Shown here: piece after piece, positions 1 to 64,000 of the stretch
Layout of the letters: each line of letters opens with the position of its first letter
Position numbering within the stretch: the first letter of the stretch is position 1
From: Cymbomonas tetramitiformis
Taxonomy: Eukaryota; Chlorophyta; Pyramimonadophyceae; Pyramimonadales; Pyramimonadaceae
Reading direction: 5' to 3'
Assembly (NCBI GenBank): GCA_001247695.2
Contig: LGRX02035510.1
Location: 43,673-107,672 of the forward strand
Length of the DNA: 64,000 bases
Made by a program: the position numbers and the translations under genes
The notes under the pieces: generated by a model
Told to the model about the DNA's origin: nothing
The model's database searches: none
What the model saw: only the letters and a program-made list of their open reading frames with translations

Positions 1-69
1 CAGGTTTCCACCTCTGAAAGTTTTGCGAGTTACTGTGACGACTGTTGATTCCTGGCGACTGCCACGCAG

Positions 70-3000
70 ATTCCTCGCCTCCACAAGCAGCGACAAGACG
101 GTCAAGGTCTGGGACGTGTCAACCTTCGAGCTGTTGAAGACACTGGATACGCATAGGGTAAGACACTGGCTGAGAAGTTCAACTCAGAGCTGACCAGCTG
201 TAGGATTTCAAATTTCGAACTTCGATGTCCTAGTGCGAGACTTATCGGCAAAAGGTGAGCGGACAGGCAGTTTTTCGGGGCAAAAGTGGGAAATGTGTTG
301 GAATCGCACATACCAGCGGCAATAGGGTCCGGTTCATAATGTATGCAGACAGCGTACGGGGCTGCCGGAGCGTAAGGCCTCGCTCCTGCACCTGGGAGGC
401 GGTGCACGGGCAGGAAACAGGCTGAGGAGCTCTGCGTGGTAGTAGCCCACTGCTGCACCTGGGAGGCACGGTGCACGGGCAGGAAACAGGCTGAGGAGCT
501 CTGCGTGGTAGTAGCCCACTGCTGCACCTGGGAGGCACGGTGCACGGGCAGGAAACAGGCAGAGGAGCTCTGCGTGGTAGTAGCCCACTGCTGCACCAGC
601 AAGTGTCTCGCCTTGTGGAACATCGGTCTCTTGCCAAGGGTAAGATGATGTCATAGTGTCTGCATGGGAATAGACACGAGTATACAGGGGTTTCTCCCTT
701 CTATCCCAGGCAAATTTGGTAGAGTGGTCGACTGTCATCTTAAAGACAGCCACTCGACCCATCGTTTTTATCCTCCCGGCTCCCCTACGCGTTTCCCTTT
801 TAAAACATAGCTTCATCGCATGGGTTCAGCAAGCAGCGGTCTGCGGTTCCCTTGTTTCGAAGGGTGCAGGTTAATGTTCGGTGGGTATGGACAGGCTGCT
901 GTGAAGCTCTGTGACTTCAGCCAAGATGGAAGATTCTTAGTCACGGTCGATACGTATGGTACTCTAAAGATTTGGGACACCCAGCACTTCACAGAGCTGT
1001 GCTCTTTGCGCTCGCAGCTGAACGAGGTCAACCACTGCTCAGCAACTCAGGTGCTTTCATGTGCCTGCAACTCATACGGTCATCGAGACATCCGATACGG
1101 TAGAGGTGTAGAGAGTACATATTTCCGGTTGTGGGTGGCTGCCATGTAGGGTGCATGGGAGGTCAGGGGAGTGCAAGCTGCTGGAGAAAGGCCTTCACGT
1201 AGGGTGCATGCGACGTCTAATACCTGAGAGGTGTAGGGCGTATGTGTAGACAGGTGAGTGGGTGCCTGCCCCGTAAGGCGCTGTGACGTGTGGTACACGA
1301 CGGATCAAGGGAGTGTGTTTTACCGTATGGGCGGGGACCTGCTATGAGGGTGCGTGTGACATTCGATACAGGAGAGGTCAAGGGAGTGCATAGTGCCAAA
1401 TGGGTCAGTGCTTGCAACGTACGGTTAATGTAAAGTCCGATATAGGAGGCGGCTAGTGGATGTTTATTACTGGGTGGTCGGATGCCTGCCATGTATGGTG
1501 TTGAGACTTCTGATACCGGACAGGTTTAGGGAGAATGTAATGCCGATGTAATGCCGGATTGTTGGGTCCCTGCCATCTAGGGTGAAGGTGACGTCCGATA
1601 AAGGAGGCGGCAAGTGGATGTTTTGTCACTGGGTGGTTGGGTGCCTGCCATGTGAAGTATGTATGACGCCCGATACAGGACAGGTTTAGGGAGAATGTAG
1701 TGCCGGATTGTTTGGTGCCTGCCGTCTAGGGTGAAGGTGACGTCCAATAAAGGACAGGTCATAAGGTCGTAGGAGTGGGTGCCTGCTACGAAGGGTGCAC
1801 GTGACGCCCGATACAGAAGAGGTCAAGAAAGTCTGCCATGCAGGATGGACGGGTACCTGGCACGTAGGGTGCATCCGACGTCCGATACAGAAGACGTCAA
1901 GCGAGTGCATCGGGCCAGATCTGTGGATATCTGCTATGCTGGGTGCACGCAAAATCCGACACAGCAGGGGGCAAGGGTGTGTTTATTCTTGGTTGATTGG
2001 GTACCTTCCACGTAAAGTCTGTGTGACAAATTATACAGCAGAGGTTACTGGGTTAGTTCACTGGTTCTGGGGACCTGCCTCATAAGGTACATATGATATC
2101 CGATACAGGACAGCCATCGGATCGGAGGAAGGGCAGGTGCTTGCTACACAGGGTGCTTATTGCGCTTGATGCAGGACAGGTTAAGGGAGTGTGTTGCCGG
2201 ACAGGTAGGCACATGTTACGCAGACTTGTGGCGTCCCATACAGGAGGGGTCAAGGGAGTGCATAGCGTTGGGTGGGTGGGTGCCTGCTACCTAGGGTGCA
2301 TGGGAAATCTGGTGTAGGAGTGATCAGGGTGCGTGAAATATTTGCGCCAGGGAGTGTGTAGGGTCGGATGGGTGGATACTTGCTGTGTAGGGTGCAGTAC
2401 CGATACAGGAGGTATCAACGGACTATGTAGTGCCGGATGGGTGGGAGCCTGCTACGTAAGGGAATGGAGCGTCTGTTGCAGGAGCGGTCATTGGAGTGCG
2501 TATTACCACCTGGGTGCCCGTCACGTAGGGTGCATGGAAAGTCCAATGCACGAGAGCTCAAGGGAGTGCTTAGTGCGGGATGGGTGTCTGGCACGTAGGG
2601 TACATGTGGTGTCCAATGTAGGAAAGGTCAAGGTGGTCGGTAGAGCCGGATGGTTGCCTGCCATGCAGACTTCATGGACTGTGTGATGCAGGAGAGGTCA
2701 AGGGAGTGTGTACTACCGCATAGGCGCCTGCCACGCTGGGTGTATGGAACTGTTGATGCAGGGACAGTTTATGGGGTGCGCATTGTTGCTTGGATGACTT
2801 GGGTATGCAGTACAGAAGAGATCCAGGGCATGGTGCTTCGGGCATGTATGTGTTAGGCCGGCTGAGTGGATGCGTGCCACGTAAAGTGCGTGGAACATCC
2901 GATGCAGCAGATGCACTGAGATATCAATTCTTGTTGGCAAACTGTACTTTGGGCCTGATGTAATTTGGCATGGTTTTGGGGGGCAATTGTCCCAGGATGG

Positions 3001-3133
3001 GCGCTTCATTGCGTCTAAGCATTGGAACACCCTCAAGGTGTGGGAAGTGGCAAATGTCACGGTTGTGAATAGCTTTACGCAGCGAACTGTGCCAGTCAGT
3101 GATAAATTTGAGATTGTGCGCTTCGAGGTGTAG
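70..3133 (+). CDS. WD40-repeat protein, last three exons (5' end outside the window)
   Basis: Three exons can be joined in phase 0: about 70-157, 895-1050 and about 2919-3133. Exon 1 ends at a GTAAGA donor and encodes a WD40 blade tail (SSDKTVKVWDV). Exon 2 continues with a blade containing FSQDGRFLVT and LKIWD, and ends before GTGCTT. Exon 3 encodes a third blade-like stretch (LSQDGRFIAS, LKVWEV) and stops at TAG 3131-3133. WD40 propellers are usually protein-interaction scaffolds; no partner can be named from these blades. The intron between exons 2 and 3 is about 1.87 kb and full of a degenerate tandem repeat. The third blade diverges from the consensus, so a decaying gene is possible. The blades and the exon 1-2 junction are well supported; the exon 3 acceptor is uncertain. 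Confidence 0.6.
388..598. repeat. 69-bp tandem repeat in WD40 intron 1
   Basis: Three near-identical direct copies lie at 388-454 (67 bp, lacking two bases), 455-523 and 524-592, with a fragment to 598. Copies 2 and 3 differ by about one base, so the expansion is recent. The unit is a multiple of three and stays open in several frames, which produces repetitive but probably meaningless reading frames. Confidence 0.9.
1080..2900. repeat. Degenerate ~73-bp minisatellite filling WD40 intron 2
   Basis: Motifs such as GATACAGGAGAGGTCAAGGG, GTGCCGGATGGGTGGGTGCC and GCCACGTAGGGTGCATG recur in fixed order about every 70-76 bases through the whole intron. I estimate about two dozen copies, most diverged from their neighbours. 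The intervening reading frames are interrupted and I see no conserved protein. Confidence 0.8.
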
Positions 3134-3333
3134 GTTTTGCTAAGCCTAATGCTTTAGTTCCTGAAACTGGGGTTGAAAGGACAGATTCGCATTGACAATA
3201 TCAACTGAAAATATTCTTGAAATCTCTTAGCCTTCTTCCAGAGGGAGAGAGAGATCCTTCAGAGAAGGAAATGTAGTCAGGTCTGATCACAATAAGACGG
3301 ATCGAAGCTCTTGAGATAAATGTCGTCGTGGCT
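3134..3333. other. Spacer between WD40 gene and Copia element
   Basis: Short AT-rich sequence with a purine run (GAGAGAGAGA, near 3245). No gene or RNA recognised. Confidence 0.5.
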
Positions 3334-3338
3334 TAGGC
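3334..3338. repeat. Target-site duplication TAGGC of the Copia element (left copy)
   Basis: TAGGC immediately precedes the 5' LTR and recurs at 9765-9769 immediately after the 3' LTR. A 5-bp duplication is the normal footprint of Copia integrases. Confidence 0.88.
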
Positions 3339-3744
3339 TAGGAAAACTGTAGACTCTGAGACAGTGTTAAAGACAGAGAGCTCAAAAGTACAAATTCAAT
3401 GACAGTATGACTGTATGACAGTATGACTGTATGACAGTATGACAGAGTACAGTACTGTGTGTAAAGGTGAACAGAACAATGATGACAATGAGATTACAAG
3501 AGACAGAAGATCAATTCAAAAGTATAAAGTATCTGTCACAGAACACAAGAGTACTAGTACGAGTATAGAAGTAGCTATGACTGAGTAACAGTGAGCACTT
3601 GAACAGTGCTATGTGATATAAGCACTGTGTGTAACGAACAAACACTCTTATCAGTTTAAATCAATCAACAGTGTGTGTGTGTATGAGTGTGTGTTCGTAC
3701 ACTTTCTACTAGATATATGAAGTTAGTAGAAGTTGATTATCCTA
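3339..3744 (+). repeat. 5' LTR of the Copia element
   Basis: Identical over 406 bp to 9359-9764. It contains a run of GACAGTATGACTGTAT-type repeats near 3418-3462 and a GT run near 3671-3680. The boundary is fixed by the target duplication on the left and by the primer-binding site starting at 3745. Confidence 0.93.
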
Positions 3745-3755
3745 GGTTATGGGCC
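3745..3755 (+). promoter_or_regulatory. Primer-binding site complementary to the anticodon loop of initiator tRNA-Met
   Basis: GGTTATGGGCC starts at the first base after the 5' LTR. Its complement GGCCCAUAACC carries the CAU anticodon within the CCCAUAA loop of eukaryotic initiator tRNA. Drosophila copia is primed by an internal half-molecule of this tRNA at an almost identical site, so the same unusual priming is inferred here. Confidence 0.75.
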
Positions 3756-3788
3756 TGATATAGGTCTGATAGTGTAGATACAGCCGTC

Positions 3789-6700
3789 ATGGCGGACGCG
3801 GGGAAAGGAAAGTATCCTACGCGGGAATCGCAGCTTCAGGAATTGGTAGAGCAGCAGGCTAGTTTTATGAAATCTATGGAAGCAACAATTCAGGCTTTGA
3901 TTTCAGAGAAGAAGGAGCCTGGGAAATCGACAGAGAATGAAGAAGCTGCGTCGGGTGCAATGAGCACTGCCAACGCACAGAAGACAGTTCAGTGCGTTGT
4001 GAAGTTGTTGGGTACGACGAAGTACACGGGTACAGAGAGGAATCAGTATGAGTCCTGGGTACAATTTAAGACACAGTTAGAGTCAGCAGTCACGTTTTAT
4101 CCTGAGCTGCTGGAACTAGTGTGCGACTATCAAGTGTCAGATATTGCAGATATCAAAGGACTGGACTTGTATATGCCTAAATCGAGAGGATATGGCAACA
4201 CGGCTGCGAAGGAGAAGTCGTCATCATGGGCAGAAGACAAGCCTGCGTCACAGGCAGAGGACGAGGACGTTTTTGAAGAGGTCTTTGACGACAGCGGCAG
4301 TTATATTACTGTGCCTGGTTCTGCGAGTATGGCCAGTACAATTTTGTCAGCTATTTTGAAGCAGGTGACAGCTGGGGACGCCTTTGACGTTGTACGACGC
4401 TGTGGTAATGACGGGTTGAAGGCGTTCAGGAAGCTGAAGTGCAAAGTGGAGCCGCAGCTGTTTGGTCAACTCGCGGGCTCAATGAAGAAGCTATGCAAGC
4501 TGTCGGTGAACGCCAATGAGGACCCGGTGAAGCAGTTGGGATATTTTGGTGACGTTATGTGCTCAGTGGCCAACTATGGGGGTGCGAAGCTTGACCCGAC
4601 AACTGTCGAGGTGCTGGTGACTGCTCTGGCTGTTGCGGCTATGCCTATAGAGTATTCGCAGGTGGTTGCGGATATCAGTAAGGAACGACGTCCTTCGTTT
4701 GATATGCTTATGCAGAGGTCTGAGTATTTTTATGTGAATGTCGTACAGCAATCGGCGGTTCATTCATCGAGTATTGTGGGAGCTACTGTGGACGAGGAGA
4801 CTGTTGCAGTGGCAAGAGCACTGGTTGCGGACAGAAGGAGGCAGAGCGAGGAGAAGAGGTTCAATGACGGGAAGAAATTGATATGTCCTACGTGCTCTGG
4901 TGTACACTCTGCAGAGAAGTGCTGGATAAGCAACCCGGCAGGTATGGAGGAGTTCATCAAGCTCAATCCTGCTAAGGAGAAAGGGGTTCGTGAGAACTAT
5001 GCGCGGAGGCTGAAGAAAATCGCGGCGAAGAAGTCACCTGACGCGGTAGCAGCGACGGTGGAGAAACCTTCATCGAGTTCAGCGAGGTCGCGTCGTACGG
5101 AAGTTTCTGCGGAGGAGCTGTGGAGCTTGGAGAATCATGAAGAAGTTCATGTTGCCTGTCCGGTGGTCGCTACAGTGGCAAACCAGAAGGTAGTATACAC
5201 TGGTGAGGTATTGGAGGACACCTGGGTGTACGGTGTGTACGACAGAGACAAGGAGAATGACGCACTGGTGCAGAATGAGTACTATGAGGACTCGGTGCAT
5301 GAGGAAGACCTGTGTGCAGCAACTGTGGTGGACTCTGAGAGAGAGCTGTATTTTGATAGCATGGCCACGAGGTCGATTTTTAATGACCTGTCTATGTTTG
5401 AGGGCGCTCAGGTGAACGCGTCATCAGCGGTGGCGTTCAAGGTCATGGCTGGAGAGGTGACGACGTCTCGTGGGGGAGGCCGTGGGTATATTACCTTGTG
5501 GAATCGGGTGACGAAGAAGGCTGACGTGCTGCTGGTGGAGGCGCAGTATGTGCCTGAGTCCCCCTTCAATCTGGTATCCGCGGTGAGCCTGGAGGACAAG
5601 TACGGTCTGTATGCACAGTTTGGGGACCGTGTACTGAAGGACAAGAAGAATCTGTGCGAGTACGACGTCTGCAGGAAGGGGAACGTGTATGTTTTACCTG
5701 AGGTTGTCGTACAGGAGGCTGCGCTGCCGGGGGTGGAGTGCGGCAAGAAGAAGAGTAGTCCGGTGAGGGACAAATGCAACTGGAAGTTCACCGAGTTCCA
5801 GAGGTGGAACATTGAGAAGGGGCCCTTTCATCTGGATATGTGTGCTGACGAGCACAATCGGCAGGTGAGCGAGTACTACTCGTTGGTGAACTCGGTGTTT
5901 CTTCATTGTCTGACGGGACGAAGCTTCTGGGGTAATCCACCGTACGACGATATGTTCATTGAGAGACTGCTGACCAAGATACTCATGGACTTTCCTAAGG
6001 ACCCCGTGAACACGAAGTTTATGCTTGTGGTGCCGTACAAGCCAAATGCTGCGTGGTGGAGTCTGACGACGAAGTTTGAGGAGTTGCATGTATACTCGAA
6101 GGGCAGCGTGATATTCTCAGCGAGAACGGATCAGTGCTATAACGTGTCTGAGCTGGAGGAGTCCGAGCCTGGTCGTGTGTTTATCCAGGGGACTCCGTGG
6201 CCAGTGGTTGTGCTGTATCTTGATCAGTATGTGGTCCCGAGGGTGGACGTGAAGGTTGTTGCACATCTCAGACTTGGTCATGCTTGTGACAAGTATGTGG
6301 AGGTCATGGACCTTCAGGGGTTGGACCTTGGGGTCAACTCTGAGGAATTGAGGAACAGCAATGTACTGAGCTGTTCGGTGAACTGTATGGCGTGCCAGGT
6401 GGCGGCGCCGAAGAGGCCATCACAGACGACAGATAGGGGAAGGGTCCCGAAGTCTGTACGGAAGGTGGTGGACAAGAGGGAGGTGTCTGTCAAGATGGGG
6501 CAGCTGACGTTCACTGACCATGGTGGACCATTCGTGGCATCTACAAAAGGTTATCGTGGGTACACTATCCACGTGGATGACTTTTCAGACGTGTGTCACT
6601 TCTATGTATGGAGACAAAAGCTGGAGTATGTCGACGCTCTGGAGGACTATCGCAAAATGGTGAGGGCGACTGGGCGAGTGTTCCTTCAGGAGGAGACTCG

Positions 6701-9347
6701 TGTTGAGCAGGTGGTGTACGACTTGGACGTGCTGGTGTTGCACTCCGACAATGACTCTACTATCGTGTCTGGAAAGACCAAGAAGTACTGTGAGGACAAT
6801 GCTATTGTGCAGAGGACGACGTCACCGTACTTGCACGAGAACAATGCCAGGGCGGAGACCATGAACAAGTTTCTGCAGACGAAGGCGAGGGCTATGTTGG
6901 CGACTGCTGGTTTGCCCGCGACTATGTGGCCTTTGGCAATGAGGCACGCTGTGTACCTTATCAATCGACTTTGCAAGGCTGGGCTGGGTATGCAGTCCAG
7001 CTTGCAGGTGCTGAACCAGAAGTACGATCTGTCTGTGCTACGAGTGTTTGGTTGTCGTGCGTATGCTTTCATCGACGCGAGCCTGCGTTCCAAACTGGCT
7101 GATCGGGCTACTCCCTTGATCTACGTGGGACACGAAGAGCGATCTACGGCTTATCTGCTATACAGCCAGGACAAGGAGAAGGTGGTCAGAAGTGGTATGG
7201 TCCGGTTTGACGAGCGCGTCGATCTGTATGGAAAGCTGGTGATGTCTTGGGATCCCTCTATGCTGACACCGTTGAGATCGTTGTACGACTGCGAGGCTCT
7301 GGATGGAAACTTCGTTACAGCGTTTGGGGGTACAGCGACAGTGATACTGGAACTGCGTGCCTATGTGGAGCCAAAGGGTGATGAGTTCACTGGTGTAGTG
7401 AAGTTGAAAAGTGCTGGTGGAAGAACATTTTGGACACCGGTGAGTGTGTTTCTGGAAGCACGGGTGGAGCATCTTGAGCTGCTGTTTGAGTTTCGTGTGA
7501 AGTTGTCAGTGAACTCATTCTATCCTTTGTTTGAGAAGGTGGTATTGCAGCAGTCAGGAGGAGGTGAATGGGAGGCAGCAGTGGTGTGTGCTACGGCACG
7601 AGAGGATCACGTGTTGCCGTATCAGGTGATACTGGAACGTCATGCTGGAGTGAGTGGCTCGGCAGTTGATGTGTGTGAGGCTCGAGTGAGGTTTGAGAAT
7701 CGTCATGTTGCTTTGGCAGCTCGTGAGGAGAAATTGACGGGGTTGCCAGTTGGAGTGACTGAGCCGAAAGGATGGGTTCAGTTGTTGAAGGGACCTGACG
7801 CAGTGCAGTGGCAGGAGTCAGATCACAAGGAGGAGTGTGCTCTTATTGACGTGAAGAAGGCAATCGAGCCGGTGGAGTCGGTACCGGTTGGTGAGAAGGT
7901 AATGCGCATGACAGCTGTGTACAAAGTGAAGCTGGACTCTGCTGGAGAGGTGACTGAGAGGAAGACCAGATGGGTGGTGTGTGGTAATGGTCAGCAGCAT
8001 GGGGTGCACTATGAGGACGTGTATGCCCCGTGTACACAGTTGTCAACGTTGAGAATTCTTATTCAGCTCAGTCTGGTGTTGGGACTATTGGTGTTTGCTC
8101 TGGACGTCATCACCTGCTTTTTGAACGGCGAGCTGGACGTGGATACTCCTATGTATGTCAGCTGGCCTAATGCACGGACAGTACGGGGAGTACTGTATGG
8201 AATTTTGCAGAAGAGTGTGTACGGCTTGAAACAGGCACCACGCATTTGGTACAAGACGAGCAAGAACTTTCTGCTGGCTTATGACAGCAGGCTCCGGGTG
8301 TCCAACATTGACCCGTGTCTCTTTTACATCTGGCAGCATGGTACACTGGTGGTGTTTGTGTACGTACATGTGGACGACTACACTGTGTTCACTTCATCAG
8401 TGGAGTGGAAGGTGGAATTCTTCAGAGCATTTAGTGAGAAGTATCCGAGTAAGGACAAGGGCCCGTTGGTGGAGTTGCTGGGCATGAGTATGACTTTCAG
8501 TGACTATGGTCTTGTCAGGGAGTGTCAAATCAGTCAGGTTGGGCTGATACAGCGTATGCTGGAGAGGTATTCTATGCAGGACTGCAATCCGTGTTTGACA
8601 CCTATGGAGCCCAGACTGTCTTTGTTGCCTGTGGACTCGGAGGAGAAGTTGGAGAAGCTTCCTTATATCAACCTGGTGATGGAACTGATGTGGCTGGCAC
8701 GTTGCTCACGGCCTGATATTCTGACAGCAGTCTGTTATTTGGCCAGGTTCTCTCACTGCTATGGGCAAGAGCATTGGCAGCATTTGAAACGTGTGCTGAG
8801 ATATTTGAAAGGAACTGTTCATGTTTGCTTGACTTTGCAGTGCAGTTCGCCAGCTTCACTGACTGCTGAGTTGATAGTGACAGCTTATACAGACGCGGAC
8901 CATGCTGCAGATAAAGTGACCAGGCGCTCTGTTACAGGTTCATTGGTGCGTCTGAATGGGAGCACTGTCATGTATTCGTCAAAGTTGCAGAAGACAGTTG
9001 CAGTGAGCACAGCAGAGGCAGAATTGATAGCGCTGTCAGAATGTGCACGGGACGTAGAGTATGTTGTCAATCTGTTGGCAGAATTTTCGCCTGTCAAGCA
9101 ACCTGTCACAATTCATGGAGATAATCATGCTTCGGTGGCACAGGCAGAGAATGTTCTGAACAATGCAGCGACACGTCACGTGGCAGTGAGAAATCGATAT
9201 GTGGCAAAGTTGGTAGAGCTGGGCAGAGTTGTTATTGCAAAAGTGCCTACGAAGGAGAATTTGGCAGACTTCTTTACCAAAAGTCTAGCTTTGGACCGTT
9301 TTCAGATACTCAGTGCTGTGGTATTGAGATATTTTCGAAGAGCATGA
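3789..9347 (+). CDS. Copia Gag-Pol polyprotein with embedded phage-type N6-adenine methyltransferase domain
   Basis: This 1852-aa polyprotein should make capsid, protease, integrase, reverse transcriptase and RNase H. Gag is about residues 60-350, with a CCHC knuckle at C366, C369, H373, C378. The protease motif is D523-S-M-A. Residues 664-812 resemble the phage Dam family: FHLDMCAD at 680-687, catalytic GNPPY at 715-719, then VYSKGSVIFSA and WPVVVLYLD. The pre-integrase HHCC is H826, H831, C866, C869. Integrase shows D910, D987 and E1023, exact D-35-E spacing. Reverse transcriptase has D1439 and HVDD at 1527-1530, where YVDD is usual. RNase H has D1702, E1745 and D1778. The first ATG follows the primer site by 33 bp. 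There is no stop or frameshift, so Gag:Pol ratio control is not evident. Confidence 0.95.
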   Translation: MADAGKGKYPTRESQLQELVEQQASFMKSMEATIQALISEKKEPGKSTENEEAASGAMSTANAQKTVQCVVKLLGTTKYTGTERNQYESWVQFKTQLESAVTFYPELLELVCDYQVSDIADIKGLDLYMPKSRGYGNTAAKEKSSSWAEDKPASQAEDEDVFEEVFDDSGSYITVPGSASMASTILSAILKQVTAGDAFDVVRRCGNDGLKAFRKLKCKVEPQLFGQLAGSMKKLCKLSVNANEDPVKQLGYFGDVMCSVANYGGAKLDPTTVEVLVTALAVAAMPIEYSQVVADISKERRPSFDMLMQRSEYFYVNVVQQSAVHSSSIVGATVDEETVAVARALVADRRRQSEEKRFNDGKKLICPTCSGVHSAEKCWISNPAGMEEFIKLNPAKEKGVRENYARRLKKIAAKKSPDAVAATVEKPSSSSARSRRTEVSAEELWSLENHEEVHVACPVVATVANQKVVYTGEVLEDTWVYGVYDRDKENDALVQNEYYEDSVHEEDLCAATVVDSERELYFDSMATRSIFNDLSMFEGAQVNASSAVAFKVMAGEVTTSRGGGRGYITLWNRVTKKADVLLVEAQYVPESPFNLVSAVSLEDKYGLYAQFGDRVLKDKKNLCEYDVCRKGNVYVLPEVVVQEAALPGVECGKKKSSPVRDKCNWKFTEFQRWNIEKGPFHLDMCADEHNRQVSEYYSLVNSVFLHCLTGRSFWGNPPYDDMFIERLLTKILMDFPKDPVNTKFMLVVPYKPNAAWWSLTTKFEELHVYSKGSVIFSARTDQCYNVSELEESEPGRVFIQGTPWPVVVLYLDQYVVPRVDVKVVAHLRLGHACDKYVEVMDLQGLDLGVNSEELRNSNVLSCSVNCMACQVAAPKRPSQTTDRGRVPKSVRKVVDKREVSVKMGQLTFTDHGGPFVASTKGYRGYTIHVDDFSDVCHFYVWRQKLEYVDALEDYRKMVRATGRVFLQEETRVEQVVYDLDVLVLHSDNDSTIVSGKTKKYCEDNAIVQRTTSPYLHENNARAETMNKFLQTKARAMLATAGLPATMWPLAMRHAVYLINRLCKAGLGMQSSLQVLNQKYDLSVLRVFGCRAYAFIDASLRSKLADRATPLIYVGHEERSTAYLLYSQDKEKVVRSGMVRFDERVDLYGKLVMSWDPSMLTPLRSLYDCEALDGNFVTAFGGTATVILELRAYVEPKGDEFTGVVKLKSAGGRTFWTPVSVFLEARVEHLELLFEFRVKLSVNSFYPLFEKVVLQQSGGGEWEAAVVCATAREDHVLPYQVILERHAGVSGSAVDVCEARVRFENRHVALAAREEKLTGLPVGVTEPKGWVQLLKGPDAVQWQESDHKEECALIDVKKAIEPVESVPVGEKVMRMTAVYKVKLDSAGEVTERKTRWVVCGNGQQHGVHYEDVYAPCTQLSTLRILIQLSLVLGLLVFALDVITCFLNGELDVDTPMYVSWPNARTVRGVLYGILQKSVYGLKQAPRIWYKTSKNFLLAYDSRLRVSNIDPCLFYIWQHGTLVVFVYVHVDDYTVFTSSVEWKVEFFRAFSEKYPSKDKGPLVELLGMSMTFSDYGLVRECQISQVGLIQRMLERYSMQDCNPCLTPMEPRLSLLPVDSEEKLEKLPYINLVMELMWLARCSRPDILTAVCYLARFSHCYGQEHWQHLKRVLRYLKGTVHVCLTLQCSSPASLTAELIVTAYTDADHAADKVTRRSVTGSLVRLNGSTVMYSSKLQKTVAVSTAEAELIALSECARDVEYVVNLLAEFSPVKQPVTIHGDNHASVAQAENVLNNAATRHVAVRNRYVAKLVELGRVVIAKVPTKENLADFFTKSLALDRFQILSAVVLRYFRRA

Positions 9348-9358
9348 GTAAGGAGGAG
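9348..9358 (+). promoter_or_regulatory. Polypurine tract for plus-strand priming
   Basis: The purine-rich run AAGGAGGAG (9350-9358) lies between the gag-pol stop codon and the first base of the 3' LTR, the expected position for a plus-strand primer. Confidence 0.8.
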
Positions 9359-9764
9359 TAGGAAAACTGTAGACTCTGAGACAGTGTTAAAGACAGAGAG
9401 CTCAAAAGTACAAATTCAATGACAGTATGACTGTATGACAGTATGACTGTATGACAGTATGACAGAGTACAGTACTGTGTGTAAAGGTGAACAGAACAAT
9501 GATGACAATGAGATTACAAGAGACAGAAGATCAATTCAAAAGTATAAAGTATCTGTCACAGAACACAAGAGTACTAGTACGAGTATAGAAGTAGCTATGA
9601 CTGAGTAACAGTGAGCACTTGAACAGTGCTATGTGATATAAGCACTGTGTGTAACGAACAAACACTCTTATCAGTTTAAATCAATCAACAGTGTGTGTGT
9701 GTATGAGTGTGTGTTCGTACACTTTCTACTAGATATATGAAGTTAGTAGAAGTTGATTATCCTA
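9359..9764 (+). repeat. 3' LTR of the Copia element
   Basis: Identical to the 5' LTR over its full length and followed by the second TAGGC copy at 9765-9769. Confidence 0.93.
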
Positions 9765-9769
9765 TAGGC

Positions 9770-10334
9770 TATGTGATGTGTAACATGTAGACAAGAGCAT
9801 ATGACTCAAAATATACTTGCGCCCCGTTACAATCAGAGAAAGAGGAAATGGACTATTCAGTGTTACACGCGAATGAACGTGTGCGCGTGGATCAGGTTTT
9901 CAACAACCCCACACACCATACACTTTTTTATTGCAAATTATTCGTCGACATTTGGAGCTGTGGATGTTTGGGACCAAAATGCATAATGTTGTGAACGTAT
10001 CGATCATAGCACTCAGCAATGAGCGTCATGTGTTGGTGGCACTGAATTCTGTGCTCCTCTGTTCTCATAATTTTGGACAAGGCGACTTGAGAGGCAATAC
10101 CACAATCATCTGATGCATGATATATACTTTATGTGTGTGTGTATACGTAATTTGAGTGTTGAGGGAATTATTCCACAAAGAGTTTTCCGAGACTTCCATT
10201 ACTATACAGTAAAACTATCATCAATCATTCTCGCGATGACTCGATGGGCTGTATAGGATGCAACTGTACGGGATTTATCAACGACCATTTCTACACTCAA
10301 CTGCGCACATGCCACAGTGTACCTGCAGGTACAG
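9770..10334. other. Intergenic, no gene recognised
   Basis: AT-rich spacer with short open frames lacking recognisable domains. It should contain the 3' end of the SLC44 transcript, which converges from the minus strand. Confidence 0.5.
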
Positions 10335-13300
10335 TCAACAGGCTTCATCACTTGTTTTTTGCTCTGCTTTACTTCTTGCGCGCGTCTCCTGCGCGACTTC
10401 TGCCGTCCTCGCATCTTCGCTACTTTTCCCGAGTGCTTTCAAAAGAGAAGCAGGTGCGTAGCATGGCTCATTATTTCTTGACACATCGTCCAGATAAGAC
10501 ATGAGAATGGTGTCAATCATGAATTCGTAAACACTAAGTATCTGGTCAGCGATAATATATGAGAATGCGGCAACCAGAGCCGTAGGGAGAATGGGACTCG
10601 AAATGTATCGAGAAGAATCCGGATCAACGTAATCAGGGAGGCTTAAGAAGGCAAGTGCGACGATTCCCGAGGCCCCAGCCACCACAAGTTTCCCCAGGAA
10701 GAGCAAAAAGTCCCCCAAGCTGTTGACAGCTGCGATTTCCAGTGGGTTTGCGGTGATGAGGGCGGCTGCACGGCATGTTGACTTAACGTATCCAGTACCC
10801 TCCACTGCAATCATGATATACGCATGTCGGCTTATGAACGATACGATCCCATCCAATAACCATAGAAGCGATGAACAAGAACACTGGCAACACGGTGACG
10901 TGCGACTATTGGTTTCATGCTCTGCCTGCGAAGATTTTCTTTTTCTGGCCCATTGGTTCAAAATCTCAAGAAGCCACCGTCCTGCAAAAAATATGCTCTC
11001 AATGAAACTTGCAAGAGATATGGATCCCACGTGATAACGCCAAGCATTGCGCAACGAGCGGCTTAATGTACGTGGATGAAGTGTTCCGTCACTTGGCAGC
11101 CAATAATAGTGTGCAACTGCGCCAGCTATTGCCACATTAGAGTATCCACGAATGAAAAAGTGCGTCCAGATGAGAGCGAATGCGTTGTATATTTCGTACA
11201 GCTTGATGGTGTTGTTCCACTCTGTGGTATATGTGTCATCATCGGAATCTTTTACGATATGACCGGCACTCCACAGTAGCGCACTGATCACGATGAACCA
11301 CGCCACGAGTGCCGCAGTCAGCAAAAATGGTACAAGGGGGACCAGGAGTATCGATGGCATCAGCACAAGCGCATTGGCAGCAGCCTCCAAGCATCCAACG
11401 GTTACTGCCACAGTTTTCCTAAGCATCAGAATGCTGCAGACGAGGATTACTGCACTCACGGCGGTCATAACATAAGCAGCATACTCAAACACCTGCAACA
11501 CAAGCAAACCGCTTATGAACGTACCGCTCTCAATATCCATACATTTCCGCTATTGAAATACACGCTGGCTTACGACAAAGCCAGTGGCATGCACCAAGCA
11601 ACAGAGGCATAATATATTTTCAGCAATCATATACAACGTTATATTTATTTTTGTCAACATTTGGTCATGGAATAAAGTGACATAATAAGTGTAAAAACCA
11701 CCATTGACAATAACACTTGTCTTGATTTCCTTCTACTACATGTAAGCAATTATGATGCACAAAATGTCATGTTTAAACAGTTTCATTACTCAGCTTAGTC
11801 AATCTGGGGATCTCCGGTAACTGCTTTGTACAATCGAGATGCCGCGCACAATTTCGACGCTCCACGGAATTGCGATGCTGTGAAAAATCGACTCCGCTAA
11901 ATGTTGAGACGTTTCATTTCCCCTCGGGTCGTGTTTGGCATCGTACATCACCACAATACAAACTTATGTATTGTAAATTACTGTGCAGCTCAAATGCTGC
12001 ATACAGCACAAACAAACGTTTTCCCAGGGAAATGCTTTACACCCCATACAGGCAGTCAGCGCTCACCATCGTTGATAATTGATCGTTGAATTTTGGTTAT
12101 GCAGTGCAATTTGTGCTAGCCTCCTGCAATACATAAGAAGCTTGGGCTACAATTTGATTATATTACTACATCTGATAACACCTCATTCGGGCAACGCAAT
12201 TATATAGGAGCGCCTGTGATAAGCAAATAGGTCCTGAAAACACAACAGGATGGTATCGCCACCACGGGGGATGCAATGATAACGTATACTGATTAGGCAT
12301 AAATGATACAGCCCGACACACAGGTAGATGGCACATACACACACACACACGCACACAGGTAAGCACTGAGCTACAGCTGCACTGGTTCACGCGACTGCTT
12401 TGCTTGGGATTCGAAGCCGTCTGAGCCAAGATAGTGGATGGACAACGTGAAACTGAATATTGTTGCTTCACGCTCTCCCTGGCAACCAGAGTTCTTTTCT
12501 CGCATCAATAAGAAGGTAGCACGGTGGTGGCGAGTGGGGGGGCACGTTAGGGGCGAAGGCCATTTCACCGCTTGCCAGTGAGTTCATGATGCTTGGCGAG
12601 GTTGAATGGTCCTAGTAAGTATACTAGGGTTGACGTTAATCATATATGGGAATATCCTGCTGTCATTCATCCGTGTTCACAAGTATCGAGGGTGCTGATG
12701 ATGCATCGTTTACTCTGTGATGGTGGAACGTGCGATATAGCACGCGCTACACAAGCTATTAGCGCGTCGTTGTTATGAAAGTATAGCAATGCGCACGGAA
12801 CATCACCGGACTTGGACTTACTTGCAGCCTCGTCAACGAAACGCCAACAATAGGCGGTATTCAGTTCATACGCATACATATATTATCCTCCATCGATCAC
12901 TACATCGGATTTGAATATGGCAATATATCAGCAGCTCGTGAATTTATAAGGGGGTCATGAAGCGACTCACCTTTTCATCTGAACCCGATGGGTTTTTAGC
13001 GCTAGGGTCGTAGATGTCCACGTGCGAACCTAATGCCAAATGGCCTAGAAACCCTGCTTTCACGTAACAAAATATAGTGCCTCCAATGGAAATACAATTG
13101 ATGAACAGCACGGTGCCGTACAACAGCATTCCAGAGAACCGTCGCAAGAAGTAAACCCATACTAGACTCAAAAGTGCGGACAAAAGCAATCCACAGCATA
13201 ACGTCACAGGCAACGTCTTCCAGACGTCCGATATGTAACGGCGAGCTGTATTCGAAGCCGATGCTGACCGATGAAAAACGAAGCTGACAAAGTCTGGGAG

Positions 13301-13984
13301 CTCTGGCGCGGGACTGTTGTCAGCTTGAGCAGATGACTTACTGATCTCCGATGGAATGCACCAATTGAGCAACCCTGATGTAGGTGCAAGAACCGGATAG
13401 CACGGTCCCTTAAATTCTAGCGATTCTACTTTATCTGGACATCGAAGTTGATCGAAGTAGTTGCATTCGTGCTTGGGGTTATACTCGCACACAAAGGCCC
13501 GCGAAGGGAGCGCATCAAGCACCTCTTGCACGTGCTCGTCTTCACAAGAAATGTTAAGAGAAATGGATCGATCGGCCCAACCAGAATAATTGGATGGAGT
13601 CACCAAATCAGTGAAATCAAACACAGTTTTCGAAGGACACCCATCCACGCACACTCGCCTCTCATAAATATCATTGCCATCGCGGTTGTCCAACAGAAAA
13701 TACGCCTGTTTGCGCGATGAAAAATCCACTCCACTTTGAGGATGCTTCTGGCCGCAACGAAGTCCATCGTAATCGGTGCCATATAGTAGGCGATCTGGAT
13801 TGCCTAGAGTAAACGCTTGATAACCGATGTAAAACTCGAAAGCCCAGAAACCGACGAATATTAGTGCGAAAAGAACATCTCGCGATTGGCGCTGCTCATC
13901 GCTGCGTATGGGATTATATTCAGATGTCGGTACCAGTGGTGCTTCCAGAGTCCGCGCATCATTTTCGCCGTCAGAACCCGCCAT
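10335..13984 (-). CDS. Choline transporter-like protein (SLC44/CTL family), two exons
   Basis: Exons are 13984-12971 and 11492-10335, joined in phase 0 across a 1478-bp intron with a GTGAGT donor and a GTGTTGCAG acceptor. The product is 723 aa, a normal length for this family. After a short cytosolic head (ATG at 13984), TM1 is followed by NPDRLLYGTDYDGLRCG, the family signature. A large Cys-rich luminal loop follows. Exon 2 holds the multi-pass core, including FALIWTHFFIRGYSNVAIAG, AHYYW and YHVGS, and a C-terminal SYLDD...NNEPCY motif also typical of CTLs. The family carries choline and related ethanolamine substrates across plasma and organelle membranes for phosphatidylcholine synthesis. 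Substrate here is inferred from family only. No defects seen. Confidence 0.9.
11493..12970 (-). other. Large intron of the SLC44 gene
   Basis: 1478-bp intron containing a CA microsatellite near 12338-12358. Open frames inside it have no recognisable domains. Confidence 0.75.
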
Positions 13985-16900
13985 AATTATTATTACCGTG
14001 TATGCGAGAGAGAGAGAGGAAACGAAGAAGAAGACGCGAGGAGGAGGAGGGAGAGGAAGACTATCGAAACGCTTTGGCTCTTTTGGCGATTCATATAAGT
14101 TATGCAATACGTGTATTGAAGGTCGCTGGTATGTTCGCCCTACACCTGCAGGCACCCAACGACAACGTATACAAAAATATGTGCGCGTGCGATGTATCAA
14201 TAATGTGTAGCGATGTTGCGTATTATAATCCGGTAGGCGTAACTATCAATCTCTCGAAAGGTCCGCAACATTTTGCTCGCTTGACCCTGTATTATTCGGT
14301 AACTGACTATTATTATGTCAATTTCCACGCACCTGACCTGGCGTGAATCGATAGGATATCGTCGTATAGTGAGCAAGGGAGATCCATCCTGCGTTTTCCT
14401 TACACCGCGAGATGATAGCAGCGCGGTCGAGGTGGCAAAAACGGCAACGTTCCGTCGTTCAGTTGCTGACGCACGCACGGTCACCGAATCTGCTAGCTTT
14501 CGACCTCCCATAACATGATTCCTATAATCATTTTAAAATACCATATTATGATCGGATTCATAACCGGACTCGTCGATATTAGTCTTTTGGTATAATTACA
14601 GGTTTGCATTCTTCCGATATTAGTCGTCTTTATTACCGCCTCTGATAGCTCCACATTTCCTGAGCGACTATACAATTGAAATCTGCATTCTCGTTTCTGT
14701 ATTGATCTGTAATCACACGCAGTATTTTGGAATAATGCGAACGAGGATAACGATCTTTGATGGCGATGGTGATGAGTGATGATGTGGCGTGGCTATTGCG
14801 TGATGGAGATTTTACTGCTCTCGCTCCCTGTCCCGTTCCCGCGTCATCCATGCCAAACAGCCGCGACAAGAGCCGAAAATTGTGCGCATCGGTCTCACGG
14901 TGACACGATTCATGCGCGTCGTATATTTGAGCGCACGCCAAGTCAATCAGTGCTGGGACCCGGGATGGCCGTTTTGATTCGATTTGAATGGCATGGGGTC
15001 AAAACAAACGTTAGCAGAAAGATCCTAACGTTGGATTCGACACGGAGATCCCAGCATCCCGCGACGGATCCGTTGAGATCCCAGCGATGATCTCAGCGAT
15101 GGTGGCGGACTCGGAACGGAGATCCCAGTAGCGGTCATCGACTCGAAACGTAAATCCAAACGGTTAATTCCCGTCGACACCGTCATATATTCCTGCGATG
15201 GATTCGACACGGATATCCGGGAGCCGCAAGTGGGCGGACTGCGGTGTACCACCGCTGGGCAGGGCTACGGCCACACTTTGTCATGCTGGCATGTTTCATT
15301 ACTCTGGCAGGTTTTGACATTGCGGGGGTTGCTTGCTGTGGACTGCGGCGACATCACGGATCAACACCGACACCGCCTCTATCCCCGAAGCCCGCCGCCG
15401 CTGTATATGCAAAGTCTGCATGATTTGCAATTGGGTGTGAATTCACTCGATCCTGAGGTACGGCAGCAGGTGCTACCGAATTTTCAGAGGGTAGCTGCAC
15501 GAGCACCTGTTGGTGCGGAATTGACTACATACGGTAGTGCACCCTGCGGGCGGTGGTGCATTTGATTTTCTTTTGGCATCGGGCACGGTCCTTTGGTCTG
15601 GCGGTGAGGACATCCCCGCCGACGGCGTGCCTTAACCCTACACTGATTACAGCGCCACTCGCCACTGGTGTACTGGATCTTCCACAATGACTTTATGCGC
15701 TCTTATGTCTGTTGAATCTTTACATTACAATCACACAGCTCGAATTTTCTCGCTGCACTGCATGTTTTGTGCTTTGGGTTTCAGTTCCAAGAGCATATGA
15801 GTTGTCTTGGTTATCATATTTGCTCAGTAGTAACTGAATGTTTTGATATGCTTCGTGTCGATGGCGCATATCACGTCGAGTCCTCGACCTAAGTTCATGT
15901 GCAGAGTAATTTTGCCCTCCGCTTACAGGTTTTAATAATGATGATGATGATGATGATGATGATAATAAAACATTTACGCTGAGAATAATGACAAAGTCAC
16001 GAGTCCCCTGTACTTCTGCAAGCAGGCAACTGAAGGACAGAGGTAGCTGGAATCATCCTCATAGCGCGCCCCGAAGGGCTCATCCAGGCCAAATCGACCT
16101 AGGAAACCGCGGCAAGGCAAAACTACACTGAGCGCTAAAAAGGTCATGCCGGCGGAGAAGCAGCAGAGGAAGTGGAGGTGGAGCGTGGCTGCATCTGTGA
16201 TGGGGAAAGAGGTGGTTTGAAACCCTGTGCGGATTCCTGACGCTCCTGGGAGGTAATACGCACTTGGTCAACGATGTAACGCAACAAAACTATATACGAC
16301 ACAGTAGTAACTGAATGTTTTGGCATTCGATACATCGTTGCCCAAGTGATACAGATAGACGTCGGAAGTTAAATGAATTTGTTGTTGGGCAATGCAAGCA
16401 CAATATGTACACGACGAAATGCGATTCGGATGCATCCGTGCCTAAATGTTTCCGCATGTCAATATTATTTGCTGAGACTGCAATTAAATCATTTGCCTAG
16501 GCATATACTACTAGCAAATCGTTTGCCTATGTGCAGACTGCAATATTCGGCATTTGCCTACGCACACACTAAATTAAGCCCATCACAATTAAATGCTACT
16601 AATGGCTTATGACGGATATATAACAGTACATGCAATGTGATTACATTGACGACCTAAACATCCAGGCGCTATCCTTTTTAAGGTCTGGACACATACACAC
16701 ATATACACACCGATGACTCAGGCAGCTCGGGGGTCAGAGGTGAACCGGCGTCTGGCGCATAGCAAGAGTGTGTAGGCAGTGCAGTTGCAGAGGCGCTTGA
16801 GTGGCCCAGCGAGGCTTAGGGGGTCCGTTCTTCACAAGTGAGCTCCGGAGAATCCGGATAAGTGTCCCGAAGTGTGTGTGTGTTGGATCCTTTGATCCCC

Positions 16901-17397
16901 GGTGTGGGTACATTGTTCAGCCGATCTCCCGTGCCAAAGGAATCGGTCCAAAGATAATCCACACACAGCAACATGAGAATATATCATATCAGTTAACAGG
17001 GCTCGCTCACTTCATCTCTCCACAAAGCTTTACCAGCAGTGACTGTGCGAAGTCTTCTTCAGGTGCATACACCTACCATAAATTTGATAATCGACACATG
17101 TGAAGCTTAATATACTGACGGCCCTTACTGTTTGCGACAAGAACTAGTTCTGGATATACCCTTAAATTATCATCCAAGCACCCGTGTTGACATCAACGGG
17201 TGGAAGGAAGGAGCATGCTCTTCAAAACTGTAACAAGGACACGGCGGCGTCACCCTGAAAGAGGTACAGGAGAGAGGCGTAGAATCTAAAACGGGGAACT
17301 GAGCCGGATTGACACGATGAAGAAAGCCCGTCGCTAAGAGTCAGCCACTTGCGACAGCACCTTAAGGTGTTATCGCTTTGTCAACGAATCAATAGGA
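13985..17397. other. Intergenic region with no convincing gene
   Basis: It contains a GA-rich stretch upstream of SLC44 (14002-14065) and a (GAT)n microsatellite near 15938-15966. A 20-base sequence CAGTAGTAACTGAATGTTTT occurs at 15825 and again at 16302. A frame at 15397-15565 reads like protein (LYMQSLHDLQLG, DPEVRQQVLP) but has no family I recognise and no clear splice sites. Confidence 0.5.
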
Positions 17398-18515
17398 TCA
17401 CTGAGGCCGCGTAAACTCTTGCAACGAGCGTGTCAGGTGCGTCACTTGATACTTGAGCTTTTCATTTTCCTCTTTAAGCTTCGCCGCTTCGGCCAACGCC
17501 TATGTCAGCAACCCGATCCCTTCAGAAGCTGCTGTCCCTTATCGCTCTCATAGGGTTGCATAGTATTTGTCGGTTAGAACGGCAGCCCCTGTGGGATCCA
17601 GCAGCGTGCACTGTGTCTGTACAGGCTCTTTTATCCTGCAAGGTCGCCTTGCGAGACTCTGTACTAGCTTAGCACGTTTACCTTGCCAAGGCTAAAGTCA
17701 TTCAAGGGAGGCAGCGCGCCAGCTTAGAAAAAAGTGGCGGGCTAGTTGCGAATACTGAATTTAAGGGGTTTTGGCACTGTGCTTTTAAATGGCTATTACC
17801 CTCCAGGCCTTAGTACACGTCGTTCTACTGTCCCCGACTTGCAGGCGACTTGCAACAACTGACTTACAGACGTCGGGGAAACGGTGCGTAGACGTACCGC
17901 TGAGTTTTCAGCAGCAAGTTCCTTTTGCTCGCAACGCGCCGTGCCAAGTTGAGTCCGGAGCGTCAAGAGTGAAGCCATCACGGTCTTCCGGAATTCGAGA
18001 TCGTTGCCACCGGTTCCGCCGCCGCCTGTAAAGACTCAGGGGATGTAAGGTCAAGCGCACTCGGGGCAATTTCTCGCGCCAGTCTTGTGCTGACCGCGAA
18101 CATCGCGTTCGGGGTCCTCTTTAACGGGATCGGTTTGCACACGTGTCTCGTCTAAAACTACCTTGACGCGGTGCTGACCATCCTTTGCAGAGGCAGCTTT
18201 ACAGTACCCCAAACTGATCACAAAATCACAAGCGAATCACAAGCGAATTTCACTGGTTGCGACAATTGAGAGAGGCTTCGAAGACTCTCGAAACTCACAC
18301 ACACATATAAAAGGGCCCACAACTCAACAATAGACAGCAGTGGACACAAACAACGTGGACATTCCTTCGTTGAGGATATGCCGTCGGGATCAGTTGAGCT
18401 ACATTACTAAGAATAGCCGAGGCTGAGATACACCTAAAGCCTGTTCGAGCGCTACAAGACGTTGCTCAGCCTCCGCGGCACGTGCTTCGTAAGCGGCAAG
18501 GGTTTCGCTATCCAT
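17398..18515 (-). CDS. Small coiled-coil protein, four exons
   Basis: I assembled this gene from exons 18515-18434, 18196-18095, 18025-17868 and 17499-17398. Phases agree at all three junctions and the product is 147 aa. Intron donors are GTGTAT, GTCAGC and GTAAGT; the second is weak. Introns are 237, 69 and 368 bp. Exon 1 encodes a heptad-rich helix (AYEARAAEAEQRLVALEQAL). Exon 3 encodes RTQLGTARCEQKELAAENSA and exon 4 ends in KLKEENEKLKYQVTHLTRSL. That last stretch resembles the N-terminal leucine-zipper extension of animal arginyl-tRNA synthetases, but heptads are generic and no catalytic domain follows. Probably an oligomerising adaptor; function unknown. Confidence 0.5.
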
Positions 18516-20388
18516 GCCGAAAGAGCCTGAAGACCCAGGAAGCGATCGTCTGGTAAGCTATAAGAAAACCCAGGGTTGTCTCGATCAGGTATCGCGGTTG
18601 GGCAGACTCGAAGGTCCTGCTTGCGCATAGCAAAAAATAACAATCAAATTGAAAACGACACGCGGCGAACCGGTTTTAGGGTGAGCCGTACAATACTGTC
18701 TACAATCATAAGGAAAACAAACTAAACGTCAATCAGCCTCTTCCGCTCACATGGCCCTGTCTGTTTGCAAACCCTTCACGCATTTCCGGACAACCCACAG
18801 CCCAGCCCGAAGAAAGCAGCGAAAAATAATAATATATGGGACTCCAGGTAGCATATCGACACGCGCAAGGAAACTTTCGTGGAAGATGATAGCTGGGCCA
18901 AGCGCGAGTTAACCCTAGCCCTCAAGGAGAATTGAGATATCAAAGATGGGTCCATTTTCGTCATTCCGCATGGTGGCACCTCCTGGGAAGAATTCCTACC
19001 GTTTGTGTAGAGTTTGGGAGCGTGCAATAGACCTCAATGCCTGCCCTTTACGTTTGAGTGATGCAGTTACGTTTGAGTGATGTAGGAGAAGCGTCGGGAG
19101 GACTGGAGGGGAGGCAGGGGACACAACGACAGGTACTTGTAGATTCAAGCGAAGGTTGGACAGTTGGACACTCCAGATCGTGAGATCGATATCCATGTCG
19201 CAGTGGGAGTAGCGCACCGGTAGCGCACGGCAGTGGCGATCTTGGTTTCTACCGCTCGGTTCTACCAGTGTTCTTACGTTCTTGGCTGAGGCCGCTGCGC
19301 GGCCGGTCGCGATTTTCGATGCGACAAGGATACAGTATCGATCTAGCGTCACAGGATGGAAAGCAGCTCGTCCGGTGCTCCGGTCTAGTGTCACAGGAAA
19401 ATAAAAAGGTTTTTAAAAATTGGGAAAAAAATCGCTTCTGGAGGCTCTCTCTGGTCTCACGTCAGCACTCGACTGTCTCAGCCAGACGAGAGTTGAGAGA
19501 ATCAGTTGATCAGTATGATTATTATCACACTCGAGTATCAGAATGTATGCAGCAGTATCATACTCCAGTATCAGAATCACGAATCAGATAAACCATGATA
19601 ATGATGTTTTAGTTCAGTAAAGCTGTGTCACTCGACTGTAACGTGTATAAAGCTCTGGTTTAAAGCGCCTCATCATAACGCAACCCTCTTCGCAGCAAGT
19701 GGAATAAGGTACCTTATTGGTGAGACTTTGCCGCCTGTTTGAGATCGAGTTTGACATCTCGAGACCCTGAGCGAGGATACAAACCTGAGCAAAATAACCT
19801 AGCGGTCTGCGCGATAACCCCCCCACACAGACCCAGGTCCAAAGCTTTCCAACCTCCAGCTAGGTACGCCTTGCCAATTTGTACCGGAGGGAGCGAGGGG
19901 AGCTGCCTGGACGGAGTTTTCAGCGTCATGGCGTTTTTCCCGCTTCAACAGAAGTTGTTCGCAGAGCTGCATGTGCGCATGGTGTAGATCTCATAGCAGC
20001 AGCAAACTGTCGTGTCAAGACTATTTATGAGATGTCTGGAAAACTCCAACTGAAGAGACTGGAGTTCGATCTGAAGAGACTGGATTTCAAGAGATGATCA
20101 GATTTCATATCGTTGTGTATATTGTGTAGTAGGCCAAGGTCATCGACGGGGTCGTTGATTACATGTGAGCAAGGGGTCGCATCGAACCGCCCTCAACCTT
20201 CCAAGTCCGATACTGACCAAAATATTTGGATGTGATTTTTGTGTGTGAGACTGACAGATCCTGAGCAAGCCGTAGAAAGGTGCAACGTACCGCCTGATCT
20301 TTGAAAGAGGTCAAGCAGTACTCCTCTAACCCGAGCAGCCATCCATCAGTTCTTTGAAGAAAGCCAATACCTATAGATAAAGATTAAC
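18516..20388. other. Intergenic, no gene recognised
   Basis: Short open frames on both strands show no domain, no consistent splice structure and no long repeat. It should hold the promoters of the flanking divergent genes. Confidence 0.45.
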
Positions 20389-23300
20389 ATGCTGTCCTGG
20401 AGTCTCGCTACAACTGTTGTTCCAACCCGAACAGCCCACCGAAATGCGCCCATCGAGCATATAATTCCAACCCAGTCAAGGCTACCGACAGCGAGGGTGC
20501 CGGCGGCCTGGGCGACCGCCCCACGTTTTATGTGGCACACTCCACATCCCCAAAACTTTTCCCGAAGATTCCTCGGCTTTCGACCAACTCCAGCAGCTCT
20601 TTTTCACGGTGAATCTCTCGGACGCTTCCATTCACACTCATCACAGGCTTTCTCCACTTGCCGCTGCAACGCGTCCGAAGAGGCCACTTGGGCTGCGCCC
20701 GAGGACGGGGATGAGAAGATCGTGCTCGTGTGTGGGAAAACGGGCGTGGGCAAGAGCAGTCTCATCAATGCCTTGACGGGCACGACGAGTGCCGAGGTGC
20801 GCGCGGCTACTGACTTAGATGCAATCCAGAACTTCTATAGCTCTTGCTGTTTTCTTTGTCAGGGACTCTCAAGGCATCACGCCTATATCTCGGTCTCGCC
20901 GGCTCGCCTGTGGGCATTTTTGGACACTAACCGCGCTAAAACTGGTCAAGCTGTGTCCACTCTATTCGCACAGGTCCTGGAAATCCTCAGGTTGTCTAAA
21001 TGCACTGCTTTTAGGGACGAGCACTGTCACAGAAGCGCTGATGATGCAGCAGGACTTGCGACCTGCTGGGGCGCAAAGGCTTCTCCGCGTATTGTTCAGA
21101 AGCGGCTACAAACATTATATATATATATATATATACATATAGGACGTTCTCAGATGAAATGCTTATTCTCCATGGCCGGAGAGAGGTCCGTGAGAGATGG
21201 ACGGGCGGGCGCACAGATCGGCGCGCTAGAGGTGGGCACGCGCGCTATCGCGTCGCATCCGGCACCCGAGAGGGAAATCGAACTGGTGGACACACCAGGG
21301 TTCTATGACGTGGAAGGCCGCACTCCCGAGGGAGTCCTGAAGGAGATGGCAGGGGTCCTCGAGGAGTATCACAGCGTGGTGTACTGTCAGCCGGCCTCGG
21401 ACCGCCGCATGCGGCTGGAGGACCAGCAGTCCATCGAGGTTCTGGTGACCGCTCTCGGGGCAGCAGGTTGCGCCTCTCGTCGCCTCTTGGCTCAGAGAGT
21501 CTTGTAGCCACTTGCTCCGTGCGACAAATTAATAGGGTGTTACACTAGGTTGTTACGGAAGGCTCTCTGGTTCTTGCCTCGCAGAATTGTATGTAGTCAG
21601 TAGTGTGGGGCGTGCTGTTAGGGCAGGTGCTGCTAGGTTGTTACGGAGGCCTGGCAGCACAGGAGTGTCGTCAACTCAAGTAGGAGTTATACTGGGTTGT
21701 TGCAGAGCCTGCTATAGTTCTTGCCTCGCAGCATACGAGGTGTCGTGCACTCATGTGAGCATTAGAGTTTGTTGGGCGCACCAACGCAAGTGGTCGAGTT
21801 CATAGGGCATCGGAGGGGCCTGAAGTGTGTGATGGGCGTCTTAGGGGTAAGCGTACTTAGATGGGTGTCAGGTTAAGGATTGCTTTGTGGCATACTTATG
21901 GACACTTGCTTTATGCAAGCAAGGTGAAAGTGGCCCTTTCACCTATGGGTGTTGTGCTTGTATAGCCACCACTCGTATCATCATCGCGCTCACTTTCGGC
22001 AACGAGGTGCCAAGCGAAGAAACCCTGGCGATCAAAATAGCGCAGACGAGGGCCCTATTTTCAGGTGCAAGGACTCTTCAGTGCTTTCACTACTGAAACC
22101 CTAATATTCTGCCACTTGAAATCTTCGAATCTGTTTCATCTGCCTTGCTGGAAGGTCGGCGCAAACCTGTCGGCTCGGCCATCCCATGCCTGAACTTCAA
22201 AGATCCATCGTGCTCATCGCAAATATTCGTGGTGAAGCTTGCGCGCATTTAGTCTGAGTTGTCAGCGAGCTTTCAGTTGAGTTTCGACGTCCTGTGTGAA
22301 GAGACTTCTGCACGCAACCGAATCAACGCCCTTCTGCCACGGCAGGTCCCAGGGTTTGATTGTTGCAGTTTCCCGCGTCCTGCGTGTGCTTATCTCGGGG
22401 AAGTGTGCTGTTGAGGCCTAAGGGATGCGCCCCCCCCGTCCGCTCTGCACCTCCCTGGCGAACAGATGCTCAGGCAAGATGCATCGCGGAGGGCCTCTGG
22501 GATGAGCGAGTGGAGGGGGAGGAGGAGCCCGTGCCGTACACCGAGACGCCTCCCGTGCTGGAAGCAGTGGTGTGTGGTATCGCCGGCGATGGCGCTGGGT
22601 GGGAGGATGAACTGTGCAGCACGTTGCGCCACGTGTCGACAGGGCGTGCTCCGGTACCCTTGGCGATCAAGTGGGCCTCCTTGAGGAAGATGGGCATGAT
22701 GGATGTGGAGCCCAGGGCCCCTCCCCCTCCCATGGAGCTTGTCAACGAGTTCATTGAGGCGATGACGGGGACCTTCAGCCAAGCGGGGGCCGACGGGGTA
22801 TCACGGCGCTGTCGAGTGGCCTCGCCGGTGGCGATTGACGGCATGCCCTCGGGCTTTGGCTCGTCGTTTTGCTGTATCACGGAATTCGAGGGCGCTGCCG
22901 GTGCGTGCTTCGCAGCGCGCCGAGTTTAAGGGCAGCCGCGGCCTGCCTGCGAGGGCCGTTGCGAAGCTATTCCTTGGAGGGCGGATGGCCTCAGGGTGAC
23001 CAATTGGAAACTAACTGGGACCACACTGCCCGGCCTTTGCTGCTCTGGGCCAAACAGCATTCCACATACTCCGTATATTTCGCCTTTCTGTGGGATCTTA
23101 CTCTTCAGACCGGGGGGTGCCACAGACTCTATCGAGGAGGGCTGCACCGCTGCGCTGCTCCGTGGTAGCGCGGTTTCCAAGGTGGTGATGGTGATGCCTG
23201 CTGGGGAGGCCTCGGTGATGCGGGTGGACAATGGGAGTGTGCCTCGGCGGCGCCAAGCCAAATCCTATCAGGAGCTGGTGTCTGGGAAGTGGAAGGTGAT

Positions 23301-23445
23301 GCGGGAGTCGGCTCTAGAACCTTCTGCTATCTTGAAAATCGCCCTTTCTTATTCAACTATCCTGATGATCTGTAACATTATGAAACGTACACTCATATAC
23401 GGGGTGGGTCGACCCCTGAGTGAACCCCACTCGGCACTCCACTAA
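20389..23445 (+). CDS. P-loop GTPase (AIG1/Toc-like), predicted organelle presequence, six exons
   Basis: Exons 20389-20796, 21217-21466, 21966-22064, 22266-22402, 22474-22900 and 23126-23445 join in phase, giving 546 aa. Donors are GTGCGC, GTTGCG, GTGCAA, GTGTGC and GTGCGT. The first ~105 residues are rich in Arg, Ser and Thr and poor in acidic residues, like a mitochondrial or plastid presequence. G1 is GKTGVGKSSL, about residues 116-125, just before the exon 1 junction. G3 is DTPGF in exon 2. Exon 3 carries RIIIALTFGNEVP in the G4 position, without a canonical TKxD, as in septin/AIG1/Toc-type GTPases. The C-terminal third is acidic and Gly/Pro-rich and unfamiliar. Intron 1 holds an AT microsatellite (21114-21137); intron 2 holds degenerate repeats. 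The last exon's end is least certain. Confidence 0.7.
21530..21800. repeat. Degenerate tandem repeat in GTPase intron 2
   Basis: The phrase TAGGTTGTTACGGA or close variants recurs with GTTCTTGCCTCGCAG and GTCGTGCACTCA-like segments at spacings of roughly 70-100 bp. At least three degenerate units can be followed. Confidence 0.55.
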
Positions 23446-24788
23446 GGAGTTCACTCTGCCCTTACTACGAGAGAACGCGCGCCTTCATACCGTGCGACCT
23501 GAACTTGACATCAGTGTGGATGAATGCTTCCTTGTCGAAATTGTTTCTGCAATTTTCGGTTTTGAATGTACACAGTTTTGAACTCTGGATCACTGTTCTG
23601 ATGGAAACTTCCAATTGTATCCTGCGCGGTATGACATGTGGCACTCGAACACTGTTTTTGTTCCTTTGGTCGAGATGGGATTTCCGTCTTGCTCCGCTGT
23701 CTGAGCAGCAGATGTTATATCTCAAAGATGAAGCTTGAAATAGCTGAGTGGTGGACTGAAAGATGGGGGTCACAGAGGCTGAGGGGTGGTTTTCGGGGTT
23801 GCTCTCAGGTTAAACTGGGCGATTTGAAATCTGGACTAGGGGGAGGTGACCAGGCAGACACTTTTGTCCTCACGGGGTCCGGGTTTCAGAGCTCCTCCGA
23901 GATGATCCGTGACCGGTCCGTGATCCTGTTTAGCAACGATGTTGAGGTGCCGACGGTGCTTAAGCGTGAGACATGAACAAAATGTGCCCTCGAAAACAAA
24001 ATCCCATGATCTCAAAAAGAGTGACAGTTTATGTCCTTTCATTCACCATGTGCTTGGCAACAGTGCACCGGGAGCATATTATATTGTATCAGTCGCTTCA
24101 AAAGGAAAACAGGATCGCTCGCTAGATGCTTGACAGAGCATAACTATCCAAATACCGAACTGCATTTACACATTGTAGCTTAACTTGTTGCTGCCTAATA
24201 TAGATTTCCTCCAAATTCAAGTTTTTGTAGCTTCATTCCAGATTTGTGTACACCGTTTGAGTGTTCATTAACGTGACAAATATATCGTGTCCTCGTGTGT
24301 CCATATGAACCTGGGATCTGTGGACCCAACCTTCACATGGAAACTAAGTGATCTAGGTTTCAGACAGCGAATGGATTTTCAACTGGATCCAGCTCCTTTT
24401 ATATTCGCTTGGGGGAAATCCACCGAATTTGAATTCCAAGTTTTCCTCGGCCGAGGCCCTTCCACGATGCCACGTTTATGCAATATTGATATAGTGTTTG
24501 CACATCATCACAAAAGCATGCTTCGTCCATATAGTATTGTACATGACACGCAGAGACGACGACTTGATGATCGAAAGAGATACAGTATTATCAATGATAT
24601 ACTATCGTACATCGGTACTGTGATAAACGCTCACAATCACACATTGCATGTTTATCCGCCCTTGGCCAGCACAGCTTACTCGAGCTTTGGCAGCAATAGT
24701 TGTTGGTCTGCCTGCTGCATTTGTTGCATTTCACGGACACCCCGCCGAAATGTATATACTGCCTATAAGTAATATGTTTGTTACAGTA
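23446..24788. other. Intergenic, no gene recognised
   Basis: Lies between the 3' ends of the convergent GTPase (+) and CNNM-type (-) genes. Open frames up to 161 codons occur but show no domain or splice pattern. Confidence 0.45.
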
Positions 24789-25841
24789 TCACTGCGATTC
24801 TCCAGCAGAGTGGCGTGTCATTGACTGGGCGGCTGTAGTCAGACGAGCACAGAGACGCTGTGTTTCTTCAACGTCAGACAATATTTTACGCACCGTGTTG
24901 TGATCGCTCACACCACCGGTTTCGTCCGGAAGTTTGTGTCCTTGCATTAGCAAATGTTCGACAATATCTTGAACTGAAATCACACCTAAGATTGTGATGT
25001 TAGAAGGAATGTCCATATCGGATTTCAAACATGCTTTGACTTGCGCACATTGCTCAGTAACGATGCCCAAATGAGACTTGCTTGCTGCAAACTCTTCCAA
25101 TGCCTGCAGCACGTTTGTGTGTGGAGACAGAACGCACGGCTTAAATAGGGAAATGCTTGATATAGCCCGTCTGTCCTCAGGATTTATGACGCACAATCGC
25201 TTCGTTAGAATGTGACCACGAATATTATTCCGATGATGCCGGAACACCGGAATTCGTCCGTAGTCCTCAGCCACGATATTTGCCATAGTTTCCATATCCA
25301 AAGTATCATGTTCCATATCAAGCATGAACACCTTATGTAACGGTACCATGCGATCCGTGAGTTTCCCAGACTGCATTATGTCTAGTATTCTGAGCATGAT
25401 TTGAACCTCTTGCTCATCGAGTGGTTGCCGAGTCTCTCTCGTACTACTACTGCAGCCGTCGATTGTATGATGATTTGAATTCACTTTGGCATTTACTGTG
25501 TCGATGGCTGCCTCTTGGCCATTACCACACATATCAATATATTCTGACACAGAAATGGCGAGATTTGGATCGCCAGCCAATTCTGGATCATTGGCAGCAT
25601 CGTGCTGCGTGGTGGTGGGATCGCGGTAACTTTTGGAGGTTCCCCAGGCAGTGTTGCGGCTCGTCTGCTGGCCGCTTGAATGCATCTTCAGCAGCGCTGC
25701 AAGTTCATTTCGTTGGTACAATGCACCCTGAGCTTTATTTCCAAACAGAAAGCTGAGCACCTTTGAGAGGGGATAGGAAAGTGGGAAAGCACGTGTCGTG
25801 ATAACCCATGCCAAGCGCGATGCCGCTGATGTTATTTGCAG
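24789..25841 (-). CDS. CNNM/CorC-type ion transport protein, terminal exon with CBS pair
   Basis: This exon encodes the last ~350 aa of a CNNM/ancient-conserved-domain protein. In animals and fungi these are linked to Mg2+ efflux and metal homeostasis. It starts after an AG at 25842-25843, because an in-frame TAG lies just upstream and no ATG fits. The first residues match the end of the DUF21 membrane domain (TRAFPLSYPLSKVL), followed by the acidic/amphipathic linker. A CBS pair follows: KLTDRMVPLHKVFML, then GRIPVFRHHRNNIRGHILT, then SHLGIVTE and ITILGVISVQDIVEHLL. SRIPVY is the usual motif; here Gly replaces Ser. Upstream I cannot find the three-helix DUF21 exons; the next 2 kb is low-complexity. 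Either exons lie farther up or the copy is 5'-truncated. Confidence 0.75.
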   Translation of the reverse strand: MQITSAASRLAWVITTRAFPLSYPLSKVLSFLFGNKAQGALYQRNELAALLKMHSSGQQTSRNTAWGTSKSYRDPTTTQHDAANDPELAGDPNLAISVSEYIDMCGNGQEAAIDTVNAKVNSNHHTIDGCSSSTRETRQPLDEQEVQIMLRILDIMQSGKLTDRMVPLHKVFMLDMEHDTLDMETMANIVAEDYGRIPVFRHHRNNIRGHILTKRLCVINPEDRRAISSISLFKPCVLSPHTNVLQALEEFAASKSHLGIVTEQCAQVKACLKSDMDIPSNITILGVISVQDIVEHLLMQGHKLPDETGGVSDHNTVRKILSDVEETQRLCARLTTAAQSMTRHSAGESQ

Positions 25842-27776
25842 CTACCATGCTCCAGTGAATATTGAGATCTGCAAGTTCCGATGGAACCACAATTGAGCAG
25901 GCACCCCGCGTACTCTCGTACAGTCAGCACGCACGTCATCGATTGGCGCGTACAATATCAAGGTGTGTTTTGAGTAGCTATAAGCAACGAGGTTTTCCCT
26001 ACACACACACACACATATGACACACACACATGCACAGCACAGCACACGCTCGCGCGCGTGCATGGACACGTGCACCCGCATTGCCACATAATACACACAC
26101 GCATTGTGCCCGGAGGCACAGCGTGAGCCGATATATCTGTGTGTGTGTGGGTCATCGGGAGTAATCTGGGATTGACACGATGACAGTGGAATTGGGCTTG
26201 AAATCACGATGAGAATGAGTACCAGATGTCCGGGGTATGACAGTATGACACTATGACACTACGAGACTATGGTAGTATGACAGTACTGTGGGGTAGTCAT
26301 CGTGGTACTTAGTCAGACCCTCGGGGGATGGTCGGGTTCGCATCGTGATCAAAGAGACGATGAAATCGAGTATCAGATGTCTGCGTGGGGTATGACACTA
26401 CGACAGTATGACAGTATGACAGTATGATATTACAGTAGTATGACAGTACTGTATGACGGTCATCGTGACAGCCTGTCGATGTGACATCTGAATCGAGAAT
26501 GATGAACCGGAATTAGAAATGAAATCGGATCCGATATACGATCGGATCAGGAATCGAACGTTGTGCCGTGGTATGACATCGGGTGGCCGGGTGGTTGACC
26601 CTGCAGCCCGAGTTACGAGTGAATAAGTAGAGCACTTGAGAAGTGCTTGGCCTTCAGAACTCGGAACCGAAACTATCGTTTACACCTCAGTCTGGCCCTG
26701 ATCCAGTATATTATAAAAACCGAATTGTGTACCTTTGCACGTTCAATCAAAAACATCATTCCGAGTATATGTCGTAGTGCCCCTGGCACATTTGGTATCA
26801 ATAGCGTGTCCGAGTGTGACTCCGCGCAACTCAACACGGCCTGTGCGTAACTCACGGTATACTGCAGGGGAGGAGCTGAGCTTTGGGGAACTTGGGCGCA
26901 ATTTTTACGTCTAAAACGTCATTTTTTCCCCGAAGAAGTAATCTAAGCAACGACCCCAAACGTCACGAAAAGGCAGTATAATCGTTCCTTAAGTATGGGG
27001 GCTCAAACAGGCTCATAAAACAGAACATTCGTTTTCCGATCTTAAACTCAAAGTCAACCTAGGGCCATAAACGACCGCCAGGTAGCACCCTAATGGTTTC
27101 CCCGGTCTACAGTAGCCCAGAAAGCCTCATACCTTAGTTTATAGAGCCTCAAAATGACCACAAACAGCAGTTTTAGCCTATTTTTAGTCAACCTTAAACC
27201 CTACTCCAGCAGCCCCCACCACCAAATACCTTCCCCTTAGACCCCATAGGACCACTCAGAACCCTCCAACACCACCAATATGGACACCTCTAGTCGGGAA
27301 CTCGCTCTCAAATAGCGCTTTGACCAGTTGTATGGCCGTGACTCCAGCCCCGGAGAGATACCGTCGCGAGTGGTGGAAGTGTTGGATATACCCCTAGGAC
27401 TCAGGATATATTCACTCAGTTATAGGTTTTCTCAGAATGTAATAAAGTTGATAAGTTAACCCGATATAACGGGCATAAACAGTTAGGGTTCGGGTTCGGG
27501 TGACAGTCACACACACTACTATAGGAAGAGTCACAAAGCAAGCGGTGTGACTGTTCCAGCACACCACCTAGTGTGGTGACTGGCTAGCCGAAGGTGAAAC
27601 CTGTGAACAAACACCATCTAGAGCGGTGGAAATTGAGATCTAAGGGAAGGCCTGTCCTTTCTGGCAGGGCTGTTCCCAAACAAGAGTTGCAAATCTGAAA
27701 TCCGGCCCGTGATCAGACCCCTCTGCACATACCGCTACTGTCAATTTCACTGTGCAGGAGCGGCATGATTAACTTG
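25842..27776. other. Low-complexity and repeat-rich interval upstream of the CNNM exon
   Basis: It contains CA-rich microsatellites at 25999-26110, two ~150-bp tandem units at 26200-26480, and AT-rich sequence without genes. A possible solitary LTR lies around 27370-27725, suggested by TGTTGGATATACCCC at its edge. That boundary is a guess and no second copy was found. Confidence 0.4.
26200..26480. repeat. Two tandem ~150-bp units with ATGACAGT runs
   Basis: Unit 1 (about 26200-26349) and unit 2 (about 26350-26480) each run from a GATGA...GAGTA(C/T)CAGATGTC segment through a TATGACAGTATGAC-type run to GTCATCGTG. The short run resembles the one inside the Copia LTR. Confidence 0.65.
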
Positions 27777-29530
27777 CTAGCCACTAGTTGGCGGTGGCAC
27801 TGCTGTGCCAGCCCGCAGCACAGTCATGGTGCCGTAAATTGAAGTTGCCGATGCCGTGTTTGAATCATTCGCAGAGCTCCAGAAGAAATCTGAAAAGTCT
27901 CGATCGTCGTGCGAGGGATTCTCCCCCTCCTCCTCGTCTGTGGTCGGGCCCGGTGAGTAGTCCGGTGACGGTGGTGCACCCCAATACAGCGGTGGAGGGG
28001 GCGGGTGTACCGGGATGTAAGGCCCGATCGGTGAATTGAGTAGGCCTTGCCGAGCACGGTGCCGGCCGTGCCGGCGCGGCGGAATAGCAGCCGGTGTCGC
28101 AGAAGTTAATGCAGGCTCGCTGGTGGATGCCTCAGCAGCACCACCGACCTCCAGGCCGGTGTGGTCCGGTGCACACGCCCCGCCAGGAGCGGCATCTGTG
28201 AGTGGCGTCGCGGTGGCGCACACACAGAAGAATGCACAAAGCATCACCGTAATTGCCGAAGAGCGGGCAAACCCCCAACGCGGTGCACCGCATCCCTGAC
28301 GAGATGCTGGAGGGCGCGGGACCGCATCCTCACTGTCAATAGGGTCACACCCAGCCGCAGAGCCGTCCACGTTGCCGTCGCAAGAGTCGGTCTCCGACTC
28401 GGCGTGCATGTACCGCATCGCCAAGTTCTTGCCCTCAGCCGTGATCGAGAGTCCCCCCATCCTCGCGATCCGGTCCGCAAAGCAGAGGTCGGGCTCGTGC
28501 GCGTGTATGGGGTCCACCGGCATCATGTCACCGGCGTCGGACGCCTCCGACTCGTCCGGGTAAACATGCTCGATTGCCGCCGGCGGTGGCGCCGGCGGCG
28601 CGTCCTCGCGGACATGCGTGCAAGCGGCAGCCGAGATGCCTCCTGCCACACCACCCACTGTGAAGCCCCCCATGTGGGTGGCAGGCTGGCAGTAGGGTAG
28701 GAATAAGTCCTGCAACGCACCGCCCTCCCGCTCTGGCTCGAGCCCGAAGGCACACGCCGAAACGCCGTCGAGCATCTCCGGCTTACCTCCCGCTAGAAGG
28801 CAGAGCGCATCGAACCGCTCGCCGTCGTGCTCGTCCATGGCCGCCTGAAACTGCTCCGCCAGTAAGGCGTTCTCGATGTCACCGAGGGAGAAGCTGTGGA
28901 AGCTTCCCCCAGCGCCGTGCTTGCCGCCGTTCGGGCAGTCGCGGTGCCAGTGACGCATCTCGTCCTTCTAGCACGTTGAATTCTGGCAGAACGGGATGAA
29001 GTCACCGCTGCCCTTGTGAAAAGCAACGCGCTTCCTCGCCTGCGACTGCGGCCAGTTTCCCCCCGTCGGGAGGTCACCTGCCGCAAAACGAACACCGGAG
29101 CCGCCTCCCCCGTTGCCGATTTTGTTCTTGTCCGCTCGCGGGGTAAAACCCCGCCCGTTGACCTTGTCCATGAGGACCTTCAGCTGCCGCTTCACGTCGA
29201 GGATGATGGCCGTGAGGTCGGACAGCTGCGAGGTGTCGCCGTCAGTGGCCACGGCCGCTGCGGACAGGGTGAACGAGGCAGTGTGCGTACCGGCTGCAAC
29301 GTGTCTGGCGTAGCACTCGAGGACCCATTGTTGAATGGTGAGGAGGTCCACGGCCGCCCGCTGCTGGTGCGTGAAGAGTCGCGACACCACCGGCGCGTAG
29401 AATCCAGAGTCCAGCGCCGCGAGGAACAGCTCCTTCACCTCGTCATCGTCGAGAGTGTTGCGCCTCTTGGCGGACCGTAAGGCCGCGTTGAAATCCGTGA
29501 TGGACTCGGACGGGTCGGTGTGGGCCTTAA
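27777..29530 (-). pseudogene. Gag-like gene with in-frame amber codon and a membrane segment
   Basis: One minus-strand frame runs from about 29530 to 27777, interrupted only by TAG at 28970-28968. The first part contains DPSESITDFNAALRSAKRR and EVKELFLAALDSGFY, the helical pattern of retrotransposon Gag. The amber codon falls inside a zinc-knuckle-like stretch: C...C before it and HWHRDCP after it. Downstream sequence is acidic and Pro-rich, with one hydrophobic segment near SSAITVMLCAFFCVCATA. No ATG begins the frame, and the 5' side is cut off where the opposing Gag gene begins. No protease or polymerase follows. It may be a decayed Gag or one needing stop readthrough. Confidence 0.55.
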
Positions 29531-29559
29531 TGGGCTCCTCTATGACGTCTTGGCCCTCG

Positions 29560-31106
29560 TCGTGGAGCGGAACTCTGTGGCTGACACCTGGCTTCGGGGT
29601 ACGGACTCTTCGGCTGACCGAGATGGACGTCGGGCTCTCATCGACATCATCAAGGGGAGCGTACCGGCAGCCCTACGCGAGAGCCACCAGCAGGAGCACG
29701 CGGCTCTTCGTTATCCCGCGGGCGTTGACCCGCAGCCGATCTTGGCTCGTGAGCAACGTCTGGTGCGGGATAACCGCGCTCCTGACTGGCGGCCCACCGA
29801 CGAGACCCGCAAGCTCTCGCTGTACAACCGCCTCGACCCAATCTTCTACGCGGCGGTGAAGGTGCGTTATCCGCTTGCGGGTGACCTCAGCGGGGTCACT
29901 CTCCGCTCGCTTCAGGCTCTCGTCGTGGCCATCTTCCAGGCATGGGCACAGTCGGACGATGGGGCGGCAGCACGTGAGAAGCAGGTGCTGGGGACGGACG
30001 GTAAGCCCTCCGCTCTGGTCACGTCGTCGGAGTACACGGTGCTCCTCGAGGAGATTGCGGCCTTGAAGGCCTTGGTGCGTGGTGGCCGTGCGGGCGGGGG
30101 ACGGCAGACGCAACCGCAGCATCCGGGGAAGCAACATCCGAGGGGGTTTCGCGTGGGTGCAGGCAACCCCCCCGCAGTCGGCTTCGACCGCGACAGCATG
30201 AAGGCGAAGCCGCTGTGCCACCGCTGCCGCAAAGCCGGTAAAGGTGAGGTGTATCACCCTTACCGCGACTGCCCGCTTGGCGGTCGCCAACACTCGCCGG
30301 CCACGGCTGCGGCTTTCTGCATTCCCATTGAGCAGGAGGACGCGGAGGGCCTGCACGCATTGGCGCTCGTGCAGGTCTTCCAGGACGCGGCAGACATTGG
30401 GCCGGAGGCATTCTCGCATGCGGCGTTGGCGTATGGTCCGCCCGCGGTGCTCTCCACGGACGGCGTCGGTGGGATCGACGTGGCGGCCTACGGTTTCTCC
30501 GTGCCGCCTCCGCCTTCTGGCGGGACCGACGACGAGGACATATTGCGGCGGCTTGACGCCCTCACCTCTGAGGTTCAGGCCGCCCAAGACAAGGTACATT
30601 TTACCCACGCATCTTTCATTCCTGGGAGCGGAGCGGAGGGGCATGCATCGGCTCTGGTGTGTGGCCCTGCCGCTGCGGTGGGGATCACACCGGAGGGGCA
30701 GGTTCCGGCAGGTGGTGCGGCGGCATCGGCGTCCGCCGTGCCGGCCCCTGCTATGCCTGTTTCGCAGGTGGAGGATGTGGAGCCCGCGCCAACTCAATCG
30801 GCGCGGGTGACCACCACGGAGGCGACATGCGGTGAGTTCGGAGGCTTCGTGCAGACGGTTAATCACGCCGCCGTCCACCCGTCTGACCTGACAGGCTATG
30901 ACACGGACGACTACGAGGATTTCGCGGACGGTACTTTCGCGGTGAAGCCGCGGGCTCCGGCCGGTGCTGTCGGGTGCGGTATGCCGCCTTTCGGCGTTGG
31001 CAAGCCGGCGATCGGAGCTCTCGCGGTGCTTTCCCTCTTCTGCATTTCTTTTGCAGGTGTAGCTGTTTCGGCTCTACGCACGAAAAAGTGCGCTAGATGT
31101 CGGTAG
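29560..31106 (+). CDS. Gag-like protein with CCHC knuckle and C-terminal membrane segment, 5'-truncated
   Basis: An open plus-strand frame ends at 31106; the longest annotated start is GTG at 29520, so the true 5' end is probably missing. Residues near ADRDGRRALIDIIKGSVPAA and LSLYNRLDPIFYAAVKVRY have Gag-like helices. A zinc knuckle, CHRCRKAGKGEVYHPYRDC, lies near 30215-30275. The rest is Ala/Pro/Gly-rich, then acidic (DTDDYEDFADG), and ends in a hydrophobic helix (AIGALAVLSLFCISFAGVAV) followed by basic residues. No pol genes follow. It parallels the opposing minus-strand Gag in layout but the sequences are not close. Base composition is much more GC-rich than the flanks. Confidence 0.6.
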
Positions 31107-31720
31107 ATGGCGGTACTAAAAGATGTCGGGATGTCGGGGGTGACCGGTGCGAAGGCAAGGCGGTCGATGTCGGCAGTAAATTGTCGGAAGATGTCGGTAC
31201 TAGAAAGATGTCGGTACTAAGAAGATGTCGGATAGAATCGCCGAGCGCGAAGCGGACGGAGAATGAAAGAAACAACACCACCGAACGTAGGTGGGTCCTG
31301 ACCTGATGTGAAAGCAGATATTATTGATATATATGCTTGTCATTGAAAATGATATGCAGCGCGGTAGGGTTTTCATGAGAAACCCGAAATAAACTAGCTA
31401 TATGAAGGGGGGAAAGAAGGCGGTACGACAGCTGCCACAGAGTGGCAGGCAGCTGAAGGACAAGGCGTGCGGATAATATTACCAAGTAAGGGCTGGCGGC
31501 TTGCGCCGCCAAGTTATTACGAAGGGAAGATTGTCTGAGAGTCAAGCGCAGGTCGTAATGTCATCGTCATAACGCGTGACACCGCGACCGCGACACTACG
31601 ATGCGAGGCGAGTTCTACGAGGAGTCACTAATACTAGATACTACTATAGGGTACGTAATATTGTACTCTCCACGAGGTTTCGGTTTCGGGTTCTCGGCTA
31701 AACGAGTCGGATTAAACTAA
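31107..31720. other. Spacer with short GATGTCGG repeats
   Basis: GATGTCGG or close variants recur at about 31097-31230, just after the Gag stop. The remainder shows no gene. Confidence 0.45.
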
Positions 31721-32799
31721 ATGGCTACTATCCTTAATCCAGGTCCTCCCACAAGGATCTAGCGCAAATGGGCATGGCGACGTTGTATGTCGCATTGTCA
31801 CAACTATGAACACGCTTAGAAGGGGTCCCTCGGGCACCCCTGAAAGGTCTGTCACACCCCCCATATTTAGTCACGCTACCGCAGCCCATGTCAGACCCCA
31901 CCGCATTTGCCCCCATCGCGCCCGTCTCAGCCGACAGCAAACGCCCCAACCATGACCCCCTTTTTCAGTAATTGTCATTCCCCCCTCAGTCACGGTCCTA
32001 CCCCAGTTCATTGTCCGCTCGAGCGCCCGGAGCATATCACGTTCACCCTCCAGCTCAGATCTCCCTCCCAGTTTAAATCATGCACGACGCCTCGCCAAGC
32101 GCTACATCGACGTCGCCGCGACCAGCCCGTGCCGATCCGCGAGCGCCGCAGAGCGTCAATCAAGCACGACATCACGCGAAGTGACATCACGACACGACCA
32201 CACATGACGTCTCGGCGATGCATGACAGGGCAAACGCAAGCGCGCGTTGACACCAAACGCCGCTGTCACTGGGAGCCAATGGTCACAGGGCATCCGAAAC
32301 GACAATGGCATTCACGGACTTTCACTATGCTCGCTTGAGTATTTAGCTAGCTCCTGCTTTCGAAAAGGGAGATCCGAACCTTTCAAAACCATTCTGCGGT
32401 ATAGTGATATTTGCCTCTTGTGGCCTAGTATTAAATGTGATATTTGCATACGTATACTTCGAATCCACATGAGAGCTTTGTCACTAGCAGTTTGTAAGAG
32501 TCTGGTTCGGATCCCCAGAGTGCCGGCACGCCACTCTGATGTATGTGCGAAGTCGCGCCGTTGTGCTTGTTTTATCTGTGAATTGCCCCCTGTGTTGCTC
32601 GTTTGCCTTTCTGCTTTTCATGCTTCCATCTGATCCTGAATCTGCAGTCTGCGAGTGCAAGTTAGACCCGCGCCCGTTTTGCGAATCTACGAGCCGGCGT
32701 GGCAGAAGCGCATTACCGCCTGACATGTTTTACGTAGCACAGCAATAGACACGCATATCGCCGTTCCGCGGCGGTGGAGATCCGCAGCTGTCCGAAAAC

Positions 32800-33545
32800 G
32801 TTCGCGAATTCACAACACGCTCGCGAATTCCCACAGAGGGGCATTTTCCCCGTTGAGCGCCTAGCGGCGAGATAGCCCGAAGCTGCGTTTGTCATAAATT
32901 CACACCCGCAACGGCGAACCGTCACAGGCACTCTCAGCGGTATTCACGTGTGTGCACGATGCGCCCGACCTTTTTGTACCATATTTTGCACCATTTGCTA
33001 CGCGAATTCGAACCTCGCAGGGCCTGCTTGCCGAATATGCTCAAACCGACGTATGTGACCGGCGTTTGGGAATACACAACCGTAGCCGCGCTAACTCGAG
33101 CCGTGACACCTGACTTTTGCCGTTTGACGAGGTTGTAGCCGAACCCATGTTTTTCCAGCAGTTTATATGATGTTTGCCTTTGTGAATTCGACCGGCGCAG
33201 GCTGTGGCAACGTTGAATTCCCCGAACGGACCTGGGTGACAGGTTGTGGGAATTCAAGGCTTACGGCGCGCCGGCTCGAGTCCGAACACCTGACTGCAAC
33301 CTTTTGACAGCATTGCAGCCGAATGTTTTTTCCTTCAGTTTTCATTGTGTTTGTATTTGTGAATTCGACCCTTGTGGGCGTTGGCAGCGGTAAATTCCCC
33401 GACGGGCCTGTATGACAGGTTGTGGGAATTCATGGTTGGCGACGCGCCAGCTCGGGTCTGGACACCTGACCCATGCCTTTTTGCTATGCGTGTGCTCGAA
33501 GCACGCCTTTGCCCGCAGTTTCTTTCATAATTTTCGACGTGAACT
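32800..33545. repeat. ~180-bp degenerate satellite
   Basis: Four or five units begin near (G/C)(T/C)GAATTCGA: 33001, 33182 and 33359 are spaced 181 and 177 bp, with diverged units on both sides. Each unit also carries GGAATTCA or GGAATACA and an ACACCTGAC block in the same order. Confidence 0.7.
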
Positions 33546-34057
33546 TGTGCTGGGCTGCTCGAAGGGCACCAACTTGGCCTTGTGGCAGGTTGGGGGCATT
33601 CACCGCAGGAGCCGCTCGTGCTGCGACCTGGGCGCACGACACGAGAGCCGCAGTGAATGCCCAATTGCAAAGTGTTGTTTTGTTCTGCTGGAACGGTATC
33701 ACCTAACTAACAGGGTGCCGAACCTCTTCATTCAGAATATATTTAAAAAACTTGCCCTCCAATGCCACACCCACATCTCAAACCCAAAATCCCTCACTAC
33801 ACCCCACACTCAACCACAGCAGAGATACACCGCCATTTCAGCACCCAGCAATACCCCCACGCCCCGCCAGCCCCTACATTGCCGCCCCTTGTTCATAATC
33901 GCGACAGTATTTCTTGGCCCGGCATATGCTTTGGGGCAATATTTATGAACCTTTTGAATTATCTATAACATTGGTTTGCTTGAAATGTCGATGGTTTGAC
34001 CTTTAATCTTAGCGTGGTTTGGGTGGGTGCTTTCACATAATTTTAATTAAAATGCTA

Positions 34058-34839
34058 GATCCTCCCACAAGGATCTAGGGTACCGACAACTCTAGGCCTT
34101 GTTACACGAGCTCGGGTTGGTGCGTATGTTGTTAACCCTCGAGGGTATCACCAAAACTAATTTTGTAAGCCCTTTAATATCATACTAGCCGTATTAATCG
34201 CCGCATATGCGCATGACATGGTGTAGTACCGTCGAAATTCAATATTTCCATCATAATCAGGGTCTGAAAATCGTATTCTAGAACCTCTAGCGGTAGTTCT
34301 AAACGTTCAAAAAATCCCAAAAAAATCCCAAGGAGACTTTGAAGTCATATTAAAGTACTGAAGTACTCACCAAGGCAAAGATCTAGCCTCAAAGCTTAAA
34401 ATGGACCAAGACTTACGCCCAAAATGCGAAATTGTCCCCATACTTAAGGAGTGTGTATATCTTACCCATGTGACCGCGTTCGTGTGATGTGTCCAATATA
34501 CATGACCCAAGTCGTATTTTGACCCAAACATGATTAATATACCTACATACCTTGAGATATATCATGTATATAGTGGCAAAGGATCGATACACGATTGGCA
34601 AAAAAATGTGGAAGATACACCCCGTTTTTTAAGCTTTTAAAAAACGCAACAGTTCAAAATTTGGTTGGGGCATGCTATAAATGTATTAGCTAGGAGCATA
34701 TATGATGGACTCTCGTCGAACCACGCACCATACTACTTAGTATAGGTCCCATGTGGAAAGTATTCCTTGGCGTTGACTTGTAGAAAGCTCATGGGGTGCC
34801 TAAATAAATTATTGAAAAAGTGATCCTTGTGGGAGGATC
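34058..34839. mobile_element. Short MITE-like inverted-repeat element
   Basis: GATCCTCCCACAAGGATC at 34058-34075 is matched in inverted orientation by GATCCTTGTGGGAGGATC at 34822-34839, with TA next to each end. The 780-bp interior is AT-rich and non-coding. The same motif occurs at 31742 and at the hAT insertion point, so it is a dispersed family. Confidence 0.45.
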
Positions 34840-34860
34840 TACAACGTTCTAGGTCCTCCC

Positions 34861-34868
34861 ACAAGGAT
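34861..34868. repeat. 8-bp target duplication ACAAGGAT of the hAT element (left copy)
   Basis: ACAAGGAT directly precedes the left terminal repeat and recurs at 38998-39005 directly after the right one. An 8-bp duplication is the hallmark of hAT insertion. Confidence 0.92.
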
Positions 34869-34919
34869 CAAGGCCCGGTATCGATAGTTCGATAACTCCG
34901 ATTAATCGATTAATCGGAG

Positions 34920-35130
34920 TTATCGTCGTCGTTCGATATGTTCAAATGACTTATCGTAAATATCGTTATCGTTCGATAAGTTCGCAAAACTGTCGTTGTC
35001 GTTCGACAGGTTCGCAAAATTGTCGTTGTCGCTCGACAGGTTCACAAAACTGTCGTCGTCGCTCGACAGGTTCACCGGAATTGTCGTCGTCACTCGATAG
35101 GTTCGACGCGATTTTGTTATTTGATTAATC
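34920..35130. repeat. Left subterminal repeats of the hAT element
   Basis: Six or so tandem ~33-bp units, each roughly TGTCGTYGTCGYTCGAYAGG plus TTCRCAAAA. Diverged copies occur at 38770-38960 near the other end. These are likely transposase-binding sites. Confidence 0.75.
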
Positions 35131-35423
35131 GACACCTCATGTGAATGGCAGTAATCGATAAGTACGATAACCACTTTGACGGATCAACGTGATCTTGAGC
35201 TATCACGATAGGTACCATTCTAAACCACATCGATCCAACCAATTAACAACCGTTATTCATCGATCCCAAGATGATTCCAAAACTTCATATTATTGGTGCA
35301 GACTTCGGAATAGCAAAGTAGGGGCGAGCGAGGAATTCGTATAAAAAAATATAATCTGTGAGCATTTTGATCCCATTCATCGCTAATCTACGTACCGACT
35401 GTTTCGAAATTCGTTGAGTAAAG

Positions 35424-38400
35424 ATGCCTCGTGGTAAAGGTGCCAAGCGCAGAAAGACCAGTGACGCCGACGTGGTTCTGCACGCGCAGGGTCAAGGCCC
35501 TGTGAAACGAACTCAGAAAAACCCTTACGACCTCACGGGCAGCGACGCCACTGTCTTCTCCGTCCGTGAGATAAAAGCGGAAGCAGTAAGGAAAGGTAAA
35601 CCTGTGTGGCTCATAGGTTGGGAGGGTTTCACTGATAACGAGGACACATGGAAGCCCATCGAGAATCTCGCCGGACACGAACAGGAGATAGCAGCTTTCC
35701 GCAAGGACAAGGAAGAACGATCCCGGGTTGATGCGCAGAATAATAGGGCCAACAAAAAACGGAAGACCCCTTCAGAACAACAAAGTGCTTCAGGTGCATC
35801 TGGAAGTGCGTGTGTTACACATTTCGCCCGTTGTGCTTCTTCGTTCGTTCGTTCTTCGTTGTGTTTTCTTGCGTTTGAACTTCGCTGTCTTCGGTCCACG
35901 TTCTCACTGCATTCCGGTTTTTCGTTGTGTATACAAATTCACAGATGAAGATGCCAGCACACTGGACGAGAACTGGGTGGAGGGCAAGGGGGGGAAACGC
36001 AAAGCAGCGTGTTGGGCATGCTACAAAGTTCGTCTGTGTCCTGAGCAGCCCGAGAAGGTCCTCGCGCTGTGCTGCAAAGTATGTGGACCGGATTCTTCGC
36101 CTACGTGGAGTGGGAACACTTCCAACCTACGCTCTCATCTTGCGCACATACACAAGGACTTGTATTGCAAGATGGTCGAGGCTGAGTCTGCCGACTCTGC
36201 AACTACTGAGGAGACTCGGGGCGTCAACGCCGCCAAAGTTGGGACCATAGAGGCGATGTTGCCACCTATTTCCGACGAAAAACGTGACGAGTTGCATAAG
36301 AAGGTGCCTCCCCCTCCCCCCCCCACCTCCTTCCTTCACTCTCTATAGATTTTCTTATGTCGGTATTTTCTCATGACCTGTGCGTGGCAGTGAATATGAT
36401 TGAAAATTGAAAATGGACGTGCGCCTCTCAAATACTATGGCATTGTGTCGCATATGCTTGAATGTAGGTTGACCACCTGAGTCGAGTGATACGCTTGGTT
36501 GGTGGCTCCCCGCCTCTGGCCGTGCTTGGGCGAAGAGCCCTTTTTCATTGATGACTATGACTGACTATGATTTTATCATAGTCAACATAGCGAAGACATT
36601 ATGTTGGTATTCGCTCCTAGAATATTTATTTCGGTATTGATGTTTGTTTGTGTATGCAGTTTGCCCTCTGGATCGTTCGGAATAAAAGGCCTCTCGGCAT
36701 CGGAGAATCTGACCGCGAGCTTCGTGATATCTTCGAGTTCATCTTCCATGGTAGCTATGTCCCTCCCACCTACAAGTTGGTCACGCAGTACATTTTGGAG
36801 TTGTCCGTTGAGCGGGGAAGAACAAGGTGAAGTCCTATCTTGCGGCACTTTTGGCGGAGGGTATCATGCCCTCCATCGCTGGTGATTTGTGGTCCGAAGG
36901 TGGCATTGCCATCTTCGGAATCCTGGTGTATTGGATCGACAAGGGCATGGTGCTTCACGAGAAGTTGCTTTCCGCGGTACCTTTTAGCGATGTTCGTCAC
37001 ACGGGCTTGGAAATCGAGCGTTCCACGAAGGAAAGCTTATCAGACATGGGGGTTGGTGAGTACACCCTGGATCAGCTTGGCAGTGCTGATAGCGGTGAAA
37101 CTTCCATCACAGTGGACACTGTGAAGGACTTTGTTCACTCTACCACATCGGATAGTGCTTCCAACATGATTTCGGGTTGGGGGTGCTTCGACGGACATGA
37201 GTGCAACTGTCACCTGCTTGCCCTCTGCGTTCTTGTGTTTTTGACATCGGACGGTGTGAAGGAGGCGTTCACGAAGCTGCGTGGTATGACCACGCACTTC
37301 AACCATTCAGTGATCGGCCGAAAGCTACTGCATGATTGCCAAGACAAGTACGGACTTTCACGAACTTCCCCACCTCAAGATAACGCCACACGCAGTGGGT
37401 GGAAGGGAGCGCGTAATCAGGCCAAGTGGTTCGTAGAGAATCAGGTGTGCACCCATCACAACTCCGGGATTTTGTGTGCCTTGTATTTTTGTTGTGTGCC
37501 TTGTATACATATATATATATATATACTGCTGATTGAGACGAATAATTGTATGTGTTGCTAGAAGAGTGTTTTGATAGTGTGCGTGTCTTACATAGGAAGC
37601 GGTTCAACTTTACGATGTGGAGCACCCCAAATAGGCGGCGACATCGGTGGATAATCCGGACGGAAGTCGTTACCGCGACCATAAGATGGACCTGTATGAA
37701 TGGGACATAGTCAAAGAGTCCTTGTACATATTGGACCTGACTACCAAGGCAGTGGACCTCCGCTTCTTCGCCAACTTCGGGTTTTGTTTTGCCGGTGGTG
37801 GGGGGTTTGATCCACAAGCTCAAGGCCGAGAGCAAAGTGAAGTACAATAAGGTAGTCAGGAAAATCGAGAACATAAGTGTGCAAGAGGCAAGACAAAACC
37901 TGCTTGAGGCCATTGAACAAAGGTGCGCACTCCGATAAATTGTCGTTTTTGTAGCTATTCACGCGGTGCATAAACCTGGTGTTGGGCAGAACGGCAGATA
38001 TATTTGTGTGATTAAATTTGGTGTTGCAATTGTGATGAGTGCCAGGTTCTTCAAGGCTCTCCTAGCTTGCAAGCTGGAAGATTTTGCTGTCTCCACCTTC
38101 CTCGATCCGCGGTACAAAAACTTGGAGTTCAAAATGTTGGAGGGCTGGCGGTCAGGTACTTTGACCAGATCTCACATCATTCACTTGGCACGCTCTGCGT
38201 ACGAGGCTGACTGGATGCCTAAAGAGTCTGACACCCCTCTTGCGGTCCCTTCGCCAACCCTTGAGCATATTGAGCAGAAGAGCAACCTAGTTAGCTTTTT
38301 AGAAGATAGTGATGACGATGAGGACAATCTTGTTTCATCAGCATCCGCCGCGCCTTCCACTAAAGTTGAAGATGAATTCAAGAAGTACTTGAGCCTTCCT

Positions 38401-38622
38401 GCTTGTGATGGGAACTTAGATATCTTGGAGTGGTGGCGAGGGAACTCCACTGAGCTGCCGAACATGGTGCGCATGGCGAGGCAGTTCCTTGCGGCACCTG
38501 CCAGCACTGCAGGCGTGGAGAGAACATTTAGCGCCTGCGGGCAGATGCACTCAGATCTGCGTAAGTCAGTGAAGGAAGGGACTCTTCAGCATTCTCTTAT
38601 GGCATCGATCAACACTAAGTAA
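35424..38622 (+). pseudogene. hAT transposase fused to N-terminal chromodomain and BED zinc finger
   Basis: Exons are 35424-35805, 35945-36303, 36660-37444, 37596-37922 and 38046-38622, in phase at the junctions I could check. Exon 1 encodes a basic head and a chromodomain (VREIKAEAVRKGKPVWLIGW, then FTDNEDTWKPIENL). Exon 2 has a BED finger: CCKVCG followed by LRSHLAHIHKD. Exons 3-4 hold the RNase H-like core: AGDLW, SDSASNM, CHLLAL. Exon 5 ends with the hAT dimerisation region: DILEWWRGN, then VERTFSACG. Damage: a one-base loss near 36818, TAG at 37633, and a frameshift near 37790. Transposase is therefore probably inactive unless these are assembly errors. Chromodomains bind methylated histone tails, so the fusion could direct insertion to marked chromatin. 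Confidence 0.85.
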
Positions 38623-38769
38623 GTGATATTATGTATGTGTATGCTTGTTGTGCCTGCCACCTATTTTTGTGTCTGTCAATTGCATTAGCAATTATTGTGC
38701 TCTTGGGTCTTGGCAGTGTGGTATCGAACTATCGATAGTTATCACGATATTTGGGAGGCAAATCTGTTA

Positions 38770-38960
38770 TTCATATCGCTCGATTAGTTCGTTTCGCTTG
38801 TCATTATCGATCGATAGATTCACAAAACTATCGCCATCGTCCGATAAGTTCACAAAATTGTCGTTGTCGTTCGATAAGCTCACAGAATTGTCGGTGTCGT
38901 CCGATAAGTTAGAAAAGTTATCGTTGTCGTTCGATGATAAAAACAAAGTTATTCATTGTT
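38770..38960. repeat. Right subterminal repeats of the hAT element
   Basis: Four to five ~33-bp units with TCCGATAAGTTCACAAAA and TGTCGTTGTCGTTCGATA, matching those at the left end. Confidence 0.75.
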
Positions 38961-39022
38961 ATTTGATAAGTTTAAAAAATCGCGATACCGACCCTTGACA
39001 AGGATCTCGGGATAGTAGCCAT

Positions 39023-40000
39023 AAAAGATAGTCGCACGGACTTAAGCTGGCGGGACCGTGACACACTCGCGGAGCAAACGGGCAGGTTGTGCAAGTGCCA
39101 TCCCACCAGGCGAGGGGTGACACAGGGGGCACCACTGCTCCCCCCTTATGGGGGGAGAAAGTTGGCACTCCCATGATCTGTCGCGGTGTACGTGGGAAAC
39201 AATTTATCTTGAGCAAACGCTTTGAGGGCATTGCCTTACACGTCGACGTAAATGGTTTATTATCATTATTATTATTCGACCCGCCCCCCATCATGTCCAA
39301 CCACGAACCGCTTAGCGTAAGAAGGTCGGGGGTTGAGGGGGTACCCCCATCACTTCGAGCCTCTTGATAAAATATGGGGGTCGATTTAAATGGGGGTCTG
39401 TGTCAAGTCCCCGAACTTCGTTACCTGTAAAACTCCTTGTAAAATGGTAAAAATGGGGGGATACCCCCAATTCCCAAATCTTACCAAGCCGGGGGTCGCC
39501 CCCAAACCCCACCCACATGTCATGGCTTGCTATGGCTATGGCTATGGCTATGGCTATGGCTCTGGTCATCTGGCTTCCGGCCTGACGCGATAAAACACGA
39601 TAATTGCGCAAAACAATATTGAATATAGAGCTGTGAGCTCTGACAGTAGGAGTAGATAAATGAAAAAGGAATTACAAAATTACGAAACCCTTTTTTGTCC
39701 AAAAACGAACAAGTTTTCAAAAAAAAAATTGCTGCCAGCGTGACACATGAGGGGCGACAGCGCGACAGTTGTCAATTATAATTTCGTCATTACGATTGGA
39801 CATCCGAGAGAGTGCGACGAACAATTCGTCCTCTTCACCGCACCGTCACGGATAGGACGCCTCTTGGCTCTTCACGTTCACTTCATGTGTCACAATTCTT
39901 TCAGTTTGTTAACCGAAATTCGGTCAAGCATATTACAACCGAAAATCAGTCTGAAAGTGAATCCATCCTTTATCAAACGTACAAAGCAAAGAGGTGAGCC
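39023..40000. other. Intergenic with a GGCTAT microsatellite
   Basis: A perfect (GGCTAT)n run lies at about 39531-39561. GGGGGT-rich blocks occur at 39125-39500. No gene recognised; the promoter of the C2-domain gene should lie near its 3' end. Confidence 0.5.
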
Positions 40001-42490
40001 ATGTCATCTTTAAGGCGCGCTTCAAACGTCGCCGGGTCCAAACGGGGACTGGTGACTGTAACGCTGCATCGCGCAGAGGACCTGATCTCAGCAGATATCA
40101 ACGGAAAGTCTGACCCATATGTGAAGGTGTCTGTCCTCTACCCTTCCTCCGTGAAACTGCTGTTAGGCGAACTCGTTTTGGCGTTCTATGTCCTGTTAAT
40201 ATCTATATTTTCATTGATGGGCATAATGTGTGAATCTATCTGGAATCGCATTCGAACAAACATCTGTGATTTGCGCCTTACCTTTTATCAAACAGCACTT
40301 GTGGGTGCGTGAAAAATTGGGGGTCGCACTTTGCCGATCGCTATGTGGTCAAAACGTTCGCGTATGCTTCTGGTTTGATAAGCCATCAACCTTTGCGCCT
40401 GGTTGAGTCGCATTGCTGACGTTGGTGGGGCCTCCCGCAGCTTTATTTGAAAGCCTTTAATGACACGGGCGATACACGGAATATGGCGGTGGTGAGACTG
40501 CCTTTCCTTCATACTTCGGTCTTTGTTCTTTTGTCTTGACTGGTTGTCTAAGGGCCTTCTTTCAGAGGTCGGACGATCTTTTTTGGCTGCTCCGTTGAGT
40601 TGCATGTCGTACGTGGCGCGTTTGGAATGTCGTTGCCCAGCAGCTCTCAAGAATGCTGAATGCAGCGTGGACTTGAGATCAACAGGGCTCTTTCTGTTTT
40701 TTCTGTTTGGGTGCTCCGAGTAAATCAGCTGTAAGGCAGACCGAAATAGCGTTAAACGCCCTTCGAGCTTCGTGCAGGAAGACTTAGACAAACTATCCGC
40801 CCAGCCGGTCAAACGGTGGCCAAATCATGTGTGCGTCGAGTTCGAGTTTTACGCATGCAACCCTAGCGTGGTCTAGTGGATATGCACTGTGTCCCCGCAG
40901 TCTTCGCAGAAAGATCGACGCGATTTGTTTTGCGATGAACGAAACAAACCGCTAGTGACGGCATGTTGAAGGCGTGTGGTGCTAACCAACCCGTGTGCAG
41001 GACGACAGCGTCAAAAAGACAGCCGTGAAGAAGGGCACTTTGGCTCCCACCTGGGAGGAGTCCTTCAGCTTCGATCTGGAGGTGGGCCTTGCTGCGTAAC
41101 GGCACATATTGCTGCTTTCGGCGCGTAGTCGAGCCGCACGGAGCTTCTGGTCCATATTCGTGCCTTGAATCCCGTGTTCAGTTTTGCGTCGGTATTCGCC
41201 GGCTCAAGCGGAGCGACCGTGGCTGGCTTGAACAGAGCCGTTTACATCGACGCGCCGCACAACGCTCACCTGTGCGTGGTGGGGCCGGCGCATGGTAGGT
41301 TTTCGGAGAGCACGCCTGCCTCCGCTTTGACGTGTGGGACTATGACGTTGCCTCTGCCCACGACTGGATGGGCGAATGCGAGGTGCGGCCTCTCTGCCGT
41401 TCGGCGCACTCCTTCTCCCACGCGCATAGTACAGAGCGGCTTTTGTACTTGACCTTACCTGAGTCTGAAAACCTGGTGCATGCCACGTGTGGCCGATCGT
41501 GTTCCAACGCACACGCTATGCGTTCGTGGGCAGTCGTGCATGCGCCATGTTTGACGCTGAGCACGCGCTGCAGGAGTGCGTCCATGCACATGCCATGCGA
41601 TGGCTCCGTTTCCCTGTTTTTTTGGCCCCCTACTCACATGCAATGTGCCATCCTTCCGCACCCGAAGCTCGCTCGTCAGTGGGATGCTCGGAGCTCCGCT
41701 TGCCGCCCCGCTGGCTGTGTCGCCGCGGTTGCCGAGCCTTGCACCACGCTCGCGAGCTGCCATTTTGCGGCTCGCAGGAATAAGGCGCCTGAAAGATGCA
41801 GCACTCATGGGTTGATGGGTGGTTTCTTGCCGGACAGGTGGCGCTCGATAAATTGATCCATGATCCAAACTCCCCTCCCCTTTTGAACCAGACCGCTAGG
41901 CTCACGTCCAACCAGAAACTCGGGCCGGGCAAAGTGATTACGGGATCTGTGATGTATTCCGTCACCTACAAGCCTATCAAGGTGTGCCATAGGACCTGCG
42001 CTGGATGTCGGAAGCCTGTCAGTCCTCCCAGGCCTTTTCTCGGGGTGCTCTGGGGACCGCTCACCCGCTCGCCTTTTGGAGCGGCGCAAGCTCGATGGCT
42101 TTCAGTGTCATACTTCGCCTTGATATGAAGGCGTGTTAGGACGTTCTCCGCGAGGTCGCGTCTCTCTTCACGCGGTCCACCGAGCTCCTGCGGACACCTC
42201 AAGCCCATTCCGTAGCTACTCTTGAGATGAGGCCTTCAGCCTCAAAGGTCAAAGATGCTTCCGATGTTAAGATTCCGTCGCGGCCACGTCAGGACCCGTA
42301 CGGTCTGCGGTATTTGTCGGCAAGTAGTTGAGGTGTTCACAGGGACCGGAGATGGGATGAGAGTGTTTGCAGTCCGACATCTTGAGCCTCACGGTCGGGT
42401 TGGAAAGTATGAAGAACAAGAGCAGCTCGTACAGTGCGAAGGTGACCTGCGGCGGAGAAGTGCAGAAAGTAGCATCATTGAAGGCCATGG
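40001..42490 (+). CDS. C2-domain protein, N-terminal exons
   Basis: Four exons join in phase 0: 40001-40126, 41001-41081, 41299-41382 and 41838-41981. Further exons lie at about 42140-42250 and 42379-42490. After a short basic head they build one C2 domain: VTVTLHRAEDLISADINGKS with DPYVK; TLAPTWEESFSFDLE; LRFDVWDYDVASAHDWMGEC; and GKVITGSVMYSVTYKP. The Asp residues of SDPYVK and WDYD are the usual Ca2+ ligands, so Ca2+-dependent phospholipid binding is likely. The exon at 42379 (LSLTVGLESMKNKSSSYSAK) may begin a second, diverged C2 domain. Introns have GTG donors and are several hundred bp. The gene probably continues into the exons at 43-47.7 kb, as no terminal exon is visible here. Confidence 0.75.
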
Positions 42491-42899
42491 AGGGGGCTTG
42501 TACTTGGTGCGTTGCAACGAGCAGGGCCGCCCACTCTCGCCATCTCCTGTACAGCCGTTCCGAGGCGACTCGCGCGTTCCCCCACCTCCGAGGAGAGGAG
42601 CTCTCATCCGGGATGCCCAGACGATATACATGTTGTCACACCCTGGCCAGCAGTTAGACTCGTCGCATCGATGATTCTCGCCAGGGCTGTCCCAGCAAGC
42701 CTCGGAGCCTCTTCGCACGCGATCTCGTGTCCAGTGAACCCTAAAGCAGCAGAAAGCATAGTGACGGTCGACAAACAGATGAGATAGGAGACTGTCAAAC
42801 TGGTGTACTCATACCCTTGCCAAAAAGAAGTGAAGGAGCTTCCTCTTTGTACCCGAAGCCTAGATGCCAGCTGGTCACTTACTGATTTCGTGACCACAA

Positions 42900-44720
42900 C
42901 TTTTATGTTGCCGATTCTCCGTATCCGGGGTTTATGATGGCGGAGCCTCTTGGAGAGATGGACCTTGGTACCGCTGCATCTGCTCGCCATCTGGCGGATG
43001 AATGTGGTCTACGCCAGGGCACGGCAGTTTGCCATGACAGTGGGGAAAATGATAAATAGTCAGTATGGGTTGCTTTCTCTTCATGACACTGTCCTACCTT
43101 CGTTCGACGCTGCGGAACACCCTGCATCCTACGCAGGAGCTCGTGGGCTTCTTTCTCCTCCTAGGGGAGGGAAACGCATTGCCGTCAGGCGAAGTGCTGG
43201 TCGTCCCTCCTCGGAACCCAGCAACTCAAAGCTTTGCACCCCACAGGCCGACCCCACTGGCGTTCGAGGTAATCTTCGACACCTTGAACTCCAAGATGGA
43301 CAAACCGATCTTGATTAAGATCGTGGAGACCAGCGGCTTCATGATGGTGCGCGGCCGCCAGGGCTCTGAGCTTGAAGTCCTCACTTGCCTCAAGCTTCCC
43401 ATCGTCTTGCTGCGGCCCGTCTCTTGATCGAGGACCACTGGTCTGACCTGAGGACGATCGAGTACGCGCTAGTTTCCGCCAGCTCGCCTATGTATCCATC
43501 ACCCTGGCGGGGATTGTGGTGTGATGATCAGAATTCGGAGACCGGGCGCGTCGAGACAACCGTTGGAGAGGTGCTTGAGGTGCGTCATTTTCCTATATTT
43601 CCTCGCCTCCCTGAAGACATACTCTGATTATGAGGTGCTGTTAGTGGGTTGGCGAGGCATCTGCGGGTGCGCTTGGATACCCGCAATAGTGCCTCGAGGC
43701 ACTGTAAGCGGGGTAACGACATAGCTTTCCCGTCCTTAATAAGCACTGGATCGTGCCATACCGCGGTTGTTACCTGCAACTTGACTGCATGACACCAGGT
43801 GCGCCAGGCATGGAGCCTCACACATGACTGCATGACACCAGTTGCGCCAGACATGGAGCCTCACACATGACTGCACTGACACCAGGTGCGCCAGGCATGG
43901 GCCTCACACACTCGGCTGCATGACAGCAGGTGCGCCAGGCATGGAGCCTCACACCATGACTGCATAGGCACCAGGTGAGCCAGGTGCATGGAGCCTCGCA
44001 CATGACTACATGACACCAGGTGCGCCAGGCATGGAGCCTCACACATGACTGCATGACACCAGGTGCGCCAGGCATGGAGCCTCACACATGACTGCATGAC
44101 ACCAGGTGCGCCAGGCATGGAGCCTCACACATGACTGCATGATACCAGGTGCAGAGACGCGTTTCAATTTTCTTTTTGATAGATTGCTGCCTCGAGGCTT
44201 CCCATTGTCGTGAACACGGTGGAGCTGCTGAAAGCTTCGGTCACTGAACGCACTTACGACCGGTGGCTTGGGCTGACATGTGGAGGCGCAAGGCTGGGCA
44301 CCCGGCAGTGTCACAGCTCTCTGCGGCGCTGCCTTTTTTCCCGGGTCTTCCCCCCCCCCACATGCTAGGGTGCATGTGTGTTGGGCGGTGGCTGCATACT
44401 GAGCCGCTGGTGGTTATCGCGCGGTGCGAGCTATTTCCTGCGGGGCAGCTTCCGGGAAGCCGCGCCTCTTCGAAGAGAGGCTCCTGCGTTGAGCTGAAGC
44501 TTGAGAATGTGAGGGGTGTGCGGTCTGCTTGGGCAGAAAACGAAGGCGTCCGGGACGGGGCGCTTCCCTCTGAAGTCGGGCAATACGTGAGTGTGGCTCC
44601 TGATGTTGTGCTCTCTTGTGCCAAAGTTCAAGGCTTCTCGCTGGGCGCTCCTCGGGAATATCCTTGTACTCAGGGAATATCCTTGTATCAAACACTCTTG
44701 GTATGCCGTCAGCCGATGAG
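42900..44720 (+). other. Middle exons of the C2-protein locus, only partly resolved
   Basis: Protein-like stretches flanked by plausible splice sites include about 43200-43380 (LAFEVIFDTLNSKMDKPILI, ending SELEV), about 43530-43580 (NSETGRVETTVGEVLE) and about 44185-44262 (IAASRLPIVVNTVELLKASV). They fit the same strand and style as the flanking exons, but I could not fix all junctions. Confidence 0.4.
43780..44155. repeat. 43-bp minisatellite within an intron of the C2-protein locus
   Basis: Eight to nine direct copies of ATGACACCAGGTGCGCCAGG followed by CATGGAGCCTCACACATGAC, spaced 43-45 bp with few differences between copies. It lies between two plausible exons. Confidence 0.92.
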
Positions 44721-45214
44721 CCTCTCAGTGCGCTGAAACCCTCTTGATGCCAGAATGGCCGGCACGCCGGGATGGCCGCCTTGACACCTTGGCGCGGAGG
44801 AGCCCAAGACGGTGACTTGAGGCTTGAGGTGGATGGCGGTGGAGGGGCCGCAGATCCCCTGGAACAGTGGTGCTGGTGGCTGACTTGGCATCGCGAGAAG
44901 TCGGTGTGTTCTCTGAATGACCCTGTGCCCTGCATAGCTGTAAGGGCTGCCAGCTAGAGGTGCTGCGGCTGGGAAACCGGGCGGACTTATTCGCCCCTGC
45001 GATGCTGTGTGAGGCCCATTCTTGCACCGCGCGGATTCCCAGACGGTCGCCGGTGCTACTCTTGAACTGTGTTGCAGTGCCCGTGTACTCGTCGCGAACG
45101 CTGGCTTCCAAACAGCGGAGCGCTCTCTCGGGTTGTGCGTGAATATAATTTGCGACTTCTGCTCCTGGGAGCAAGCTGATTGGTCTGTTGTGGTGCGGGG
45201 AGAGGCAGCAGCGC

Positions 45215-47740
45215 CACAGCCTGTGGCGGCAGGTGGTGGTTGGGGAATGAAGGCGGGGGAGAAGGCAGCTGCGGAGAAGGCGGCCGCGGAGAAGGCGGCT
45301 GCAGAGAAGGCGGCTGCGGAGAGGGCGGCCGCAGAAAGGGCAGCTGCGGAGAGGGCGGCTGCGGAGAAGGCGGCAGCCGAGAGGGCGGCGCTGGCATCAG
45401 CGACGGCAGCTCAGCGTGCAGCGGCGGAGAAGGCGGCAGCAGAGAAGGCGGCAGCAGAGAAGGCGGCAGCAGAGAAGGCGGAAGCCGAGAGGGTGGCGCT
45501 GGCAGCAGCGACGGCAGCTCAGCGTGCAGCGGCGGAGAAGGCCCTGGCGGCGCAGAAGGCGGCAGAGAAAGCGGCGGCCCAAAAAGCGGCGGCGGAGAGA
45601 GCGGCGGCAGCAAAAGCCGCAGCGGACAAAGCGTCGGCGGAGCGGAAACGTCTGGCAGACGCGAAGAAGACTGGCGCTGCGGAGAGCGCGCCACATAAAT
45701 CCCTGAACAAGCCGTTCATTGGTGCTCTTGGGATCAACGTGGTGTTGCTGGGATGCCTCGCCAAGGCCATGTTCATGAGTAACAGCCAGGTATGGTGCCG
45801 GTGCCTGCCTGGCTTTTGTCCGCCCGAGCCGAGTGAAGCTGAGCATGCCATCTGTGTCACTTCTTGTTTTGTCCAAGCGGCCCTTGTAAGACGACCTGAT
45901 GGCCACTGCACTGTCTACCCACTCGCGCTGACGCGGCAGGGCGGCTGCACAACACCAATCCTAGCTTCCTGTGCCGCAGCGGTTGCAGATCCGTCAGTGT
46001 GCTGAGGAGCTCGCACTTCTCGGGAGAAAAGAGGATTTGGCAGGAGGTCACCACCATCTCTTACCTTATCACTACCCCCTGCTGCATCCCCGTGGACCTG
46101 TGAATTGAGATCAGCTTGGGGTGCTGACCGGTGTTTAAGGAGGGGATTCGTATAGGATTACAGCTGCGAGGGTGGAGCGCGCATTGCGGAGCTCGAGGGT
46201 CAGCTGGCAGCCCTGTCAGGCTCCGAGCAAGAGGTGGTGCAGAAGCTGGCGCTTACTCTGCAGGCGGTCGACTCTGATAGGCTAGCGCATACCGAGCGCC
46301 AGGAGGAGCTACTCTCGTGCATGAAGAAACTGGCAGAAGTGTCTACCCATGACACGGATGCCGCCCAGCTCGAGGGAGCCGAGGTGTGAGCTCGCTTGCT
46401 CCCGCCTCAGCACCAACTGTTGGTGCTCAGGGCTCGATTCGGCAAGTATCAGACCGTGGATCCCTGCATCTCACGGCCATAGGCTGCCGCTCCCCACCCA
46501 CTGGGGTGTCAATCCAGTATCACGTGGTTCGCTTTTTGTAGGGTTTGTGCAGACTTGTTGCCTATCCCGCAGATGCTTCGGGTTGTTCCCTAAGTGCAGC
46601 TTTTGCTTCTTATGTGTTAAACATGGAGAAATGTCCCTCGAGGATCTTCAGCTTGCGCAAGGATGCCGTTCCTGTGTGCCCTGTAACTGCGGCGTGAAGT
46701 GCTAACGCGTAGCATTGACCCTCCGGTAGCAGTGTCAAAGGCGCATATACGGTGTGCTGTTTCTTCAGGGCGTGGTTCGAGTCCTTGTCATTCGTGTCGG
46801 CCCCTCCCAGGCGTGCGTGTCCTTCCTCCGCCTCCGCTTGGGGCGCCTTGCGCATGCCCTGCGGCTTGGTGGGGGCTGGAGTAGGGAGTGCGCGGCAGGC
46901 CAGGCGGCCATTGGCCATTCGGTAATAGCGCCGTTGTAAAGCGTGGATGGGATGGAGATCGATGGGCAGGCTTGGTGGGCATGGCTTGAATCCATGCCCG
47001 TTCTGAAGATCGGAGACCACCTCGTCCCATGCCAGACAGCGGCTATTGTTGTTGGCAGCATCTTCTCCCTCGTCGCCCTGCGAATGCTCGTGGCATTCTT
47101 CAGGGCCCTCAACCGCGTAAGCGCCACCCTGCACGGGAATTCCGTGGAGCCCCTTTACATCCTTTTCCAAAATTTGCGTGCTGCAGTGTTATTTGCCACG
47201 TGGAGTATTTCCCGCCCTGGGTGCTCGCCCAACTATGTTGAAGAGCGCAGCCTCTGTCTAGCTCGCCACGTGCGAGAGTGCGTTCCTTCACGGGTCCCCA
47301 GGTGTACGCGAGCACGTGCCGCGGCACTCGCTGGGTACAGGGTTAGGAATGACCTTATGTTGTGGCACAGTCAGCATCTATTGCCGGGCATCCTGGCTCC
47401 TGGGCTCTGCGCCTCGGCGTTTTCCCCGGCATCTCGTCACAAATTAAATCTGTGTGCGCAAACGGTTGTCGCCCTGCCTCCGCTTGCCGCTTGCTGGATG
47501 TCACTGCGGCGTTTCTTTAAACGGCAGTGCGTGTCCGTTGGGCAGGGATCCACTGCTGCGAGGAAAGAGCAAGTAATGACCGCGCGTATTGAGGATCTGG
47601 AGACTGAGCTGAACGAGCTGAGGGAAGCCCAAGGGGTATCGAAGAAGGTGTCGGTGCTGCGCTACGAGCTCGGCCTCCTCCAGTCCCAGCAGCAGCAGCA
47701 GCAGAAGCAGCAGGAAGATCCGGTCAGACGATGCTGCTAA
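45215..47740 (+). CDS. C-terminal exons: Ala/Glu/Lys helix, membrane segments and coiled coils
   Basis: Exons are about 45215-45789, about 46166-46387, about 46970-47116 and 47546-47740. The first encodes about 140 residues of AEKAA-type repeats, predicted as a long single helix or coiled coil, then a hydrophobic segment ([20 protein letters not shown]) and a GTATGG donor. The second is a coiled coil ([18 protein letters not shown]). The third is a membrane helix ([20 protein letters not shown]) before a GTAAGC donor. The last joins in phase 0: a coiled coil ([16 protein letters not shown]), a Gln run, and a terminal RRCC before TAA. With the upstream C2 domain this suggests a membrane-tethered C2 protein, but the two halves could also be separate genes. 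Confidence 0.55.
45250..45640. repeat. 15-bp GCGGAGAAGGCGGCT repeats coding AEKAA
   Basis: More than 15 imperfect copies in direct orientation, in frame with the helix exon. The other five frames read as Gly-, Arg- or Pro-rich shadows. Confidence 0.8.
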
Positions 47741-50448
47741 CACCCTCAGCGAATGTGCCACGTGCGCGTGCGTGAACTGTGCCACGTGCGCGCGCTGTGT
47801 GCAACCCATGGGCCTGCCCCCCTGTTGTCTGTGGCCGACCTATATGCTGCTTCTGCTCCTCTGTTCTTCCGCCTAGATATGTTAGACTCTCTCTCTGTTA
47901 GACTGACAATAGTTGTTAAACAAGGATGGGCGGCAGAGTTGTTCTGGTGTCATTCAAACTGGGTAACGAGTCGGTATCCGAACTGAATGCTTCTCACATC
48001 CACTGGGATGATGGTGGATTGGCTTTTGCCGGCGGTCCTCATGCTGTTCAGTGTGTGTGCTTGTACCGTCTTGCGGCAGATGTTGCATGGTATGAGTGAT
48101 TGGACAATGAGCAAGCTCCTGTTGTGAATTGCTTGATTTGGTGGTTTGGCTTTCGGGCGCTCCGCGCGTCTCTAAGTGTATGTGTGTATGTCTGTGCTTC
48201 ACAGGGCTGGTCATTTTGGAGTTTCTTTTTTGGACCTTCAGCTTTTTCTACAGTATAGACATCCAACTGTGAAAACTTCTCTCAAGAACAATGCAAGGCA
48301 ATGATTTGTTTTTAATGGGATGGCCATGAGCTTTTCACAAGGCCAAGAAGAAGACGTCAATTTTGTGCTCCTCCCGAGTATGATGTGCAAGATGTGCATT
48401 TGCAAATGTATCATAAAGAATTCCTAATTGCTGGTATTATGTATTTTTCTTCGACATGATCGATTTCCATGATACACCCCTCAATATTATGAAAGTAGGT
48501 TTTCAGTTTACGTGCAGATCTATGAAATGAAATGGCATGCATTGAGTTGAGGGAGAACATGGGATTTCTTACATATGTCAATATGCAAGGAGTTTTTTCT
48601 GCCGTCAGCACCTAGACATTCGAGCACATGTTCTCTCCCAAATTCGCCATGACACTGTCTCTTCGGTTATATTCATCTTCTAGACAAATATGAAGGTTTC
48701 TTGTAAGAAGAAGACAATCCTTTTTTTAGTGTGATAAAAGAGAGGTATGCGAGTTTGATGCTAAAAAATGAGCATCTGCAAAGTTTTGAGTGTGGAAAAT
48801 AAAAATTACCACATATTGCAAAGTTTCATAACTTCCTTGAAGAGGTTGGGAAGCGTACGGGATTATATAAATTTGCTGATGTATTGCACTCTGCGCGAAT
48901 ATTCAATATTGTGCGTGTAAAGAAATAAAACGGAAGGTACAACAAGAAAGTTCGGAACTTTTAGGTGGAAATAATGGTTTGGTTCAGTAGAATTTGTTGT
49001 TTACATACCAGCACGCACCCGACACGCTCGCGCGCGCTACATGCCCCACGCCGAGCGCGTCGCAAAGGGCGTGACTGCAAGAAACACTACACTTCTGACT
49101 TCCCAAAAATGTATTGAAGAAAGTTATCAAAGTTGATAACTCTTCGAGGGAATATCAATTTGAAATATGAGGCTAACTTTCGGAAATTTATATATTTTCC
49201 ACTTTAAATTTTGCATGCCCATATGTGTCTTACAAACTTTTGGGTAAAAAGGCCATTTGTTTGCATCGAACTCATATACCACTCGATTTTCACACTCCAA
49301 AAAAGATACGCCGGTACAATATTAATATATCCCAAATTATTCTCAGCTACGCCCCAATTCTTGTCAGGAGACATATCGCAGTTCTGCAGAGATATTCCAG
49401 TACAATATTCCAGCAGCCGCCGCCGCCGCCGCATTCATTATCATTGTTACTTAATTTGCACTTGGAGAAAATTGAAGAGAATAGTAAAACAAGGTTACAA
49501 TACAGAGACAGCACAACACAGAGTGAAATTTCGCCTTAAAATTACTCTTGTACCAGCGTATGCCATGTCACGCCACGCAGGACGAAAATCCCGAAAAACT
49601 GTACAGCACAACCGTCCGTACAGCACACAGTGAAGAAGCATTTTTCTTAGAAAAAAGGGGGGGTTAGACCTCCGGTGTGACTCTCTGCGTGCTCATTGTC
49701 TTTCGCAACCACTCGTGATGAGACCATGCCCTTTGGTACCGCTGACAGGCACAGGGAGAAGGGGAAAGCGTGTTACCGCAAGAATATAGGTCAGATTCGC
49801 AAATTGTGCACAACACATCTCTCTAAGTGCAAAGCTAGCGTCGAGAAGTGGTTGACCACATCGAAACCAAAATAAGCATCAAACAAGCTGCTGAGCGTAC
49901 CAATGAACTGTTAGGATATAAATGATTCATATCCATGCATTTTCCCTTAACCAATACCTGCTTATCAGCGGGATGCGAAGCGGGAATATTTTAAAAACAT
50001 GCTTCTATCAAACAGTTTTCTAACATATCTCAAATCTTGCCAGATTCTCATAATTTAAGGGATCCTTGTTTCAACACAACGGTGCCAAGTTCGATCCTGC
50101 AATAGTGTTATCATTTAGAAAGCATCTTCGTGAGATATCCTACTGTAAACATTTCTTTCTTTTCTTCTCACAATACTTAACATTTTCTGCAAATATATAT
50201 CTGATGTGTGTGCAACCTGACTTTTATAACTTGGATGAGACCTGCCGAAAAGGACACTGATCGAAAGCACTCCAACAAGATGTTGAAAGGTGCAAGCACT
50301 TGCGCTCAAGATTCCTTGTCAGAAAGTCGTCGCTGTTAATTCCAGCTACATTGAGGGTACCAAAGAGCCACCACGATTCCATCCGAGGAAGAACGAAAAG
50401 CGTTATTGTGGACTGTATGAATATCAGTGCAGGAGATCAAGGTATAAT
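47741..50448. other. AT-rich intergenic region
   Basis: A (CCG)n-type run lies at about 49421-49431. Open frames are short and lack domains. No RNA gene seen. Confidence 0.5.
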
Positions 50449-50455
50449 TTAGCTC

Positions 50456-51640
50456 TTCTTTGCTGCGAGCTCACCAAACTTGCTCAAGATCTCACCGTAC
50501 AAGTGACGCGGACTAAAGTCGAACTTTTTCTGTAGTTTGAAGAGTAGAGTGTGAAGGCGATTAAGCATGCCTTCTCGCGAGAGACCCTTCGCAATCAATA
50601 CCTGATGCACCTCCCAAAGCTCAGACCTTCCGAAAGCGACAGTGAAAAGGCCGTGCATAGGTTGTGACAGGCAGCCTTGTTAGTTTCATATGGCATACGA
50701 ATCCAGACAAACAAGTTTTGGAGGTATAAGTCGTTTACCTTCCGCAAATTGTGAGAATAAAAGGTTTCTTCCAGTATTCGTGTGACAAGACGTTTGTGAT
50801 TAAAGGTGCTGCAAGTGACTAGAAGACCGAAAATGAATGGACGGGCAACAAGAAGTGAAGACAGGCATCCCGCACGCCAGATTAGACCAAGCCTTGAAAC
50901 GCAGACTTCCTTATAACAGAGGAATAATCGGTCCAACTAAGTTTGGAGCGCAAAGAGTGCCCTCAGACACAGCAGCAATCTTAGATGCCGATGAGGGAAA
51001 CCTGTATACTTTTACAGTTCTGCAATTATCTATCACGAACGAGTATAAGAAAATGGAAGGAAACTGTCAATATTTATCACGAAGGCATGTAACAAATTGT
51101 GTGTGAACACACCAGAAGGCTCTCCGCTGTGTGCTGGATGAACTCATCCCGATTGTGCATAATCTGCGAGCGGAGACCAGGTTAGCTAAGCTCACCAGGG
51201 CACTGACATCCATGCGAACCACAAGCACTGAAAATTAAGATGACAAAAAGGGACAAGCATGAACTTTCAACAGCGAATTGTGGTAGAACTTGCAATAAAT
51301 AAGGAATGCATGGGATCGCTCAGCTTGGAAGATCCCGCTCACCTCATACAAAACCTCCGCGTCTCGTTCTCCGCGCAGGTTGTTTTGAGGGTGCTTGTCC
51401 AGTAACATACGGTAGTGCAGATCGTGTTTCTGCAAGCGAAGCAGCGCATATGAAAACGCGGATTTCCTTTGCAGCACGTGTCTACTGGTGATGTAGATAC
51501 GGGAATACAGTAGGCTTAAGTCCGGAAAAGAGTTCTGAAATGATAACCGAACATTTCGGCAACTGCTGAACTCTATGGCGTTAAGACACACAGCACCCTT
51601 TACCGCGCATACGCCGGGACGTAGAACGCATTTGCAACTC
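50456..51640 (-). other. Possible multi-exon gene of unknown function
   Basis: Minus-strand protein-like stretches occur at about 51590-51260 (LYSRIYITSRHVLQRKSAFS, GERDAEVLYEVSGIFQAERS), about 51170-51121 (NRDEFIQHTAESLL) and 50610-50456, the last ending KFGELAAKKS before TAA. GTG-type donors and AG acceptors lie near several ends. I could not connect all exons in phase and recognise no family. Confidence 0.3.
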
Positions 51641-53429
51641 ATATATTCTTTTTCCCGTCGACTTCACACCCCCCTCGATCCCTCCCGATGTTTCCTGTCA
51701 TTTGTGCGTATTTGCAACGCCTCCTCTACCCCCCCTGATTTCGCTCCCTTCTTTTCGCCACAGTGCAAGGCTGCCGAGCGCATGCTTAGCACTCATGTGT
51801 CAGTGCCCTGACGACGTAAGGGCTATACGATAAGTCTATAACCTCTGACACACCTGGGTGGCATGAGGCATGCCAACCGAATTTAGCTCACCCATCGATA
51901 AGTGGAGCGAACTACAAGAAAGATGAGTGTAGTGCCGTGACACGAGACCACACTAACACAGAAAGTGCAGAGCACCCCCTCCAGGTGGCACGAAAACACT
52001 TATCCACATACGCACACACCGAAACACTATTTCATAACAAACAATACAAGGCAGGTATGTAAGTTCACTTCTACAGATATTCCTGGAAAACCTCAGTGCA
52101 TGCACTCACCTAGCTTTGTGAGCATCACCTCGGTGAGATGCGATATGATAACACAGAGCGCTGGACTACGTTAGCACCACAACAGTAAGATGTGATGTGA
52201 AAATAGCAGAGCGGGACAACGTCAGCACCGCAACGGAGACCCACGATATAAAAAGCAGAGCTGGACCCAAATGAAACTGTGGGGAGGAGTGTGATGAAGA
52301 ACCCTCGATCGCTGAGTGGAAATCTAGGGTGAAGTGGAAATCTAGGGTGAAGTTCGAGTGTTCGCACCGGTGCTGCAGGCTCGTGAGAAGCAGGGCGCCC
52401 TCTCCCCAGAGTCGCGTCTACCAAATCATTGTATGGAAGATTATCACTGCAAACATCAGCACAAAAGACCTCAGCAGTAAGTCAAGGGGAAACTAAACTT
52501 TAACCTAGAATAATCTTGAGCATCCGTACGCTCTAGTAAAAAATATCCGAGGTGAGCGAAAGTAAAATCTTGTGGAAGGCTTCGATGGGTGCGTGTGTGT
52601 GCGCGCGTGCGTGCGTGCGCGTATGTATAGACACACACACACAAACCCATATACATATACATACGTACGTACACACACACACACACACACACATCCATCC
52701 TTATAGACAATTAATTGTGAATATAGGTATATTCGCAAGCATGCACGCCTGTATGGAACTTGTGATGTGCTCAAAAATCATCTTTGGCTAATTTGCTTCG
52801 TAAGCACAACGCTTGAAGTCCCGATTAGAGTTCTTTAGAATTTTTCCGACTCAACTATATTGGCAATCGTGAGCGGTTTCATAGCGGTTTATTTGTTACC
52901 TCGTGATGCGTCGCTCTGGTAAGAAACTCATTTGTAATAGTTCTGTTTTGTTAAGGTATCATGACATTAGGGTAAACTCGCTATATTTTCGGTTTCAATG
53001 AAATCTCTATCACATATGATCTTGAATAGGCGAGACTTCCTGCTCTCTTACTCCAAGACCTTCAGACTACAGACCCATATTCCATATTATTGTACCCGCT
53101 CGGTTCGCTAAAAATATTTCGTTCTCTTCTGTTATCCGTCGCGTGTCACTCCTAGTATCTAGAGGAAGATTATTTTGACGATATCGATCACCAATTCACC
53201 ATCAACTTCAAGGCTCATGCTTTTACTCTGGCTGAGACCAGAGCCTCCGGAAAGCGATTTTTTCACACTTAAGATCGATTTTTTAATTTTCTGTAATAGT
53301 CCGGAGGTTACGAGTTACGAGCTGCTTTCCATTGCTGTCTGTTGAGAATCGCGCGATCGGCCGCGCAGGGCGCAGCGGCCGAAGCTCGTAACCTCTGGCA
53401 AGCCAGAGTAGCTTATGGTCATGCTACAC
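51641..53429. other. Intergenic with GT/CA microsatellites
   Basis: GT-rich and CA-rich microsatellites lie at about 52589-52695. Two copies of a ~20-base AAATCTAGGGTGAAGT phrase occur near 52320-52351. No gene recognised. Confidence 0.45.
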
Positions 53430-53433
53430 GTAT

Positions 53434-53668
53434 TCACGGGGAGCCCAATCTTGCCACCCCCACTGTAAGGGGGGGGGCACAGTGGGTCTCCTGTCTGTCA
53501 CCCCTCAGCCCGATGTGTCACCAGAGTCCGTTGTCACGGTGTGCTATAAAACACTCACCTAAGTATTTTATATCATCTTAGTATCCGAGAACACCTGCCC
53601 CTGCGAGACTGTTCTGCTCACACGCATTCGACATATATATCTACATATATATATCTCACTTCTTGTCA
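53434..53668 (+). repeat. 5' LTR of the gag-only element
   Basis: Starts TCACGGGGAGCC and ends CTTGTCA; contains TATAAAAC near 53545 that could serve as a TATA box. Nearly identical to 55728-55961. Confidence 0.88.
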
Positions 53669-53679
53669 GGTTATCGGCC
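53669..53679 (+). promoter_or_regulatory. Probable primer-binding site GGTTATCGGCC
   Basis: Directly follows the 5' LTR. The same GGTTATCGG follows the LTR of the inverted relative (61270-61262 on the minus strand), and it resembles the GGTTATGGGCC site of the intact Copia element, differing at one base. Confidence 0.6.
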
Positions 53680-53924
53680 ACCACTTGTGGGTGTTCGTTG
53701 ATTACTTTTGATCCTTGGAGGGCACGTCGAAACTCCTTGAAAAACGCCGCACGTCGCCGGCAGCCGCCGCACGTCGCCGACAGCAACTACATCTCGACCT
53801 CGGCCACCGTTGAAGATCGCGGCCGCGTCAAAATTTTATCACCAAACCGTTGACAATTTGGGCTACAGTTTTGCCCCGTTGTTTTTACGCAGATTCCAAC
53901 ATTCCCGATTACGTGCTTCCAGCT

Positions 53925-55509
53925 ATGGTGTCAAACCGCCGAAGCCCTGGACCTGTGGTGGAGTCCATTCGCTCCGCGCGTGCCGCCGCGGCTGCATCTG
54001 GCTCACCTGCGGGTTCTACACTCCCTGGCTCTGCGGCCCCTTCTCCGCAGAGGGGTTCCCGCACACCGGGACAAAATCCCGATCCGGTGGTGCGCATGTC
54101 CGCGCTGATCAGCAAGCCGACATTCATCTCGCTGGCTGCCACCTCCGCCGATTTTCATCGTGACGCCTCGGTCTGGGAGTCCACCCCAGTCCGGGCGTCC
54201 CAACAGTATGAGTACTCCGAGAGGATGGACTACGCCTTCACTTACGGTGAAGAGCTCGTGAAGGTCCTCCGCTCCCATGGCTTCAAGCCGCAGAAGGGGT
54301 ACACGCTCGACGGCCCGGACTCCGAGACCGACTTCGCCGTCCTTCTTGGTAATCTTCGCCACGTATTGTCCCCCATCTCCCACTACGAGTACGACAAGCT
54401 CTTCGACCTCGAGCACGAGTACCTCGAGTACCACTGGTCCCTGAACGAGCTCATCTTCATCATCCTCAAGGGCGTCCTCAACGGTACGGCTCTGGCACTC
54501 TACCAGGAGTCCGCTCGAGTCCACCCACGCGATGGACGTTGCGCCTTACAGCGCCTGCGCTACCATGTCGAGGCCTCCACGGACCCCGACACTTTCCGCT
54601 TCTGGACGAAGCTGCGGGATACGAAGATTGACGAGACCGCCGACCCCGCCCCGCAGCTCACGGTTCTCCGCGTCCTGGGCGACAAACATCAACGCCTTCA
54701 TCCCGGCTATGACGACGCTGGACGTGTACAAGATCTTCAGCACGTTCTCAGCCGGTCAGCGGCGAGCTCCCCACACGTGTCCCCACTTTATCTGGTGGTG
54801 CTACGTGAGCTCGCCGCTGGCCAAAGGTTTACATTCTCCACCCTCGCCCTCCGCATTGCCACGGTATGGCAGACCGAGGGGCACCTCTCCCGCCTAGCCA
54901 CTCCTCCATCCTCGGGCGCTGGTGGTGGCAAGGCACGGGCGGACGGAGCCGGTGGTGCTACGTTCAACTCCGTACGCACACGCGGCGCCGTCGTCAAGCC
55001 CGTCGGAGATTGGAAGCCGGCCCAGAACCCCCGCGTCCCTCACTTGATGTGGGAAGGGGTCGGCTATCCTTGCATCTCGTGCTTCCGTATGTGGGGCGTC
55101 ACCGATGGGCACACCGACACAGACAGAGGGAGTGTGCCCCTACGCGTGCGCCGCGTCCTTTGCACCTTCCAGGGGGCCGCCTAATGCTCCGAAGGCGCCG
55201 AAGCGCCCTACCGTCGCTGCCTGGGCTCAGCCCGCCGGTGGTGTGCCTCCTGCCGCGGCCCCTGGTCCCCCGGCGAGCCGTGGCTCACCTTCATTGCAGC
55301 ATGCGGCTGTGGACGGCGATGACGGCGATGGCGACGATGGCGCGGCCGCATTCCCTTTCCGCCCTTTGCTCGATCGTGACGAGCCGGGGCCCATGCCCGA
55401 CACCTCCGTGGACGACGGTGACGCCGATTGGCCGGCTCTCCGCTCCGTTCCGTGGATCCCGCCGTTCCAGGGTGCATCGTCATCCCGCTCGGCGGCAAAG
55501 CAAGATTAA
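53925..55509 (+). pseudogene. Gag-like protein of the gag-only element, one frameshift
   Basis: The first ATG is at 53925, although homology to the 61-kb copy begins about 10 codons earlier (NIPDYVLPAM versus NISDYVIPAM). The frame runs to 55184. The continuation lies in the +1 frame to 55509, because of one extra base near 55122 within a zinc-knuckle-like CISCFRMWGVTDGH...C. The N-terminal ~60 residues are Ser/Pro/Ala-rich. The core (YAFTYGEELVKVLRSHGFKP, DGRCALQRLRYHVE) is helical and acidic, matching the inverted copy closely. The tail is Pro-rich and acidic. Function as capsid is inferred from position within LTRs, helical content and the Cys/His knuckle. Confidence 0.7.
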
Positions 55510-55727
55510 GTAGCAACAGCACAGTTCGGCAAAGACCCTTCTCCATGCCTGCACGGTTTGTGATTGACTCTCGAGGGAACCGAGCTCTTTAGATTTACTT
55601 AGCAACAGACTTTTGGACATCTTGGGATGGCACATGCCGGACTGCTCGGGCCAGTTTGGCTCCTAGACCCTGCAGTGCCCCTGCCTCTTTGCCTGGTGAC
55701 ACCTCAACCCCACGGGGTGAGGTGGTG

Positions 55728-55961
55728 TCACGGGGAGCCCAATCTTGCCACCCCCACTGTAAGGGGGGGGCACAGTGGGTCTCCTGTCTGTCACCCCTCA
55801 GCCCGATGTGTCACCAGTGTCCGCTGTCACGGTGTGCTATAAAACACTCACCTAAGTATTTTATATCATCTTAGTATCCGAGAATACCTGCCCCTGCGAG
55901 ACTGTTCTGCTCACACGCATTCGACATATATATCTACATATATATATCTCACTTCTTGTCA
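55728..55961 (+). repeat. 3' LTR of the gag-only element
   Basis: Matches 53434-53668 and is followed by the second GTAT at 55962-55965. Confidence 0.88.
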
Positions 55962-55965
55962 GTAT

Positions 55966-56750
55966 CCGAGGTTTACGTTACGGATTATTTGCGCTAGCCG
56001 TCGACGCCTTTGCGAACGATGATCCCACGATTTAACAATTTATAATCGCACGATTCTCGGCCTTATATATATAACTGATTGTTTGCTGTTCGTTTCCACA
56101 GTTATTATATATTAGTGCACCCAACCCTTCCTCCCCTCCTGAAGCTACTTTGGAGGTTCACAGGCGGTCATGGGGAGCCCTTTGGATGTTTCCGGAGTTA
56201 TTTCACCGGGGGCTTGTTTTAATGCAAACGGAGTGGCCCTGCTTAACGGGATTGGACTTATAATCCTTTACCCGGTCTGCTCAACTCCTCAATTATTGGT
56301 CCAGTACGCACGCTTTGACGAACATCTATCGCGATGAGTGAGAGTGGATTCGCCACGTACTAATGTGAAATTTATTTTAGTTATGTTTGTCAGGCATAAC
56401 TTAGGATCACAACTCCGTCTACCTCAGTCGATATCTCCGGTAGCTTCGGATGACTGGCCACAGAATCCGATGACTAACCACGGTCTTGGCAAAGGTAGCA
56501 TTTGGCAGTTTTTATTTATCCACAGATATGATATCTCGCATGTGTGCGTATCTGTGCAAGGGTATGATTTTGTACAAGGCTCACTACACATTTAGCAAGG
56601 AAGGATCAATTTCCCGCTCTATGCAACATAATGATAAAACATTAAGAGCAAGGTATATAGATGATCGACATGTATTAGTATATATTACAAGAAGTAAGGG
56701 CATCAGATTCTGCTATTGTCATTTTGCTCTACGTTAGATTTCCAAATTTC
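55966..56750. other. Intergenic, no gene recognised
   Basis: AT-rich spacer without domains or obvious repeats. Confidence 0.45.
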
Positions 56751-56755
56751 ATCGG

Positions 56756-56912
56756 TCGATATGCAGCCGATATATCAGCCGATATGCACCCTATATATCA
56801 GCCGATATGCATCCCATACATCAGCCCATATATCAACCGATATGCACCCTATATACCGGCCGATATATCAGCCGATATGTAGCCCATATATCAGCCGATA
56901 TGCAGCCCAAAT
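56756..56912. repeat. GATATATCAGCC short tandem repeats
   Basis: About ten copies of CCGATATGCA(G/C)CC and CCGATATATCAG alternate at 14-16-bp spacing. The motif is partly self-complementary. Confidence 0.85.
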
Positions 56913-56919
56913 ATCAGAA

Positions 56920-57440
56920 GAGTTGCGGAAGACACTCAGAAGACGTTCAGAAGGCGCGCGGAAGACATGCAGAAGACATCTCCCCGACATCTTACCGACG
57001 TCTTCTTAGATGTGCTTGCGGAAGATACCCCAGATACCTTCTGTACATCTTCCAGACATCTTCGGGGAATATATGTCTTGCTGAACCCAGAAGAGGTGCG
57101 GAAGACACGCGGAAGACATTTCCTGACATCTTCCGGACGTCTTCTTGACTGTGCTTGCGGAAGATACCCCAGCTATCTTCTGTACATCTTCCGGATGTCT
57201 TTGAGGAAGACATGTCTTCTGGAAATCAGAAACTTGTAGAAGACACTCCGCATTTTAGGTAGACATTAGAAGACGCGTAGAAGATCCTCAAAAAAATGAG
57301 GAAGACGCCCCGAAGAGAACTCAAAGGACATTTGGTGGAACTGCGGCGTGTCTTCTACAAGTTTCTGATTTCCAGAAGACATGTCTTCCTCAAAGACATC
57401 TCTGGAGGGTAACAAGATGCACAGAAGATATCTGGGGTGT
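56920..57440. repeat. GAAGAC/GTCTTC satellite, block 1
   Basis: GAAGAC or GTCTTC occurs every 10-25 bp on alternating strands. A longer unit (about 130 bp) recurs at 57011 and 57148 (TGTGCTTGCGGAAGATACCC). The block contains the perfect 53-bp inverted repeat described separately. Confidence 0.85.
57194..57400. repeat. Perfect 53-bp inverted repeat with 101-bp loop
   Basis: 57194-57246 and 57348-57400 are exact reverse complements over 53 bases by direct comparison. A transcript could form a long hairpin. Confidence 0.9.
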
Positions 57441-58156
57441 CTTCCGTATGTTTTTTTTTTTCTTTTTGTTTTAAAGCTTTAAAAATCGCGAAAAAACAAA
57501 AAAACATATAAGGTGCACAATATTGGGCATAATTGTGTGGTGTAGGTAGAAGTGCAAAAAAACAAGTGGTTTGTTCGGGAGAGGGGCAAACGTACCAAGT
57601 TACTAAGTTAAAACGGCCGACGAATTTGGTAGAAAAAACTGCTCTTGTTTTAGAGCACCATCCCTCCTAGCAACGGTCGAACAGTCGATCACGCGCGCAG
57701 TGAGTCGCGTGATGACGTGATGACTGCACGATACCGCGGATAGCAAACCCGGAAAATCTGCCAGCGCTGCGCTGCGCTGGTGTGGCGCTGGCGTGTGGTC
57801 GCGGTCGTGGTCAGGCGTCATCGTCAGCTAGCATTAGCATCGCATCGCATCGCATCGTCAGGCCCAGCGCAGGGGAGTGAGCACGAGCACCGCACCGCAC
57901 ATCGACATGACCGTTCGACTTTGAATTTTATTTAACGTTGAAGTGAAATTTGCATCTACCACTTTTACACCTGCATCCAACTCAATTCCACCGCAGCCTC
58001 GTTTTCCGCGGACTGCTGCTGGGTGAAGTGGTCCTTTTAAAATAGTTCGTCTAGCAGAAAAAACGTTGCACAACGCAATACTTCAATAGTGATTGCGGGT
58101 GCTTTTCGTGCCTTGGTTTTTTTACGCGCACTTCGGCGTGCTTAGCGTCTAATTGA
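57441..58156. other. Spacer upstream of the tRNA-like sequence
   Basis: It has T-rich and A-rich runs near 57450-57500 and CATCG repeats near 57838-57859. No gene recognised. Confidence 0.45.
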
Positions 58157-58227
58157 GGTGTGAACGAGACATGTGTTCTCGCTCGTCCTTTGGACGAGAT
58201 GATGTTGGTTCGATTCCAACTCACACC
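58157..58227 (+). ncRNA. tRNA-like sequence with box B and Pol III-type T-run
   Basis: A 71-base segment folds as a cloverleaf. The acceptor GGTGTGA pairs perfectly with TCACACC. The anticodon stem CTCGT/ACGAG has a CCTTTGG loop, and the T arm GTTGG-TTCGATT-CCAAC contains a consensus box B. TTTTT follows at 58236. Oddities: no T at position 8, no T at position 33, a D arm (GAGA/TCTC) with a seven-base loop lacking GG, and no box A. It could be a degenerate tRNA, a tRNA-derived repeat or another Pol III RNA. Confidence 0.45.
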
Positions 58228-58283
58228 ACTAGGCCTTTTTGTTTTCCTTCGGTATTCTTGTATTTCGTCTCGTACTATTTTTG

Positions 58284-58715
58284 CGCTTTACTAACCTTTG
58301 GTTTTGCGTTGCGCTTTGTTTTTCAGATCGGCTGAAAATGACCTAGTTCAAAAGGTAAATTTTCAGCCCAACCTCAACACCACAAGTAAAGGTATTTGCT
58401 CTATCATCCCCTAGTGTCACACCTAGAAAATACTGCCTTTATGCGTTGTGTTTTTCCGCTTTACTAACCTTTGGTTTTGAGTTGCGCTTTGTTTTTCAGA
58501 TCGGCTGAAAATGAGCAAGTGGGAAAAGCGCATTTTCAGCCCATCGCCCACAACTAGAAGAGTAAAGGTACTTACCTTACCCTTCCTAGGAATTTGTGCT
58601 TGTATTCATTGTGTGTTTTCACTCTACTAAGTGTTGGTATTTTGGTGTGCGTTGTTTTTCAGATCGGTTAAAAACGAGCGAGTGGAAAACCCATGTTTTT
58701 GCGTGGTCCAAGACC
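58284..58715. repeat. Three tandem ~170-bp units containing exon-like hairpins
   Basis: Units repeat CTTTACTAACCTTTGGTTTT...TTTTTCAG-ATCGGCTGAAAATG at spacings of 172 and about 164 bp. Units 1 and 2 each place a 65-68-base segment between an acceptor-like TTTTTCAG and a donor-like AAAG-GTAYTT. Within it, GGCTGAAAAT(G) pairs with (C)ATTTTCAGCC: 58330-58339 with 58359-58368, and 58503-58513 with 58531-58541. Unit 3 is diverged and lacks a good stem. Coding potential is negligible. Confidence 0.7.
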
Positions 58716-59084
58716 TATGCCATGTGTGCATGTTAGTTGAACATCGTTTCTAGGTAATTAGACTAGTTGTTTAGAACATGAATGTGAAGTAGTTCTAGAC
58801 ACTTAGCTAGTTAGGATAATAATATGCGTGGCCCTCCTTATGATTAGATTCTTGATTGAAAAGTAATATTGTTAAAGCAATTTTAGTCTCCAAAGCATCT
58901 TAGCCTTCCACACATAAAAATCATCTCTTGTCGTGTATCAAACATTGAGAATATGTTTGTTAAGGATGGCGAGAAGTGTATTATGCCATACATCTTGTTT
59001 GCACGCATCCTTCTTGCAAACTTATTTCAGCCTAAAAATATTCCTCGCGAATGCGTATACGAATGTTGAAATTTATTAGACATG

Positions 59085-59548
59085 CAGTAGGCATTCAGAA
59101 GATATCTTCTGGACGTCTTCTGCATGACTTCTGTACATCTTCTGAATTCCGGAAGATGTCTTCTGGACGTCTTCTGGGTTCCAGAAGATATCTAGAAGAC
59201 ATCCAGAAGACGTCTTCTACGCGTCTTCTAATGTCTACCATCTTCTGAGTTTCAGAAGACGTCCAGAAGATCTTCGGGGAAGATGTACAGAAGACGCCCA
59301 AAAGATATCAAGAAGACGTCTTCCGGGATTCAGAAGACATGTAGAAGACATGCAGAAGACGTCCAGAAGATAACTTCTGGATGTCTTCCCCGAAGATCTT
59401 CTGGACGTCTTCTGGAAACCAGAAGATGGTAGACATTATAAGACGCGCCGAAGACGTCTTCTGGATGTCTTCTGGGTGTCTTCTGGACCCCAGAAGACGT
59501 CCAGAAGACGTTCAGAAGACGTTCATAAGACGCGTCTTCTGATTTTCC
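59085..59548. repeat. GAAGAC/GTCTTC satellite, block 2
   Basis: Same motif family as 56920-57440, here with CAGAAGACGTCTTCTG-type palindromes and GGACGTCTTCTGG repeats. It abuts and probably truncates the inverted Gag element: the Gag reading frame runs into it. Confidence 0.85.
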
Positions 59549-61524
59549 CAGAATGTAGGGACCGGCTGGGGACCACCACCGCCTCCGACGTCCACGGAGC
59601 AATCGTCGGCGGGGAGGGCGGTGCCACTCAACGCCGGGGTGGGCGCCGAAAACGCGAAAAGCGGACGGTCATGGCAGAGGCACCCTGCGGCGAGGCATCG
59701 GTCTGCGGAGGGGGCTCGAGCTCCTGGAGGGAGTGAGCCCGCGGAGTGGCAGCAGCCGACGGTGGCCATGCGGTGAGGGGCGGTGGAGCACTTGGGGGAG
59801 GGGGGGCATTAGGCGGAGCCCGCCCCGGCACGAACGCCGAGGTGCACGAGTAGATGCAAATGCCGTCGTTGTCCATGTGTCCTGTGGTGACACCCCAGAG
59901 ACGGAAGCAGGTAATGCACGGCATGCCCGTGCCCTCCCACACGAGATAGCGGCCGCCAGCCTCCTGCCGCTTCCACTCACCAACGGGTGGGGCGAACCGC
60001 CGCTTGCCAAAGGCCATGGCCGCAACGGCAGGCGGTTTGCCGCCACCAACTCGCCCGCCACCACCAGACGTCGGAGGGGTCGGCACGGTGGGACGGGCCA
60101 AGGGGGCCTCGTCCCGGAACACCTTACCGAGGCGAAGGGCGAGGGAGGCGCAGGTGAAGGCCGCCCGTCGTTGATGTCGCGGATCACCACCAGGTACAGC
60201 GGGGTGACGTACGGGGAGCCGGCCGCGGAAGAGCGGAGGACGGTGTGGAGGTCCGCCACCATGTCGCGGTCGCCATAGCCAGAGTGCAGCTTGCGGTGCT
60301 TGTCCGCAAGTGTGCGGAAAACCGCAAGCTGCGGTGCGGGGTCGACGGTCTCGTCGATGACAACAGCACGAAGGCGAACCCAGAAGCGATGTGCATCAGG
60401 GTCACCAATCCCCTCCACGTGGTACCGAAGACGCTGCAAGGCGCAGCGTCCATCGTGGGGGTGTACTCGAACGGACTCGTCGTACAGGGAGAGGGCAGTG
60501 CCGCGAAGGATCGTTGGGAGAACGACGTAGAGGAGCTCGTTCAGGGCTAGGTGATACTCGTCGTACTCGAAGTCGAGGTCGAGGAGCTTGGTGAATTCGT
60601 CACGGGCGATGGGGCCGAAGACGTGGGACATGTTGGCCAGCAGAACGGTAAAGTCCGACTCAGCCTCGGGTCCCTCCAGGGTGAGCCCGACGGTGGACTT
60701 GAAGCCATGTCCCCGCAAGAGCTTAGCCAACTCTTCGCCGTAGGCGAATGCGTAGTCCAATTTGTCGGCGAACTCAGCACGTTGGGAGGCACGAACGGGG
60801 GTGGAGACCCACACAGAGGCGTCAGCGTGGAACTCCGCGGACGTGGCTGCCCGAGATGCAGGTGTAGGGCGCCGACGTAGTGAGGACATCCGCACAATAG
60901 GGTCCGACTGACCGTCCCTAGCGGGACTATCAGGCGGAGTAGTGCCAGGGGAATTCCCCCCAGCACCCCGGGATGCACGAAGGCGGGCGCCGAGCGAAGG
61001 GCGGTCGGCTGACATTGCTGGAATGACGTAGTCCGAAATGTTGATGAAACGCGAAGTGTACGCGCAGTCGGACGAAACCAAGGGGCGATGGGCTCCTTGT
61101 CAGATGTGTTGTGCCGATGGGGCACGAGGAGGTCAGATGTGATAAAGAGCGATGGGCTCAGTCAGATACGTTCAGCGATGCGCTGCGGAATACCGCGAAT
61201 GCCGCGGGATCAAAGAAAAAAGGTGGGAGCTAGCGAGCGGACACGGACCGGTGGTAAAGGCCCGATAACCTCACGGAGACGGTGAAATAAATATATATGA
61301 AGGTAGTGATATATATATTTATTTGTCTACTGAAATCACGGAAGCTGGACAGTGTCACAGCAGGATTGAGCACACATTCGAACTAAGATGAGATAATAAA
61401 AGTGAGACATAGTTTTATTGTCTCAGCTCACGGCAAGCAGGCTGACCTGGAACCTCAGATTGAGGGGTGACAGAGAGGGCAGAGGCACCCCCAGTGTAGG
61501 GGGTCAAAGTCTCTGTCTCCATGA
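59549..61524 (-). mobile_element. Inverted, 3'-truncated relative of the gag-only LTR element
   Basis: A single LTR-like end lies at 61271-61524 (minus strand). It starts TCATGGAGACAG and ends CTCCGTGA, then GGTTATCGGG follows as primer site. It shares blocks with the 53-kb LTR (ACTG..GGGGGTGCC, CTGTCACCCCTCA, ATCTCATCTTAG). A Gag-like gene follows. No second LTR is found: sequence passes straight into the GAAGAC satellite. Confidence 0.65.
59570..61015 (-). pseudogene. Gag-like protein of the inverted element, one frameshift
   Basis: Reads from ATG 61015 through a core nearly parallel to the 53.9-kb protein: YAFAYGEELAKLLRGHGFK, LYDESVRVHPHDGRCALQRL, LYLVVIRDINDGR. A one-base loss near 60163 shifts the frame; the continuation (PAVAAMAFGKRRFAPPVGEW, then CITCFRLWGVTTGHMDNDGIC) runs to about 59570 and into the satellite. 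The knuckle C-x2-C...H...C is intact here whereas it is split in the 53.9-kb copy, and vice versa for the first break, so the ancestral gene was continuous. Confidence 0.7.
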
Positions 61525-62318
61525 CCCTATCGTGAGCGTGTCCAGTTATGTGTGTGCTGCATTTGATCTGGATGTTGACTTTGTAATATATCTTTGTATA
61601 TGAAGTATACCGCATACGATCATACACATACAGTATTTCATTATTGGCCGATCCGCGGCGTGGGTCCGAAGTCGAAAAACATGGTGGACATGTTGAACGG
61701 CCACAAAAATAAGAATTTATTACTTATGATGTTCGGGCCGTCGCGGATGGTCCTTAACACTGGCTCGATTACCGGATTTCGAATTTATGAACCGTCCCTT
61801 TGCCCGATTTAATTACGCTCCGTCCCGCACCGTATATTCGGTATTATATTGTTAATTAGCTCAAAGACGACCTGCCATCCGAATTCTTATATTTAAAATC
61901 TGAATTTCTTATTATCGAATTTAACCCTGAAGCCGGTATCTGGGTCAGATCTGACCCAGAAGCGATGGCAAAGTATATGCTGCTTGGGCAATTGCGGTTG
62001 CATACTTTGCATGATTTGTGCACTGGGTATTTGCAAGTACACCGTTGTGTGCATATGTAAGCGTAGCGTACTTGTGCGGGCCACGTATGCATAATATTAT
62101 ATATCGCACGTACCCGCATATTTGTCGCGAATCAGTTGCACATTTGTACGTTTTTTGCGTAATTTTATCTTGCAAAACATACAAGAGGTGGCGCCTAGCG
62201 CTGCTACTAAGATGCCTCCCGCACCTTCTCCACCTATCACGCAGCACCTGCATCGTTGTGGACGCCGGCGCGGGGCCCTTCTGTCCCCCTGACCCCGCTG
62301 TGACGGGGCCCGCGCCCT
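61525..62318. other. Spacer, no gene recognised
   Basis: AT-rich then GC-rich DNA between two minus-strand Gag loci; no repeat or domain seen. Confidence 0.45.
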
Positions 62319-63956
62319 TTACTGCGGGGAGGGCGCCCCGGGCTGGTTAGCGTCCCCCGGGACAAAATCCAATCCCGTGACAGCCAAAGCTTCTTCTACC
62401 ATCGAATCGTCCTCTATTAACGCCAGGGTGTCCTCCAGGAGGCACTTGGCCCACTCTTTTGGGCGCAGCTTTGCCTGCGGACAGTCGCGGGCGTAATGGT
62501 CCATGCCCTTGCACAGACGGCAACCCTCGTACTCCGGGGACCCGAGTCGCTGCCCCGTGGGTGTCGGAGTGCCAGCGGACGTCGCCATGGCCAGCAACTC
62601 CTCTGTGACATCCACGTGGGCTAGCAGCTGGATCGAGCGGCTCGTCTTATCCTGGCTCTGCCGTAACTCCCGCTCAGCCTCTATGGCCCAAGTCGGGAGT
62701 TTGTGGCGGTCTTTACTGGCTGTCCTGCTCAGAGTCAGGACCGAAGAGTTTTGCCTCTCGGCTATAAGGAAAACTCTCCTCCTTACCTCTGGTATCAGTC
62801 CAGTAAAGAATATGTCCAACAGCTCCTCCTCTGGCACCGGAGTGGTGAGCTCGTGGACAGCCAGCATGCTCACGATGTCGTGCGCGAGGTGCACTCCATC
62901 CCAGGACTCGCGGACCGTGCGAGACTGTCTGTCCTGACTCTGACGCACGCGACGCAGGAACGGACCAATCGACGCCATCTCCCCTTTGTCGGGCATCACC
63001 AGCCGCGCTAAGGGGACCACTATCACGTCCAGGGTGAGGCTCTTACCGTCCCGGGCTTCCTTCAACACCGAAGAAAGCTCGCGGTACTCGGAGCTCAGTG
63101 CGCCGAAGCAGTGTCTGGCCACTTCCGACAGCAGGGAGTGGTCTGACAACACCGGCTCCTCACTCCCGCCCGCCAGCGTGCCCAGACGCGCCATCTCCAT
63201 GGCGTAGCGCACTGGCTCCAACTCCCGAACCTCCCTGACCTGCCGGACAAATATGGGACAAACCGAAGGAGCCGACCAAAGACGTGGGACGACCCCTCCA
63301 CCTCCGTGTGGTATTTGTCCACCGCCTTTTCCATGGCTTTGAGGGCTTCCTTAAGGGCATGCTGCTCGTCCTTACGACTTGCGAAGCGTCGGGACTCCCG
63401 GATGTAACGAGTGGACTCGGTACGGAAGGTGAACTGGCTGTCGCCATCCCCGTCCTCACCCGGATCGCCGCCAGGACCTCCGCCCGGACCCCCCGGACCT
63501 CCTGGCCCTCCAGGATCATCACCCCCCGAGCCTCCGGGTCCTCCATGACTGCCGACACCGGGCTCCTCCGGGGACTCGTTTGGCTCCGAGTGCTCAGGTT
63601 GAGGGACCATAGGAACCATCCCCCCCGTCTCCTGGTGTGTCCGTCGCAGCAGCAAGCGGAGGCGGTGACACTACCGGAAAGTTGTCGAAAGCGCCGGGCC
63701 ACACGTCCGCGGAGCAAAACCCACACACCGGCAGGTACACAGTCTTCAGGAGTGCCACTACACTTCTCTTAGTGCCCACCTGACACGTCCACATCTGCAC
63801 CGGACTCTCCGCGTGCCCGCACCCGCAACGAGCGCAGTTCTCTGTGACGGGCGCTAGGGCCGCCGTGAGACTGTAAACCACCTGGGACCCGAGGACTCTG
63901 TCATTGTCCGAGACTCTCGCTTTCAGGCACTGCCTGATTTGACTGGTAGGATGCAC
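62319..63956 (-). pseudogene. Gag-like protein with canonical CCHC knuckle, frameshifted
   Basis: The C-terminal frame (about 63270-62319) carries VPEEELLDIFFTGLIPEVRR and a perfect C-x2-C-x4-H-x4-C knuckle, CRLCKGMDHYARDC, near 62525-62485, then an acidic tail. Upstream, a second frame (about 63655-63240) has a Gly/Pro-rich stretch and a charged helix (SRKDEQHALKEALKAMEKAV). A third frame (to 63956) has a Cys-rich CARCGCGHAES...CGFC region. Two frameshifts, near 63650 and 63250, separate them. The gene may extend past the window. No LTR or polymerase is visible. Confidence 0.55.
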
Positions 63957-64000
63957 GCACCCAGCGACCTGACCAAGGGAGCGATACCTACGGGCGGCGT

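Follow-up and report, generated by a model that had tools for sequence, protein, structure and literature searches.

A predicted Dam-type adenine methyltransferase domain within the Pol of a Copia retrotransposon from the green alga Cymbomonas

Can a DNA methyltransferase be a working part of a Copia retrotransposon? This question was raised by a 64,000 nt stretch of a Cymbomonas tetramitiformis contig (the window), in which the initial annotation had placed a Dam-like N6-adenine methyltransferase domain between the protease and the pre-integrase zinc finger of a Copia polyprotein.

The Copia element and its surroundings

The element at window positions 3334-9769 is an intact Ty1/Copia retrotransposon and a recent insertion (Table 1). 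It had been described as intact with identical LTRs, and this held: the two 406 bp LTRs do not differ, TAGGC is found at both flanks, and the ORF is continuous. The LTRs end in TAGGA...TCCTA, not TG...CA, and these short inverted ends and the 5 bp target-site duplication are as in Ty1/Copia elements, for which the duplication is 4-6 bp. The Pol order of protease, integrase, reverse transcriptase (RT) and RNase H, with RVT_2, also is that of Ty1/Copia according to Pfam and, for RNase H, motifs. No Pfam match for RNase H was reported in the window ORF, and we take the region carrying the YTDAD and STAEAE motifs to belong to this family. In place of the D(S/T)G of the Ty1/Copia aspartic protease, the window element has DSM; we place it in Copia despite this triplet because of its gene order and RVT_2. 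DSM also is present in 12 relatives from the family of the window element in which the protease pattern was found, and the other Cymbomonas families have DSG where the pattern was found.

Pfam matches in the integrase region span residues 927-1014 (rve, below the cut-off) and 1076-1144 (SH3). DIRS1-like elements are defined by a tyrosine recombinase and a methyltransferase after RNase H; no recombinase family was matched by the window element up to E 10, rve/SH3 and RVT_2 are present, and the Dam domain comes before the integrase (Pfam). The probable primer-binding site presumably is complementary to the anticodon arm of the initiator tRNA-Met, and half-tRNA priming is known from copia itself. 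The best database match for residues 640-850 was CYMTET_2561, a C. tetramitiformis protein of 1853 aa that is identical over these residues and 98.9% identical to the window ORF over the whole length (20 mismatches, one gap).

Table 1. Features of the Copia element, with positions in the window
Feature	Position	Strand	Basis
5´ target-site duplication, TAGGC	3334..3338	.	Flank comparison
5´ LTR, 406 bp, TAGGA...TCCTA	3339..3744	+	Repeat comparison
Probable primer-binding site GGTTATGGGCC, downstream of 5´ LTR	3745..3755	+	Sequence reading
gag-pol ORF, 1852 aa, single uninterrupted frame	3789..9347	+	ORF list; Pfam domains
gag zinc knuckle CPTCSGVHSAEKC	4884..4922	+	By eye
Protease / Pol_BBD region, residues 521-604	5349..5600	+	Pol_BBD 17.3 bits, under cut-off 27
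Protease catalytic triplet, DSM instead of DSG	5355-5363	+	Motif pattern
Dam-like N6-adenine methyltransferase domain (predicted), residues about 656-815	5754..6233	+	Profiles, alignment, predicted fold
Cofactor-site motif FHLDMCADEHN (putative)	5826..5858	+	Alignment
Catalytic motif IV NPPY (putative); Asn invariant in 16-sequence alignment	5934..5945	+	Alignment
HHCC pre-integrase zinc finger (HLRLGH ... CSVNCMAC)	6264..6395	+	Motif; PF13976 subthreshold in relatives
DDE integrase core and SH3-like domain	6429..7220	+	rve 21.1 bits (cut-off 32.6); SH3_retrovirus 63 bits
Reverse transcriptase RVT_2, residues 1364-1607	7878..8609	+	Pfam, 111.5 bits
RNase H region, YTDAD and STAEAE motifs	8706..9308	+	Motifs
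Polypurine tract AAGGAGGAG, adjoins 3´ LTR	9350..9358	+	Sequence
3´ LTR, 406 bp, identical to 5´ LTR	9359..9764	+	Repeat comparison
3´ target-site duplication, TAGGC	9765..9769	.	Flank comparison

Elsewhere in the window, positions 35424-38622 possibly correspond to a chromodomain-bearing hAT transposon, as judged from an ORF with a chromodomain (33.7 bits) that lies upstream of ORFs with a hAT dimerization region (57.7 bits) at their end. At 53470-55962, two 200 bp direct repeats that are 99% identical flank an ORF (53850-55184) with 55.8% identity over 317 aa to an ORF on the opposite strand (59669-61081); neither ORF has a Pfam match, and both look gag-like by eye. A 15 bp tandem array at 45221-45664 encodes, on the + strand, a repeat rich in alanine and lysine.

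Identity and ancestry of the domain

Profiles, alignment and a predicted fold together show that residues about 656-815 are a putative Dam-type (PF05869) N6-adenine methyltransferase domain, homologous to phage-type Dam. PF05869 was matched above its gathering cut-off of 28.1 bits by the whole polyprotein (30.6 bits) and by pieces of 201 aa (35.5 bits) and 177 aa (35.9 bits), and phrog_111 'DNA methyltransferase' matched the domain with 4e-06. TIGR01712 (phage_N6A_met) gave 26.7 bits against an equivalog cut-off of 97.05, and the window domain is not filed as such an equivalog. Against a profile of 16 viral-contig Dams, the domain scored 37.7 bits; the best of 1000 shuffles of the domain, 710 of which gave any score, reached 5.4 bits, ruling out chance similarity. 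The PF05869 match stops near profile position 120 of 169, and the alignment with the viral-contig Dams extends the likeness across the 'GRxxF' strand, which reads KGSVIFS here, and on through WPVVVLY, the last strand, in agreement with the annotated likeness across the full length. The assigned limits of 5778-6224 (residues 664-812) also were correct, with conserved sequence (RDK..W) beginning a few residues before 664, from about 5754. The NPP[YF] and LDxxA...N motifs both are present and the phage-like LD-CAD-x2-N set is kept; we assume from the Dam family that FHLDMCADEHN contributes to the cofactor site and that NPPY is catalytic. No separate target-recognition domain was visible by eye.

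Among solved structures, the predicted fold of the domain (pLDDT 86) is best matched by PCIF1, an N6-adenosine methyltransferase, followed by Erm38 and E. coli Dam, consistent with a class I methyltransferase fold near the N6-adenine enzymes, with a viral-contig Dam predicted as a control. A PDB sequence search with the alignment of 16 retroelement domains (A1) returned three chance-level matches up to E 10, none of them a methyltransferase of the Dam family. The profile search and the structure prediction that the initial annotation had proposed as checks thus both favor its reading, and cut-off, alignment, fold and spacing bear out the domain's identity and its place between the protease and the zinc finger.

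Alignment of the region to ordinary Copia linker had been named as one outcome that would overturn this identification. For comparison, we used an unplanned sample of 36 ordinary Copia loci (L021-L056, many of them partial and read in the forward frames) from a scan of prokaryote assemblies, where they probably represent eukaryotic contamination. None of the 316 forward-frame ORFs of at least 80 aa in these loci matched either of two profiles of the retroelement domain at E ≤ 10. The same profiles matched all 54 Copia proteins from the homolog searches described below, partly by construction, as the domains of 10 of the 54 were in the profile. The spacing from the protease triad to HHCC was 127-140 aa in nine of the 10 ordinary loci where the whole stretch lies within one ORF and 182 aa in the other, whereas it was 294-302 aa in 28 and 208-267 aa in five of the 33 Dam-bearing proteins (among 55 Copia proteins, P0001 included) in which it could be measured. 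Ordinary Copia ORFs are therefore about 165 aa shorter in this stretch, which is the size of the domain; spacing and profile control together rule out an ordinary linker.

Two homolog searches, seeded on the Dam domain and hence blind to Dam-less Copia elements of the same alga, yielded 55 different proteins (46 from Cymbomonas, six from EukProt and the three archive proteins P0054-P0056). We refer to the window element as P0001; P0002-P0055 are 54 Copia proteins and P0056 is a Ty3/Gypsy protein. A Copia-type Pfam domain is listed in 52 of the 54, and the two others (P0010 and P0029) have the Copia protease pattern. Between P0001 and P0021, identity is 42% in the domain, 42% in RT, 41% in the integrase core, 32% in the protease and 18% in gag. 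Within a set of 23 Copia proteins (P0001 and 22 of the 54), Dam distances correlated with RT distances (r = 0.97, median ratio 1.04; 153 pairs among the 18 proteins with a long enough RT span) and with integrase distances (r = 0.97, ratio 1.06; the 21 proteins with a long enough integrase span). An RT tree was built with 43 tips, namely P0001, 13 of the 54 Dam-bearing proteins and the 29 longer ORFs of the ordinary loci (15 shorter ones were omitted). The 14 selected Dam-bearing elements group in it as a single clade, with support of 0.98.

These comparisons show a domain that, as far as sequence divergence can tell, changes at the rate of RT and integrase and far more slowly than gag, and that appears to be kept about as faithfully as the core replication enzymes. 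The most parsimonious reading has the domain acquired once, by the ancestor of this Copia clade, and retained ever since at core-enzyme constraint. The P0001-P0021 identities, the correlation of Dam and RT distances and the RT clade rule out a recent one-off capture. Of the two options left by the annotation, that the domain is maintained or was acquired recently, the first is borne out by RT-paced divergence of a domain that is old in its Copia clade and the second is not; only the insertion, with its identical LTRs, is young. The proposed search for related Copia elements accordingly was productive, with 54 Copia proteins carrying the domain and those tested falling in one RT clade.

Beyond these proteins, domain alignments A1 and A2 (the Gypsy-domain alignment) led to seven and 13 viral-contig loci, respectively. 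No whole-element relatives were found in viral contigs for P0001, P0021 or A3, and no match in prokaryote genomes searched with A2 was confirmed. A homolog search from P0056 returned four proteins, query included.

Possible functions of the domain

Taken as a whole, the best explanation has, in our judgment, about even chances: the window element would be an autonomous member of Ty1/Copia in the green alga Cymbomonas, and its Pol would carry the Dam-type domain as a core module. The likeliest role, judging from sequence, would be N6-methylation of element cDNA. As part of Pol, the domain would reach the virus-like particle (VLP), either be released or stay beside integrase (and RT), bind S-adenosylmethionine and methylate adenines in newly made element cDNA. 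More speculatively, the incoming copy might carry 6mA, which marks transcriptionally permissive chromatin in those protists that employ it, and the mark might protect the copy or permit its expression after integration. In AMT1 protists, 6mA is described as a mark of permissive chromatin that lies downstream of start sites (PMC12695648), which suggests as a benefit that a new copy would already be marked active; the main text of that article does not name Cymbomonas. The same methylation of VLP cDNA has been argued by de Mendoza et al. for cytosine DNMTs in DIRS elements (PMC5890265). We are rather doubtful of the fullest form of the proposal, in which adenine methylation would be central to the life cycle of this Copia clade and would define the lineage, with a 'retro-Dam' that derives from phage-type Dam and was passed between DIRS, Gypsy and Copia writing 6mA on cDNA so that the copy arrives with the host's active-chromatin mark.

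The domain might instead be a non-catalytic or weakly catalytic nucleic acid-binding module, chromodomain-like, that serves integrase or the particle in targeting or assembly and has a partly vestigial pocket, a reading that we regard as rather unlikely. A census of the catalytic motif bears on it. Among the 53 of the 54 Copia proteins that cover the motif (the gene model of P0020 begins inside it), the motif IV Asn is kept in 52 and the canonical NPP[YF] in 47, and the alignment of 15 Copia and one Gypsy sequences has invariant N36 and N62. The window element itself retains both the LD-CAD-x2-N and NPPY sets, and these counts speak for catalysis. The main evidence for the binding module is in the exceptions, NMPY in P0016 and P0017 and NVPY in P0018, proteins that otherwise preserve the domain (65-70% identity to P0001); NPEF in P0055 (32% identity) and the change of the motif I D to E in other Cymbomonas families point the same way. 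In all four proteins identity in the rest of the domain is similar to or above that in RT. The remaining exceptions are NPLY in P0007 and IPPY in P0010. P0016-P0018, perhaps with P0020, make up a subclade that belongs to the family of the window element. Since these proteins depart as a group, either NMPY is functional or certain elements persist with an impaired enzyme, and some elements may be able to do without catalysis.

Even with a catalytic domain, RNA rather than DNA could be the substrate. An N6-adenine methyltransferase acting on the genomic RNA or on a cap-proximal adenosine, as PCIF1 does, could affect translation, packaging or innate recognition; we consider this unlikely. The nearest solved fold is that of PCIF1/CAPAM, but the viral-contig Dam control has the same top match, and for this reason we set it aside as evidence for an RNA substrate. 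A further point for RNA comes from sequence, as the PCIF1 profile was matched at E ≤ 1 by 10 of the 16 retroelement domains in A1 (best 5.8e-06) and by two of the 10 viral-contig Dams in alignment A4, which holds 10 of 20 domains (best 0.015). The PF12237 (PCIF1) cut-off of 31.1 bits was not reached by the retroelement proteins for which scores were shown (12-26 bits). This likeness of the retroelement domains is a possible lead on the origin of PCIF1.

That the domain is a neutral passenger (a piece of a phage-type gene that was caught in Pol and is not under selection) is very improbable and largely refuted: gene capture by retroelements is known and the insertion is young, but the domain has the same position in 33 of 33 proteins with measurable spacing, keeps pace with RT and integrase (r = 0.97 with RT) far below the rate of gag, and is crossed by long open frames in the distant archive elements P0054 and P0055. 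Misread homology, whether to ordinary linker or through an assembly or annotation artifact, has next to no probability; we found nothing in its favor, and it is refuted by the shorter, matchless ordinary ORFs, by the shuffle control, by a continuous ORF between identical LTRs with a target-site duplication, and by dozens of proteins on many contigs, as well as in archives beyond the Cymbomonas assembly.

Comparison with known methyltransferases and retroelements

The preferred reading, a Dam-type enzyme acting within a retroelement, can be set beside several known systems. Phage and prophage N6-adenine methyltransferases (PF05869, TIGR01712) share LDxCAx(2-3)N, GxxxxxNPPY and a closing FPSxVV-type strand with the window domain and differ in being mostly stand-alone, short viral proteins. 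PCIF1/CAPAM, a cap-adenosine N6-methyltransferase with what we take to be an NPPF-type motif, is a much larger RNA enzyme.

Other retroelements carry the domain elsewhere in Pol. The archive proteins P0056 and P0057 are Ty3/Gypsy pols in which the PF05869 domain, 35% identical to the Copia domain over 138 columns of a profile alignment, lies before the protease of a Gypsy-order pol. P0058 and P0059, which by eye resemble DIRS-type pols in their order, have Dam at the C-terminal end; RVT_1 is matched weakly in P0059, and a recombinase was seen in neither. P0059 also has an N-terminal NADAR domain (104.3 bits), with Dam at 26.4 bits, just under the cut-off. By hhalign, Copia and Gypsy domains match at 3.4e-29, Gypsy and DIRS at 1.9e-20, Copia and DIRS at 5.6e-15, Copia and five viral-contig Dams at 2.7e-12 and, weakly, DIRS and viral at 2.1e-4. 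A joint tree of 133 columns comprised 11 Copia, two Gypsy, two DIRS-like and 16 of 20 viral-contig domains (L002, L003, L014 and L015 left out), and all 16 viral-contig Dams fell on one side with support of 1.0. An RDxxDW start, EYPAGxxxFSAP (YSKGSVIFSA in the window element) and WPVVV are found in many retroelement domains and are absent from viral Dams. We favor one retro-Dam module in three retroelement orders at three positions, a reading kept tentative by the 133 columns and by the two rows each for DIRS and Gypsy; one methyltransferase family at three different positions is what these data suggest.

In fungal DIRS elements, the methyltransferase family is named as PF05869 (PMC3783388), and the function of the DIRS domain has been called unknown (PMC3266345). 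The likeness to DIRS1-like elements, with an RT-RH-MT pol, is a Dam-type methyltransferase within a retroelement pol, homologous between the window element and P0058/P0059. The contrast that the initial annotation drew with DIRS is upheld, in that the same Pfam family follows RNase H there (PMC3783388, PMC3266345) and DIRS has a tyrosine recombinase, whereas the window element has LTRs, a target-site duplication and a DDE integrase and carries the domain after its protease and ahead of the integrase.

Algal retrotransposons have taken up methyltransferases before, as DNA methyltransferases are described in the coding regions of SymbioDIRS/LINE-Dnmt and KnitGypsy-Dnmt3 (de Mendoza et al., 2018, PMC5890265), with purifying selection reported for the KnitGypsy DNMT and abundant Copia elements of Symbiodinium without any DNMT (PMC5890265). 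These enzymes differ from the window domain in being cytosine-5 DNMTs, which are structurally unrelated. In the account of Morozov et al. (PMC6338049), DIRS elements have both Dam and cytosine enzymes and Gypsy elements have the latter; the word Copia is absent from its main text. The two Cymbomonas genome papers (PMC10675990, PMC5741210) do not contain 'copia', nor does the 2023 paper (PMC10675990) contain 'methyltransferase'; the 2015 paper lists a cytosine DNA methyltransferase among the proteins of very high-copy scaffolds (PMC5741210). Searches of the open-licence PMC literature brought up no Copia element with an adenine methyltransferase. Retroelements already known to contain a DNA methyltransferase are DIRS elements for the adenine type and LINE, DIRS and Gypsy elements for the cytosine type; a Copia clade with a predicted adenine enzyme that co-evolves with RT has ordinary LTRs, VLP cDNA and an integrase and so offers a system in which one can ask whether a transposon writes its own epigenetic mark before integration.
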